Shown here: in pieces, positions 1-48,867 of the stretch
How positions within the stretch are numbered: position 1 is the first letter of the stretch
Layout of the letters: each line of letters begins with the position of its first letter
Source of the DNA: Bdellovibrionales bacterium
Lineage (GTDB): Bacteria; Bdellovibrionota; Bdellovibrionia; Bdellovibrionales; UBA1609
Direction: 5' to 3'
DNA length: 48,867 nt
Assembly (NCBI GenBank): GCA_020628165.1
Contig: JAHDFM010000025.1
Coordinates: forward strand, 1-48,867
The notes under the pieces: model-generated
Seen by the model: only the letters and a program-made list of their open reading frames with translations
What the model was told of the DNA's origin: nothing
The model's database searches: none
Made by a program: the position numbers and the translations under genes

Positions 1-122
1 ATGAGTACCCCGTCATCAGGCACATGCTCAACCTTGAAAGCGTGAACACCTATGAGGGCACCGAAGACATTCACAGGCTTGTAGTTGGTATGGACATCAC
101 TGGCCAGTCTGCTATCAAGTGA
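1..122 (+). CDS. glutaryl-CoA dehydrogenase-like acyl-CoA dehydrogenase, C-terminal fragment
   Basis: Only the last 39 codons lie in the window (reading frame begins at base 3, stop TGA at 120-122). The peptide contains [19 protein letters not shown], which matches the C-terminal helix of acyl-CoA dehydrogenases. The wording [14 protein letters not shown] is closest to glutaryl-CoA dehydrogenase. In this family the Glu of the YEGT motif is the catalytic base that removes the alpha proton. The enzyme would convert glutaryl-CoA to crotonyl-CoA in lysine/tryptophan breakdown, passing electrons to ETF. The gene runs off the left edge, so substrate class rests on this one motif. Another short-chain acyl-CoA dehydrogenase is possible. 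Confidence 0.8.
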
Positions 123-206
123 CGACGATTGCTACGTAGGTAGATATTTTACAATAACTTCGATCTTTCATTGCGAGAGTGAAGCAATGATGTCATTTTC
201 TACTCT

Positions 207-1109
207 ATGGATGAGCACTTTTGGAAAATCAAAGATCAATTTTCAGAGCAAGCAAAACCACTCAAACAAGAGTTCGATGCTTTTTTTGCCAACCCACTCA
301 ATACTCGCCCAGAGCGTTTTTGCTGGGACTATTGGTACGTCAAAGACCAGTACAAACTCATCCGCACACCGGCTGATCACTTTTTTTCGGAACAGGTTTT
401 CAAAAGTTTTATTGATGAACTAAAAAAGTGGGGTTTAAACAACTTAGGCTGCTCACAGATATCCCCCATCTGGCTCAGTTATTACATTGATGGCTGTGAA
501 CAAAAGCTGCACACCGATAGCCCTCACGGGCCGTGGGCTTTTGTTTACTCAATAACAAACTGGTCTGAAAGAGACTTCAGCGGTGGTGAGACGGTCATTT
601 TAAAGCCTGAGACCTTGTGCTTTTGGGATTACTTTGAGCCCGGCAAAAGTGTGGAGCACAACAGTCTTGTTAAAAAAATTGCGCCAGAATTCAATCGCCT
701 CACCGTATTTGACCCGCGCTTTCCTCATGGAGTGAACTCCGTAGTTAATGCGCACGAACCTAAAGATGCTCGCATTGTCTTACATGGCTGGTTCACAGAG
801 CCACAACCAACATTCAGCGGCGCTCACGATGAACAGAAGTGCCACAACACTTTAAGCACTGTATTTGAAAGCATGCAAAATGAATTAAAACAACTCAGCA
901 CCTTTCACGGTCTACTGTCATTAAAGTTTGAAATTGATTCCACAGGAAAAGTGACTAACGAAGAAACATTATGTAACACTTTAATAGAGTATAACTCACA
1001 AAACAGTGAAGATGATCTCATTGATTTTTTATGTTCTCACATGAAACAAACACAATTTCCTAGCAATGAAAACAGCTACCATCTTTATCTTCCGCTGCTC
1101 TTCAAATAA
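207..1109 (+). CDS. 2OG-Fe(II) oxygenase-like protein with TonB/AgmX-like C-terminal domain
   Basis: The 300-residue product has a double-stranded beta-helix oxygenase signature: HTD at residues 102-104 (Fe ligands His102 and Asp104), a distal His174 in FPHGV, and Arg189 in ARIVLHGWF as the likely 2-oxoglutarate anchor. FSGGETVIL near 124-132 is also typical of the prolyl-hydroxylase-like branch. There is no signal peptide, so it is probably cytosolic. Residues about 213-300 form a second module (GLLSLKFEID-TGKV, then FP and LPLLF at the end). This resembles the small alpha/beta C-terminal domain of TonB/AgmX-type proteins, although there is no membrane anchor. The ATG at 207 is the first possible start after an in-frame stop at 180-182, and no clear Shine-Dalgarno precedes it. 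The substrate is unknown. The oxygenase call is fairly firm; the second domain is inference. Confidence 0.75.
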   Translation: MDEHFWKIKDQFSEQAKPLKQEFDAFFANPLNTRPERFCWDYWYVKDQYKLIRTPADHFFSEQVFKSFIDELKKWGLNNLGCSQISPIWLSYYIDGCEQKLHTDSPHGPWAFVYSITNWSERDFSGGETVILKPETLCFWDYFEPGKSVEHNSLVKKIAPEFNRLTVFDPRFPHGVNSVVNAHEPKDARIVLHGWFTEPQPTFSGAHDEQKCHNTLSTVFESMQNELKQLSTFHGLLSLKFEIDSTGKVTNEETLCNTLIEYNSQNSEDDLIDFLCSHMKQTQFPSNENSYHLYLPLLFK

Positions 1110-1276
1110 TTTTTTACAATTCACTTATTGATGCTGTTTATAGGTCATTATTTCGAATTTCGAAATGTAAGAACACCTCAATAATAAATTTATTTTATCA
1201 ACGAAAAAAATGTGACAGTGCTTTTGATTGGACATATAGTTTTTATACATAAAACTTAAACAACAACGGAGATAAC

Positions 1277-2206
1277 ATGATTCAGCTATTGATCGCACTC
1301 ATATCATTTAATTTGTATGCTATGAACACCCCCGAGGAACTCTGGCAAAGTAACGACAACCAACACATCCTTATGCTTGGTTCCACTTATGAAGACTTCA
1401 ACATTGACCAGTTTGAGCAAAATACAAATGTCTCGGGTGAGTTTTCAAGTAAAACAAAAATTTACACTTTTGATTACGAATATGGCTTAACCGACAATTA
1501 CAGTGTTGGTTTAGGAGCTACATACGTTGATTCATTGACGAAATTCACCAATACTAATGGTCTTAACGAAAGAGACCGCATAACAGGCTTAAATGGCATC
1601 AGCCTCAACCTGAAAGGTCGACACTTCTTTTCAAACGTTCATGGTGTGCACTTTGGCTTAAGATCACAATTTTCAATAGCCAACAAAGTTCGTGACGAAG
1701 TGAGCACTGACTCTTATGAGTCCAATGCCTCACTCGGTCGTCACATTTTTACTCCATACTTGGCATACGCCTTTAACCAAAAGAACTGGTTAATAGGTCT
1801 TAAACTTGAGCAAGAGATCGCTCTAAAGAAGACTACTGAGTTTGAGTCTGGCGGCACTCTCACCAGCGAACAAGACTCTAAAGGTGACCAAGCTTCTAGC
1901 GCCACAGTGTTTATTGAAAGAGACTTGGGCGACCAAAACTGGGCCGGATTGTCATTCAAATACTCAACATTTTCTGACTTCAAATTTGAAAGCAATGATG
2001 TTTATGACCCATCAGCTCGTGCTGATCATTTCCTCGTACAGCTTTACGGGAATATCAAGCTCACTTCACACCTAGAGTTGATACCAAAAGTTTATTACAT
2101 TCGCTTTAAAGATGATGATGAAGCTGATGCCAGTAACCCTAACACGATTGAAAAGCTCAGTGGTGGTTCATCAGCATATATTTTACAACTTAGATATTTG
2201 TTTTAA
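1277..2206 (+). CDS. outer-membrane beta-barrel protein
   Basis: The 309-residue product starts with a short signal peptide (hydrophobic MIQLLIALISFNLYA, probable cleavage after Ala15). The rest is alternating hydrophobic/polar strands with short turns, and it ends in YILQLRYLF. A C-terminal Phe in an amphipathic strand is the usual BAM recognition signal, so an integral outer-membrane barrel is likely. I see no family motif that would tell a porin from an assembly, adhesion or transport barrel. GGAG lies 7 bases ahead of the ATG. The stop codon abuts the stop of the convergent gene at 2207 with no spacer, so transcripts of the two genes must end inside each other or overlap. Confidence 0.7.
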   Translation: MIQLLIALISFNLYAMNTPEELWQSNDNQHILMLGSTYEDFNIDQFEQNTNVSGEFSSKTKIYTFDYEYGLTDNYSVGLGATYVDSLTKFTNTNGLNERDRITGLNGISLNLKGRHFFSNVHGVHFGLRSQFSIANKVRDEVSTDSYESNASLGRHIFTPYLAYAFNQKNWLIGLKLEQEIALKKTTEFESGGTLTSEQDSKGDQASSATVFIERDLGDQNWAGLSFKYSTFSDFKFESNDVYDPSARADHFLVQLYGNIKLTSHLELIPKVYYIRFKDDDEADASNPNTIEKLSGGSSAYILQLRYLF

Positions 2207-2770
2207 TTAATTTTGACAAAGGGCCATCATGTCTTGACGAAGACTTTTTAGGAAGTCGTGAAAGTCTTGGCCCTCTTGTTGACAAAACTCTAAAATCACA
2301 CCGCTGTAGCAAGCATCAGGAGCACCTATTTTGTCATGCAAGGTGCGCTTGCCATCAAAGTAAATAGCAAATTGATCGATGTTTTTAATTTCTAGTGTGC
2401 AAAACACATCTGGGTCTGCTTTGACTGTGCGGTAGCAGTAATTGGCTTTATCATACTTATCTAAAAACTCAGCTCGCGTATTAGCATCGAGGTCCACTTC
2501 TTTTCGGCACATGTCATTGCCAGGGGCTCCTAAGTCTCTTTTGTGTGCGATGACCTTGTTGTTTTTAATATCTATTTCAACGTGCTCGACACTTTCTGAA
2601 ACTTCAGCACTAAAGCCTTTGGCAAAAACGAATTGCTCCATTCTTTCTGGTAACTTCTGCACCGATTGTAATTTGCCATCTTCTGTTTTTTGAATTTTGC
2701 AGTTTTGATAAAATAGAACTGTCGAAGTAACACCGATCAATATAAATACAATTTTTATGATTTTAGACAT
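2207..2770 (-). CDS. putative lipoprotein of unknown function
   Basis: The 187-residue product begins with a basic-hydrophobic signal (MSKIIKIVFILIGVTSTVLF) followed by YQNC, placing Cys24 where a lipidated cysteine would sit. Asn at -1 is not canonical; most lipoboxes have Gly, Ala or Ser there. The mature part has several Cys (in DMCRKE, NYCYRT, VFCTLE, DACYSG, EFCQQE and a terminal LCQN), which suggests disulphides outside the cytoplasm. I recognise no domain. It is convergent with the barrel gene ending at 2206 and stands alone. The upstream region holds an inverted-repeat element. Confidence 0.6.
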   Translation of the reverse strand: MSKIIKIVFILIGVTSTVLFYQNCKIQKTEDGKLQSVQKLPERMEQFVFAKGFSAEVSESVEHVEIDIKNNKVIAHKRDLGAPGNDMCRKEVDLDANTRAEFLDKYDKANYCYRTVKADPDVFCTLEIKNIDQFAIYFDGKRTLHDKIGAPDACYSGVILEFCQQEGQDFHDFLKSLRQDMMALCQN

Positions 2771-3173
2771 TTAAAACTCCCCTCATCCACCTAATATTGT
2801 ATTATAATTAGACTCAAGCGCAAATTTATTCTGCAACTGTTTCAAAGTAAAACATCAAATGAGCCGCGTAACTATCCGATAGTATAGGTTTTTCAACTGA
2901 GAACCTGTTGCTAGTGCGATCATCGAGAACTCAACCCCGTCATCCTGAGCGTAATGCTGTCACCCTCAGCGAAGCGAAGGACCCAAGCTCACAATTCTGT
3001 ACTTTGCGACAGATCCTTCACACTTTAATATGTGGTGTTTGATTAGGTCCTTCGCTGCGCTCAAGATGACATTTCTGTGTTCAAAATCATAATGGGAAAT
3101 TCATTCCAGGGCCTTGGTAAAGCTCTTTCACCTTTGCTTCATAAATGGATAAAAACTTTATAGAATAGAGAAA
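2771..3173. other. intergenic region holding an inverted-repeat element
   Basis: This 403-base stretch separates two divergent genes. The only clear structure is the repeat element at 2939-3070. The bases just ahead of the lipoprotein gene (2770-2820) are AT-rich and could hold its promoter, but no pair of -35/-10 boxes with good spacing stands out. I see no further gene. Confidence 0.5.
2939..3070. repeat. dispersed inverted-repeat (MITE/REP-like) element, most complete copy
   Basis: The 132-bp element begins GTCATCCTGAGCG and ends GCGCTCAAGATGAC, giving imperfect terminal inverted repeats. Inside lie GCGAAGCGAAGGACC (2969-2983) and its inverse counterpart GGTCCTTCGCTGCGC (3046-3060), so the transcript can fold into a long hairpin. 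The right half (3033-3069) matches 35949-35985 with only a few differences, showing this is a family and not a chance palindrome. It encodes no protein. A mobile non-autonomous element or REP-like element is the likeliest reading. Confidence 0.75.
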
Positions 3174-4991
3174 GTGTTAGTTAAAGTTCTTCTCTTACAC
3201 AGTCTTGCTTTCTTTTTCCTATCTTCAAATGCATTGGCTCAACCCACAGTTTGTGTTGCTTCTATTAATTCAGAAGATGAAGAGCAGGTGATGCGTGAGG
3301 AATTGACCCAGCAAGGTTTTAAATTCATCAACCTCCTTGATTTCCAAAAAGAGGGCACCAATTGGATCGACAATGCTTGTAATCATCGCGACAGTAACGG
3401 TGAAAAAATTCGTTGTGATGTTAAAATGATTTCGGCTCACTTTGCCGAACGATTTGTTGGTGATAAGGGGCAAGATGCCATGCTAAAGCTCACTGATTTA
3501 GAAAAATGGTCTTGCCAAAAAGATGATCCAGAAAATAACTGCAGTGGTATACTTAACCCCACGGAAGTATTTTTGATGGGTTGTAACACACTCGCAGGTA
3601 AAGAGGTCGACCGAAAAACTGGTAGAACCATCGATCAATACATGAAAAACATTTCAAAATATGCTCCCGCCGACTTAGTCCAAGACATTGCAATGTCCAG
3701 ATTTGGACCTATTGGTTCTTCAAACCAAGACCGAGTTCGCTCCGTTTACGGTGACACTACCAAAATTTACGCCTTTGCCGATACAGCTCCCACAGGACCT
3801 CAAATCCGCAAGTATTTTCGCAATTATTTTAAAAAAATTAATGACCAACACGGCAATTATGAACAGCACCTAGAAAAAACAAGTTTAAAAAAAATAGAGA
3901 ATCAACGCAAAATTGCTGAGGGCGCTCTTGACCTTCTTAATAATACCACCTTAAAGACTGAAGTTGAACGTGGCAGTGGCAATGTCACAGTCATTACTTG
4001 CAACGGCTTGAGCGCTGGCAATGCTCAAGAAAAAAAGTGTTTTTTATTTAACAACGACCCAGATCTCTTACCTAGCAATGTCGAACAAGCTTTGGATTTA
4101 TTGGCCTCTGAAGATGCCGATCAGTTTCTTCCTCAAATTGCAGAATTCTTCAAAAAAAATCACAAAGACATTGTCAAAGATCCAGAAATGGTTCGTGACA
4201 TTCAATTTATGTTACAAAATAGTGACGCGGCAAAAAACTTGAAAAAGATGCTAGACGAACTGAATGAGTTCGACCCAGATAACAAAGTTCCCAACAGCCG
4301 CATAAATTTAATCTACTTACAACACCTTCTTGAGCACCAAGATGGCAGAAAAGAGGAGCTCGGTAAAAAGCTAAAGTCTGCACTCAAAGATAAAAACGGT
4401 AAACTTCCTGCCCTAGTTCGAAAAAACTCAAATATATTTTGCGAAATCTACTATGTAAACTTCACTAGAATGCCTGTGAGCTCAAGTGACTTTAATGAAA
4501 TGCCCAAGTCTGTTGATGGAATTGCTCCACTTAGGTGCACTAAAATAGATCAGAGATCAGGTGGTGCTTTCACTCAAGCGGCCAATGACATTATTAAGAA
4601 GGATGGAGCAAAATTAACAACAGCACAGCGATTAAAAATGATTCGCTCCATTCAGGACTTTCCTTATGCAGATAACTTTCCAGAATTAAATACTTTTATC
4701 ACCCAACAGGCGTCTTACCCAAAAAGTGACAGCAATAAAAACCATATACGCTTTCAAACTTATGCTCACAACAACCGTTTGTTGTCGACTAACCCAAGTA
4801 CTCGCGATGATGCGGCCATTAAAATGCTAACAATGAATTCAAGCTTTTCCCTGCAACATTTATTAAGGCGCGTGCAAGCGGGAGAGTACAAGCTATCACC
4901 AGCTGTTATAGAAAAAGCCAAACAAATTCGCCAAACAAAAAATCCAGCCAAAAATCACTATCGTTACTTAACCGCCATCCTTGGCGAGTAA
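3174..4991 (+). CDS. large secreted protein, possible clan-CD-like (CHAT/caspase fold) N-terminal region
   Basis: The 605-residue product has a signal peptide (hydrophobic residues 4-20, cleavage near ALA-QP at 22-23). Residues 80-145 hold KMISAHF with His89 and EVFLMGCNTLAG with Cys137. That order, a His after a beta strand and then a Cys after a strand ending in GCNT, recalls the catalytic dyad of CHAT/caspase-like proteins. This is only a pattern-level resemblance. The remaining 450 residues are mainly helical and charged, with no motif I know. The start is GTG at 3174: the upstream in-frame ATG at 3144 is closed by a stop, and GAG lies shortly before. The gene stands alone and is followed by a degraded inverted repeat. 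Confidence 0.6.
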   Translation: MLVKVLLLHSLAFFFLSSNALAQPTVCVASINSEDEEQVMREELTQQGFKFINLLDFQKEGTNWIDNACNHRDSNGEKIRCDVKMISAHFAERFVGDKGQDAMLKLTDLEKWSCQKDDPENNCSGILNPTEVFLMGCNTLAGKEVDRKTGRTIDQYMKNISKYAPADLVQDIAMSRFGPIGSSNQDRVRSVYGDTTKIYAFADTAPTGPQIRKYFRNYFKKINDQHGNYEQHLEKTSLKKIENQRKIAEGALDLLNNTTLKTEVERGSGNVTVITCNGLSAGNAQEKKCFLFNNDPDLLPSNVEQALDLLASEDADQFLPQIAEFFKKNHKDIVKDPEMVRDIQFMLQNSDAAKNLKKMLDELNEFDPDNKVPNSRINLIYLQHLLEHQDGRKEELGKKLKSALKDKNGKLPALVRKNSNIFCEIYYVNFTRMPVSSSDFNEMPKSVDGIAPLRCTKIDQRSGGAFTQAANDIIKKDGAKLTTAQRLKMIRSIQDFPYADNFPELNTFITQQASYPKSDSNKNHIRFQTYAHNNRLLSTNPSTRDDAAIKMLTMNSSFSLQHLLRRVQAGEYKLSPAVIEKAKQIRQTKNPAKNHYRYLTAILGE

Positions 4992-5043
4992 AATAAAAAT
5001 TACGTTCCCCTGAACAAAGCTCCGTTACTAAGAATGAACGGTT

Positions 5044-5093
5044 GTCATCTTGAGCTTTATCATTATGACGGGGCTTCGTTCACGCTCACAATG
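5044..5093. repeat. degraded copy of the GTCATCCTGAGC inverted-repeat family
   Basis: GTCATCTTGAGC at 5044-5055 and the inverse-type GGGCTTCGTTCACGCTCAC near 5071-5089 give a shortened, diverged version of the element at 2939-3070. It sits between two convergent genes, where it could also act as a transcript end. Confidence 0.5.
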
Positions 5094-5122
5094 CTGGGCT
5101 CATGAAGACAGTATAACGAGCT

Positions 5123-5605
5123 TTATGTATTTTCTTGAAGGGATTTTCTTAGGGCGAGACGGTGTTCTCTGCGGATTTTAGCGGCCTCGTATCTTCGCTT
5201 CTCAGAAACTGATTCTGGGCTTAATCTTGGCACCTTTGTAGGCTTACCGTCGTCACCTAGGGCAACAAAGGTTAAATAAGCGCTGGCTGTGTGAAAGGTT
5301 CTGTTCTGTATTGGGTTTTCAGCCTGAACGCGCACACCCACTTCCATGGAGGTGTTAGACACGTAATTCACACTCGCTAATAAGTTAACGATCCACCCCT
5401 TATAAACAGGAGCTATAAAATTAAGGGCATCGATACTTGCAGTAACTACGGGTCGTGATGAGTGTCTTTGGGCCGAAATGGCGGCGGCGATATCAATCCA
5501 GGACATGATTGTGCCACCAAAAATAGAATTTAAAGAATTAATATGAGTTGGAAGCACCATCTCAGTCATGTGCACAATTGAATTTGAGACAGGCTTTGCT
5601 TCCAA
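5123..5605 (-). CDS. acyl-CoA thioesterase, hotdog fold (YciA/BACH-like)
   Basis: The 160-residue product has the arrangement of the acyl-CoA thioester hydrolase family: HMTEMVLPTHINSLNSIFGG near residues 12-31 and IMSWIDIAAAISAQRH just after. In the family, the Asp on this central helix takes part in hydrolysis. VVTASIDALNFIAPVYKG follows as the central strands. The tail (after about 130) is basic and helical. It would hydrolyse acyl-CoA to free acid and CoA in the cytosol; chain length cannot be read from sequence. It follows the LuxR-type gene on the same strand by 22 bases and is probably co-transcribed with it. Confidence 0.85.
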   Translation of the reverse strand: MEAKPVSNSIVHMTEMVLPTHINSLNSIFGGTIMSWIDIAAAISAQRHSSRPVVTASIDALNFIAPVYKGWIVNLLASVNYVSNTSMEVGVRVQAENPIQNRTFHTASAYLTFVALGDDGKPTKVPRLSPESVSEKRRYEAAKIRREHRLALRKSLQENT

Positions 5606-5627
5606 CTTTAAATAACCAATATATTAT

Positions 5628-6050
5628 TTAGTAAAAGCTTCCGCCGGTGTTTCCACCGAAACCATTACCTGTGTTGTTACCACCACCTAAGTCAGTGTTA
5701 CCAGCACCCGGGTTAATTCCACCGATTGTTTGGTTACCTGCAGGGATTGTGTTTGTAACATTTTGCTGACCAACTGGCATTTGATTGATGGCTCTTGCTG
5801 GCTCTTGCTGAGCAGTTCCAGTTTGATCTTTTTCGATGAAACTCATGTGTGGTAAACACCATACAATCAACTGGGCACGAGACTTAACACTCATTTTTTT
5901 GTAAATGTTAGTTAAGTGAAACTTAACAGTTTTCTCAGTCACAAAAAGACGATTGGCAACTTCCTTATTAGAAAGCCCCTGTGTAACCAACTCCGCTACT
6001 TCCGCTTCTCTGTTCGACAATCCTTTTGATATTAATACATCTCTGAGCAT
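5628..6050 (-). CDS. LuxR-type HTH regulator with Gly/Asn-rich tail
   Basis: The 140-residue product consists of a GerE/LuxR DNA-binding domain at residues about 10-68 (LSNREAEVAELV, GLSNKEVANRLFVTEKTVK, FHLTNIYKKM). A low-complexity tail rich in Gly, Asn, Gln and Thr follows from about residue 75. There is no receiver or autoinducer-binding domain ahead of the HTH, so it is not a classical response regulator. The tail is likely disordered and could mediate protein contacts. The thioesterase gene follows at 22 bases. A long AT-rich leader (6051-6621) precedes it. DNA binding is firm; targets and signal are unknown. Confidence 0.85.
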   Translation of the reverse strand: MLRDVLISKGLSNREAEVAELVTQGLSNKEVANRLFVTEKTVKFHLTNIYKKMSVKSRAQLIVWCLPHMSFIEKDQTGTAQQEPARAINQMPVGQQNVTNTIPAGNQTIGGINPGAGNTDLGGGNNTGNGFGGNTGGSFY

Positions 6051-6621
6051 CCTTGCTCCCTCCCAAATCCTTTGGTTAATAATACGTTTGGGCCCACTTG
6101 CCCGACTCTATAAAAGTCTGACAGCCTTTTGGTTTTGTATCAAGCACTTTTCCAGACTTTTCAACTAAACTAGACTGGATTATTGTTTTAAAAATTACCT
6201 GTAGAACCATTGATAAGTCTTGTTTATGCCTGCGATTTGTCTGGGTTTTTGGTGGACAAAAGACACCCACGAGAAATGTCCTGGCAGCCCTTGTTCTATA
6301 AGACTTTCATCTTATATATAGTGTGAATTCCTATTATTAAGTCTAAGTGAATTTTGTATTAAAAGTTCATTTGATGTTGAGTTTCTAAAAAATAAAAAAT
6401 CCTCTTTTTAATACATAGAATTGGAAGAAAGATTGTTAATAACCTTGAGTTCATTAAAAAAAGCAAATGACTCTAAACACTTATACAAAAGCACTTAAAA
6501 TTAACTGAGATATCTATCTAATAAGTATTTTTGTGCGCAGAGTTAACCTTTTTACCATCATCGCTTTAGGTTATTCACAAAATCATTTTATATAAATTTT
6601 TAACTAATAAAGAAAACAAAC
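6051..6621. other. 571-base AT-rich intergenic region
   Basis: No coding potential is convincing on either strand. A small perfect stem (TATAAGA at 6297-6303 with TCTTATA at 6310-6316) is the only structure I found. The region must carry the promoter of the LuxR-type gene and the transcript end of glnD. Its length, about twice that of other gaps here, leaves room for a small RNA or regulatory sites that I cannot identify. Confidence 0.4.
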
Positions 6622-8886
6622 CTAATCTTGTTGAGTGAGTTTGAGCACATCCGACTCTTTGCCGCAAACGGCAAACACATCTTCTAAGACATCTCCCCAA
6701 GTGTGCACGCGCGCCCAAAGAACCTCTAAGTGACAAGCAAAGATCATATTCACAGCGGCCAATAAAGCCCCCTTTTGATCTAAACCTTTAAAGCGCACGA
6801 TCCATTCATCAGGATAAGGGTGATCAATGACTTTGATAGAATCAAAATTGATACCTTCAACAACCACCGGCTCAATCTCTATAAGATCAATTTGTTTTTT
6901 TAAGGTGCTAATCTCTTTTTGGGTTTTCACCTTAAACCAATTGTAAGCGCCAAAGGAATTATAAGTATGAATGTAAGCTTCACGGACAGTGCAAGAAAGA
7001 GAGTACAGCACCTGACAACACTCTAAAAAGAACCCTTTCTTATTTTCATAACTGTGAAACCTCACCCATGTGTAGTCATCAACCCCTTTGGCAAACAATA
7101 GGGGCAAGTCCTTATTACTTGTTGTTAGATGATTGAAATCGTTTTTGAGGAGATCCATTTCGAACTGACCTAACAACATCATATCTAGCCGGTTCAAGAA
7201 TTCATTGGTCATTTCAGCGCTCGCAAGACCAGCAATCGTTTTGTACAAGTCTAAAAAGTTAATGGTTTCATCAGCAAGCAACCTTTGTACAAGGCGATAA
7301 AGCAAATCTGACTTCCACGGCGTCCAAGCCTCCACGTTAGTAGCAATGATATCGATAGCAGTTAAACAAGCGAGCACCTTCACTCGGCTTTTATTGGCCC
7401 CTTTTTCGTTGATTCCTCGCCACGTGAGAGGATCTTCAGGGTTCTTGCGAAAAGCCGCCTCTGACAATATCAAATGGTTTTTAACTTGCCAGGCGACTTC
7501 ATTCACAAAGCCATCGTCTTGCACAAAAGAGCCAAGCTCATTTGCGACCAGTTCAGCCCCTAACTCACTATGACTCCCCGGCAACCCTTTGGCCATATCG
7601 TGATAAAGCAATGACCATAGTAAAATGCGCTCTTCTTGTTTTGATAAACTCAAAAGCCATTCCGAGTTTTTACCTAACACCTCTTTAGGTTGCTGTTTGG
7701 CTTTGCAATAAAAGCGCAAAGCCTGAACGGTGTGGGCATCCACTGTGTAGCGATGATAATGATCGTGCTGAACATGGCCCTGGCAGCGTTTAAGATTGAT
7801 AAAAAACTTAAACAGTACTTCCGACTGATACAAGTTGTACATGATTTGCTCGTCTTGAACCTGTTCAAACTGCTGACAAAATGATTTTTTATCTGCCTCT
7901 GTGAGTTGGACTTTTTTAATGTGCTTGCGAATGTAATTTTGCTGCACCACTGTGCTAGGTTTAAATATAGCCGTTAAATAATCTTCACCTGAAATAGTAT
8001 CAACGTTTTTCTCAACCTTTCCTATAACAATGTCTTCAGCCAGAAGCGTAAAAAAGTTGATTTCATGCAGAGACTTTTGTACTTGAGCATTGAACTCTCT
8101 TGGGCTAGCAAAACCCATGAGCTGAGAGATTTTTTTTGTTGCATTGGCATCAAGAATGTCAGTGCCACCAATTAAATGCAGCAAGTGACGAACCACCAAT
8201 AAAAAAGATTTGCAGTTGTTAAAATAACTGATCTCATCTTGATAGGCCTTAAACTGCTCTTGAAAGAGCTCTACTGTGACTGTAGTTTGCCCAGCATCAC
8301 GCAAAGCCCCAGGACCATATTTTAAATTGGGCTCTAAGTAATTAGCTAAAGAGTCGTAACGTTTGTTGCGACGCTCGCGCTCTGAGCGCATCAGCTCAGC
8401 CCAAGCTAAAGACTTATTTTCTTTTACGATAAATTGAGACAACTTTTGTTTTTGCTCTTCGACGAGTGCGCGAATGCTTTCGTCGACAGCTCTTGCCTTA
8501 TATAAAGCCAAGAGATCAAAGTTATCCACCCCCTCTTTCCAGTCATTCATGTTTTCAGGAGTTCTGTACTTGAGTTCAATTTGCAAGCCCCTGGCTTGTT
8601 CTACAAACTTGAGAATGTCTTTATCTTCACCCACTAGAATGACATCAATGTCTGATCGTGGACAGAGCTCACTTCTTGACCAAGAACCAAGGCTCACAAT
8701 TTGCACATGATCTTTGGCAGGTAAAGTATAAAGTTTTTTAATTAGGTAGGACTCTAACTGAAATGACATTCGCTGTATCAACCACGACCAGCTGTGTCCG
8801 TTGCGCTCGAGCTGGGCGAACATATCTTTGAACGATTTAAAAAATGACTCTGTGTCGGCAGAGTTTATGAAAGATCTTGTTGCCAC
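6622..8886 (-). CDS. glnD: GlnD-type [protein-PII] uridylyltransferase/uridylyl-removing enzyme
   Basis: The 754-residue product carries a nucleotidyltransferase core, LGSWSRSELCPRSDIDVIL at residues about 66-84, with the Asp pair D79/D81 for metal. EPNLKYGPGALRD (185-197) is the GlnD-specific segment. An HD domain follows with H385 and HD at 429-430. Two C-terminal ACT-like segments begin near VRFHSYENKKGFF and WIVRFKGLDQKGA. GlnD reversibly uridylylates PII in response to glutamine, setting nitrogen metabolism. It is shorter than the roughly 890 residues of the E. coli protein, mainly through compact linkers. Its start lies 22 bases inside the end of mutS, implying translational coupling. 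No glnB/glnK lies in the window. Confidence 0.9.
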   Translation of the reverse strand: MATRSFINSADTESFFKSFKDMFAQLERNGHSWSWLIQRMSFQLESYLIKKLYTLPAKDHVQIVSLGSWSRSELCPRSDIDVILVGEDKDILKFVEQARGLQIELKYRTPENMNDWKEGVDNFDLLALYKARAVDESIRALVEEQKQKLSQFIVKENKSLAWAELMRSERERRNKRYDSLANYLEPNLKYGPGALRDAGQTTVTVELFQEQFKAYQDEISYFNNCKSFLLVVRHLLHLIGGTDILDANATKKISQLMGFASPREFNAQVQKSLHEINFFTLLAEDIVIGKVEKNVDTISGEDYLTAIFKPSTVVQQNYIRKHIKKVQLTEADKKSFCQQFEQVQDEQIMYNLYQSEVLFKFFINLKRCQGHVQHDHYHRYTVDAHTVQALRFYCKAKQQPKEVLGKNSEWLLSLSKQEERILLWSLLYHDMAKGLPGSHSELGAELVANELGSFVQDDGFVNEVAWQVKNHLILSEAAFRKNPEDPLTWRGINEKGANKSRVKVLACLTAIDIIATNVEAWTPWKSDLLYRLVQRLLADETINFLDLYKTIAGLASAEMTNEFLNRLDMMLLGQFEMDLLKNDFNHLTTSNKDLPLLFAKGVDDYTWVRFHSYENKKGFFLECCQVLYSLSCTVREAYIHTYNSFGAYNWFKVKTQKEISTLKKQIDLIEIEPVVVEGINFDSIKVIDHPYPDEWIVRFKGLDQKGALLAAVNMIFACHLEVLWARVHTWGDVLEDVFAVCGKESDVLKLTQQD

Positions 8887-11360
8887 TTAGATAGTGTATT
8901 CAATGCCTGCAGTGGAGTCACTTCTGAAAGTGACATCTTTAAAATTTCATCCTTCAAAGATTTCAATGCCTCTTGACTCTCATCCATTTCTGGCTCGCTG
9001 TTGAACTCAAATAATGGCAAATCATCAGAAACTTGTGGCTGTAAACCAGCACCCGTCTCAAACCCCTTAAGAATAGAGTCCGCACGCTTAACAATACTCG
9101 CTGGAAGCCCCGCCAATTTGGCAACCTGTATTCCGTAGGACTTATTCGCCGCTCCATTTGCTAACTTGTAAAGAAAATTGAGTTGACCATTTTCTTCAGA
9201 AATCGACATATGAATATTTTGTAGGTTTTTATAGTTTTTTGTTAAGGCAGTGAGTTCGTGATAGTGAGTGGCAAACAAACAGTGAGGAGTCGCTTGTTTT
9301 TTTGATAAAATGTACTCAAGCAAGGCCTGTGCTAAACTCATACCATCATAAGTGCTCGTTCCTCTCCCCACCTCATCCATTATGATCAGTGAATCTTCAC
9401 AAGCCTTTTGAATGATCTCAGAGGTTTCTTTCATCTCAACCATAAAGGTCGAAAGCCCTTCAGACAAAGAGTCACTGGCACCAATGCGCGTGAAGATTTG
9501 TTGATACAACGGCAGCGAAGCTTTTTTAGCTGGCACAAAACAACCCACCTGAGCCATAATCGCTATCACAGCCACCTGGCGCATGATCGTGCTTTTACCA
9601 GCCATGTTGGGGCCCGTAAGTAGTAAACACTGACCCGCACCCATATAAATGTCATTAGCAACAAAAACATGCCCTGCTTGTTGTTCAACGACAGGATGCC
9701 TTGAGGCTTTCAGCTGAACTTCTTTGCTGGTGTTAAAACTTGGACGCGTGTAATTTTGCTCCATCGCAAGCCAAGCAAAGCCAGACAAAATATCCAATTC
9801 GCTCCAAATTTGGCTCAACAATAAGATTTCACTTTCTAATTTTAAGAACTCATTCTTACATTCCGTGAAGAGTTTGTTTTCAAATTCAATGCGCTTGCTC
9901 TTGCCTGAAAGAATTTTTTCTTCCAAATCCTTGAGTTCGGTAGTGAGATACCTTTCGGCGTTAGTTAAGGTTTGTTTGCGAATATAGTGCTCTGGCACCT
10001 TGTCTTTATGAGCATGGGTGACTTCTATAAAATAACCAAAGACATTGTTGTACTTCACTTTTAAATTATTGATTCCTGTAGCTGCTCGTTCTTTAGCCTC
10101 AAGCTCGGCCAATAATTTTTGTCCGTGGTCAGCCACTTCGATGAGCTCATCTAAGTCGCTATCAAAACCTTTTTGAATGAAGCCACCTTTTTGTGTGTTC
10201 ACCGGCGGATCTTCCACCAACATCTCTTCACAAACATCGATTAAATGCACCATCAGCCTTTGTTGTTGATCATAAACAGACGTGCGCTTAACAACATTGA
10301 GAGCTGCTAAGCCTGACTTGATCGACTGACACACGCTGAGCAAATCTCTCGGTCCACTGTGCCCTTGGGCTAACTTGTTCAGTCGCCTCTGTACGTCACC
10401 CACTTGCGCAAAGGTTTTACGTAAAACTTTAAGCTCGGAAACTTCAGACAACCAAAATTCGATCTCGTCTTGTCTTTGAGCAATGGTGTCGGGGTTGACC
10501 AAAGGAAAGCTCAACCATTTTTTTAACAACCGCGAACCGCTGGAGGTCTTACAGCGGTTGATAGCAAAAAACAAACTGCCCTTATCTTCGCCAGCGTAGG
10601 TTTTAAAAACCTCTAGGTGTTTATAAGTGGATGACTGCAAACTCAAGTGTTGATTCAAACTGCGTTTTTCAAAAGAGATCTTTTTTTCTTCCCCAGCTTG
10701 CATGTACTTCACATAACTTTTCAGGCGAAGCACAGCACTCGGGTCGTCATTGTTTTTTTGCAAAGAGGCATCTGTACTGTGAGCTGTGATGTGATAATCA
10801 GGTCCTAGCTTTGCAAACATTTGTGTTTTGAGCTGAGCATCTAATATGATTTCTACAGGTTTTAAAATAGCTAACAACATGGACACGCGAACACTATCTG
10901 ACAATTGATAATAAAAAGCTTCCCCTGTTGAAGAATCGAAAAAGGCGGCACTGTCTTTATCAAAGCTACATAAGTAATTCGCTTGCAACTCATCCAATGT
11001 TTCAGGGTCGTAAACCATGCCGGGGCTTAAAATGCGAGTCACGGCTCGCTTGACTAAACCCTTAGCTAATTTTGGGTCTTCCACCTGGTCACAAATAGCC
11101 ACCTTATAACCAGCACCAAGAAGCTTTGCTATGGCTCCTGCGATACTATGATGAGGCATGCCGCACATTTTAGTATCATCCCCCGATTTTTTATTTCGAA
11201 CCGTGAGAGCTATATTTAAAATCGGGGCTGCCGTTTCAGCGTCCTGGTGAAACATTTCAAAAAAATCGCCCATTCTAAAAAAGACAATTTTATCTTCGTG
11301 TTGTGATTTAACATCCCAGTATTGACGCATAAGTGGTGTGAGTTTCTTTTCCATAGCCAA
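8865..11360 (-). CDS. mutS: DNA mismatch repair protein MutS
   Basis: The 831-residue product shows the mismatch-reading motif in MGDFFEMF (residues 30-37), where the Phe wedge and Glu contact the mispaired base. The ATPase domain has a Walker A LLTGPNMAGKST and a Walker B IIMDEVGRGTSTYDG, then FATHYHEL. It binds mismatches as a dimer and recruits MutL. Length is near the usual 850. The TTG at 11360 has AGGG 8 bases upstream; the ATG two codons later (11354) is the alternative. mutS is the first gene of a mutS-glnD pair. mutL is not here. Confidence 0.97.
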   Translation of the reverse strand: MAMEKKLTPLMRQYWDVKSQHEDKIVFFRMGDFFEMFHQDAETAAPILNIALTVRNKKSGDDTKMCGMPHHSIAGAIAKLLGAGYKVAICDQVEDPKLAKGLVKRAVTRILSPGMVYDPETLDELQANYLCSFDKDSAAFFDSSTGEAFYYQLSDSVRVSMLLAILKPVEIILDAQLKTQMFAKLGPDYHITAHSTDASLQKNNDDPSAVLRLKSYVKYMQAGEEKKISFEKRSLNQHLSLQSSTYKHLEVFKTYAGEDKGSLFFAINRCKTSSGSRLLKKWLSFPLVNPDTIAQRQDEIEFWLSEVSELKVLRKTFAQVGDVQRRLNKLAQGHSGPRDLLSVCQSIKSGLAALNVVKRTSVYDQQQRLMVHLIDVCEEMLVEDPPVNTQKGGFIQKGFDSDLDELIEVADHGQKLLAELEAKERAATGINNLKVKYNNVFGYFIEVTHAHKDKVPEHYIRKQTLTNAERYLTTELKDLEEKILSGKSKRIEFENKLFTECKNEFLKLESEILLLSQIWSELDILSGFAWLAMEQNYTRPSFNTSKEVQLKASRHPVVEQQAGHVFVANDIYMGAGQCLLLTGPNMAGKSTIMRQVAVIAIMAQVGCFVPAKKASLPLYQQIFTRIGASDSLSEGLSTFMVEMKETSEIIQKACEDSLIIMDEVGRGTSTYDGMSLAQALLEYILSKKQATPHCLFATHYHELTALTKNYKNLQNIHMSISEENGQLNFLYKLANGAANKSYGIQVAKLAGLPASIVKRADSILKGFETGAGLQPQVSDDLPLFEFNSEPEMDESQEALKSLKDEILKMSLSEVTPLQALNTLSKWQQDLS

Positions 11361-11575
11361 AATTTATACCCTAATAAACTCCTCGGGCCCAAACCATGTC
11401 GCCTTGTCTCTTATTATTTTCTGCTTTTTTTAGTGAATTTTATTAATTTTTAGGCTGTATTCTTAATTTTAATTCTTTGAGCTGCTTGCCCAGCCCATCT
11501 ATTTAAAAATAGTTTTGAGATAAGATAGCTCATTATCCAAAAACCAACCTTAAATTATGCTCGCTTTTTAAGCTT

Positions 11576-13474
11576 TTATTGAAAGTAAGACTTCGTCAAA
11601 GACACACCATCTTCTTTCTCAATCACCAATTCACTCACTTGATATCCAAATGGATTGAGTGATAGGCGGCGTGGTTGGATGGCAAATGAAACTATTGATT
11701 TTTCAAGAACCTTACAAGTATTCGCTGAATATATGACCAAGTCATTCATTGCATTTATCCCTAGAGCTTTACCTGTCCACGGTTCTATTTGTATGCTGTC
11801 AGCTTGTATGGAACAGGCCGACTGCAATTGCATGATGGCTTTTTTATCTGAAACTTTGTGAGCAGCTTTATTAAAAAAAGCTCTTTTGAAAATAACAAAA
11901 TCCGTGATTTTATCTGAACTTTTAAGAGTTCTCTGGGTGGGTGCTTTTTGACTGACAGCAATTTTGATGTGGCGTTGGTGTTTAGCTAAATGCAAATGGC
12001 CATGATCGTCTAGCAACCCACGCATACCGATGCCTTCTTGCATTTTAACTAGCTTGTGTCCTTTTGGTGCCTGAAACTCGTCAATAAAAAATTTGAGTGT
12101 TGGCTCACTCACACCAAACATATTACTTAAAGTGGGACGTTCAAACCTTACAAAATGAAGGACATCATCCTGATCAACAGCATAAAACGAGAGTGCTTTA
12201 TGAGCCGGTATTAAATTCTTTATCTGCTTATTGAAATCTTGAACTTCGAACTTATAATCTTGATATCGATTATCGAGAATGGAGTAGCTGCCATCATTTT
12301 GCAGTCTTATTTGATAACCGTGATTTAAGACAAGGTTCTCTTTGTACTTCATATCATCACGCAACAAAAAGGTGGTCTTTAAGTCTTTACCCACAGACTG
12401 CAAATAGAACTGATCATCAACGGTTTGAATTAAGTTACGGCGAACATCATTGTCAGGACTGATCGGACGGTGAATGTCTTTGATCCTTCCTTGAAATGGT
12501 TTAATTCCAGGATAATTAACAAAATTCCAGCTTAAATCATATGGTGATACAAGCAGCAAATAGTTTTTTTTTGTAAGGATATAAACACCATTGTTGTATT
12601 CGTTGAACTTTATTTTTCTAACACGCCCCCAAAGCTCTTTAAACACAGGAACCATTTGATTTAAAACAGGGTTATACAATTGTAGCTGATTGCTTTCGGT
12701 CAAGACAAAAACAGAATCATTCGTTTGTCCATGCATTAGGGTGTGGTTAAAGCGATGACTAAAGAGCTCATAAAAAGAGGCGTGGGCTTCTAGCTTATCT
12801 ATAGTCGAAAACTGCCCAGTTTTATCTTCAGAGATCATTTTTAAAAACCAGTAATCAATCGAGTAAGCTCCGGCTAGGCGCAATTCACTTTCAATTGCTA
12901 AATCACACGCTCCAGAGACCCCTTTTAAATGACCTTGTTGGCAGACTTCATGCCATGGAGAAGACACATCAGCATGATGAGACTCATGCAAGAGCGTAGA
13001 CAGTTGATTGACATAACTCTGCTCAAAGAAAAATTGTGAAACTAAAATTTCGTGAGTGTTAATATCAAAAACAGCAACAGCTCTTCCAGAGGCTTCAAAT
13101 TTAAATGACTTCACATCACGACTTGCTAAGTATTCATAAGGTTTTAACAAAGCTTGAATAATGTCGTTGCTCGATTTTAAGTGTTGGCTATCAAACTCTA
13201 TTTTTTTAATTTGCGATATAACATCTAAAAATTGCGATAAAAAGGAATGACTGCAGTCAGGAGAAGACTTTAAAAAAGACTCAGCATCAATGTTCAGAGA
13301 GCTCAATTCCTCCAAACGAAGTTGATCTTTATGACTTAAATAACAAGACGCCTTAACAGTGTCCGCTTGCGAGATTGTAGAACCAAAAGATATAGAAAGA
13401 AAAAAAACAAAAAATAAAAGATTCGAAAAATTAAAATAGCTTTGAAACAAAGCCATCCCCCCCATGTTTCTCAT
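11576..13474 (-). CDS. secreted protein with HExxH metallopeptidase-like motif and beta-rich C-terminal half
   Basis: The 632-residue product has an N-terminal hydrophobic export segment (about residues 18-36, ending near SQADT). Residues 160-169 read STLLHESHHAD, an HExxH zinc motif (H163, E164, H167) in a helix, with acidic residues at 195 and 197 that could give a third ligand. From about 250 to the end the sequence is short beta strands with periodic aromatic/Gly-Asn turns (LLLVSPYDLSWNFVNYPG, DDHGHLHLA), suggestive of a beta-propeller. A peptidase acting outside the cytoplasm is plausible, but the family is unrecognised and the motif alone does not prove activity. Met1, Met4 or Met7 could start it; none has a strong ribosome site. 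Confidence 0.6.
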   Translation of the reverse strand: MRNMGGMALFQSYFNFSNLLFFVFFLSISFGSTISQADTVKASCYLSHKDQLRLEELSSLNIDAESFLKSSPDCSHSFLSQFLDVISQIKKIEFDSQHLKSSNDIIQALLKPYEYLASRDVKSFKFEASGRAVAVFDINTHEILVSQFFFEQSYVNQLSTLLHESHHADVSSPWHEVCQQGHLKGVSGACDLAIESELRLAGAYSIDYWFLKMISEDKTGQFSTIDKLEAHASFYELFSHRFNHTLMHGQTNDSVFVLTESNQLQLYNPVLNQMVPVFKELWGRVRKIKFNEYNNGVYILTKKNYLLLVSPYDLSWNFVNYPGIKPFQGRIKDIHRPISPDNDVRRNLIQTVDDQFYLQSVGKDLKTTFLLRDDMKYKENLVLNHGYQIRLQNDGSYSILDNRYQDYKFEVQDFNKQIKNLIPAHKALSFYAVDQDDVLHFVRFERPTLSNMFGVSEPTLKFFIDEFQAPKGHKLVKMQEGIGMRGLLDDHGHLHLAKHQRHIKIAVSQKAPTQRTLKSSDKITDFVIFKRAFFNKAAHKVSDKKAIMQLQSACSIQADSIQIEPWTGKALGINAMNDLVIYSANTCKVLEKSIVSFAIQPRRLSLNPFGYQVSELVIEKEDGVSLTKSYFQ

Positions 13475-13678
13475 GTATTTTTATATACGACACTCCAGAA
13501 CGGATTGGCGACTATAATTTTTGACAGAAATAAGCTTTTTTAGAAAGCTGCTTACAAACTAACAAGCGAGGCAGCTAAATGAGATTAATCAAATAATTTC
13601 AAAAACTTAAAACATAAGAGATTTTTATATCTTAATTAAAAATGACTTCTAAAAACAGGTAAAAATTAAAACCTTTGT

Positions 13679-14584
13679 TTAAACGCTCAACAGTTCTTCA
13701 ATCACCGTTTTAACTTGCCTTGAATGAGTGCGGTTTTCAATGAAAGCAAGACTCAAACTATTGGATAAAACTTTTTTTGATTCTGGCAACTGTACAATCT
13801 TGTGACCATTTTTTTTAAGAAGTTTAACCATTTGCCCAGGCAAAACACCCACAGCGTAATGATTGGTAATGAACCTTGAAACCGCCTGCACATCCATCAC
13901 TTGAACCTTGGCGGTCAGCTCTAAATTTTTTCGTTTAATATGATGATTTAGCCAAGCACGCAGCACCACCTGCCCATCCTGGTAAGCGACGTAATCTAAA
14001 GACTCATAAAACTTTTTTGTGAGTGTTTTTTTTAAACCTTTAGTTTTTAAATACTTTTCTGTGCAGCACATGTGAAGGGTTTCTTCAGTGAGTTTATTAA
14101 CCTCTACACGGTTGTCCATTTTGTAATCGTCGACAATGGCAATATCAAGTTGCCCGCTGAGCAGTAGCTCATTCATATCTTTAGCAAAGCCTAAGAGTAT
14201 TTTATAATGAATCCCAGGAAACTTATTGCCTATCTCAATGAGTTTTGGAATCACTAAGTTAATACCAAATTCAATAGGCATACCAATATTGACAGCTCCT
14301 TGAATTTGAGACCCTTGCTCCCCTACAGATGATAAACTGTCTTGCAGTAAATTTAGACCTTGTTCCACTTGCACATAAAGCTTATCGCCTTGATCGGTCG
14401 GCAAAATAGTTTTTTTAACCCGGTCAAACAGTTTAATGTCGAGAGAGTTTTCTAAATTTTTTATGTGCTGACTCACACCACTTTGAGTGAGGTGTAACTC
14501 TTTAGAGGCCGTAGTCATGCACCTCAAACGATATACCGCTTCAAAGACGCGCAAATTATTAAGATTTATATTTTGAAAGTTCAT
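13679..14584 (-). CDS. LysR-family transcriptional regulator
   Basis: The product is about 301 residues from the ATG at 14584 (a GTG five codons upstream is also possible). The winged HTH at residues 4-62 contains NLRVFEAVYRLRCMTTASKE, HLTQSGVSQHIKNLE and LFDRVKK. A periplasmic-binding-protein-like effector domain follows from about 90 to the end (GAVNIGMPIEF, LDIAIVDD, VGVLPGQM). LysR proteins usually bind an effector and activate a divergent gene. Here no gene is divergent: the gene upstream (14734-15360) runs in the same direction, about 150 bases away, so the target is not obvious. Confidence 0.93.
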   Translation of the reverse strand: MNFQNINLNNLRVFEAVYRLRCMTTASKELHLTQSGVSQHIKNLENSLDIKLFDRVKKTILPTDQGDKLYVQVEQGLNLLQDSLSSVGEQGSQIQGAVNIGMPIEFGINLVIPKLIEIGNKFPGIHYKILLGFAKDMNELLLSGQLDIAIVDDYKMDNRVEVNKLTEETLHMCCTEKYLKTKGLKKTLTKKFYESLDYVAYQDGQVVLRAWLNHHIKRKNLELTAKVQVMDVQAVSRFITNHYAVGVLPGQMVKLLKKNGHKIVQLPESKKVLSNSLSLAFIENRTHSRQVKTVIEELLSV

Positions 14585-14713
14585 AATTTCTATTAACACA
14601 AAATTTATAAATACGAAATAGTAGTTTTTCTGTTAAAAATGTGGGGCCCTTTTCAGTGGGAGCTTTTTAGTGAAACTAGAAAAAACTTCAAATATTACAA
14701 TAATAATTTGCGG

Positions 14714-14737
14714 TATTAAGTTGTCTTTATGACTTAG
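14714..14737. repeat. 24-nt stem-loop motif, copy 1 of 2
   Basis: The 24 bases from 14714 read TATTAAGTTGTCTTTATGAC and then TTAG. They differ from 47407-47430 at only two positions. Here the stem is partly broken (TAAGT against GACTTA). It overlaps the stop codon of the minus-strand gene ending at 14734. Confidence 0.55.
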
Positions 14738-15360
14738 TGTCGTTCATAATTTTTTTGTTTAAACTGTTCTATGATCTTTTCTAAAACTATATCATTTGTG
14801 ATCACTAACCAAGCCATCACTTTTATTTTATAATCTGGGCTTGTTGGATCAAAACCAATTAAGGATGGCAACTCTAAATAGTTAAGACTTATATTCTGTG
14901 AAGTTTCGACTTCAAACCCAATCAGGTCTTTGACATCGCTAAAGTTATCGCCTTCAAATTTTTCGTACTCAGATTTCACACTGAGAATGCCAAAACTTTT
15001 AGTACCAAGCCCTTGTGTTTCTCCTTCCCAGATTAACTTATATAAAATCACAGGGCGATGATCATCTGTGAACAACTCCTCCATATTTCTTGAAGCATAA
15101 ACTTGTTCAAGCTGAATATCTGTCACTTGACCCATTCTTGGGAAGAAGTCTTTATCATTTAAGCTTTCTAAAACACTTTGTTTTTCATCTTCAGTGAATG
15201 AAATATCTAATTTTTCAATCACCCAAACTTTGCTACCATCTTGCAGATTTATTTGACTCGGGAGACCTTCCCCAGTTTGAGCTTCGTAATCCCAAATTGT
15301 TGTGGATGCAAATGTGAAGTGAGTGAATAGAAAAACAAAAAGGGACAGCATTAATTTCAT
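14734..15360 (-). CDS. small exported protein of unknown function
   Basis: The 208-residue product starts with a signal peptide (MKLMLSLFVFLFTHFTFAS, cleavage near residue 18). The start at 15360 is chosen because a perfect AGGAGG lies 7 bases upstream; an in-frame start seven codons earlier would place that site inside the gene. The mature part is acidic and free of Cys, with segments such as YKLIWEGETQGLGTKSFGI and MAWLVITNDIVLEKI. I recognise no family. The gene is single, upstream of the LysR gene on the same strand. Confidence 0.6.
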   Translation of the reverse strand: MKLMLSLFVFLFTHFTFASTTIWDYEAQTGEGLPSQINLQDGSKVWVIEKLDISFTEDEKQSVLESLNDKDFFPRMGQVTDIQLEQVYASRNMEELFTDDHRPVILYKLIWEGETQGLGTKSFGILSVKSEYEKFEGDNFSDVKDLIGFEVETSQNISLNYLELPSLIGFDPTSPDYKIKVMAWLVITNDIVLEKIIEQFKQKNYERH

Positions 15361-15367
15361 GTCTAAA

Positions 15368-15373
15368 CCTCCT
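15368..15373 (-). promoter_or_regulatory. Shine-Dalgarno AGGAGG deciding the start at 15360
   Basis: On the minus strand AGGAGG is followed by 7 bases and ATG at 15360. This perfect anti-16S match selects the shorter start of the small exported protein. Confidence 0.8.
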
Positions 15374-15734
15374 AAACACACACTCTGTTAATTATCGATC
15401 ACTCAGTCATTTTTTGAAAATTTCTCAGCTTCTCACTAAATATTTAATATCTAGTTTGCACCATTTATGCCACTTGACAAAAGTTCGAGCCCAAAACGAA
15501 ACACCTAAAATGACTTGAATTTTTTGTTGTTCATTATGTTGAAAACATACCTGAAAAAGACTTAAGATATTAGAGATTAGACAAGGGTGAATTATCTTCA
15601 AACAATCTTTAATGTTGCTTTGATAACAGCTCCACCGACTCTTCATTCGTCTAGAAACTAGTTTAAAATGAAACTCAAAAGAGCCTAAATAAACAACTAT
15701 TTTCAATATTTAGTTCAAAATTCCGATAAATTCT

Positions 15735-15740
15735 AGAGGA
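15735..15740 (+). promoter_or_regulatory. Shine-Dalgarno AGAGGA for a TTG start at 15748
   Basis: AGAGGA ends 7 bases before TTG at 15748-15750, supporting TTG initiation of the LamG lipoprotein gene. The reading frame from there gives a complete lipoprotein signal peptide. Confidence 0.7.
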
Positions 15741-15747
15741 TTATTAT

Positions 15748-18700
15748 TTGTTTAAAAACGATGTGTTAAAATTTATAAAACTGCTCTTACTGGTCAGTAC
15801 TCCAGCTTTACTGACATCGTGCAGTTACGACAAAACTGAACTCACTCTCGGCTCTGCTTTTGATATAACTTGGGAATTTAACTCAAGCAACAATTACGAT
15901 TTTGATACCAACCTCGTTCAGTTTCAAAATGGCAAAGTAATTTTAAAGCCCCTTGATTTAGAAAATTCAGGCGAAGACTTTCAAGCTGGCAGCCATGCAG
16001 GATCTCACTTTTCACAAAATGCTTTATCAATGCAAACAAACCCTGAAACCAACATCATAAATCTTTTGCCTGATCACGCTGAAAACGTTGAAGCCTATTG
16101 GAGATTTGAAAATTCATGGGATGATCTTTCTAAAAACAATTACAATTTAACAGTTTCAGGAGATAGTTTAAATTCATCAGGTCCGAAAGTGGGAACTGCC
16201 TCTTCTTATTTTGATGGAGCTGGCGATGAAGCTAGAGTTGATATCACCGACTGGAATGCGACTGAGTACTCTCTTGTCTTGTGGGTTAAAACATCTAACC
16301 TTACGCAACCCCACCCTACTGGTGTATTTACTAACGATCAAGCATCTGGGGCGACTGGTGATTCTTTTCAAGTGACAATAGATGGTGTAGGTTCAGGGCA
16401 ATATCTATATCATTCAACAAACGGTTACTCTCTTCCTATTGGACCTATCAGTGAATCATGGGTTCACCTTGGAGTGACTTATGATGGCGCGACATTAAGA
16501 ACTTACTATGACGGAATTTTAACTTCAGAAACAACAGTTCCTCTATCCGCTGCCGGTTTGATGTTTCAAAACTATCACATTGGAACCAACAGAAACCGTG
16601 TCAATGACTTCGAAGGCAATATTGATGAAATTGCTGTATTTAGAAATCAACTTGAATCAGAAGATATTTATAAAATCTACTTCAATCAAAGTTCTAATTT
16701 CAATGAGCTCTCACCCAACTGGACTCCTAAGTGGGATAATATAGTTGGTTACTGGAAAATGGATGGTAACTGGAGTGACTCTTCTGGCCTTAATAATCAC
16801 GGTACTCCTCACAACAATGGTGTTACAGATGATAATCTTCCTGTCTTTTCTACTTCATCTCAAGTTGGAAATAGTTCTGCAGTCTTTGATGACGAAGTTG
16901 CTCTCCAATATGTTGAAATTAATAACTCACCTAGTTTAGAAAATTTTCAAGAATCTAGTTTTTCTATGCAAGTTTGGTACTTCCCAACTGAGCTGCCAAA
17001 CAATACAGACAACATAAATACCAACCATGGCTTACTCGTAAAGCAAGGCAATTCACTGGGTCTTATCTATCGTCCAGATGGACAATTTAACTTTGTACTA
17101 TGGGACAGTTCAAATGTTCAAAGAGCAGTGCAATCCATTCAAACATTCAATCCTGGAAAGTATTATCATATTGTTGGAGTTTTAAATAAAAATAATGATA
17201 CAGCCTACCTCTATATCAATGGTGAGCTAGTAAATACTTTAGATTTTAGTGGCCTATCAGTTCGAGAATATGGCGTTAGCCCAACACGTATTGGCGCAAG
17301 TAGCAATACAACGGCATCTACTAGTTATGGAGCCTATTCAGATGGTTTTTTAGATGATGCTGTTATATGGAATTCAGCTCTCTCTGCTTCAGATGTCAAA
17401 CTTATTTATGATCGCCAAAAACAAAAGTTCTCTAGCCAATTTGAATCTGAAGTTTTTGATTTGGGTAGCACAACCTCATCATGGCCGGATCTTTCTTGGG
17501 TTACAACTCTCCCCTTCAACAAAGAACTTGTTGGTGACTACGACAATGATGGCAACCCTGAAAGTGAAAACACAGCGAGTTATTCTAAACTTAGTGAAAC
17601 TTTAAATATTGGTTTAGTTGCTTATTATGCTTTCAATGAATCACAGTACTCGGGACTCACCGGAGAAATCAAAGATCTGAGCGGAAACAATCATGATGGT
17701 CAAATCTCTCCTGGAGGTGCAACAAATACAATTCCTGGTAAATTTAATAAGACACTACCACTCAACACCAGACTCCACATTCCGGCAGCGAGTGCACCAA
17801 CAATTTCTGACAGCTTTTCTATTTCTATCTGGGTGAAAGGCAATGGCCAAAATGCGACCGCCTTCTGGTCAAACATTGCTAAAGGAGATGGCTCCAACTA
17901 TTTGAATTACATAAAAATTGAACCCACTTCTGGGGCCATGACATACGGAATTAACTTAAGAACTAATGGAGTTGGAAACCAGACTTTAAGGTCAACCTCG
18001 GACGTTCTAGATGGTGATTATCACCACGTTGTTTTTACTGCAGATGGCACAAATCTAAAAATATTTGTGGATGGAGTTGAAGAAGGCTCAAGAACTTATG
18101 CTATCGCTGGTGGCTCTACCATCGATGATCCGACAGCCAACTTGAATATCGGAGACACCGGCAGTGAAATCATTCTCGATGAAGTTGCCATCTGGAGCCG
18201 TGACCTAACGGATGATGAAGTTCAGCAATTGTACCGGAGAGGAGCTAACCGAGTGAAATTTCAAGTCAAAAGCTGCATCGACTCTGCTTGCAACTGCAAA
18301 AGCTATAACGTAGCACCCGCAGGAAGTGAGACCGACTGTGATGGCGATGGCACACCAAACTTAACAGACACTGATGACATTCACAAAGCCGACTTCATTG
18401 GCCCAGGTGGTGATGGCACCACTTACTACAGTGAGCTTTTTAATAGAGCTCCTAGTGACATCACTTTTAACTGCGCACTCAATACCACCGATAGTGATCC
18501 CGGTGTTTGTGTCGATGATGAAATCTCACAAGTTGGCAATTCAAAACCAACTCATCCAGAATTTTTAAATCTTGATTATACTCAGTTTGTGACACCTGCG
18601 ATCAACAGGTACGCCCAGTACCGCGTTTTGTTAGAAGCCGATGACAACACGGCTTGCAGTGGTGCGCCTTGCCTTCCAGAGCTCAGCTCGGTCAGTCTTA

Positions 18701-19038
18701 ACCCAAACAATGCTGTTAAATACTCAAGTGAGTATGTAGAAATAAAACCAAAAAACGCCATCAGTTTTATCTCTATTAAAGATGCAAAAATCACAGCCGA
18801 TGATTGTGCCAGTTTCCGCCTTCACCGAGGTCCAAACTCATATTATCACGACGGCTCGTCTTGGGTTTTGGTAAGTGATGAGTCACACAGAAACATTGCC
18901 TCTGAAGTAACCACTCACATCAAACAGTTTGCCTCCCAATTCGGAGCTGGAGAGCTTGAAGTCATTGGTTATTTGAAATCAGACATCACACAAAGCGATC
19001 AGTGCAGCATTGAATCTATAGATGTTAACTACGAGTAA
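15748..19038 (+). CDS. large surface lipoprotein with three LamG-like domains
   Basis: The 1096-residue product starts at TTG and has a type II signal peptide with lipobox LTSC (Cys25). Three concanavalin/LamG-like jelly rolls are visible by their openings: VEAYWRFENSWDDLS near 114, IVGYWKMDGNWSDSSG near 332 and LVAYYAFNESQYSG near 623. Each ends in a strand such as NIDEIAVFRN or LDEVAIWSRDL. The last 250 residues are Asp- and Cys-rich (CIDSACNCK, DCDGDGTPNLTDTDD); the DGDGTPNLTDTDD stretch resembles a calcium-binding thrombospondin type 3 repeat. LamG domains usually bind sugars or proteins on other surfaces, so adhesion or carbohydrate binding at the cell surface is a fair inference. The stop is 10 bases from that of purF on the other strand. 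Confidence 0.85.
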   Translation: MFKNDVLKFIKLLLLVSTPALLTSCSYDKTELTLGSAFDITWEFNSSNNYDFDTNLVQFQNGKVILKPLDLENSGEDFQAGSHAGSHFSQNALSMQTNPETNIINLLPDHAENVEAYWRFENSWDDLSKNNYNLTVSGDSLNSSGPKVGTASSYFDGAGDEARVDITDWNATEYSLVLWVKTSNLTQPHPTGVFTNDQASGATGDSFQVTIDGVGSGQYLYHSTNGYSLPIGPISESWVHLGVTYDGATLRTYYDGILTSETTVPLSAAGLMFQNYHIGTNRNRVNDFEGNIDEIAVFRNQLESEDIYKIYFNQSSNFNELSPNWTPKWDNIVGYWKMDGNWSDSSGLNNHGTPHNNGVTDDNLPVFSTSSQVGNSSAVFDDEVALQYVEINNSPSLENFQESSFSMQVWYFPTELPNNTDNINTNHGLLVKQGNSLGLIYRPDGQFNFVLWDSSNVQRAVQSIQTFNPGKYYHIVGVLNKNNDTAYLYINGELVNTLDFSGLSVREYGVSPTRIGASSNTTASTSYGAYSDGFLDDAVIWNSALSASDVKLIYDRQKQKFSSQFESEVFDLGSTTSSWPDLSWVTTLPFNKELVGDYDNDGNPESENTASYSKLSETLNIGLVAYYAFNESQYSGLTGEIKDLSGNNHDGQISPGGATNTIPGKFNKTLPLNTRLHIPAASAPTISDSFSISIWVKGNGQNATAFWSNIAKGDGSNYLNYIKIEPTSGAMTYGINLRTNGVGNQTLRSTSDVLDGDYHHVVFTADGTNLKIFVDGVEEGSRTYAIAGGSTIDDPTANLNIGDTGSEIILDEVAIWSRDLTDDEVQQLYRRGANRVKFQVKSCIDSACNCKSYNVAPAGSETDCDGDGTPNLTDTDDIHKADFIGPGGDGTTYYSELFNRAPSDITFNCALNTTDSDPGVCVDDEISQVGNSKPTHPEFLNLDYTQFVTPAINRYAQYRVLLEADDNTACSGAPCLPELSSVSLNPNNAVKYSSEYVEIKPKNAISFISIKDAKITADDCASFRLHRGPNSYYHDGSSWVLVSDESHRNIASEVTTHIKQFASQFGAGELEVIGYLKSDITQSDQCSIESIDVNYE

Positions 19039-19047
19039 AAAAAATAA

Positions 19048-20514
19048 TTATCTTTTAGAGCGATTTTTGTAAAGCTTTTCTAAATAGTCTTCATCGATAT
19101 CGCCGCACAAGTACTGACCCGTAAATACTGAGTCTTCAAAGCTTTTGATCTCAGGATTACCTTCAACACAGGAGTTGTAAAGGTTTTCGAGGCTTTGAAA
19201 AATAAGGCCATCCGCACCAATGATATCGTTGATCTGCTCAACACTGCGGTTGTGAGCAATCAGCTCATCAGCTGCTGGCATGTCAATGCCGTAAACATTT
19301 GGGTATTTCACCATAGGAGCCGCTGAGGCGAAATAAACTTTATTGGCTCCTGCTTCGCGGGCCATGGCGACGATCTCTTTGCTGGTTGTTCCTCTAACAA
19401 TAGAGTCGTCTACAAGAAGTACATCCTTGCCTTTAAATTCAAGATCAATGGTATTTAACTTTTGTCGCACAGATTTTTTGCGTGTCTCTTGCCCTGGCAT
19501 AATAAAAGTGCGTCCAATGTAACGGTTTTTAACAAAACCCTCTCTGAACTTAATTTCTAGTTTTTTAGCGAGCACGGCAGCGGCTGTTCTACTGGTATCA
19601 GGTATAGGCATCACCACATCTATGTTTTTATCAGCCCACTGATCACTGATTTGGTCGGCGAGCTTATTGCCTAATCTTAACCTCGTTTTATAAACAGAGA
19701 TATTATCAATCACTGAATCTGGGCGAGCGAGATACACAAACTCAAACAAACAGGGTGTGTGTGGTTTCTGAATCGTGGTGTTTTTGTGCCAGAAGACATC
19801 TCCTTGCAAATTAATGAACACACACTCTCCGGGCTCAATATTTTTAACAAACTCAAAACCAAGTTGATCAAGAGCCACAGACTCAGACGCAATCAGATGA
19901 TTGATTTTGCCGTCTTTGTCTTTTTGAGTGCCGTAAACAAGAGGGCGTATCCCGTGTGGATCTCTAAATGCAACTAAACCAAGCCCAGAAATTAAGGCCG
20001 TCACAGCATAAGCCCCCACGCAACGGTTTTGAACATTTGTGACACTGGCAAAAATTTCTTCTTTAGTAGGTTTTATTTTTTGACTCTGCGCCTGCAGTTC
20101 ATGAGCTAAAATATTGAGTAAAACCTCTGAATCAGAGCTTGTGTTTAAATGACGAAAATTATTGTGCTCCAGCTCATCAATCAACTGTTCTGTATTTACA
20201 AGGTTACCATTGTGAGCAAGAGTGATCCCAAAGGGAGAGTTCACATAAAACGGCTGTGCCAGCTCCTCAGAGTCTGAACCGGCTGTTGGGTAGCGAACAT
20301 GGCCAATGCCAATATTGCCTTTGAGTCGAATCATGTGGCGCGTTCGCACAACATCTCTAACTAGGCCTGCGCCTTTCACTAAATGAATGCGCCCAGAAGG
20401 GTCTAACGTAGAAATACCAGCGGCATCTTGACCACGATGCTGAAGAGCTGTCAGACCATCAAAGATGTCTGAATTGACAGGACTTGATTTAATAACTCCA
20501 ATAACTCCGCACAT
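19048..20514 (-). CDS. purF: amidophosphoribosyltransferase
   Basis: The 488-residue product begins MCGVIGVI, so after Met removal Cys is the N-terminal nucleophile of the class II glutaminase domain (LQHRGQDAAGIST follows). The phosphoribosyltransferase half carries the PRPP-binding loop VLLVDDSIVRGTT. It catalyses the first committed step of purine synthesis, PRPP plus glutamine to phosphoribosylamine. It lies apart from the main purine operon at 27-35 kb and appears to be a single-gene unit, convergent with the LamG lipoprotein gene. The insertion and C-terminal region are of normal length. Confidence 0.97.
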   Translation of the reverse strand: MCGVIGVIKSSPVNSDIFDGLTALQHRGQDAAGISTLDPSGRIHLVKGAGLVRDVVRTRHMIRLKGNIGIGHVRYPTAGSDSEELAQPFYVNSPFGITLAHNGNLVNTEQLIDELEHNNFRHLNTSSDSEVLLNILAHELQAQSQKIKPTKEEIFASVTNVQNRCVGAYAVTALISGLGLVAFRDPHGIRPLVYGTQKDKDGKINHLIASESVALDQLGFEFVKNIEPGECVFINLQGDVFWHKNTTIQKPHTPCLFEFVYLARPDSVIDNISVYKTRLRLGNKLADQISDQWADKNIDVVMPIPDTSRTAAAVLAKKLEIKFREGFVKNRYIGRTFIMPGQETRKKSVRQKLNTIDLEFKGKDVLLVDDSIVRGTTSKEIVAMAREAGANKVYFASAAPMVKYPNVYGIDMPAADELIAHNRSVEQINDIIGADGLIFQSLENLYNSCVEGNPEIKSFEDSVFTGQYLCGDIDEDYLEKLYKNRSKR

Positions 20515-20614
20515 AAGAAATAAGTATCATGATCAATTTTAGAATTCAAAGACTGTTTTGCTCAGAATGAAGGGATTACAGCGGACTTTTTTATTTACTG
20601 AAATAAGAGCTCTA

Positions 20615-21505
20615 TCAAAAAACATGTCTGCGCAGGGCCTGAAGGTTGTCACTATACTCTTCAGCCTTCATTTGCTGGGTGCAAACGTACATTTTGTCTA
20701 AATGACCAACAATGTCTTTGTGGTAAGGATTTATCGCTAGAGCTTTTTCAAAATGAATGACTGCATTTTGATAATCGTTTTGCAGCAAGCTCTTTTCAGC
20801 TTCTACCAGAGAGGTCTGCCACAACGAACTGTCCACTGAGACAAGACTTGCCTTTATATCATTCAATTGCTGCTTATAGGCTGTTGGAAATAAAACGAGG
20901 TCTTCTTTTGAACCCCCATTACCCGCTTCAGCTTGAAAGTAATTGTGTATGGCCAAAAAAAGAACTTCAGCTTCAGACTGACAATAACTACGAGTTTTGA
21001 GCTTCTGCTCCTCTTCAGGGTGACTGAAAAAACTAAACTCAGTCAGTATAGCCGGAATCTGCAAACGAGCACACTCTCGCAAAACATACAGGCCATCTTT
21101 AAACACCCAGTTATCAGAAAAGCCAAAGGCCTCCCCTCGGTCCGTCTTTGAGAGCTCAGTTTTAAAGCTGTTGATCAATTGCTGAGGCAAGCTGTCAACA
21201 TTGGTGTGAATGTAAAAAAATGGGAAATTAATAGATTCAATCACAGGGTCACAACTGGCGTGATGAACAGACAAAAACAAGTCCGCCTTACTGTCTTTGG
21301 CAAGTTGAACTCGTGACTCTAAAGACGTCTCAAAGTCTCTCCGCCGAGTTAAAGTGGCCAGATAACCTTTGGCTTCCAACAGAAACTTCAACTCCCTAGC
21401 CACTCTAAGGTTGATCCACTCTTCTCGCTCCCCAGTTGGGCCTTGGCGAAATGGGTCTTTACCCATTGTGCCGCCATGTCCGGGGTCAATCACTATGTGC
21501 TTCAC
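20615..21505 (-). CDS. Amidase_3-type N-acetylmuramoyl-L-alanine amidase without signal peptide, C-terminal TPR-like tail
   Basis: The 296-residue product starts directly with MKHIVIDPGHGG and has no export signal. Zinc ligands and catalytic Glu of the Amidase_3 family are in place: His10, Glu28 (GEREEWINL), His81 (DLFLSVHHA) and Glu156 (PAILTEFSF). Residues about 215-285 look like TPR helices (LLQNDYQNAVIHFEKALAINPYHKDI). The fold cleaves the MurNAc-L-Ala bond. Family members are usually exported, so a cytosolic version downstream of ldcA and mpl suggests a role in recycling, like AmpD but from an unrelated family. Its start overlaps the mpl stop by 4 bases (ATGA). The enzyme class is firm; the cytosolic role is inference. 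Confidence 0.9.
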   Translation of the reverse strand: MKHIVIDPGHGGTMGKDPFRQGPTGEREEWINLRVARELKFLLEAKGYLATLTRRRDFETSLESRVQLAKDSKADLFLSVHHASCDPVIESINFPFFYIHTNVDSLPQQLINSFKTELSKTDRGEAFGFSDNWVFKDGLYVLRECARLQIPAILTEFSFFSHPEEEQKLKTRSYCQSEAEVLFLAIHNYFQAEAGNGGSKEDLVLFPTAYKQQLNDIKASLVSVDSSLWQTSLVEAEKSLLQNDYQNAVIHFEKALAINPYHKDIVGHLDKMYVCTQQMKAEEYSDNLQALRRHVF

Positions 21506-22953
21506 AGAGTGATATCAGCCTGATTTAGAGTTTTTTTTTGAGCCAAGGCTTGTATCAATTTTTTATAAAGTCCATCAAAGCCGCCATTGCTCATTATCAG
21601 TATAACATCTCCCTCTTCAACGGTGGTTTGTAAGAAATCAACTATTTTTTCAGTCTCAGGAAAAGTGAATGCTTGCACCTGGTTTTCTTTAAGGTCTGCA
21701 ACTAATCTGTCTGAACTGAACCTGTCTTGTTCAGCTATGTTAGTTTGATTGAAAGGCTGTGCTATTATGGCGACATCTGTTTGTAAAAACGATTTTATAT
21801 AATCCTGTTGGAAAATATTACGCCTGGACGTTGCAGAACGGGGTTCAAACAAAGAGATCAAACGTCGCCCAGGAAACTGCTCACGCATAGAGGCCACTGT
21901 CAACCCAACTGCTGTAGGGTGATGAGCAAAGTCCTCCACAACGGTGACTCCTGCTTGATCGCTAATAATTTCTTGGCGTCTTTTAACACCTTTGAAATTA
22001 GCTAAACCTTGTAGTATGTGTGTGCGCTTTAACTTCATTTCGTTGGCTAAAGCAAACGTGGCCAAAGCATTCATGCTGTTGTGGTGACCAAAGACCTTCA
22101 AAGCAAGGTCTCCGACAGGAGTTCCCTGTTTGTACACAGCCATCTGATTGCGGCCTGAAATGTTCACTCTCTTGCCAAAGTAGTAATCAGAAGACTTGCT
22201 TTCACCATATGAAAAGGTTTTGCAACTGGCGTGATGAATGATTTTTTTAATATTTGGACAATCGCCATTGTAAACTAAGCTACCGTCTTCAGGAATGAGC
22301 TTCAAAAGCTTTGAGAACTCAGCTAAAATCTGCTCGATGCTTGAGTAAATATCGGCATGATCAAATTCAATGCCAGTGAGAATCACAAACTTTGGTTTGT
22401 AATGAACAAACTTAGGCACCTTATCAAAAAAAGCCGTGTCGTACTCATCCCCTTCGATAACGAAGTAATCGCCTTTGGCCACTTGAAAAGATTTATTAAA
22501 ATTCTGTGGAATGCCGCCAACAAAAAAACCAGGCTCTTCACCAGCAGTTTGCATCAGCACAGACATCATTGATGTCGTTGTTGTTTTGCCATGAGTTCCA
22601 CTGATGACAACCGCTTGCCGATCAGCAATTAAGACATCTCCCATGGCTTTGGGCAGACTTGTGTAAGGGATGTTTGAAGAAAGCAATGCTTGTGCTTCTG
22701 GATTGTTGCGAGAGATGACATTGCCTACAATCACAAAATCAGGTTTATATGCTAAGTTCTCTGCTTTATAGCCTTGCTGGATTTCAATGTCTAAATCAGC
22801 AAGCATGGTTGACATCGGAGGGTAAACATTTTGATCACTCCCCTTCACTTGGTAGCCAAGCTCTTGAAGTAAGCCCGCGAGGCTTGCCATGGCTGTGCCA
22901 CAAATGCCCATGAGGTGTATTTTAGATCCTGGTTGAAGATCAGTGATAGTCAT
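21502..22953 (-). CDS. mpl: UDP-N-acetylmuramate:L-alanyl-gamma-D-glutamyl-meso-diaminopimelate ligase
   Basis: The 483-residue product has the Mpl opening IHLMGICGTAMASLAGLL and GSDQNVYPPMSTML, the P-loop GTHGKTTTTSMMS and the Mur-ligase segments DYFVIEGDEYDTAFFDK and VEDFAHHPTAV. Mpl joins the recycled tripeptide to UDP-MurNAc, returning murein peptides to the cell-wall pathway. The NVYPPMST signature separates it from MurC. ATG at 22953 is preferred because GGAG (22961-22964) is spaced 7 bases from it; a start six codons earlier lies ahead of that site. Its first bases overlap the end of ldcA by 14, and its end overlaps the amidase start. Confidence 0.95.
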   Translation of the reverse strand: MTITDLQPGSKIHLMGICGTAMASLAGLLQELGYQVKGSDQNVYPPMSTMLADLDIEIQQGYKAENLAYKPDFVIVGNVISRNNPEAQALLSSNIPYTSLPKAMGDVLIADRQAVVISGTHGKTTTTSMMSVLMQTAGEEPGFFVGGIPQNFNKSFQVAKGDYFVIEGDEYDTAFFDKVPKFVHYKPKFVILTGIEFDHADIYSSIEQILAEFSKLLKLIPEDGSLVYNGDCPNIKKIIHHASCKTFSYGESKSSDYYFGKRVNISGRNQMAVYKQGTPVGDLALKVFGHHNSMNALATFALANEMKLKRTHILQGLANFKGVKRRQEIISDQAGVTVVEDFAHHPTAVGLTVASMREQFPGRRLISLFEPRSATSRRNIFQQDYIKSFLQTDVAIIAQPFNQTNIAEQDRFSSDRLVADLKENQVQAFTFPETEKIVDFLQTTVEEGDVILIMSNGGFDGLYKKLIQALAQKKTLNQADITL

Positions 22954-23908
22954 CCTTAACTCCTGTTGCAATTTCTATGGTTGGTTTATCTCCGAGCTGA
23001 AGTTTCGCTCTTGTCATAAGAGGCACCGGTCTTTGCTTTGTCGAGTGACCCAGCGGTAAATTTTTTAGCACAGGAAAGTTTACTGATTTAGCAAAACGCT
23101 TTTGCACGTCTTTCCATAGTGCTTTTGAGTCTTTTTCTACACCGCCAACAAAGTCTCCAAATATAAGTGCACGGATCCCGTTAAAGTAACCGGCTTGTTG
23201 CAATTGCACCAACATACGATCGACGCGGTAACCCCGCTCGCCAATATCTTCTATGGCCAGTATTTGCCCCTTAGCATGAGCCTGGTAAGGCGTGCCCAAC
23301 GAGGCCAGTATTATAGTTAAGTTGCCACCTGTCACAGTTGAACGAATGAGCTTACTTTCTTTAGCTTGATCATTGAGAGGCTTTAAATTTTTATAAATGA
23401 CATTTTTTTTGTGAGAAAAAAGAATATTTTTTAAATCATTTAGCTCTTTCTTGCTCACGGACTTATCCACAACTTCTTCTAGCATAGAAGCATGTAGGCT
23501 TGGCCACTGCCACTTATAATTAACGTATGCATGCAAATGAGTGATGTCACTGTACCCGACAATGAGTTTTGGTAGTTTTGGCTGTTTTAAACGCGATAAC
23601 ATTGGTAACAAGCGCGAAGCCCCATAACCGCCTCGCAAGCACCAAATCACTTTTGAATCCTTTGCCTCAAGAGCTTTCTTAAGCTGTATGTAACGATTTT
23701 CATCAGAGCTGGCACAAAGCAAATCAGAACCAAAGATGCCCGGTTGATAACGTGCTTGTAAGCCAAGGCTCTCTATGAACTTCAATGATCTTTTTAAAGT
23801 TTTGAAGTCCGTGCCTGACGAAGGAGCTATGACATCAACGATGTCTCCTGGCTCCAAACATTGCCATTGTTTAATATTTTTTAAATCAAGTTTAACCGTT
23901 TTCAACAT
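22940..23908 (-). CDS. ldcA: LD-carboxypeptidase (S66 family)
   Basis: The 322-residue product contains the S66 elements: VIAPSSGTD near 27-34, CLRGGYGASRLL, nucleophile Ser120 in IVGYSDITHLH, Glu220 in AIEDIGERGYRVD and His288 in GHSTKQRP. The Ser-Glu-His triad is therefore intact. LdcA removes the terminal D-Ala from murein tetrapeptides in the cytosol, producing the tripeptide that Mpl uses. No signal peptide is present, as expected. It is the first gene of ldcA-mpl-amidase. The gene symbol is by function; microcin-immunity (MccF) relatives share the fold but the context favours LdcA. Confidence 0.92.
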   Translation of the reverse strand: MLKTVKLDLKNIKQWQCLEPGDIVDVIAPSSGTDFKTLKRSLKFIESLGLQARYQPGIFGSDLLCASSDENRYIQLKKALEAKDSKVIWCLRGGYGASRLLPMLSRLKQPKLPKLIVGYSDITHLHAYVNYKWQWPSLHASMLEEVVDKSVSKKELNDLKNILFSHKKNVIYKNLKPLNDQAKESKLIRSTVTGGNLTIILASLGTPYQAHAKGQILAIEDIGERGYRVDRMLVQLQQAGYFNGIRALIFGDFVGGVEKDSKALWKDVQKRFAKSVNFPVLKNLPLGHSTKQRPVPLMTRAKLQLGDKPTIEIATGVKDDYH

Positions 23909-24059
23909 TTTGATATGCTATCTAATTTTAACTCATAGAGCAACTCATTGAGTCCCTCCCCCATGTATTATCTAAACTCATATTGGTAGGTGGGCTCGTT
24001 AAAGGGTTCAATAGAAACCGCTCTTGTTGCCAAGCCAAGGTTCGGGTAAATTAATAACT

Positions 24060-24752
24060 ATGCGATACCACACAAGTTGGCCTGAGAAGGCTCAAGATGC
24101 CTTTGAAAAGATTATAGCCTCTCATGGGGGTTGGAACGCTTGGGACCACCTCGATCAAATTGATTTTGACATTGAAAAAATGTCAGGGTTTTTAATGTGG
24201 GTAAAGGGTCTAAATCGCACCTTTTTTAAACCTCAGAGAATGACAGTCTTCCCCAAAGAACAGAGGGCTCAATTTCACTATCTCAACCATAGAGATGAGT
24301 ACTTTAATGGAAAAGTTCAACTTGGCTCACCGACGGTAGGTCATTATAATTCATTTAAAAAAAGTACTTTTGAAAAGTGGACACCTTGGCATGGAACTTA
24401 CTTTTTTGGATATGCTTGGTGCAACTACTTAAGCTACCCGTTCTCAATGGCACAACATAAGCTTGTCAATTACACTTTGAACAGTTCTTCATCTCAGTTT
24501 GTCATTGAGTTTCCTGAAGATAAAATCACTCACAGCCATCGACAAACCTTTTACTTCAATGAAAAGCACCTTTTGCATCGCCATGATTACCGGGCTCGTA
24601 TAGCAGGCCCTTTTGTCTATGGGGCCCATTGCACTGAAGGGTACGTCGAATATAAAGGCATTAAGTTTCCTCGTGTTCGCAAAGTTTGGCCTCGTTTTGG
24701 TCCTTTAACTTTGCCAGTTTACGGAATCTACGGAAAAATGAAGTTCGTTTAA
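24060..24752 (+). CDS. conserved protein of unknown function
   Basis: About 230 residues from the ATG at 24060; a TTG at 24024 would add 12 residues and neither has a good ribosome site. The sequence is rich in Trp, Tyr, Phe and His (HGGWNAWDHLDQI near the start, WTPWHGTYFFGYAWCNYL in the middle, TEGYVEYKGIKFPRVRKVWP near the end). There is no signal peptide. Alternating strands in the second half suggest a beta-rich fold that may bind a hydrophobic ligand, but I do not recognise a family. It is divergent from ldcA and its stop is 4 bases from the next, convergent gene. Confidence 0.6.
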   Translation: MRYHTSWPEKAQDAFEKIIASHGGWNAWDHLDQIDFDIEKMSGFLMWVKGLNRTFFKPQRMTVFPKEQRAQFHYLNHRDEYFNGKVQLGSPTVGHYNSFKKSTFEKWTPWHGTYFFGYAWCNYLSYPFSMAQHKLVNYTLNSSSSQFVIEFPEDKITHSHRQTFYFNEKHLLHRHDYRARIAGPFVYGAHCTEGYVEYKGIKFPRVRKVWPRFGPLTLPVYGIYGKMKFV

Positions 24753-24756
24753 ATTA

Positions 24757-25572
24757 TTAAAATGTAGTTTGCGACAAAGAGCTCACTGTTCTTGTCAGCT
24801 TTAGTATAGCTTGTGTGTTTTCACTGAGATCTTCAATGCAAGAGTAAGATCTAAATCTCTGCCCGAGTGCGTTTTGGGCATACAAACGAATCACTTTGCG
24901 TTGACATTTTGGTTTTGAAAATTTTCTTTTTATTTTTGAAAGCTGCGCTGTTAAGTATGTTATGTCTTCTGCTTGCAACTGCACTATTCTTTCATCGCCA
25001 TAGTTTGTTTTGTAAGCCATTTTATTTTGGTTGCCCGTTAGGACCATAAAGACACTGCTTTTGTCACCGTAGTCCATATTTAGCGTTAATAAATTCTTTG
25101 CAGATTTGTCGTGACTTGCTAAAACTCGGTTAACGACATATTTTTCATTTTGATCGCGATCCTCACAAAGACGAGTTAAAATTTGGTTCGGAGGATTGAT
25201 ACAAAGACCTTTCTGAGTGATAAATTCATAAACAATTCTTTGATGAAAATCAGCTGTCTTATTTAACAGACTCACGTTACAAACTTGAATTGAAGACGTT
25301 TTTGCATTGTAAATAAAGTCTGGCAAGATGGATAAGTTAAATCCACACCCCTTGTAAGAGAGCTTTAAATCTTTAATGCTTTGCTTGAGGGTAGAGTCTT
25401 GCCCAAGTACAAGAATAAGCTCATTTTTAGCACTGTCTAATGAAGCCCCTAAACCACCTGATACTTTTTTAACTTGAAGTTGTTCTGTATTGTTTTTATT
25501 TTGCTGAACCAAAAAAACAATCAAAAATACAAACATTCCAAACACAATAAACTTAGCAAATATATTTTTCAT
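24757..25572 (-). CDS. membrane-anchored or exported protein of unknown function
   Basis: From the ATG at 25572 the product is 271 residues, with an N-terminal hydrophobic segment (residues 4-22) that is either an uncleaved anchor or a signal. Earlier in-frame starts (25581, or GTG at 25644) exist, and none has a clear Shine-Dalgarno. The outer part has several Cys (YKGCGFN, IQVCNV, GLCINPP, RLCEDR, KCQRK, YSCIED), in line with disulphides in the periplasm. No known domain. It is single, convergent with the gene ending at 24752. Confidence 0.55.
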   Translation of the reverse strand: MKNIFAKFIVFGMFVFLIVFLVQQNKNNTEQLQVKKVSGGLGASLDSAKNELILVLGQDSTLKQSIKDLKLSYKGCGFNLSILPDFIYNAKTSSIQVCNVSLLNKTADFHQRIVYEFITQKGLCINPPNQILTRLCEDRDQNEKYVVNRVLASHDKSAKNLLTLNMDYGDKSSVFMVLTGNQNKMAYKTNYGDERIVQLQAEDITYLTAQLSKIKRKFSKPKCQRKVIRLYAQNALGQRFRSYSCIEDLSENTQAILKLTRTVSSLSQTTF

Positions 25573-25713
25573 AGTTAACATATCGGCAAATAAGACCAAG
25601 GTTTTCACAGGACCAAAGTACAATTTCGTCTTAAAAACAAACACCTCTTAACTGTTTTCAGAGGTCGCTTCATCACCCATAGCAAAAAAACGATGTAACT
25701 TTTACCTTGATGA

Positions 25714-25731
25714 CAAAATTTTAAAATTTTG
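25714..25731. promoter_or_regulatory. perfect 18-bp AT-rich palindrome ahead of the PLP-enzyme gene
   Basis: CAAAATTTTAAAATTTTG is exactly its own reverse complement and ends 12 bases before ATG 25744. It lies between TTGATG (25708-25713) and TATTTA (25733-25738), which could be loose -35/-10 boxes though the spacing (19) is long. A repressor-type operator is possible; an AT-rich genome produces such sequences by chance at times. Confidence 0.4.
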
Positions 25732-25743
25732 CTATTTAGATTT

Positions 25744-26724
25744 ATGTTTTCACTCTCATTCGATGACATTCAAATGGCAGCTCAAAGAGTTGCGCCATTC
25801 ATCAATCAAACACCCATTCTTACTTCAGAAAAAATTAATGAAAGAGTTGGTCATAATGTTTACTTCAAAGCAGAGAATCTGCAAAAGGTGGGGGCTTTTA
25901 AAGCACGTGGGGCTATGAATGCACTTGAACGGCTTCGTGAACTCAAATCCTTGCCCAAAAAAATTGTAGCTTATAGCTCAGGGAATCATGCTCAAGCTCT
26001 AGCCTGGGCCTCCAGTTTAAGCTCCGTACCATGTGAAATATTTATGCCTGAATTTGCATCCAAGGTGAAGCTACAAGCGACTCGATCTTATGGAGCTAAA
26101 GTAACTCTTTGTCAAACACGTGCTGAAGCTGAAGAGCTAGCCATAAAAGCCACTCTTAAGGGAGCTCTGCTCATACCACCTTTTGATCATGATGATATCA
26201 TTTGTGGTCAAGGCACTGCTGCATTTGAGGCTCTAACAAAAATAAACTCAACAATAGATGCCGTATTTGCACCTTGCGGAGGTGGAGGCCTTTTATCAGG
26301 AACACTGCTCGCATCACGTGGCACTAATAAAAAAATCAAAGTCATTGGCGCTGAACCACTTGTTGCCAACGACGCTGTACGCTCGATAAAATCCAATCAA
26401 ATTTTCAGATGGCCAAAATCACCAAACACACTGGCTGATGGGGCTAAAACTCTAAGTGTCTCTGAACGAACTTTTCACTACTTAAAACAACTCGACAATA
26501 TGTATGAAATTGAAGAACGAGATATGATTTATTGGACCCAATGGTTGAGTCACACTCTTAAAAGCCATATTGAGCCAACCTCTAGTTTGGCGATGGCAGC
26601 CGCAGTAAAGTGGTTGAAACAACAAGGCTCCAAGAAGAATATTTTGGTAATTTTGTCAGGTGGAAATATGGATGCTGAGACAATTCGCAAGATTTGGGAG
26701 CGGGATTATTTGGTAGAGGGTTGA
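25744..26724 (+). CDS. threonine/serine dehydratase-type PLP enzyme (fold type II)
   Basis: The 326-residue product has FKAENLQKVGAFKARGA near 41-57, with the PLP Schiff-base Lys53, SSGNHAQALAWA, and the phosphate-binding glycine loop CGGGGLLSG. The final ILVILSGGNMD is also typical. The family covers catabolic threonine dehydratase, serine racemase and L-threo-3-hydroxyaspartate dehydratase; sequence alone does not choose among them. There is no ACT regulatory domain, so biosynthetic feedback-inhibited IlvA is excluded. ATG 25744 is used because the residues before it, from a possible TTG at 25729, do not match the family start. The gene is single. Confidence 0.88.
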   Translation: MFSLSFDDIQMAAQRVAPFINQTPILTSEKINERVGHNVYFKAENLQKVGAFKARGAMNALERLRELKSLPKKIVAYSSGNHAQALAWASSLSSVPCEIFMPEFASKVKLQATRSYGAKVTLCQTRAEAEELAIKATLKGALLIPPFDHDDIICGQGTAAFEALTKINSTIDAVFAPCGGGGLLSGTLLASRGTNKKIKVIGAEPLVANDAVRSIKSNQIFRWPKSPNTLADGAKTLSVSERTFHYLKQLDNMYEIEERDMIYWTQWLSHTLKSHIEPTSSLAMAAAVKWLKQQGSKKNILVILSGGNMDAETIRKIWERDYLVEG

Positions 26725-26742
26725 TTTTATTGTTTTTGTAGA

Positions 26743-26760
26743 GGCCCTTCGCTGCACTCT
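26743..26760. repeat. remnant of the inverted-repeat family
   Basis: GGCCCTTCGCTGCACTCT resembles the arm GGTCCTTCGCTGCGCTCA at 3046-3063, with three mismatches. The rest of the element is not recognisable. It lies between convergent genes. Confidence 0.35.
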
Positions 26761-26788
26761 GTATAAGAGATTTTATATCCTTGCTTGT

Positions 26789-27175
26789 TTAATTAAACCA
26801 AAAACTGTGATCAGGTGGAATTATACCCAGCTCACAGTTTCTTTTTTGCACAGAGCTATCAAAGACAGAACAGTCTCTATCGCCCTTAAGAACCTCACAC
26901 CAACGCCGATGAGCTCCTGATTTAAAAGCAAATAAACAACTTTGCCCCTCTAAATATGCTTGGCACATACTTCTGTATTTATTATCTGAAAAAGTCCATA
27001 AACATGACTGGGTTCCAGCGCAAACAAGACACGCTTTTTTTGTTAGACCCTTATAGTTCGACTGACACTCTTTTTTAGTGGAGTTATGAAAACTTGAGCA
27101 AGTGTATGAGTCACTGGCGTGAATACTTGTGAATGGAATGAATAAAATAAAAATGATCTTAAAATAAAAAAACAC
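26789..27175 (-). CDS. small exported protein with repeated Cys pattern
   Basis: The 128-residue product has a signal peptide (MFFYFKIIFILFIPFTSIHA). The mature part of about 108 residues has ten Cys in a recurring layout, C-x(2)-F then a basic residue three before the next C, as in SCLFAFKSGAHRRWCE and DCSVFDSSVQKRNCE. At least three units are visible. Such spacing suggests a disulphide-stabilised repeat in the periplasm or outside. No family name comes to mind. It sits alone between the dehydratase gene (convergent) and pdxH (same strand, 100 bases downstream). Confidence 0.6.
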   Translation of the reverse strand: MFFYFKIIFILFIPFTSIHASDSYTCSSFHNSTKKECQSNYKGLTKKACLVCAGTQSCLWTFSDNKYRSMCQAYLEGQSCLFAFKSGAHRRWCEVLKGDRDCSVFDSSVQKRNCELGIIPPDHSFWFN

Positions 27176-27274
27176 GTTTCCCCCCAGAATGCCTTTTATA
27201 TTACTTCTTTTTATTTCTTAATGTAAATCAGTCTTATTTTTTAATCTTAAAAAAACGCGCTCATGACAAATTTT

Positions 27275-27961
27275 TTATGGGTTGAGCCAGGTTTTTTGCC
27301 ATTTTTTGTTAAGGTGAGTGCAGCGGACACGTTTGTGAAGCCGACTGGGCATGGCTTGCCAGAATTCGTAACTAGTAGGTTTGATGATGAAACCGCCCCA
27401 ATGCTTTGGACACGGAATTTCTTTTCCTTTGTATTTCTCTTTTACGTTTTCCAATGATTTTATCAGCTCGTCGTAGGACTCAAGTTTTTTACTTTGATCT
27501 GAGACCAAAGCCCCTTCCCTGGATCCGCGTGGGCGCGATTGCCAGTAGGCATTGGACTGTTCGTAGGGCACCTTTTCTACCTGTCCGACAATGCGCACTT
27601 GCCTTGTCGGATAGGACCAAAAAAAGTTCATGGAAGCCACTGGGTTTTCAAGTAATGCTTTCGACTTTTCGCTATTGTAATTGGTGTAAAAAACATAACC
27701 CTTCTGGCTGTACTCTTTTAAGAGCACAACTCGTGAAGCCGGCTGGTTGTCTTTATCAGACGTAGCCAGAACAAATGCATTGTTGTGCATCCTAGCTAAC
27801 GACGGCACAAATTTGGTGAAGACTGAGTTGAGCTGATGATTTAACTTTACTTTGCACTTATCTATGAATGACGAATCGTCAGATTTTCCCATCGATTCGT
27901 AATACCATTTAACAAACAGTTCATGTGGATGATCTTTAAATGCAAAATTTTTGTCACTCAA
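27275..27961 (-). CDS. pdxH: pyridoxamine/pyridoxine 5'-phosphate oxidase
   Basis: The 228-residue product has all PdxH landmarks: PASRVVLLKEY, YTNYNSEKSKALLENP, RQVRIVGQVEKV, YWQSRPRGSREGALVSDQS and WGGFIIKPTSYEFWQ followed by RLHKR. It is an FMN enzyme that oxidises PNP or PMP to the cofactor PLP. The last residues (TWLNP) differ from the usual RL-P ending but align in place. It is the last gene of the purine operon, 28 bases after purL. PLP is not needed by the purine enzymes, so the link may be only co-expression. Confidence 0.96.
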   Translation of the reverse strand: MSDKNFAFKDHPHELFVKWYYESMGKSDDSSFIDKCKVKLNHQLNSVFTKFVPSLARMHNNAFVLATSDKDNQPASRVVLLKEYSQKGYVFYTNYNSEKSKALLENPVASMNFFWSYPTRQVRIVGQVEKVPYEQSNAYWQSRPRGSREGALVSDQSKKLESYDELIKSLENVKEKYKGKEIPCPKHWGGFIIKPTSYEFWQAMPSRLHKRVRCTHLNKKWQKTWLNP

Positions 27962-27989
27962 TGTTTATAACCTTTCTCTCTCTTTAACT

Positions 27990-30170
27990 TTAAGAGAGTT
28001 TTTCAAAATGTGTCGTCCAGCTACTATAGGCGTTTGAAACTTGTTCTGCGGTCAAATTAATTTGATCATCGACCTTAAACTGCCCAGCAGTGGTTTTACC
28101 AATCGCGTTCAACTCAAATGGAAAACTGTTACTTTGCAACGACTCCCAATCTTTCTCAGGCAAAGTTAAAACCACTTGATAGAGATGCTCGGCAAAATAC
28201 TTTTCAGTCAAATTACTCCCAGTAGCTTTCTCTGTTGTCACTTCACAGCCCACTCCTACTGACGTCATTTTAGCAAGCGCATAGGCTAAACCAAACTTCC
28301 CTACAACTCTTGAACTAGTCACATTGTTGGAAGTAACTAGCTCTCTAATAAATTGATTAAACTGTGCCACTTCCCCAGCGTCTACAGCCCCACAGAATTG
28401 CTCTTTACCGCCATTAAGTTCACTGTGCATCCCAGATAAAGACGCTTGCTTAAGTTGAGCTAACAACACAACATCACCTTCACCTTGAAAAGCATTGGCT
28501 GGCCCAGTTAAAGTGTCTCGCACACCGACGAGCCCTGTTGCAGGAGTTGATGTGATGTTGTTGTCATTGGTTTCGTTGTACAAACTCACATTGCCACTAA
28601 TGATGGGCGCGTTGAGTTTTTCACACTGTTCCGACATGGCTTGAACGCTAGCTACAAATTCTGACATAAGCTCAGGTTTTTCTGGGTTTCCAAAGTTCAA
28701 GCAGTCAGTCACAGCAATAGTTTCAAAACCTTTGGCTGCTAACTCAAGACTAGGATACGCTATCGAATCATACCCACCCACTTGGCTATCAATTCTCATT
28801 ACGTGAGGACGACAACCTAACACAACTCCCAAGGCTCTTTCACTGTCCGGCAGACGAACCATACCAACGCTACCTGAACAGTCGCTAATCGTTTGAGCGC
28901 CGACACGTTGATCGTATTGATCATAAATCCAATTACGGGCACACCCTTGCTCACTGCTCAGCTGTTTTAACAAAGAATCTTGTAAATCATTACACTCATT
29001 CATTTGAAGAGCGTCCACTTTGTTTGGAGATGTCCATTCGTTGTAGGGTCTGTTATACAAAGGCGCATTTTCAACTAAGTGATCTGGATCAATTTCACAC
29101 AAGACCTCATTGTGCCAAGTGAGCTTGATCATCTTATTTTCGGTGACCTCACCAATGGCTGTGGCATCTAAGTTCCACTTGGCAAACACCGCTTCAATTT
29201 TAGCTAAATTTTTTGGCTCACAAATCAAAAGCATGCGCTCTTGGCTTTCAGAAAGTAAAATCTCTTCTGGCATCATCTGCCCATCACGAAGGGGAACCTT
29301 ATCTAAAGCAATGTTAAAACCAACTCCACCACTGCTCGCCATTTCAAAACTGGAACTCGTTAAACCTGCAGCTCCCATATCCTGAATCGCCACAACAAGG
29401 TCATCGCGCATCACCTCTATGCAACTTTCTATCAATAGCTTTTCAAAGAAGGGGTCACCAATCTGCACATTTGGTTTTTTAGCATCGTTGTTATCGTCAA
29501 ACGACTCACTGGCCATACTGGCTCCGTGCACGCCATCTCGCCCTGTCTTTGCACCAACATAAACAACTAAATTGCCAGGCCCTGAAGCTTTTGCTGTGAA
29601 CACTTTTTCACCTGGGCGGTACAAACCTAACGCGAACGCATTGACTAAGATATTATTGTTGTAAGAGCTGTGAAACTCGGTTTGCCCTGTTATATTTGGA
29701 ACTCCCACACAATTGCCGTAACCAGAAATTCCAGAAACAACTCCCTTCACTAAAGTTTCCATGCGGTCAGCCTTAGACTCACCAAAACATAAATAATTGG
29801 CAAGGGCCACTGGCCTTGCCCCCATAGTGAAGATATCGCGCAAGATGCCACCAACACCAGTAGCAGCCCCTTGGTAGGGCTCAATAAAGCTTGGGTGGTT
29901 GTGACTTTCCATTTTAAAAGCCACACGCTCCCCTTGCCCCAGATCAATCACCCCTGCGTTTTCGCCGAAACTTTGCAGAACTTTTTCTGATTTATTAAAT
30001 AGTTTTTTTAAGTGAACTTTAGAGCTTTTGTAACTGCAATGCTCACTCCAAAGAGCTGAGTACAATGCCCATTCGACCCCTTGAGGCTCACGACCCAATT
30101 GATCACAGATCAATTGATATTCACTTTCCGACAGTCTGTATTTTTTTAACTTCTCATTTAAACTCATCAT
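27990..30170 (-). CDS. purL: phosphoribosylformylglycinamidine synthase, large subunit (small-type PurL)
   Basis: The 726-residue product is the short PurL that works with separate PurQ and Pur[12 protein letters not shown] opens the substrate region, [20 protein letters not shown] is the ATP-binding and catalytic segment, and [13 protein letters not shown]-like ([13 protein letters not shown]) and [13 protein letters not shown] follow. It converts FGAR to FGAM using ATP and ammonia supplied by PurQ. The start may be Met1 (30170) or Met2 (30167); AAGG is better spaced (7) for Met2. purQ ends 6 bases before. All six motifs are intact. Confidence 0.97.
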
Positions 30171-30176
30171 TACACC

Positions 30177-30809
30177 TTAGAAAAAATTAAACCCATCTTG
30201 ACCACCCATCCATTCAAACAAAGCTCGTTCTGGATGAGGCATTAAGCCAGCTACATTCTTACCGGCGTTCATCACTCCCGCCACATCAGCGACAGAGCCA
30301 TTTGGGTTATCCTCATACGTCAGCCACACTTGACCGGCGTCTTTAATGTTTTTGTAATCGTGTTCACTGATATGGTAACAACCTTCACCATGAGCAATGG
30401 GCAAACGACAGGTCTCAACATTTTCTCCCCAATGGGAACAAGAGTTTTCGACTTTAAGCACGACCCACTTATCGATGAATTGACCACTGTGGTTTCTCAC
30501 CAAAGCTCCTGGAAGCAATCCCACTTCACACAATACTTGGAAGCCATTGCAAATGCCTAAGACAGGTTTGCCAGAGTTTGCAAACTCAACGACTGATTTC
30601 ATCACAGGAGTTTTTGAAGCCATAGCTCCACAACGCAAGTAATCGCCATAACTAAACCCACCTGGGATGATCACGGCATCGTAATCACTGCTTTCAAATT
30701 CATTTTCGTACCATAACCATTGTGGCTCATAGCCTTTGGCTTCCACCGCTTGCCAAATGTCTCTGTCACAGTTTGTTCCTAAAAATCGAACAACACCTAT
30801 TTTTTTCAT
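30177..30809 (-). CDS. purQ: phosphoribosylformylglycinamidine synthase, glutaminase subunit
   Basis: The 210-residue product is a class I amidotransferase: GGFSYGDYLRCGAMA, nucleophile Cys87 in VLGICNGFQVL, and MPHPERALFEW at the end giving the His-Glu pair. It hydrolyses glutamine and passes ammonia to PurL in the PurLQS complex. Its start overlaps the purS stop by 4 bases. The size fits the stand-alone subunit rather than the fused type of enterobacteria. Confidence 0.97.
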   Translation of the reverse strand: MKKIGVVRFLGTNCDRDIWQAVEAKGYEPQWLWYENEFESSDYDAVIIPGGFSYGDYLRCGAMASKTPVMKSVVEFANSGKPVLGICNGFQVLCEVGLLPGALVRNHSGQFIDKWVVLKVENSCSHWGENVETCRLPIAHGEGCYHISEHDYKNIKDAGQVWLTYEDNPNGSVADVAGVMNAGKNVAGLMPHPERALFEWMGGQDGFNFF

Positions 30810-31042
30810 AAGACCTCTAATTGATAATTTTCAGTGAGCGGATTGTACAAAACAAATTCAGCCATTTTTTGAACCTGTTCTTTGGCCTCAGCCTCATTTT
30901 TAGCGTCCACTTCGATCTCTAAGTACTTACCCACTCGACAGTCTGACACTTTGAACGAGTTGCTTTGCAATGTCTTGGTCACCGTACGACCACTGGAATC
31001 TAAAACTTCCTCTCTTGGTAATATTTTAACTCCGATTTTCAT
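30806..31042 (-). CDS. purS: phosphoribosylformylglycinamidine synthase subunit PurS
   Basis: The 78-residue product matches PurS in size and features: KIGVKILPREEVLDSSGRTV, then ISDCRVGKYLEIEVDA-like (SDCRVGKYLEIEVDAKNEAE) and VLYNPLTENYQLEV. PurS is the small dimeric bridge of the PurLQS complex. AGGAGG is placed 5 bases before the ATG. It sits directly between purC and purQ with coupling to purQ. Confidence 0.95.
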   Translation of the reverse strand: MKIGVKILPREEVLDSSGRTVTKTLQSNSFKVSDCRVGKYLEIEVDAKNEAEAKEQVQKMAEFVLYNPLTENYQLEVL

Positions 31043-31054
31043 AGGGTCCTCCTG

Positions 31055-31786
31055 TTATTGGCTTTTAACGTCCAGTAAACGATTGTAAACATTCATATAA
31101 GCTTCTTTGACACCGCCCAGATCTCTGCGAAAGCGGTCTTTGTCCATTTTTTCATTGGAATCCATGTCCCATAAGCGACAACTGTCTGGCGAGATCTCAT
31201 CACTCAAAACTATGTCTCCATTTGGCAAAGTTCCAAATTCCAATTTAAAATCAATAAGATTAATATTTGCCTTAGCAAAAAGAGCTTTTAACTCAGTGTT
31301 CACTCTTAGAGCTCTTTTTTTGAGTTCATCTAAAACAACTTTGTTATCACAAATTTTAAGAGCAATGATTTGATCGTCACTGATGAACGGATCACCGAGC
31401 TCATCTTTTTTGTAATAAAACTCAACCAGTGGCTCTTCTAAAGCAGTGCCCTCTTCAATGGCAAACTTCTTTGCGGTTGACCCAGCTAATGTGTTTCTCA
31501 CCACCACTTCAAGAGGAATGATTTCAACCTTACGGCAAACCATGTCGCGCTCACCAGGGCTTTCAAGCCAATGTGAGCCAATGTCTTTATCTGCCAAATA
31601 TTTAAAAATGTAAGTGGCAATGTTTCTATTGATGGGGCCTTTGTCGTCGAGTTCTGCCTTTTTTTCCGCGTTGAATGCTGTCAGAGAGTCTTTGAACTCC
31701 AGCCAAACAACGTCGTTCTGATCGACAACAGAATAAACTCTTTTGGCTTTGCCTTCGTATAATAATTCACCTTTTGAATAATTCAA
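31055..31786 (-). CDS. purC: phosphoribosylaminoimidazole-succinocarboxamide synthase (SAICAR synthetase)
   Basis: The 243-residue product starts MNYSKGELLYEGKAKRVYS and carries LEFKDSLTAFNA, EVVVRNTLAGS and DEISPDSCRLWD, all PurC hallmarks for ATP, CAIR and aspartate binding. It makes SAICAR from CAIR and aspartate. It has the normal 240-residue single-domain form. purB ends 26 bases upstream and purS follows 12 bases on. Confidence 0.97.
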   Translation of the reverse strand: MNYSKGELLYEGKAKRVYSVVDQNDVVWLEFKDSLTAFNAEKKAELDDKGPINRNIATYIFKYLADKDIGSHWLESPGERDMVCRKVEIIPLEVVVRNTLAGSTAKKFAIEEGTALEEPLVEFYYKKDELGDPFISDDQIIALKICDNKVVLDELKKRALRVNTELKALFAKANINLIDFKLEFGTLPNGDIVLSDEISPDSCRLWDMDSNEKMDKDRFRRDLGGVKEAYMNVYNRLLDVKSQ

Positions 31787-31812
31787 AGTGGGTAACTCCT
31801 TTTGAAATTTAT

Positions 31813-33114
31813 TTAAATTCGTTTTGTCGTTAAAACTTTCTTAATGTTTTTTTCAATGGACTTAATATGTGTTTGCCCAGAAAACACTTTATCTAAAATG
31901 GCTGGTTTTAAACGAACTTTTATTTTTTTGTCTTGTAACAATTTATCTTTTAGGTGCTCGCCTTTTTGCAAACTGTGCGAACAAGCTTGTACTAATTTGT
32001 AAGCCTCTTCTCTCGACAATCCTGTCTTCACTAACTCCAATAAAATGTGTGAGCTGAAAAGTTGCCCACCTGATAAGTCCATATTCTCTAACATTTTCTC
32101 TTTGTTAACTTGTAAATTACTGATCACTCGCTTCATTCTATGAAGTGAGTAATCTATCAAAATAAAAGCATCTGGAAAAACAACTCGCTCAACCGATGAG
32201 TGACTGATATCGCGTTCATGCCACAAGGCGATGTTTTCCATAGCGGCGGCCGCGTAAGACCTTAAGAGTCTCGCTACCCCAGTTAAGTTTTCTCCACTAA
32301 TAGGATTTTTCTTATGTGGCATGGCGCTCGAACCTTTTTGTCCTTTCGAAAACCCTTCAACAACTTCATAAACTTCTGTGCGCTGTAGGTGCCTAAGCTC
32401 CACAGACAGTCTTTCAAGACCACTGCCCAAAAGAGCGATTGAGTTTAAAAGTTCAGCGTGACGATCTCTAGGAATCACTTGGGTAGCAACGTGCTCTGGT
32501 TTGAGTTTTAAATATTTGCCAACTTTTCTTTCCACTTGCGGAGATAAGCTCGAGTAAGTACCAACAGCACCACTGAGCTTAACTACTTTGCACTGCTCGA
32601 GGGCTTGTTTGAATCTATTTTTATTTCGACCAAGCTCTACTAAAAAACCACATAACTTCATACCAAAAGTGGTGGGCTCTGCGTGCATTCCGTGTGTTCT
32701 TCCAGCACAAAGAGTCTTACTGTGTTTTTTGATTTGCTTAGTAATGGCCGACTCTAAATCTTTAATTGCTGACAGCACTAAAGATCCCGCTTGAGCAATG
32801 CGAAGGCTGAGTGCAGAATCAATCACATCTGAGGACGTCAAGCCATAGTGAATGTATCTACCATCTTTGCCAACGTACTTAGCCATATTTGTGACAAATG
32901 CAATCACGTCGTGTTTTGTGACTTTTTCGAGCTCTTCAATTTCGTTGATTTTAAATTTAGCCTTTTTGGCAATTTGAGTAGCTGCTGTCTTTGGAATGAT
33001 GCCAAGCTCGGCTTGAACTTTGGCAACTGTAACTTCCACTGCTTTCATGGTCTCAAACTTATTTTGTTCCGACCAAATTTCACCCATCTCTTCACGTGTG
33101 TATCTTTTTATCAT
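31813..33114 (-). CDS. purB: adenylosuccinate lyase
   Basis: The 433-residue product has the fumarase-superfamily loop GSSAMPHKKNPISGEN, where the second Ser is the catalytic residue in the family, plus GRTHGMHAEPTTFG and HYGLTSSDVIDSA. It acts twice in purine synthesis, on SAICAR and on adenylosuccinate. Its start overlaps the stop of the unknown gene upstream by 4 bases (ATGA). The 430-residue length fits the Bacillus/Thermotoga-type enzyme. Confidence 0.97.
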   Translation of the reverse strand: MIKRYTREEMGEIWSEQNKFETMKAVEVTVAKVQAELGIIPKTAATQIAKKAKFKINEIEELEKVTKHDVIAFVTNMAKYVGKDGRYIHYGLTSSDVIDSALSLRIAQAGSLVLSAIKDLESAITKQIKKHSKTLCAGRTHGMHAEPTTFGMKLCGFLVELGRNKNRFKQALEQCKVVKLSGAVGTYSSLSPQVERKVGKYLKLKPEHVATQVIPRDRHAELLNSIALLGSGLERLSVELRHLQRTEVYEVVEGFSKGQKGSSAMPHKKNPISGENLTGVARLLRSYAAAAMENIALWHERDISHSSVERVVFPDAFILIDYSLHRMKRVISNLQVNKEKMLENMDLSGGQLFSSHILLELVKTGLSREEAYKLVQACSHSLQKGEHLKDKLLQDKKIKVRLKPAILDKVFSGQTHIKSIEKNIKKVLTTKRI

Positions 33115-34223
33115 GTGTGCAACCTCTCAATGACTTTGTTGTATTGATATTTATATAATTCCGACCGATCCCAAGTGGTCCACTCTTCAGGGCTCAAGCG
33201 AATGACTCTTTTGTGTTTTGAAAGACTCTTTATATGTTTTTCTTTTTCATCACTGTTGTAAACATAGGCGGGAGCGTAAAATTCTCCAGCGCTAAGCTTC
33301 TCGTCCATAACTGTGTCAGTGATTCTTAAACCTAGTATTTTAAGCTCAAGAGCTCTTTTAATTTCTTGAAACTCGGTTTTCAAATAAGGAATGTTCGCCA
33401 ATTCATTTTTTGGCCACTTCATCCAAACTTGAAAGCTATTTTTATTCAGCTCTTTTTTTATGAAAAGAAAATTGGAGTACATCCACTGACAGACGGGGTC
33501 TGCAACCATATAAAAAGCAGAAGGCGTGTTATCAAAAGCCTGACAGAAATTATGACTAAAGCGCGAGCTCACCCACACCCATTCAGGCTGTAAGATTTTA
33601 TTTTTATAAATTTTTTGGCAAACATCAGAGTTGAGTGTTTCTAATTCAAAAGAGCTTAGCAAGCATATGAGTTTGTCAAAGTGTTGATGACTTGAATTGA
33701 TGTTAGCTGAAACTTGTTTATTCAAGTCGTTCAATGTGAACGAGCTCGGATTATTTATTAGCTCGACATTGCACATTTCACACAAATTGTTAAAGGTGTT
33801 CAGTTCATAGGGACTCATTTCATAGTACGTGCATGTTTTGTTTTGAAAATTAAGCGGCTCACTATTAGAAGCTATTTTAGTGCTCACGGCGTAAGACTTT
33901 TCCAACCACTGGTTTAAGTCATCATGGGCTAAATTACGAAACGAAAGAACATCATCACAAAATTCTGAATTTAAATTAATTGGACCCTCTGGAAGCCAAT
34001 AATTCAAACCGTCCTGAACCTCGTAGTGGTTAGCACCCTTCACAAATTGTTTTTGAAAATAACTCAACTCATCAGGCACCATTGAGACAAACGGATCATC
34101 ACTATTAATGATTTCATCACTTGAAAACTTTAAGTTCAGTAAAGTCACTTCGTGACCTTGCCCCGATAGCTCACAGGCTAAATAATATCCTCGCAAATTT
34201 TGAGCAAGGATTAATATTTTCAT
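33111..34223 (-). CDS. Rossmann-like protein of unknown function inside the purine operon
   Basis: From ATG 34223, which overlaps the purM stop as ATGA and has GGTGGGG just upstream, the product is 370 residues. The N-terminus MKILILAQNLRGYYLACE followed by GQGHEVTLLNLK looks like a beta-alpha-beta dinucleotide-binding unit. The first two glycines of GxGxxG are replaced, so FAD/NAD binding is uncertain. The rest includes LNYWLPEGPINL, YEMSPYELNTFNNL and a Trp-rich EWTTWDRSEL near the end. No known purine enzyme matches. Coupled overlaps on both sides (purM stop, purB start) show it belongs to the operon. It could be a degenerate FAD-dependent oxidoreductase of the amine-oxidase/UDP-galactopyranose-mutase type. 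Confidence 0.65.
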   Translation of the reverse strand: MKILILAQNLRGYYLACELSGQGHEVTLLNLKFSSDEIINSDDPFVSMVPDELSYFQKQFVKGANHYEVQDGLNYWLPEGPINLNSEFCDDVLSFRNLAHDDLNQWLEKSYAVSTKIASNSEPLNFQNKTCTYYEMSPYELNTFNNLCEMCNVELINNPSSFTLNDLNKQVSANINSSHQHFDKLICLLSSFELETLNSDVCQKIYKNKILQPEWVWVSSRFSHNFCQAFDNTPSAFYMVADPVCQWMYSNFLFIKKELNKNSFQVWMKWPKNELANIPYLKTEFQEIKRALELKILGLRITDTVMDEKLSAGEFYAPAYVYNSDEKEKHIKSLSKHKRVIRLSPEEWTTWDRSELYKYQYNKVIERLHT

Positions 34224-35245
34224 TGCCCCACCCATTCTTCAGGCAATTGAATTTGTGAGTCTTGTTCTGATGTAGATGTTATTTGCCCTAGCTTGAAGGC
34301 TTGAATGTCCATTTGAGAAAACCACTGAATGAGTTCTTTTACTGTGGACGCACTCACAGCTAAAACAAAGCCCAATCCACAGTTCAAAGTTTTAAGTAAT
34401 TCTGAGTACGGAAGTTCGCTGCGCTTTTTAACCTCCATGAAGTATGGTGGAATGTCCCAAGAATTCACTTCAACACGACTGCCGTTCGGTACGACTCGCA
34501 ATATATTATCAATACCGCCACCTGTGATGTGAGCCATGGCGTGAACGTTTTCTGAAAACTCAGAAGCGAGCAACTTCATGATCGGTTTTACGTAAAGAGC
34601 CGTCGGCGTTAGTAATGCCTCTTTATGTTGATCAAGGTCGTCGGCAAACAGTTTTCTTATCAGTGAAAAGCCGTTGCTGTGGAACCCAGAACTTGGAAGC
34701 GCTATTAAAATGTCGTCCGACTGAACAAGGTGAGAGCCTTTGGCTTTGTTTTGATCAACCACTCCAACTGAAAAGCCAGCACAATCAAAATCTCCTTGCT
34801 GATACACTCCTGGCATTTCAGCGGTTTCACCACCAATCAATGCACACTCAGAAAGTTCACAAGCTGTTTTCACTCCACTTAAAAAGTCTTTGGCCTTTTC
34901 AAGCTCAAGCTTTCCACAGGAATAGTAATCAAGAAAAAATAAAGGCTTTGCACCACAGCAGATGAGGTCATTCACACACATGGCAACCAAATCTTGTGCC
35001 ACTTCTTTGTAAGATTCAAAATGAGTGGCTAATTTTATTTTTGTACCTACTCCATCTGTACAAGACACCAGACAAGGCTTCTCCATGTCTGAAAAGTCAG
35101 CACGAAAGAGCGAGGCAAACCCACCCACTCCAGAAACAATATTGGGGTTGTTCACATTGGTTTTTGCAGGGTTGGCTTTTAACCAATCGACGAGACGGTC
35201 GCCTGTCTCGATATCGACACCCGCTTTTTTGTAGTCAATAGCCAT
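34220..35245 (-). CDS. purM: phosphoribosylformylglycinamidine cyclo-ligase (AIR synthetase)
   Basis: The 341-residue product has the PurM landmarks: YKKAGVDIETGDRLV at the start, SCTDGVGTKIKLA, CGAKPLFFLDYY, LIGGETAEMPGVY, PSSGFHSNGFSLIRK and AHITGGGIDNILRV. It cyclises FGAM to AIR with ATP. It is the first gene of the operon, and GAGGAG precedes the ATG. The 5' leader (35246-35408) has a short 6-bp stem (35290-35295 with 35304-35309) but no recognisable purine riboswitch. Confidence 0.97.
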   Translation of the reverse strand: MAIDYKKAGVDIETGDRLVDWLKANPAKTNVNNPNIVSGVGGFASLFRADFSDMEKPCLVSCTDGVGTKIKLATHFESYKEVAQDLVAMCVNDLICCGAKPLFFLDYYSCGKLELEKAKDFLSGVKTACELSECALIGGETAEMPGVYQQGDFDCAGFSVGVVDQNKAKGSHLVQSDDILIALPSSGFHSNGFSLIRKLFADDLDQHKEALLTPTALYVKPIMKLLASEFSENVHAMAHITGGGIDNILRVVPNGSRVEVNSWDIPPYFMEVKKRSELPYSELLKTLNCGLGFVLAVSASTVKELIQWFSQMDIQAFKLGQITSTSEQDSQIQLPEEWVGQ

Positions 35246-35408
35246 CGCGAGGGCTCCTCATATGTGATTATGCCCATGTAAGTAACAAGGATTGTGGGTT
35301 TATACAATCTTTTTAGTTATTTATGAAATTTTATCAATAATAAATAGCTCTCAAGGACCATCTGTGGGAGACTTAAATCCTTGTCACATTTTCAGGTGCT
35401 TATCTCAC

Positions 35409-35840
35409 TTAAATGTCTTTTTGGTAATAGATCACTCTTTCCGTTTCTTTAAAGCCCCACTTTTTATGGGCAGACTGTGAAATGTTGTTATCAAGCTCAC
35501 AATCAGAGCAAATTTCCTTAAACCCTTGTTCTTTGGCCCACACTTCCAGTCGTTGCATAAGCTTAAAACCTACTTGTTGGCTCCTGACAGACTCATCCAC
35601 CCAAAGGCCTTCGCAAAACACAACGGGTCTTTGTTTACATCCATTAGCATAAGGCCTAATGCTAGCTTCCAAAAAACCCAGCTCTACCCCTTTGTCAGAG
35701 ACAACTATAAATGCAATAAACTTCGGGTCAGAAAATAAATCCGTCATTTCATTGAGGTGATCACTAAAACCCGGCCATAATTTTTTACGCATACCCAACC
35801 AAGCATTGAAATCTTTCTTTGTTATTTTATTTATATTCAT
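35409..35840 (-). CDS. GNAT acetyltransferase resembling aminoglycoside 6'-N-acetyltransferase
   Basis: The 143-residue product aligns along its length with the AAC(6')-I group known from Acinetobacter: FNAWLGMRKKLWP, HLNEM, GFLEASIRPYANGC, VFCEGLWVDESVRSQQVG with the acetyl-CoA loop, EVWAKEQGF, SDCELDNNISQSAHKKWGF and ETERVIYYQK. Such enzymes acetylate the 6' amine of kanamycin-type drugs. In an environmental bacterium the native substrate may differ. No integron, IS or plasmid feature surrounds it, so it is probably a chromosomal gene. It lies upstream of purM on the same strand, 163 bases away, as a separate unit. Confidence 0.85.
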   Translation of the reverse strand: MNINKITKKDFNAWLGMRKKLWPGFSDHLNEMTDLFSDPKFIAFIVVSDKGVELGFLEASIRPYANGCKQRPVVFCEGLWVDESVRSQQVGFKLMQRLEVWAKEQGFKEICSDCELDNNISQSAHKKWGFKETERVIYYQKDI

Positions 35841-35871
35841 AACTTAAGAACTCTCACAAAAGATATAACTT

Positions 35872-35985
35872 GTCATCTTTGGAAAAGTGCTCTCTTCATG
35901 AGTGGAGGAAAGGACCTAATTACACTAGCACTTACTTATTTAATCTTCTGGTGTTTGCTGAGGTCCTTCGCTCCGCTCAGGATGA
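35872..35985. repeat. inverted-repeat family element, second best copy
   Basis: It starts GTCATCTTTGG and ends CGCTCAGGATGA. The right part (35949-35985) closely matches 3033-3069, including TGGTGTTTG and AGGTCCTTCGCT. The left arm (GAGTGGAGGAAAGGACC, 35900-35916) is diverged but can still pair with the right. It lies between the AAC(6')-like gene and the barrel gene. Confidence 0.7.
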
Positions 35986-36069
35986 AGGTGTTTATTTATG
36001 GATGACAAATTATATTTCTAACCCTCAATTGAGTTTCATTTTGAGACGAGTTTTAAGTGAGTTTGTTGG

Positions 36070-36087
36070 CCACGACCTTGGTCGTGG
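36070..36087. promoter_or_regulatory. strong GC-rich palindrome upstream of the barrel gene
   Basis: CCACGACCTTGGTCGTGG forms an 8-bp perfect inverted repeat with a TT centre (or a 7-bp stem with a CTTG loop). It stands out in this AT-rich gap, 80 bases before ATG 36167, and is followed by TACAAT at 36088-36093. No T-run follows, so it is not a typical terminator for either strand. An operator or a structured leader are both possible. Confidence 0.5.
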
Positions 36088-36166
36088 TACAATAGCCATA
36101 TCACCTTGAAAACAGGTACAATATTACATACCGACAACTTATTTTTTAACTTGGAGAACTCCGTCA

Positions 36167-36895
36167 ATGATCACTGCTAAGAAACTATTAACACTCATTT
36201 TTTCAATGGTTTTTTTATTTTCACTCCCATTATCAACAGCATTCGCAGACGATGCCTATGACCCTTTTATTGACTATAGTGAATACGAAGACAACGGCGA
36301 TGAAGAGGCCGACATTAACTTCTTTAAAAATGGCCGACAGTTCACTCTTCATTTTATTGGTGGTCTGACAGGTCTCACCGGCGAACTAGGATCAAAACTT
36401 TACGACAGCAATATCAGTTACGGCCTGGGAGTGAACTTTTTTATGGACCTGCGTTTAGCAGTGCAATTTCATTACATCATCTCCAATCACAATTTTAACT
36501 TTAACGATGGCGTGCAAGACATCGACGGTTCATCTAACTTCAACGACCTTGGCTTGAGCATCAAGTACTACATCAATACACAAAATGTCATTCGCAACTT
36601 AGCAAAGCTTAACCCGTATGCGATGCTTGGCTTTAGTTATGTTAACCGAGAAACCAAATCAGCCACACAAAGTGACAGTCAGATCTTTGATAGCACTCGT
36701 GGCTATGGAGCCGTTTTTGGTGGTGGCTTTGAAATTCAAATGTCTAATAAGAAATTTTACATAGGCGGAGAAGCCACCTACAGCCTCATCACTTTTGAAG
36801 ATGAGGGCACCGAAATCGTCACACCACAAAACACAGGCATTCAACCCAACGGTGATATGTACAGATTCTCGCTTCTCATTGGGGTTAATTTTTAA
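36167..36895 (+). CDS. outer-membrane beta-barrel protein linked to pilin-like gene
   Basis: The 242-residue product has a signal peptide (hydrophobic 10-27, cleavage after AFA at 29). A short acidic, Tyr-rich N-terminus (YDPFIDYSEYEDNGDEEAD) follows. The rest is a barrel of about eight strands (FTLHFIGGLTGLTG, LAVQFHYII, GYGAVFGGGFEIQM), ending in FSLLIGVNF with C-terminal Phe. It is followed after 18 bases by the large PilV-like gene on the same strand, so the two probably form an operon. Function unknown; the acidic N-terminus might reach into the periplasm. Confidence 0.75.
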   Translation: MITAKKLLTLIFSMVFLFSLPLSTAFADDAYDPFIDYSEYEDNGDEEADINFFKNGRQFTLHFIGGLTGLTGELGSKLYDSNISYGLGVNFFMDLRLAVQFHYIISNHNFNFNDGVQDIDGSSNFNDLGLSIKYYINTQNVIRNLAKLNPYAMLGFSYVNRETKSATQSDSQIFDSTRGYGAVFGGGFEIQMSNKKFYIGGEATYSLITFEDEGTEIVTPQNTGIQPNGDMYRFSLLIGVNF

Positions 36896-36913
36896 TACGT
36901 AAAGAAAGGTTTT

Positions 36914-38773
36914 ATGAAAAAGAGTTGGCTAAAATTAATTAATAATGATCAAGGTGCTTCATTAATAGAAGCCATGGTGGGCGTTGCCCTTATTGCTGTT
37001 GCAGCAGTCACTGTCACTCAATTCAGTGGCCTTCGACGAGTGCAAACATCCTCAAACTTGACTAACTCTTGCAACAGAACTGCAAAATCAGTTGTTGATT
37101 ACATCAAAGAAATTTCAATGAGCGCAAATCGCTCTTCGTACTATCTTGGAACCAGTGGTGACCCTTTCGAAAACTATGATCTGGCTGCCACTCTTGGTGG
37201 GAAGGTGAATGACACTGCTAATGACCCTTGGATCGGCACGAGTGATGCTGCAACACCTTTTTTTGACAACCCATCGGCCACAAACTTTGTGACTAATACC
37301 TATTTATTAAACTCATCTTCCATTCGTGCACTAACTACAATATTTAATGAAAACCCCGGAAACGTGTGTGAGACATTTTCAGCCTATGCTCCTCTCACAA
37401 GTCAAATCACCAACCAAGATTTAGCCATAGCCAGTGGTGGCAACATTGCTCCTACAGTCAGTATAAAAGTCACTCCATATAACATTCTTGATAAACAACC
37501 AGTTGCCAACTGTAACACCCTACGCCCGCTCTATATCAGACCTGCAGGAAACCCCACCCATATAGGATCCTTAGCTGGCGCCAACATTTCCCACTGGAAT
37601 CGATCGCGTGATGATTTAGGGATGCGCTTGCAGGTGCAAGTGCAATACACGGACAAAGACGGCGACCCTATGTCTTGCCAAACCAGTCATGATTTTCAAT
37701 ACCCGAAAGACATCAACCAACCAAGAATTAGTTTTTTCCAAGTATCAAATTTAACTTATAATGCAGGCTCCCCACAAAACCCAAACTCACTCAGTGAAAC
37801 AGCTCCATTTAATGCAGATGCCAACATCACATTGTCACTTGGAGTAGATAATGCCGATTTAGAAGAGGGCATTTCTTTTCTATGTCGTGACAGTTTTGAA
37901 ACCGTTGATTTCAATCACACATTAAATTTACCTAGCATAGTTGCCAACCCCAATGTTGTCACTCCCGCCAACGTGATGCCAGAGAGTCCTGTTGCGCCCA
38001 ACAACTATGCCTGCATCACATCCGGTATAGAAACACAACCTGCCAACCACGGAACCGTTTTTAGATATGGGTTACCATTAGGAACAGCTCCTGCGACAGC
38101 TGAAGTAGGGCCAACGCCTGCAAACCTCGTATCTACAAGTAGTAACGACTGGGTTCCATGTCATCAAATGACCCTTTGTGGACAAAACCAAATTGCAGGT
38201 TCATTTAGAGTTAACACCGACCCAGGTTCACTTGATCGAGGTGGAGACCAAACAGAAAGAGTTTTACTAACTATGAGTTATACAATTCCACAAGCAGCTA
38301 TAAATAATTTACAGTTTTGTAGGCTAGGCACCATTCAAGCAGCTGTTGTCGACTCAGCAGGTAACTTTTCAGCCCCTGTTACATTAGAGCCTCCTACTGC
38401 TGGTGGTGCAATTAGAAATGCTCCCACCGCAGCGGGCACACGTATGTTAGATGTCACTTTGAATGAAGTTGATGTTGATGGAACCTTTACGGGAGCTACT
38501 CTTAACTATGATTTCTCTAATTACTTCGAGCCCACAACGACTGTTGGAATAGCTCCAGCTCACTGTGCAGCTGGCTCTACCCTCTGTGACCCAGCAACAG
38601 TTCCACCACCAGTAGTCAATGGACCCAGTGACGAATGGCACCCCAACTGGCTCACTCGCTTTCCAGATGGTTACTACACCAACCGAGCCGGTGGCTGTTG
38701 TGTTGACCCTTCGCCGACAAATGCAGGAACAAATGGACTGTACAATGACAACTGTCACCCTTGGTCGAATTGA
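36914..38773 (+). CDS. large pilin/pseudopilin-like protein (PilV-like)
   Basis: The 619-residue product has a type IV prepilin N-terminus: a short basic leader ending QG at 13-14, then ASLIEAMVGVALIAVAAVTV with Glu at +5. The typical +1 Phe is replaced by Ala, as in some minor pilins. After the transmembrane helix, a PilV-like stretch (NSCNRTAKSVVDYIKEIS) leads into about 550 residues of beta-rich sequence with many Asn/Pro/Thr and paired Cys, ending CCVDPSPT and NDNCHPWSN. PilV homologues are normally under 200 residues, so the large C-terminal part would stand out at a pilus tip. AAAGG lies 4 bases before the ATG. Confidence 0.75.
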   Translation: MKKSWLKLINNDQGASLIEAMVGVALIAVAAVTVTQFSGLRRVQTSSNLTNSCNRTAKSVVDYIKEISMSANRSSYYLGTSGDPFENYDLAATLGGKVNDTANDPWIGTSDAATPFFDNPSATNFVTNTYLLNSSSIRALTTIFNENPGNVCETFSAYAPLTSQITNQDLAIASGGNIAPTVSIKVTPYNILDKQPVANCNTLRPLYIRPAGNPTHIGSLAGANISHWNRSRDDLGMRLQVQVQYTDKDGDPMSCQTSHDFQYPKDINQPRISFFQVSNLTYNAGSPQNPNSLSETAPFNADANITLSLGVDNADLEEGISFLCRDSFETVDFNHTLNLPSIVANPNVVTPANVMPESPVAPNNYACITSGIETQPANHGTVFRYGLPLGTAPATAEVGPTPANLVSTSSNDWVPCHQMTLCGQNQIAGSFRVNTDPGSLDRGGDQTERVLLTMSYTIPQAAINNLQFCRLGTIQAAVVDSAGNFSAPVTLEPPTAGGAIRNAPTAAGTRMLDVTLNEVDVDGTFTGATLNYDFSNYFEPTTTVGIAPAHCAAGSTLCDPATVPPPVVNGPSDEWHPNWLTRFPDGYYTNRAGGCCVDPSPTNAGTNGLYNDNCHPWSN

Positions 38774-38867
38774 TAAATCTAATATAAAGTTGCCGACTTA
38801 ACTCAGAGGTTTTAAAATATTAAAAATTTAATTATCTTAAAACGTTTAATAGCTACGGACGGCAACC

Positions 38868-39230
38868 ATGAAAACAATTATTCTCTCTCTACTTCTATTT
38901 TTTACTCTATCTATTCATGCAGAAACCATAGATTTTAAGATGACAATCACTGACTACAGCAGCAAAGTCTTATCTGAGATAACCTTCACTAATGTTGACA
39001 CCCATGAATTTCAAACCATGTCTGTAATAAGTGAGCAGCCTGAAATTGAATGTGACATCATTTTATCTCCACAACACAAAGAAGGCTATCACTACTACCA
39101 ACTCACATTGACTGAATACTCACAAAATGATTCTATTGTTAGCACTCAAGGGTACACATTAACTAATACTATCAATATGTGGCTTTCTTCTGATAGATAC
39201 ATCTGTGAAGTCGAATTAATTAAAAAATAA
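38868..39230 (+). CDS. small exported protein of unknown function
   Basis: The 120-residue product has a clear signal peptide (MKTIILSLLLFFTLSIHA, cleavage near residue 18). The mature 100 residues are beta-rich with two Cys (IECDI, YICEV) that could form one disulphide. It follows the PilV-like gene by 94 bases on the same strand and could be co-transcribed. No family recognised; a role with the pilin-like proteins is only guilt by position. Confidence 0.55.
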   Translation: MKTIILSLLLFFTLSIHAETIDFKMTITDYSSKVLSEITFTNVDTHEFQTMSVISEQPEIECDIILSPQHKEGYHYYQLTLTEYSQNDSIVSTQGYTLTNTINMWLSSDRYICEVELIKK

Positions 39231-39331
39231 TAATAAACCTTCATTTCATCATCATAAGTAATATCGGTCGTCTTAGTCTGCAAAAATCAATTTAGGCGAC
39301 ATCGTTTAGCATTAGTGATCATCTTGAGTAT

Positions 39332-39392
39332 TGACGACTATTATAAGTGGTAGTCGTCATCATAAACGACAGCTATCATCTCGATTGATAGC
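39332..39392. other. tandem stem-loops between convergent genes
   Basis: Two perfect hairpins follow each other: TGACGACTA (39332-39340) with TAGTCGTCA (39351-39359), loop 10; and GCTATCA (39372-39378) with TGATAGC (39386-39392), loop 7. Looser GTCGTC/GACGAC words also occur from 39268. With convergent genes on both sides they may end transcription from both directions, but neither has a strong T-run. A small RNA or recombination site is possible. Confidence 0.5.
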
Positions 39393-39429
39393 GAAAGATA
39401 TCCTGCGGCCATTCAACACAATAGACTTT

Positions 39430-40215
39430 TTACATCGGCTGTAAAACACCAATGTTTTGAATCATCCAATCGGCGTCATCTGGGCAACCACCAGGAAGTG
39501 GGCAAATACGAAACTGCATGCAAGTGACCATGTCTGGGTTTCCTAAGTCACCACCATTGGCAGAGCATGACTTACAAATCCCGGTGGCTGCGGCACAGCT
39601 GGTTGTTAGAGCTTCTGCAGCAGGAGCTGGTGCTCCAGCAAAATCGTAGTTATCAAACACCTTTTGCGCACTGATGGCTTGGTTAAAATAAGCAATCTTG
39701 TCTTTTAAAAAGCTCAATAATTTATTTGATTTGTAATTATTGTCATGAACAGTTGCGTACATTTCATCCTTGGTTTGAATCCTGTGCTGGCTTTGGTTTG
39801 TGTAACCCAACGATGGGTCGATCACCAAAATTGGGTTTTGCCCAGTCGAGCAAGACAAATTTGGCTCACCATTTGGCGTTTCTGGAGCTGCTGGATTGGA
39901 AATGCATAAATTTACTGCTCCTCCAGAAGCCGGCATACAAAAAGCATCGTTAATAAACATGGAATCGACAGCTGTTCTGCCACCGGAACAGCCCACTGTT
40001 GCGATGGCATCTTGCCTTGATACTATTGTTTCTTCCCCTAACTGGTGAAAAGACACGATGGCGTTATTAACAGCATTTAGATTACTGGCTTGCACACTCG
40101 CTGACCGAATGCCAAAGACCACTCCGGCCACCATGAATGACACAGTCATTCCTAAAACCATTACGAAACCGATGAAGCCAAGCCCAGATGAGTCATTGAA
40201 TTTTAATTCATTCAT
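39430..40215 (-). CDS. pilin-like membrane protein (PilX/GspK-like position)
   Basis: The 261-residue product begins with a short leader, then GLGFIGFVMVLGMTVSFMVAGVVFG as one N-terminal membrane helix. If cleaved after Gly11 it would lack Glu5, as GspK and some PilX proteins do. The outer part has ten or more Cys (VGCSGG, AFCMPASG, LCISNP, SCSTGQ, GICKSCSANGG, TCMQFRICPLPGGC), suggesting disulphides. It starts 1 base after the PilW-like gene and is surely in its operon. Its place after a PilW-like gene supports the PilX/GspK reading; similarity is at the level of layout only. Confidence 0.6.
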   Translation of the reverse strand: MNELKFNDSSGLGFIGFVMVLGMTVSFMVAGVVFGIRSASVQASNLNAVNNAIVSFHQLGEETIVSRQDAIATVGCSGGRTAVDSMFINDAFCMPASGGAVNLCISNPAAPETPNGEPNLSCSTGQNPILVIDPSLGYTNQSQHRIQTKDEMYATVHDNNYKSNKLLSFLKDKIAYFNQAISAQKVFDNYDFAGAPAPAAEALTTSCAAATGICKSCSANGGDLGNPDMVTCMQFRICPLPGGCPDDADWMIQNIGVLQPM

Positions 40216-40216
40216 A

Positions 40217-41059
40217 CTATCTTCCTATTGAGTAAACGGGTTTAAAAAAATGAACAGGGCCTAGCATTCTATTCTCTAAGCCAGAACCGTCCATCATTGT
40301 TGGAGCTAAATCGTTGTTGACCAAGGCTACGGTGAACTCTTTATCGTAATCGCTATAACTTGGAACTTCGCCATCATTAAAAGTGCAACAGTCTGTGCAG
40401 GTCGTTGGGTTCAAATTAAAGCGCGAGCACCATGACTTCACCTTTGTCACTCCATGATAGCGAAAGCTCATACTGAACTTAACCTTACTAATGCCCTGCC
40501 CTGTCGTTGTGGTTTCTGTTTCAAATGAAGAAAGCTGCCCGATGTGATAACTGTTTTGTGTAGGTAGTAAAGGCGTTGATGCTGAGGCATTAGTGTAACC
40601 AAGGCTTGGCATTGATAAAACACCAGTTGTCGAGCCAACTCCCGTTGCACTATGACGTGGCGGCTTGTACCAAATGTATGTGTGAGTGAGGCTCGTTTCA
40701 CCGGGAGCACCCACCCCACCTGTTGAACCTTCACCCAAATAAAAGGCCACTTCGGTCCACTGGTTTTCAGCGCAGTCAGCAGAAATTCTATTTGAGCAGT
40801 CGATATCATTAAAGTGACCAATCTCATTAGCACCTCGAGCAGTGCCTTCAGGGCGAACTTTGATCGCTAGGGACAATGACTTGCGCAACTTGTACTCGAG
40901 TCGGTAGCCACTTTCAATGGCGGCAAACTCTTCTGTCAACGACATGGTGTAAGCTCCGCCTATGTAAATGAGTGAGCTCACCACTAAGGATGAAAACGAC
41001 ACAATACTCAAGGTCACCATTAACTCGACTAAAGAAAATCCGTCTTCTTTTGTAAGCAT
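40217..41059 (-). CDS. PilW/GspJ-like pseudopilin
   Basis: The 280-residue product has a textbook prepilin leader, MLTKEDG cut before FSLVELMVTLSIVSFSSLVV, with Glu at +5. The outer part is beta-rich with a Cys cluster (TCTDCCTFNDGE near 218-229). GGAG lies 7 bases before ATG. Together with the next gene it makes a two-gene minus-strand unit that converges on the PilV-like gene. Type IV pili drive surface attachment and prey contact in predators of this group, but the exact machinery (pilus or secretion) cannot be told from this window; no pilus ATPase or PilQ is present. Confidence 0.8.
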   Translation of the reverse strand: MLTKEDGFSLVELMVTLSIVSFSSLVVSSLIYIGGAYTMSLTEEFAAIESGYRLEYKLRKSLSLAIKVRPEGTARGANEIGHFNDIDCSNRISADCAENQWTEVAFYLGEGSTGGVGAPGETSLTHTYIWYKPPRHSATGVGSTTGVLSMPSLGYTNASASTPLLPTQNSYHIGQLSSFETETTTTGQGISKVKFSMSFRYHGVTKVKSWCSRFNLNPTTCTDCCTFNDGEVPSYSDYDKEFTVALVNNDLAPTMMDGSGLENRMLGPVHFFKPVYSIGR

Positions 41060-41200
41060 TTTAAATCTCCAAACTAATTACTAAAATTATACCTTTAAAC
41101 CTATTGGCAAGCAATACGGTCAAAACCCCTTAAAGAAGGCACTTGTTACTACTTAAGATCACTGAATTATCTTCAATTAAAAACTAAGTATTTAAAGAGT

Positions 41201-42784
41201 TCATATTTCTGCATCAAATCGAAACAATTTATTTAGGTCAGAATCGAGTTTTATAGACTTAAGGTCATAAGGAATCAGCTCAATAAAACTAGCGTTCTCA
41301 GGCAAAATTTGACTTTCTAGACTTTTGACTTTGTTATTTATAGTTAAGTAATGGTAATTCACCGTGAATTCATTCTGTTCGCGGAAGTATTTAGTCTTCA
41401 TGTGATAATTGATACGATCTTTGTTCCACTTAGCTTTTTGATTGTTAAGCTTTTCTTTAATATAGAAAAAACCACTTTGATTGTAAGAGTAGTTTTTTCT
41501 AAAGTAATCAGGGTCGAGCCTTAAAACAAATTGCAATTTAGCTACGTTCAATAAAATATGAGGTCGCAGTATCTTTATCATTTCTAATTCATTTTTATTG
41601 TTGTGGTAGGGTCCCAAGAAATTAAAGTGACTGTTCGTTCTTTCTGGACACAAACCGATAGGGTCATAGACACGAGCAAGCGGAAAGCTCTCTAACTGAA
41701 AACAAACTTCTATTTGAGTCAAACGCTGTAAAAAATTATTGTGAGTCATGGTCACTTGCCAAGCCTTGTAAAAACTAAACAAGCAAAGAAAAATTAAAAT
41801 TATATTTTGTAAAATAAGTTTTCTTTTAAAACCTGCAATCAACTGCACAACAAACTCAACCCCAGGGAAAATAACAAAAAGCAATAAGCTTAAAATAAAA
41901 AAGGGTAACTTATTTGGGTAAACAACTAAGTAAATAATCGTTAAAAGACAAAAAATATAAGTGCGATCTTTTTTCCAAGAGCGCAGACAAGTGCAAACAC
42001 TCATCACCATTAACGGCAATAGCCATATGTTTTTTGAGAACGCTCTCATTAGATGCTCATATCTTTGCCAATCTAAATAGGCAATTCCTCGATTACTGCC
42101 AGTGAAGCTCTCAATGAAATAGCTATAAGCAGGGCCGCCGAAAGTAAAGACAAGGCACCCAAAGGCAGCTAAGCTCAACAGTCCTACAATTTTGGCGATA
42201 TTTCCTTTAAGTAAAAATTTGAAGCTATCTCTTTGAATATAGGAAACACATATAAAAAAAGAAACAAACACGCTTTTGGGAGAAACAAAATAAGCCCACA
42301 CAAAAAGTGCAAGACAGCATATGTATTTAAGTTGAGTTTTGTAAGTTGAAACTAATATATTTAAAGCCAGTAAGTGCAGTGCTAAAACTAAATAATCAGA
42401 TCGAACTCGAAAAGATCTCTCCCAAAAAAGACTTGTCGACACACACAACATCAAGGTCAATGCTATGACGAAGTTGTTTTTATTAAGCCTTTTCATCCAA
42501 CGCACAAACAGCAACCCATTAACTGCAGTAATAAGGCAGAAAAAAAGCCTCGCTGAATCCATCAACTTTAAACTGAAAAAATGACCAGCTTGAGTCACTA
42601 AATATAATATATAATCAAATACAGGCTTGATAGAGTGATCATGTCCATAATCACCAAAAAGATGAAATGAGGTCAACACAGTCCACATCTCCGAGTCGGC
42701 CCAAAATACATTTTGACCAGTATAAAAATAAACGATCACTAACAAAATTAAATACAGAAAAATAAGATGATTTGATATTGACAT
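41201..42784 (-). CDS. multi-spanning GT-C-type glycosyltransferase-like protein
   Basis: The 527-residue product has about ten predicted membrane helices in the first 360 residues, then a soluble tail of about 160. After the first helix the loop reads VFWADSEMW, with an acidic pair (Asp30, Glu32) where GT-C enzymes carry their catalytic Asp/Glu, and RSFRVRSDYL later in another loop. Such proteins move sugars from polyprenyl carriers to lipids or proteins in the outer leaflet. The specific family is not clear and O-antigen-type membrane proteins remain possible. It is upstream of the PilW-like gene, same strand, 141 bases away; glycosylation of surface proteins is a speculation. Confidence 0.6.
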   Translation of the reverse strand: MSISNHLIFLYLILLVIVYFYTGQNVFWADSEMWTVLTSFHLFGDYGHDHSIKPVFDYILYLVTQAGHFFSLKLMDSARLFFCLITAVNGLLFVRWMKRLNKNNFVIALTLMLCVSTSLFWERSFRVRSDYLVLALHLLALNILVSTYKTQLKYICCLALFVWAYFVSPKSVFVSFFICVSYIQRDSFKFLLKGNIAKIVGLLSLAAFGCLVFTFGGPAYSYFIESFTGSNRGIAYLDWQRYEHLMRAFSKNIWLLPLMVMSVCTCLRSWKKDRTYIFCLLTIIYLVVYPNKLPFFILSLLLFVIFPGVEFVVQLIAGFKRKLILQNIILIFLCLFSFYKAWQVTMTHNNFLQRLTQIEVCFQLESFPLARVYDPIGLCPERTNSHFNFLGPYHNNKNELEMIKILRPHILLNVAKLQFVLRLDPDYFRKNYSYNQSGFFYIKEKLNNQKAKWNKDRINYHMKTKYFREQNEFTVNYHYLTINNKVKSLESQILPENASFIELIPYDLKSIKLDSDLNKLFRFDAEI

Positions 42785-43086
42785 TCCTAACCATTATAAG
42801 TCTTTAGAGAGATCAATAACAACTGGATTCAGGGTTAATACGGATATATCTTTAATCTTAGTCAAAACCTAGACCTTCCCTCTTAGAAGTTGGCGATCTT
42901 TCAATATTTAGAGGACCTTATAATAAAAAAGGTATTGATATAATTTTAGTAACACTTAAGTGAAAAATTAGAATAAGGTTAAACGCTTGCATGTAAATTG
43001 ATCTAAAAATAATATAACATTGAAAAACTAAGAACTCTTTAGAACCGTCATAAGTAAAAACTTATTTAATTTACTAATACTGATTA
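42785..43086. other. 302-base AT-rich gap with a possible minus-strand promoter
   Basis: No gene seen. On the minus strand TTGTTA (42822-42817) and TATAAT (42798-42793) are spaced 18 bases, close to the sigma-70 consensus. The -10 box lies only 8 bases before ATG 42784, which would give an almost leaderless transcript of the GT-C gene. The rest is AT-rich without repeats. Confidence 0.35.
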
Positions 43087-44475
43087 TTAGCTAAAAACGT
43101 GAATAAGGAGCATGGCAAAACTCATAAGGCACACAAAAGGAATGATATACTTTAAAGCAAACAACCATTGGGTGTACATCTTATCATCTACAATCTTTAT
43201 GTTGCCAAAGAATTCTGTTCTGCGCACAGAATCGCTCATATAAAATAACACTAAAAAAACAACCACCAAACCAGATGCTGGTAACAGCACATTGACTAAT
43301 ATAAAATCAAAAAACTCAAACAAACTCATGTTCAACATTTTCAGAGTGTTCATCTTAGAAAACAAAATAGCAGGAAGTAGTGTCAGCAAAAGAGCTAAGC
43401 TGGCCACCTGAAAGCTAGTCTTTCTATGTCTCTTCTTATTGATTTCTTCTAAGTTGGACGTCAGGGTTTCAAACAGCCCCATGCATGCACCCAGAGACGA
43501 TACATATAAAAATAAAAAAAGTGCTAAAGCATAAAATAGACCATTTTCAATTTTTAACAAGAAAACAGGAATAGCTTCAAAAACTAGAGACGGACCTTTC
43601 ACAGAGCTCACTTCAAACAATCCACTCATTACGAGAGGAAACACCAAAAGACCAGCAAATAAAGATAATGTCGAATCAACCGTTGCCACTCGAAAGCTAT
43701 TGGCAGGTATATTAAACTTAGAGTTCAAATGACGACCAAAACTCACCGTCAGCCCCAAGCCAATACTTAAGGTGAACATCACCTGCCCCAGAGCATAACT
43801 CAGAGACGCCAAATTCAATTTAGTAAAGTCCGGATAAAAGAAATAGCGAAGAGCCTGTGTCGATAAATTCAATGACAAAGACTTTATGGTCAGTAATATA
43901 AAAAACAAAACAAAGAAAGGCACAATAAAACTCACCCAACGTTCTATTTGCCTCTCAATACCGCGAATCACAAAAAATAGAATGAGCAAAAGGTTTAAAA
44001 TAATAAGAACAATTTGATAAAATAAATTATCTCTTAAGCGAAAGAACATACTTTCGGGCTCATAATTGAGGTCAACAAAAACGGACCTCACAAATTCAAT
44101 AAAAAAATAACTCACCCAGGAACTAATAAGTAACAAATAAGCCAACATCAAAAAGGCCACAATCACCACAAAGTAACTGCTAAGACTCATAATTCTTTTT
44201 AAAGATTTTGAGTGATGACTCATTTGAAACGATGACAGGATATCTTTGGTTCCAGCAAGCAACCCTTTGCGAGTTAATCGCCCCAACATCAATTCAGCAG
44301 CCAAGATCGGCACGCCAACAATGAGCCCTATAAAAATATAAATTAGAACAAAGGCTCCGCCCCCGTTCTCAGACACCACAAATGGGAAGCGCCAAATGTT
44401 GCCAAGCCCCACTGCGGATCCGATAACAGCAAAGTAAACACCTAGTCTGGTGCTCCATAAGGAGCTTCGTCTCAA
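43087..44475 (-). CDS. sodium-dependent neurotransmitter-symporter family (NSS/SNF) transporter
   Basis: The 462-residue product has the NSS signature WSTRLGVYFAVIGSAVGLGN then IWRFPFVVSENGGGAFVL in helices 1 and 2, the sodium/substrate site region. About eleven membrane helices follow. Bacterial members take up amino acids or other small amines with Na+. Substrate cannot be read here. Translation starts at TTG 44475, overlapping the der stop (TTGA), with AGGAG 6 bases upstream inside der, so it is coupled to der. It is the last gene of rnc-era-der-NSS. Confidence 0.93.
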   Translation of the reverse strand: MRRSSLWSTRLGVYFAVIGSAVGLGNIWRFPFVVSENGGGAFVLIYIFIGLIVGVPILAAELMLGRLTRKGLLAGTKDILSSFQMSHHSKSLKRIMSLSSYFVVIVAFLMLAYLLLISSWVSYFFIEFVRSVFVDLNYEPESMFFRLRDNLFYQIVLIILNLLLILFFVIRGIERQIERWVSFIVPFFVLFFILLTIKSLSLNLSTQALRYFFYPDFTKLNLASLSYALGQVMFTLSIGLGLTVSFGRHLNSKFNIPANSFRVATVDSTLSLFAGLLVFPLVMSGLFEVSSVKGPSLVFEAIPVFLLKIENGLFYALALFLFLYVSSLGACMGLFETLTSNLEEINKKRHRKTSFQVASLALLLTLLPAILFSKMNTLKMLNMSLFEFFDFILVNVLLPASGLVVVFLVLFYMSDSVRRTEFFGNIKIVDDKMYTQWLFALKYIIPFVCLMSFAMLLIHVFS

Positions 44476-45797
44476 CGTCCGCTCCTCATTATAAAAATTC
44501 TGACCGGCAAGCCTTGTAGGTCCCAGTTCTTTTTTATTCTGTTAGATAAAAAGCGACGATAGGATGGCGTCACTCCATCTGGGTGGTTAGCAAAGGCAAT
44601 AAAACTAGGAGGCACTTGCTCAGTTTGCGTGAGATAGTAAAATTTCACATTTTTAGTGCCGTAAACCGGGCTCGGTGCTTGCCTGATGACATCATAAAAG
44701 AATTTATTTAACTGCGAAGTAGAAATTTTTATATTTAAACGTTCCCACGTCGTTTTTAATAAGTTCAACATCTGCACCACACCTGTTCCAGAGTGAGCGC
44801 AAGTGAAGGTCACTGGAATGTCTTTGAAAAAGTGAAACTCCTGCTCTACTTTTCCACGAAACCACTTTCTAGCTTCTGGACGAGTTTCTTTAGCTAAGTC
44901 TAATTTGTTGGCCACTAATATGACCGTTTTGTGTTCAGAAAGGATGTATTCAACCACATTAGCGTCTTGCTTCGTTGGACCTTCAACAGCATCCACAACT
45001 AGTAAAACTATGTCTGCTCTCGCAATGGCTTTTTGTGATTTGATCGCAGACAAATATTCGACCCCATCGTTGCGCTTACTTTGTCGGCGCATACCGGCTG
45101 TATCAACAATGATATAAGGCTGACCATTGTGCTCAAAAGCTGTTTCAATAGCATCAACGGTGGTTCCTGCTATGTCAGACACCAACATGCGATTTTTACC
45201 TAATAAATAATTGCACAAAGAGCTTTTACCGACATTCGGCTTACCAACAATGGCAATTCTAAGACCTTCTCTCACTGTGTTTTCTGGCTCTTTTAAGTTT
45301 GCGATCACCCACTCAACCAATTCATCAACATTGTCTCTTTTTTCAAAAGAACAAGCGAGGAGATCTTCACCAAACTCGTAGAACTCACTTAAGATCAAAT
45401 CACTTTTGTGCATTTGATCGACTTTATTGACTACTATAACAAAAGGCTTTTCGCTTTCTTGAGCTAAACGTACAAGCAGGCGGTCTTCAGGCAAGAGTCC
45501 TGACTTTCCGTCCATCACAACGATCAATAAGTCAAAAGTATGAATCATCTCAAGCAAGTTTTCTTTGATCAGTTTTGAAAACGTGTCCTCTGCCTCTGTC
45601 AAACCACCCGTATCGACGACATCAAATTTTTTGCCCCACCATTCCGTGGGTTCAATCTGAATGTCACGAGTCACGCCAGCTTCATTTTTAACCACCGATT
45701 TACGTGTGCGAGTGAGCACGTTAAACAAAGTGGACTTACCTACATTCGGACGGCCAATAATGGCAACTTTCGGCGTGACTTTATTGCTTAACGACAT
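44472..45797 (-). CDS. der: ribosome-associated GTPase Der (EngA)
   Basis: The 441-residue product has the diagnostic two consecutive GTPase domains: G1 loops GRPNVGKSTLFN (about residue 16) and GKPNVGKSSLCN (about 185), DTGG and DTAG as G3, NKVD and NKLD as G4. A KH-like C-terminal domain ends with VPPSFIAFANHP and RIFIMRSG. Der acts in maturation of the 50S subunit. Its start overlaps the era end by 17 bases and its end the NSS start by 4. Confidence 0.97.
   Translation of the reverse strand: MSLSNKVTPKVAIIGRPNVGKSTLFNVLTRTRKSVVKNEAGVTRDIQIEPTEWWGKKFDVVDTGGLTEAEDTFSKLIKENLLEMIHTFDLLIVVMDGKSGLLPEDRLLVRLAQESEKPFVIVVNKVDQMHKSDLILSEFYEFGEDLLACSFEKRDNVDELVEWVIANLKEPENTVREGLRIAIVGKPNVGKSSLCNYLLGKNRMLVSDIAGTTVDAIETAFEHNGQPYIIVDTAGMRRQSKRNDGVEYLSAIKSQKAIARADIVLLVVDAVEGPTKQDANVVEYILSEHKTVILVANKLDLAKETRPEARKWFRGKVEQEFHFFKDIPVTFTCAHSGTGVVQMLNLLKTTWERLNIKISTSQLNKFFYDVIRQAPSPVYGTKNVKFYYLTQTEQVPPSFIAFANHPDGVTPSYRRFLSNRIKKNWDLQGLPVRIFIMRSGR
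44482..44486 (-). promoter_or_regulatory. Shine-Dalgarno AGGAG inside der for the TTG start of the transporter gene
   Basis: On the minus strand AGGAG is followed by 6 bases and TTG at 44475. It supports the non-ATG start and translational coupling to der. Confidence 0.7.
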
Positions 45798-46680
45798 AAC
45801 CCATTTCCTTCATAAAGGATTTATTTTCCATCCAACTTGGCTTTACTTTCGTGAACAATTCTAAGTAAACTTTTTCACCCAACATGTCTTCAATGTCTTT
45901 GCGTGATTTTGAACCAATCTCTTTGATTTTGCTCCCCTTTGTGCCTATCACAATTGAGCAGTGATTTTTTTTGGAGACTATAATGTCGGTGAAAATTTTT
46001 GTGATGTTCTTTCCTTTGGCTGGCAAGAATTTCTTCACCTTCACCGTTAAGTTATAGGGAAGTTCTTGGCTCAGAGCTTGAAAACACTTTTCACGAATGA
46101 TCTCTTCAACCCACTCACGAGTGATCGAAGTAGTGAAGCTGTCGGTGTCGTAAAGAGGTGCTCCAGATTCAGGTAAGTTTTTAAACACTTCTTCAAGAAT
46201 AAGTGATGATTGATCGTAATCTTTATCTAGAGTGCTGTGTTTAAAGTAAGACACCCCTTGTTCTTTGAGTTTGTCTTCAAGAAAAAGAACTCGTCGTGAT
46301 AAATTGGTGTCCATTTTATTTATCACTACAAACCATTTTTTTCCCGATTTCTTAGCTTGGTCTATGTGATACTGAATCACCTGAAAGTCTGAAATCTCCG
46401 TGGTCACAACTAACATCAAAATGTCAGACGAATCAAAAACATTGCCAGCCTCATCACTCAAAAACTGATTCAGCCCTTTGCTAGCTTTTACAAAACCAGG
46501 AGCATCAACAAAAAGAGCCTGCATTCTGTCATCTGAAAAAACACCCACCTTGCTCTTACGAGTGGTTTGCGGTTTTTCTGTGACAATCGAAACCTTCTCT
46601 CCAATGAGTTGATTCACTAGTGAGCTTTTTCCCATATTAGGCAACCCAATAACTCCTACAAAACCTGCTTTATAACTCAT
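45781..46680 (-). CDS. era: GTPase Era
   Basis: The 299-residue product has an Era-type GTPase domain (G1 GLPNMGKSSLVN, DAPGF as G3, NKMD as G4) and a C-terminal KH domain with VIGTKGSKIKEIG. Era binds the 3' end of 16S rRNA during 30S assembly. GGAGG is 4 bases before the ATG; the start overlaps the rnc stop by 4 (ATGA). The rnc-era order is the common bacterial one. Confidence 0.97.
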   Translation of the reverse strand: MSYKAGFVGVIGLPNMGKSSLVNQLIGEKVSIVTEKPQTTRKSKVGVFSDDRMQALFVDAPGFVKASKGLNQFLSDEAGNVFDSSDILMLVVTTEISDFQVIQYHIDQAKKSGKKWFVVINKMDTNLSRRVLFLEDKLKEQGVSYFKHSTLDKDYDQSSLILEEVFKNLPESGAPLYDTDSFTTSITREWVEEIIREKCFQALSQELPYNLTVKVKKFLPAKGKNITKIFTDIIVSKKNHCSIVIGTKGSKIKEIGSKSRKDIEDMLGEKVYLELFTKVKPSWMENKSFMKEMGYVVKQ

Positions 46681-47360
46681 ACGTCCTCCAAGGCTTTTTT
46701 AGCAGCCATTTGCTCTGAACTTTTTTTTGTGGTTCCCACTCCGATACAATCGATAAAATCTTTAACAAAGACCTGGCTGTAAAACACACGACTGTGATCA
46801 GGCCCCTCTTGTTTAACTAGAGTGTATGTGGGCGTGATTTTAAATTTCTTCTGAACCAGCTCTTGTAAACTTGTTTTGTAATCAGCAGCATAAAACTGAG
46901 ACATATCGAGAGATTTTAAGCGCGGCAGATAAATATTGCGCACCCACTGAGTGGTGTTTTGAAAGTCACTATCTAAATACACAGCACCAACTATGGCCTC
47001 AAAACAAGAAGCCAACAGCCTTGGTTTTTTTTCACCTTCCATCTTCACTTCCCCGCGCCCGAGCAAAAGTTGAGATTGCAAACCTAACTCAATAGCTAAG
47101 GTAGAAAGGTAGTCCTCATTCACTAAGCTTGCTCGTAACTTAGAGAGCTCCCCCTCATTGAGGTGAGGAAACTCATCGATGAGTAAGTGACTCAAGATCA
47201 AATCAAGAACCGAATCACCAAGAAATTCTAGCTTTTCGTTATTACCAACGGACTGTCCAGATTTACTGAACTCATTGTGATAGGACTTATGGGTCAAAGC
47301 CTGTTTTAAAAACTTTGTGTCCTGGAATGTATAGCCCAAGCAGGGCGTTTGTGAGGTCAT
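46677..47360 (-). CDS. rnc: ribonuclease III
   Basis: The 227-residue product carries the RNase III signature NEKLEFLGDSVLDLILS with the metal-binding acidic residues, the second cluster CFEAIVGAVYLD, and a C-terminal dsRNA-binding domain (SLQELVQKKF, SSEQMAAKKALED). It cleaves double-stranded RNA in rRNA processing. ATG 47360 is the start because AAGGAG is spaced 6 bases; TTG just before it is less well placed. It is the first gene of the operon. Confidence 0.97.
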   Translation of the reverse strand: MTSQTPCLGYTFQDTKFLKQALTHKSYHNEFSKSGQSVGNNEKLEFLGDSVLDLILSHLLIDEFPHLNEGELSKLRASLVNEDYLSTLAIELGLQSQLLLGRGEVKMEGEKKPRLLASCFEAIVGAVYLDSDFQNTTQWVRNIYLPRLKSLDMSQFYAADYKTSLQELVQKKFKITPTYTLVKQEGPDHSRVFYSQVFVKDFIDCIGVGTTKKSSEQMAAKKALEDV

Positions 47361-47366
47361 CAAGGG

Positions 47367-47372
47367 CTCCTT
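47367..47372 (-). promoter_or_regulatory. Shine-Dalgarno AAGGAG of rnc
   Basis: AAGGAG on the minus strand, 6 bases ahead of ATG 47360. It decides between that ATG and the TTG directly before it. Confidence 0.8.
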
Positions 47373-47406
47373 CTAAATCTTTGTAAACAAAAGATCCCAA
47401 CAAATT

Positions 47407-47430
47407 TATTAAGTCATCTTTATGACTTAG
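47407..47430. repeat. 24-nt stem-loop motif, copy 2 of 2, upstream of rnc
   Basis: TAAGTCAT (47410-47417) and ATGACTTA (47422-47429) make a perfect 8-bp stem with loop CTTT. The 24 bases 47407-47430 match 14714-14737 at 22 positions. It lies about 50 bases before the rnc start, within the likely leader or promoter. rnc leaders are often cut by RNase III itself, though that needs a longer stem. Confidence 0.55.
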
Positions 47431-47625
47431 AACCCATTCCTACCACCAACAATGCTTAGCGTCAAGATCTGAGGTTAGCTTTACATCTACAAAACTGGCA
47501 CACCCGTTGCTCATATATATTAATAAAGAAGTAAAAGACTACGTAAATTCAGTCACTTACAAGCCTTTCACTAGGTAAGCTTTAGATAGCTGTCAGACAA
47601 TTTACGGCACTTTAAGGGATGAGAT

Positions 47626-48144
47626 ATGAAATTTGTAATAGCATTACTTGGAACATTGCTCACGGCAAGCTTTAGTGTAGAAGCGGCTCAAATGAAGTTA
47701 TTAAAAAGCCAGGAAAAAGCATTCTTCGCAGAAGACGCTAATGGCTTCTTTAAAGGACTCAATTTAAAAACTAAGGTTTACATCTTTAACTCACGCGATT
47801 CTTTGAAGTGTGGATCTAGCTTAAAAAGAGGTTTAAAAACTCTTTCTTATTTTTGTAAAATTGATTTACCAGATGCTGAAAACATCACCCGACTTCATAA
47901 AATGGAGAGTCACAATGTCGTCAACGTTGTTCATGGTCGATTGAAAAAGAAAGTCCATATCAAGATCGATGAGAGTGGAAAGTCAGTAAAATTCTCAACA
48001 GAGTTTGATGACACTGGTATCGACTGGGATGTTTCAAAATTCAATGATGAATTCTATGCAGTCTATGCAAAATCAGCCCAAAGCATCTTAGCCAAAGCAA
48101 TGTTAAAAAAAGGCCTCAAAGTACAAACGATAGACAGAAAATAA
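47626..48144 (+). CDS. small exported protein of unknown function
   Basis: The 172-residue product has a signal peptide (MKFVIALLGTLLTASFSVEA, cleavage after Ala20 or 21). The mature basic region contains two Cys (SLKCGSS, SYFCKID) and no domain I know. A GGGATGAG ribosome site precedes the ATG. It is a single gene with its own terminator at 48147-48190, divergent from rnc. Confidence 0.6.
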   Translation: MKFVIALLGTLLTASFSVEAAQMKLLKSQEKAFFAEDANGFFKGLNLKTKVYIFNSRDSLKCGSSLKRGLKTLSYFCKIDLPDAENITRLHKMESHNVVNVVHGRLKKKVHIKIDESGKSVKFSTEFDDTGIDWDVSKFNDEFYAVYAKSAQSILAKAMLKKGLKVQTIDRK

Positions 48145-48146
48145 AT

Positions 48147-48190
48147 AAAACTACGTCAAGCGAAGCTTTTTCACGTTGAGCGTAGTTTTT
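48147..48190 (+). terminator. Rho-independent terminator
   Basis: AAAACTACG (48147-48155) pairs with CGTAGTTTT (48181-48189), and inner TCAA with TTGA extends the stem. The descending arm ends in TTTTT. It starts 3 bases after the stop of the exported-protein gene at 48144. The A-run/T-run symmetry lets it work in both directions. Confidence 0.7.
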
Positions 48191-48240
48191 CATTCTGAGC
48201 GAAGCGAAGGACCTAAACGCAAAAAAAGTAAGTCCTTCAC
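48191..48240. repeat. partial copy of the inverted-repeat family
   Basis: CATTCTGAGCGAAGCGAAGG (48191-48210) followed by ACC matches the left arm of the family. GAAGGAC (48205-48211) and GTCCTTC (48232-48238) form a short stem. The element is cut short on the right but lies between convergent genes like other copies. Confidence 0.65.
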
Positions 48241-48259
48241 TTTTAAATTGTGAGTAAAA

Positions 48260-48682
48260 TTAATGAAAAATTTCCACTTCGGAGCTACATAAACGAAGAG
48301 TCTCAGAGTCCTTAAGTTCACCTTCTAAGCTATAAGTCACTTTAACTGTAAAACGAGTATCTCCAAGTGGGTCTGTTTCAACCCCAGAAAAAATAAGTTT
48401 AGCAAGACCTAACTGCTCAAAAGTTTCTTTTTCAATACTCTGAATAGACAGCCCATTACTTAAAGAAAGGCACTGTTCACTCAATTTTGGATTTTGTAAA
48501 AGCTGAATAACCTCATCAACATACGGCAGAGATATATCGAAGTTATATTCATAGTTACTGAAGCCTTTTAGCTCTGTAATCTCAGCATATATCTTAGAGT
48601 TACTTGTAGTTTCCTCACCAAAAGAAAAAACTGGTAACAAAATTATACACAATAAAGCAACCAAAAAATTATTTGTACTCAC
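48260..48682 (-). CDS. small exported protein of unknown function
   Basis: The 140-residue product has a signal peptide (hydrophobic 6-20, cleavage near FSFG at 22). The mature acidic region has two Cys (SEQCLSL, LRLCSSE) that may pair. The sequence is beta-rich (TRFTVKVTYSLEGELKDSE). No family recognised. AGGAGG lies before the ATG at a usual distance (cctcct at 48688-48693). Single gene, convergent with the one ending at 48144. Confidence 0.6.
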   Translation of the reverse strand: MSTNNFLVALLCIILLPVFSFGEETTSNSKIYAEITELKGFSNYEYNFDISLPYVDEVIQLLQNPKLSEQCLSLSNGLSIQSIEKETFEQLGLAKLIFSGVETDPLGDTRFTVKVTYSLEGELKDSETLRLCSSEVEIFH

Positions 48683-48855
48683 TCAAACCTCCTAACGATT
48701 TAAAACGTGATACTCAAAATGTGTTTTCTAAACAAGCTTATAGGAAATAATTTCAGTTATAATTAGCTTTTTTGTAAAATGTGCTGTCCATTTTCGCGGT
48801 AACAATAAACTGTCATCATTAGTACATCACAGTTATCACGAGAGAGAGAAAGGCT

Positions 48856-48867
48856 GTCATCCTGAGC
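48856..48867. repeat. start of another inverted-repeat copy, cut by the window edge
   Basis: The last 12 bases are GTCATCCTGAGC, identical to the left end of the copy at 2939-2950. The rest lies outside the window. Confidence 0.5.

Follow-up and report, generated by a model that had tools for sequence, protein, structure and literature searches.

We report a three-gene operon from a Bdellovibrionales genome whose products very probably (roughly 0.8, judging by sequence analysis) handle the peptide side of murein recycling in the cytosol, with a leaderless Amidase_3 enzyme replacing AmpD at one step. The three genes lie on the minus strand of the window, by which is meant the whole 48,867-nucleotide stretch of DNA that was analysed: ldcA (22940..23908), for an LD-carboxypeptidase of family S66; mpl (21502..22953), for the UDP-N-acetylmuramate:L-Ala-gamma-D-Glu-mDAP ligase; and the amidase gene (20615..21505). 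Their overlaps of 14 and 4 bases, which an earlier note on this DNA had described, were borne out by the coordinates and the sequence. The first reads atgactatcactga, with the mpl ATG at 22953, and in the second (GTGA) the GTG start of the amidase lies within the mpl stop. Scans for promoters and terminators returned scores not above those of shuffled sequence. The same note had named the first two products LdcA and Mpl, and both identities hold. LdcA (322 aa, no signal peptide) matches both Peptidase_S66 domains in Pfam (PF02016/PF17676) and carries the motifs GYSD (118), EDIGE (220) and GHS (287), and Mpl (483 aa from its ATG) scores 401 bits vs the curated TIGR01081 cut-off of 388.7, a distinct murC-like gene being located on contig C53 of the same genome.

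The third product (296 aa, GTG start) matches PF01520 at 97.4 bits against a cut-off of 27, covering positions 1-173 of the 174 in the profile, and has no match to PF01510 (Amidase_2). In its catalytic domain (residues 4-196; 20918..21496, minus strand) the residues previously reported as kept, His10, Glu28, His81 and Glu156, are indeed in place together with His82 and are invariant in 59 homologues. A structural model built on these 59 sequences reached a pLDDT of 91.5, superseding a poor four-sequence model (71.9), and aligned to solved bacterial Amidase_3 structures with Z of 22-25 and rmsd of about 1.6-2.6; the best-detailed alignment, to 4rn7, gave Z 25.3 and rmsd 1.8 over 181 residues. 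The catalytic domain, fold, zinc ligands and catalytic Glu are therefore those of AmiA/AmiB/AmiC, but these are exported wall hydrolases, whereas the window's amidase is leaderless and coupled to mpl. Neither this protein nor its counterparts in the genus have the signal peptide or lipobox that marks exported hydrolases of the AmiA/B/C type. The open frame comprises 299 codons for a 296-codon gene, leaving only three in-frame codons upstream, so that an upstream signal peptide is excluded, and an overlooked start with a leader is ruled out by the in-frame stop. The claim that the enzyme begins directly at its fold thus stands, and in the other members of the genus the domain is preceded by 4-15 codons that are not hydrophobic. 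Its description as having a TPR-like tail stood in part. A helical C-terminal tail exists (about residues 203-296; 20618..20900, minus strand), its similarity to TPR_1 is weak (E 0.001, below Pfam's cut-off), and a tail of this kind is common to exported homologues and is therefore not peculiar to the leaderless amidase; the idea of a special TPR docking domain was set aside on these grounds.

The genomic surroundings in which such an enzyme would operate were assessed in the window's genome, which, like the other hosts analysed, is a metagenome-assembled genome (3.19 Mb, 56 contigs, 99% complete). The search for AmpD, NagZ and AmpG that had been proposed as a check yielded zero matches to Amidase_2/AmpD (PF01510) in this 99%-complete assembly, an AmpG of 526 bits vs a cut-off of 350, and two GH3 genes, of which the one for a 365-aa leaderless protein lies above the curated beta-N-acetylhexosaminidase (NagZ) cut-off. 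With AmpG and a cytosolic-type NagZ present, the cytosol can be expected to contain imported anhydro-muropeptides. The second GH3 protein (G000:C48:37557-38528; L040:4474-6072; 532 aa) has a signal peptide and may be a periplasmic or secreted NagZ-like enzyme alongside the cytosolic-type one. A separate second Amidase_3, with a signal peptide, is also encoded (L001).

In the proposed route, AmpG would import GlcNAc-anhydroMurNAc-peptides into the cell and NagZ would strip the GlcNAc, upon which the leaderless Amidase_3, a predicted zinc N-acetylmuramoyl-L-alanine amidase, would cut the lactyl-L-Ala bond and free the stem peptide; LdcA would then remove the terminal D-Ala, converting tetra- to tripeptide, and Mpl would ligate the tripeptide to UDP-MurNAc. 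The activity of the amidase, its substrate and its cytosolic location are predictions, recycling being inferred because of the operon context, the presence of AmpG and NagZ and the distribution of alternative amidases. The AmpD recycling route is established in E. coli (PMC9790009), and AmpD (Amidase_2, PF01510; 1,6-anhydro-MurNAc-L-Ala amidase) shares with the window's enzyme the predicted reaction, compartment and pathway position as well as dependence on zinc; the latter may thus act like AmpD yet belongs to another, unrelated fold family. Release of peptides from imported muropeptides, as the earlier note had suggested, is supported by the missing AmpD, the presence of AmpG and NagZ and the conservation of the trio within the genus; neither of the refuting conditions named in that note was borne out. 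Its wording of an alternative recycling route is too strong, as a different enzyme would serve one step of an otherwise ordinary route, and its thought that a predator could reclaim prey wall in this way meets the point that membership of the Bdellovibrionales is by itself no proof of predation. AnmK was not found in the window's genome, nor in nearly all of its family, which counts against a simple picture of the pathway and leaves the fate of anhydroMurNAc unexplained by the proposed route.

Among the 141 Bdellovibrionales genomes searched, the trio occurs in all four of the window's genus, where mpl and the amidase gene overlap by 1 or 4 bases, and is absent from the other 137; the co-occurrence that was to be checked in related genomes is thus found within the genus. 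The usual operon of the order is instead ldcA, a leaderless PF00144 protein of about 355 aa (for example L054:422-1501 and L064:435-1496) and mpl. This slot protein belongs to the beta-lactamase fold family, its best curated relative being PBP4B, far under the cut-off. Its orthologue was counted in 119 of the 141 genomes, a count in which G139 and G140 were assigned by elimination, and it was not found in the window's genome. The 22 genomes without it comprise the four of the genus, 13 that encode an AmpD-type enzyme lacking a leader, and five in which none of the three enzymes was found (G009, G026, G130, G131 and G140). The contig of G009 ends just before mpl, the G026 assembly contains no mpl, and the completeness of G026, G130, G131 and G140 ranges from 61 to 89%.

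Outside the genus, 18 genomes lack the PF00144 gene, and 13 of them have a leaderless AmpD-type enzyme vs 1-2 of the 119 with the gene, where only G097 has an AmpD above the curated model cut-off, besides the doubtful G112. The AmpD of G112 lies with mraZ- and ftsZ-like frames on a 3.1 kb contig (G112:C24:1-3138; L239) that is probably a contaminant, the genome having 6% contamination. Other Amidase_2 proteins of PF00144-keeping genomes were discounted as exported (G005, G035, G040, G116) or prophage-like (G056, adjoining a DNA methyltransferase), and that of G058 was not classed as AmpD in view of its long N-terminal extension. The gene order gives the pattern its detail: G015 carries ldcA, AmpD (273 bits vs the curated cut-off of 143) and mpl in that order, and G027 has, between ldcA and mpl and on the opposite strand, an AmpD-like gene that falls short of the curated AmpD cut-off. 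Seven small genomes from reduced members of the family (G004, G016, G017, G020 and G031-G033; 1.2-2.0 Mb) keep an AmpD-like gene and mpl, save that the G032 assembly is without mpl; the AmpD-like proteins of small genomes match the AmpD model alone, under its cut-off. Neither AmpG nor an Amidase_3 wall hydrolase was found in these seven, and the lack of AmpG in several AmpD-bearing small genomes was counted against the proposed route.

Loss of PF00144 and presence of AmpD are associated at a raw Fisher p of about 1e-12, which treats related genomes as separate. The Mpl tree implies at least 3-4 changes for the AmpD state, and the independent pairs on well-supported branches number three, all or nearly all as expected (sign test p 0.25). 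The complementary pattern is therefore suggestive on independent events, because the pairs are few and the genomes related, and strong in the detail of gene order. The best reading of these data is that one recycling step would be filled by a PF00144 AmiE-like protein in most of the order, by AmpD in several lineages and by a relocated Amidase_3 in the window's genus. The PF00144 protein is accordingly a candidate AmiE-like recycling amidase. It shares its Pfam family with B. subtilis AmiE (YbbE), an amidase that acts on muropeptides and does not hydrolyse the intact wall (PMC10653849, PMC5061867), whose gene lies beside that of NagZ in a recycling operon and which acts extracellularly (PMC5061867); the serine hydrolase fold of AmiE is unrelated to the window's amidase.

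The ancestry of the leaderless enzyme was traced through a scan of species genomes, in which a single-sequence query gave no match and a four-sequence alignment of the genus retrieved another 77 loci, found in Bacteroidota, Balneolota, Neomarinimicrobiota, Sumerlaeota, Acidobacteriota, Gemmatimonadota, two Lysobacteraceae and other taxa. By a simple hydropathy rule rather than a trained predictor, 75 of the 77 have a hydrophobic leader upstream of the domain, with a lipobox-like motif in 30, and no mpl occurs in their fetched surroundings. Outside the genus, the closest homologues, with 33-46% identity across the aligned portion, are exported Amidase_3 proteins of about 330 aa from Bacteroidota, Balneolota, Neomarinimicrobiota, Sumerlaeota and Lysobacteraceae, which have the same helical tail and differ from the window's amidase in their signal peptide or lipobox and in not adjoining mpl. 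In a quick tree of the catalytic domain, built from bacterial sequences and with SH-aLRT support only, the leaderless enzymes of the four genomes cluster together, and the cluster joins exported amidases from Bacteroidota and Balneolota and stands apart from the order's canonical Amidase_3 proteins (100% SH-aLRT). The leaderless proteins contain 4-8 cysteines each vs a mean of 1.7 in the exported homologues; residue 83 is Ala in all four and residue 175 is Cys in the window's amidase, both positions being Asn in 98-100% of the exported set. The Mpl tree gives the Amidase_3 state a single origin (100/100). We infer a transfer from an exported lineage into the ancestor of the genus, followed by loss of the signal. 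This would amount to a convergent replacement, in which a signal-bearing amidase became translationally coupled to mpl in that ancestor and the PF00144 enzyme between ldcA and mpl was meanwhile lost. Both the descent from exported enzymes and the occupation of the slot by other amidases in relatives, as read from sequence comparisons, go beyond the earlier note.

The same ancestry lends itself to another explanation, namely that the protein is an ordinary wall amidase reaching its substrate by non-classical export, release on lysis or injection into prey, its adjacency to mpl reflecting a shared cell-wall theme. The leaders of its closest non-genus relatives (75 of 77) favour this, as does the fact that leaderless Amidase_3 domains are known from phage endolysins. 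We nevertheless regard it as improbable: translational coupling to mpl is maintained throughout the genus, a canonical Amidase_3 is retained as a second enzyme in the near-complete genomes of the genus (a signal was shown for that of the window's genome), AmpD occupies the same operon slot in relatives, and the raised cysteine content suits a reducing compartment. That the amidase might instead act on precursors within the cytosol (UDP-MurNAc-peptides or lipid II), thereby tuning wall synthesis or precursor turnover, agrees with a predicted cytosolic enzyme coupled to a Mur ligase, but it is partnered with Mpl and LdcA, which are specific to recycling, and not with murC-F, AmpG and NagZ are in the genome, and AmpD is the counterpart in relatives, which together make a role on precursors very unlikely. 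Least credible, at a few chances in a hundred, is a captured phage endolysin retained by chance or for self-lysis, for although the catalytic domain has hits to endolysin families in PHROG (E 1e-16) and phage endolysins match at 31-34% identity, these matches are partial, with no phage record covering 80% of the amidase, the C-terminal tail is held in common with exported bacterial homologues, and the tree of bacterial sequences joins the protein to the exported Bacteroidota and Balneolota enzymes, leaving phage capture unsupported.

With recycling as the preferred role, we consider it likely that one recycling step is served by three unrelated amidases that are interchangeable at the ldcA-mpl operon within a single order, that one of them is an exported hydrolase turned cytosolic, and that most Bdellovibrionales use the PF00144 protein as their recycling amidase. 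AmpD would then be just one of several solutions to this step, an analogous case being Vibrio cholerae and Acinetobacter, where unrelated enzymes stand in for LdcA (PMC9790009). Genomes that are Mpl-positive and AmpD-negative are easily misread as having incomplete recycling, and the operon shows where the missing amidase may sit. If the reading is true, the recycling amidase of predatory Bdellovibrionales would be a beta-lactamase-family protein, and the window's genus would directly exemplify how an exported wall hydrolase is domesticated as a cytosolic recycling enzyme. No description of a cytosolic Amidase_3 recycling enzyme, or of such an operon, was found in the open-access literature searched, which is weak evidence of novelty.

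Elsewhere in the window, a surface-protein-like reading frame of 1096 aa with three Laminin_G_3 (concanavalin-like) domains extends over 15748-19038 on the plus strand and adjoins purF.
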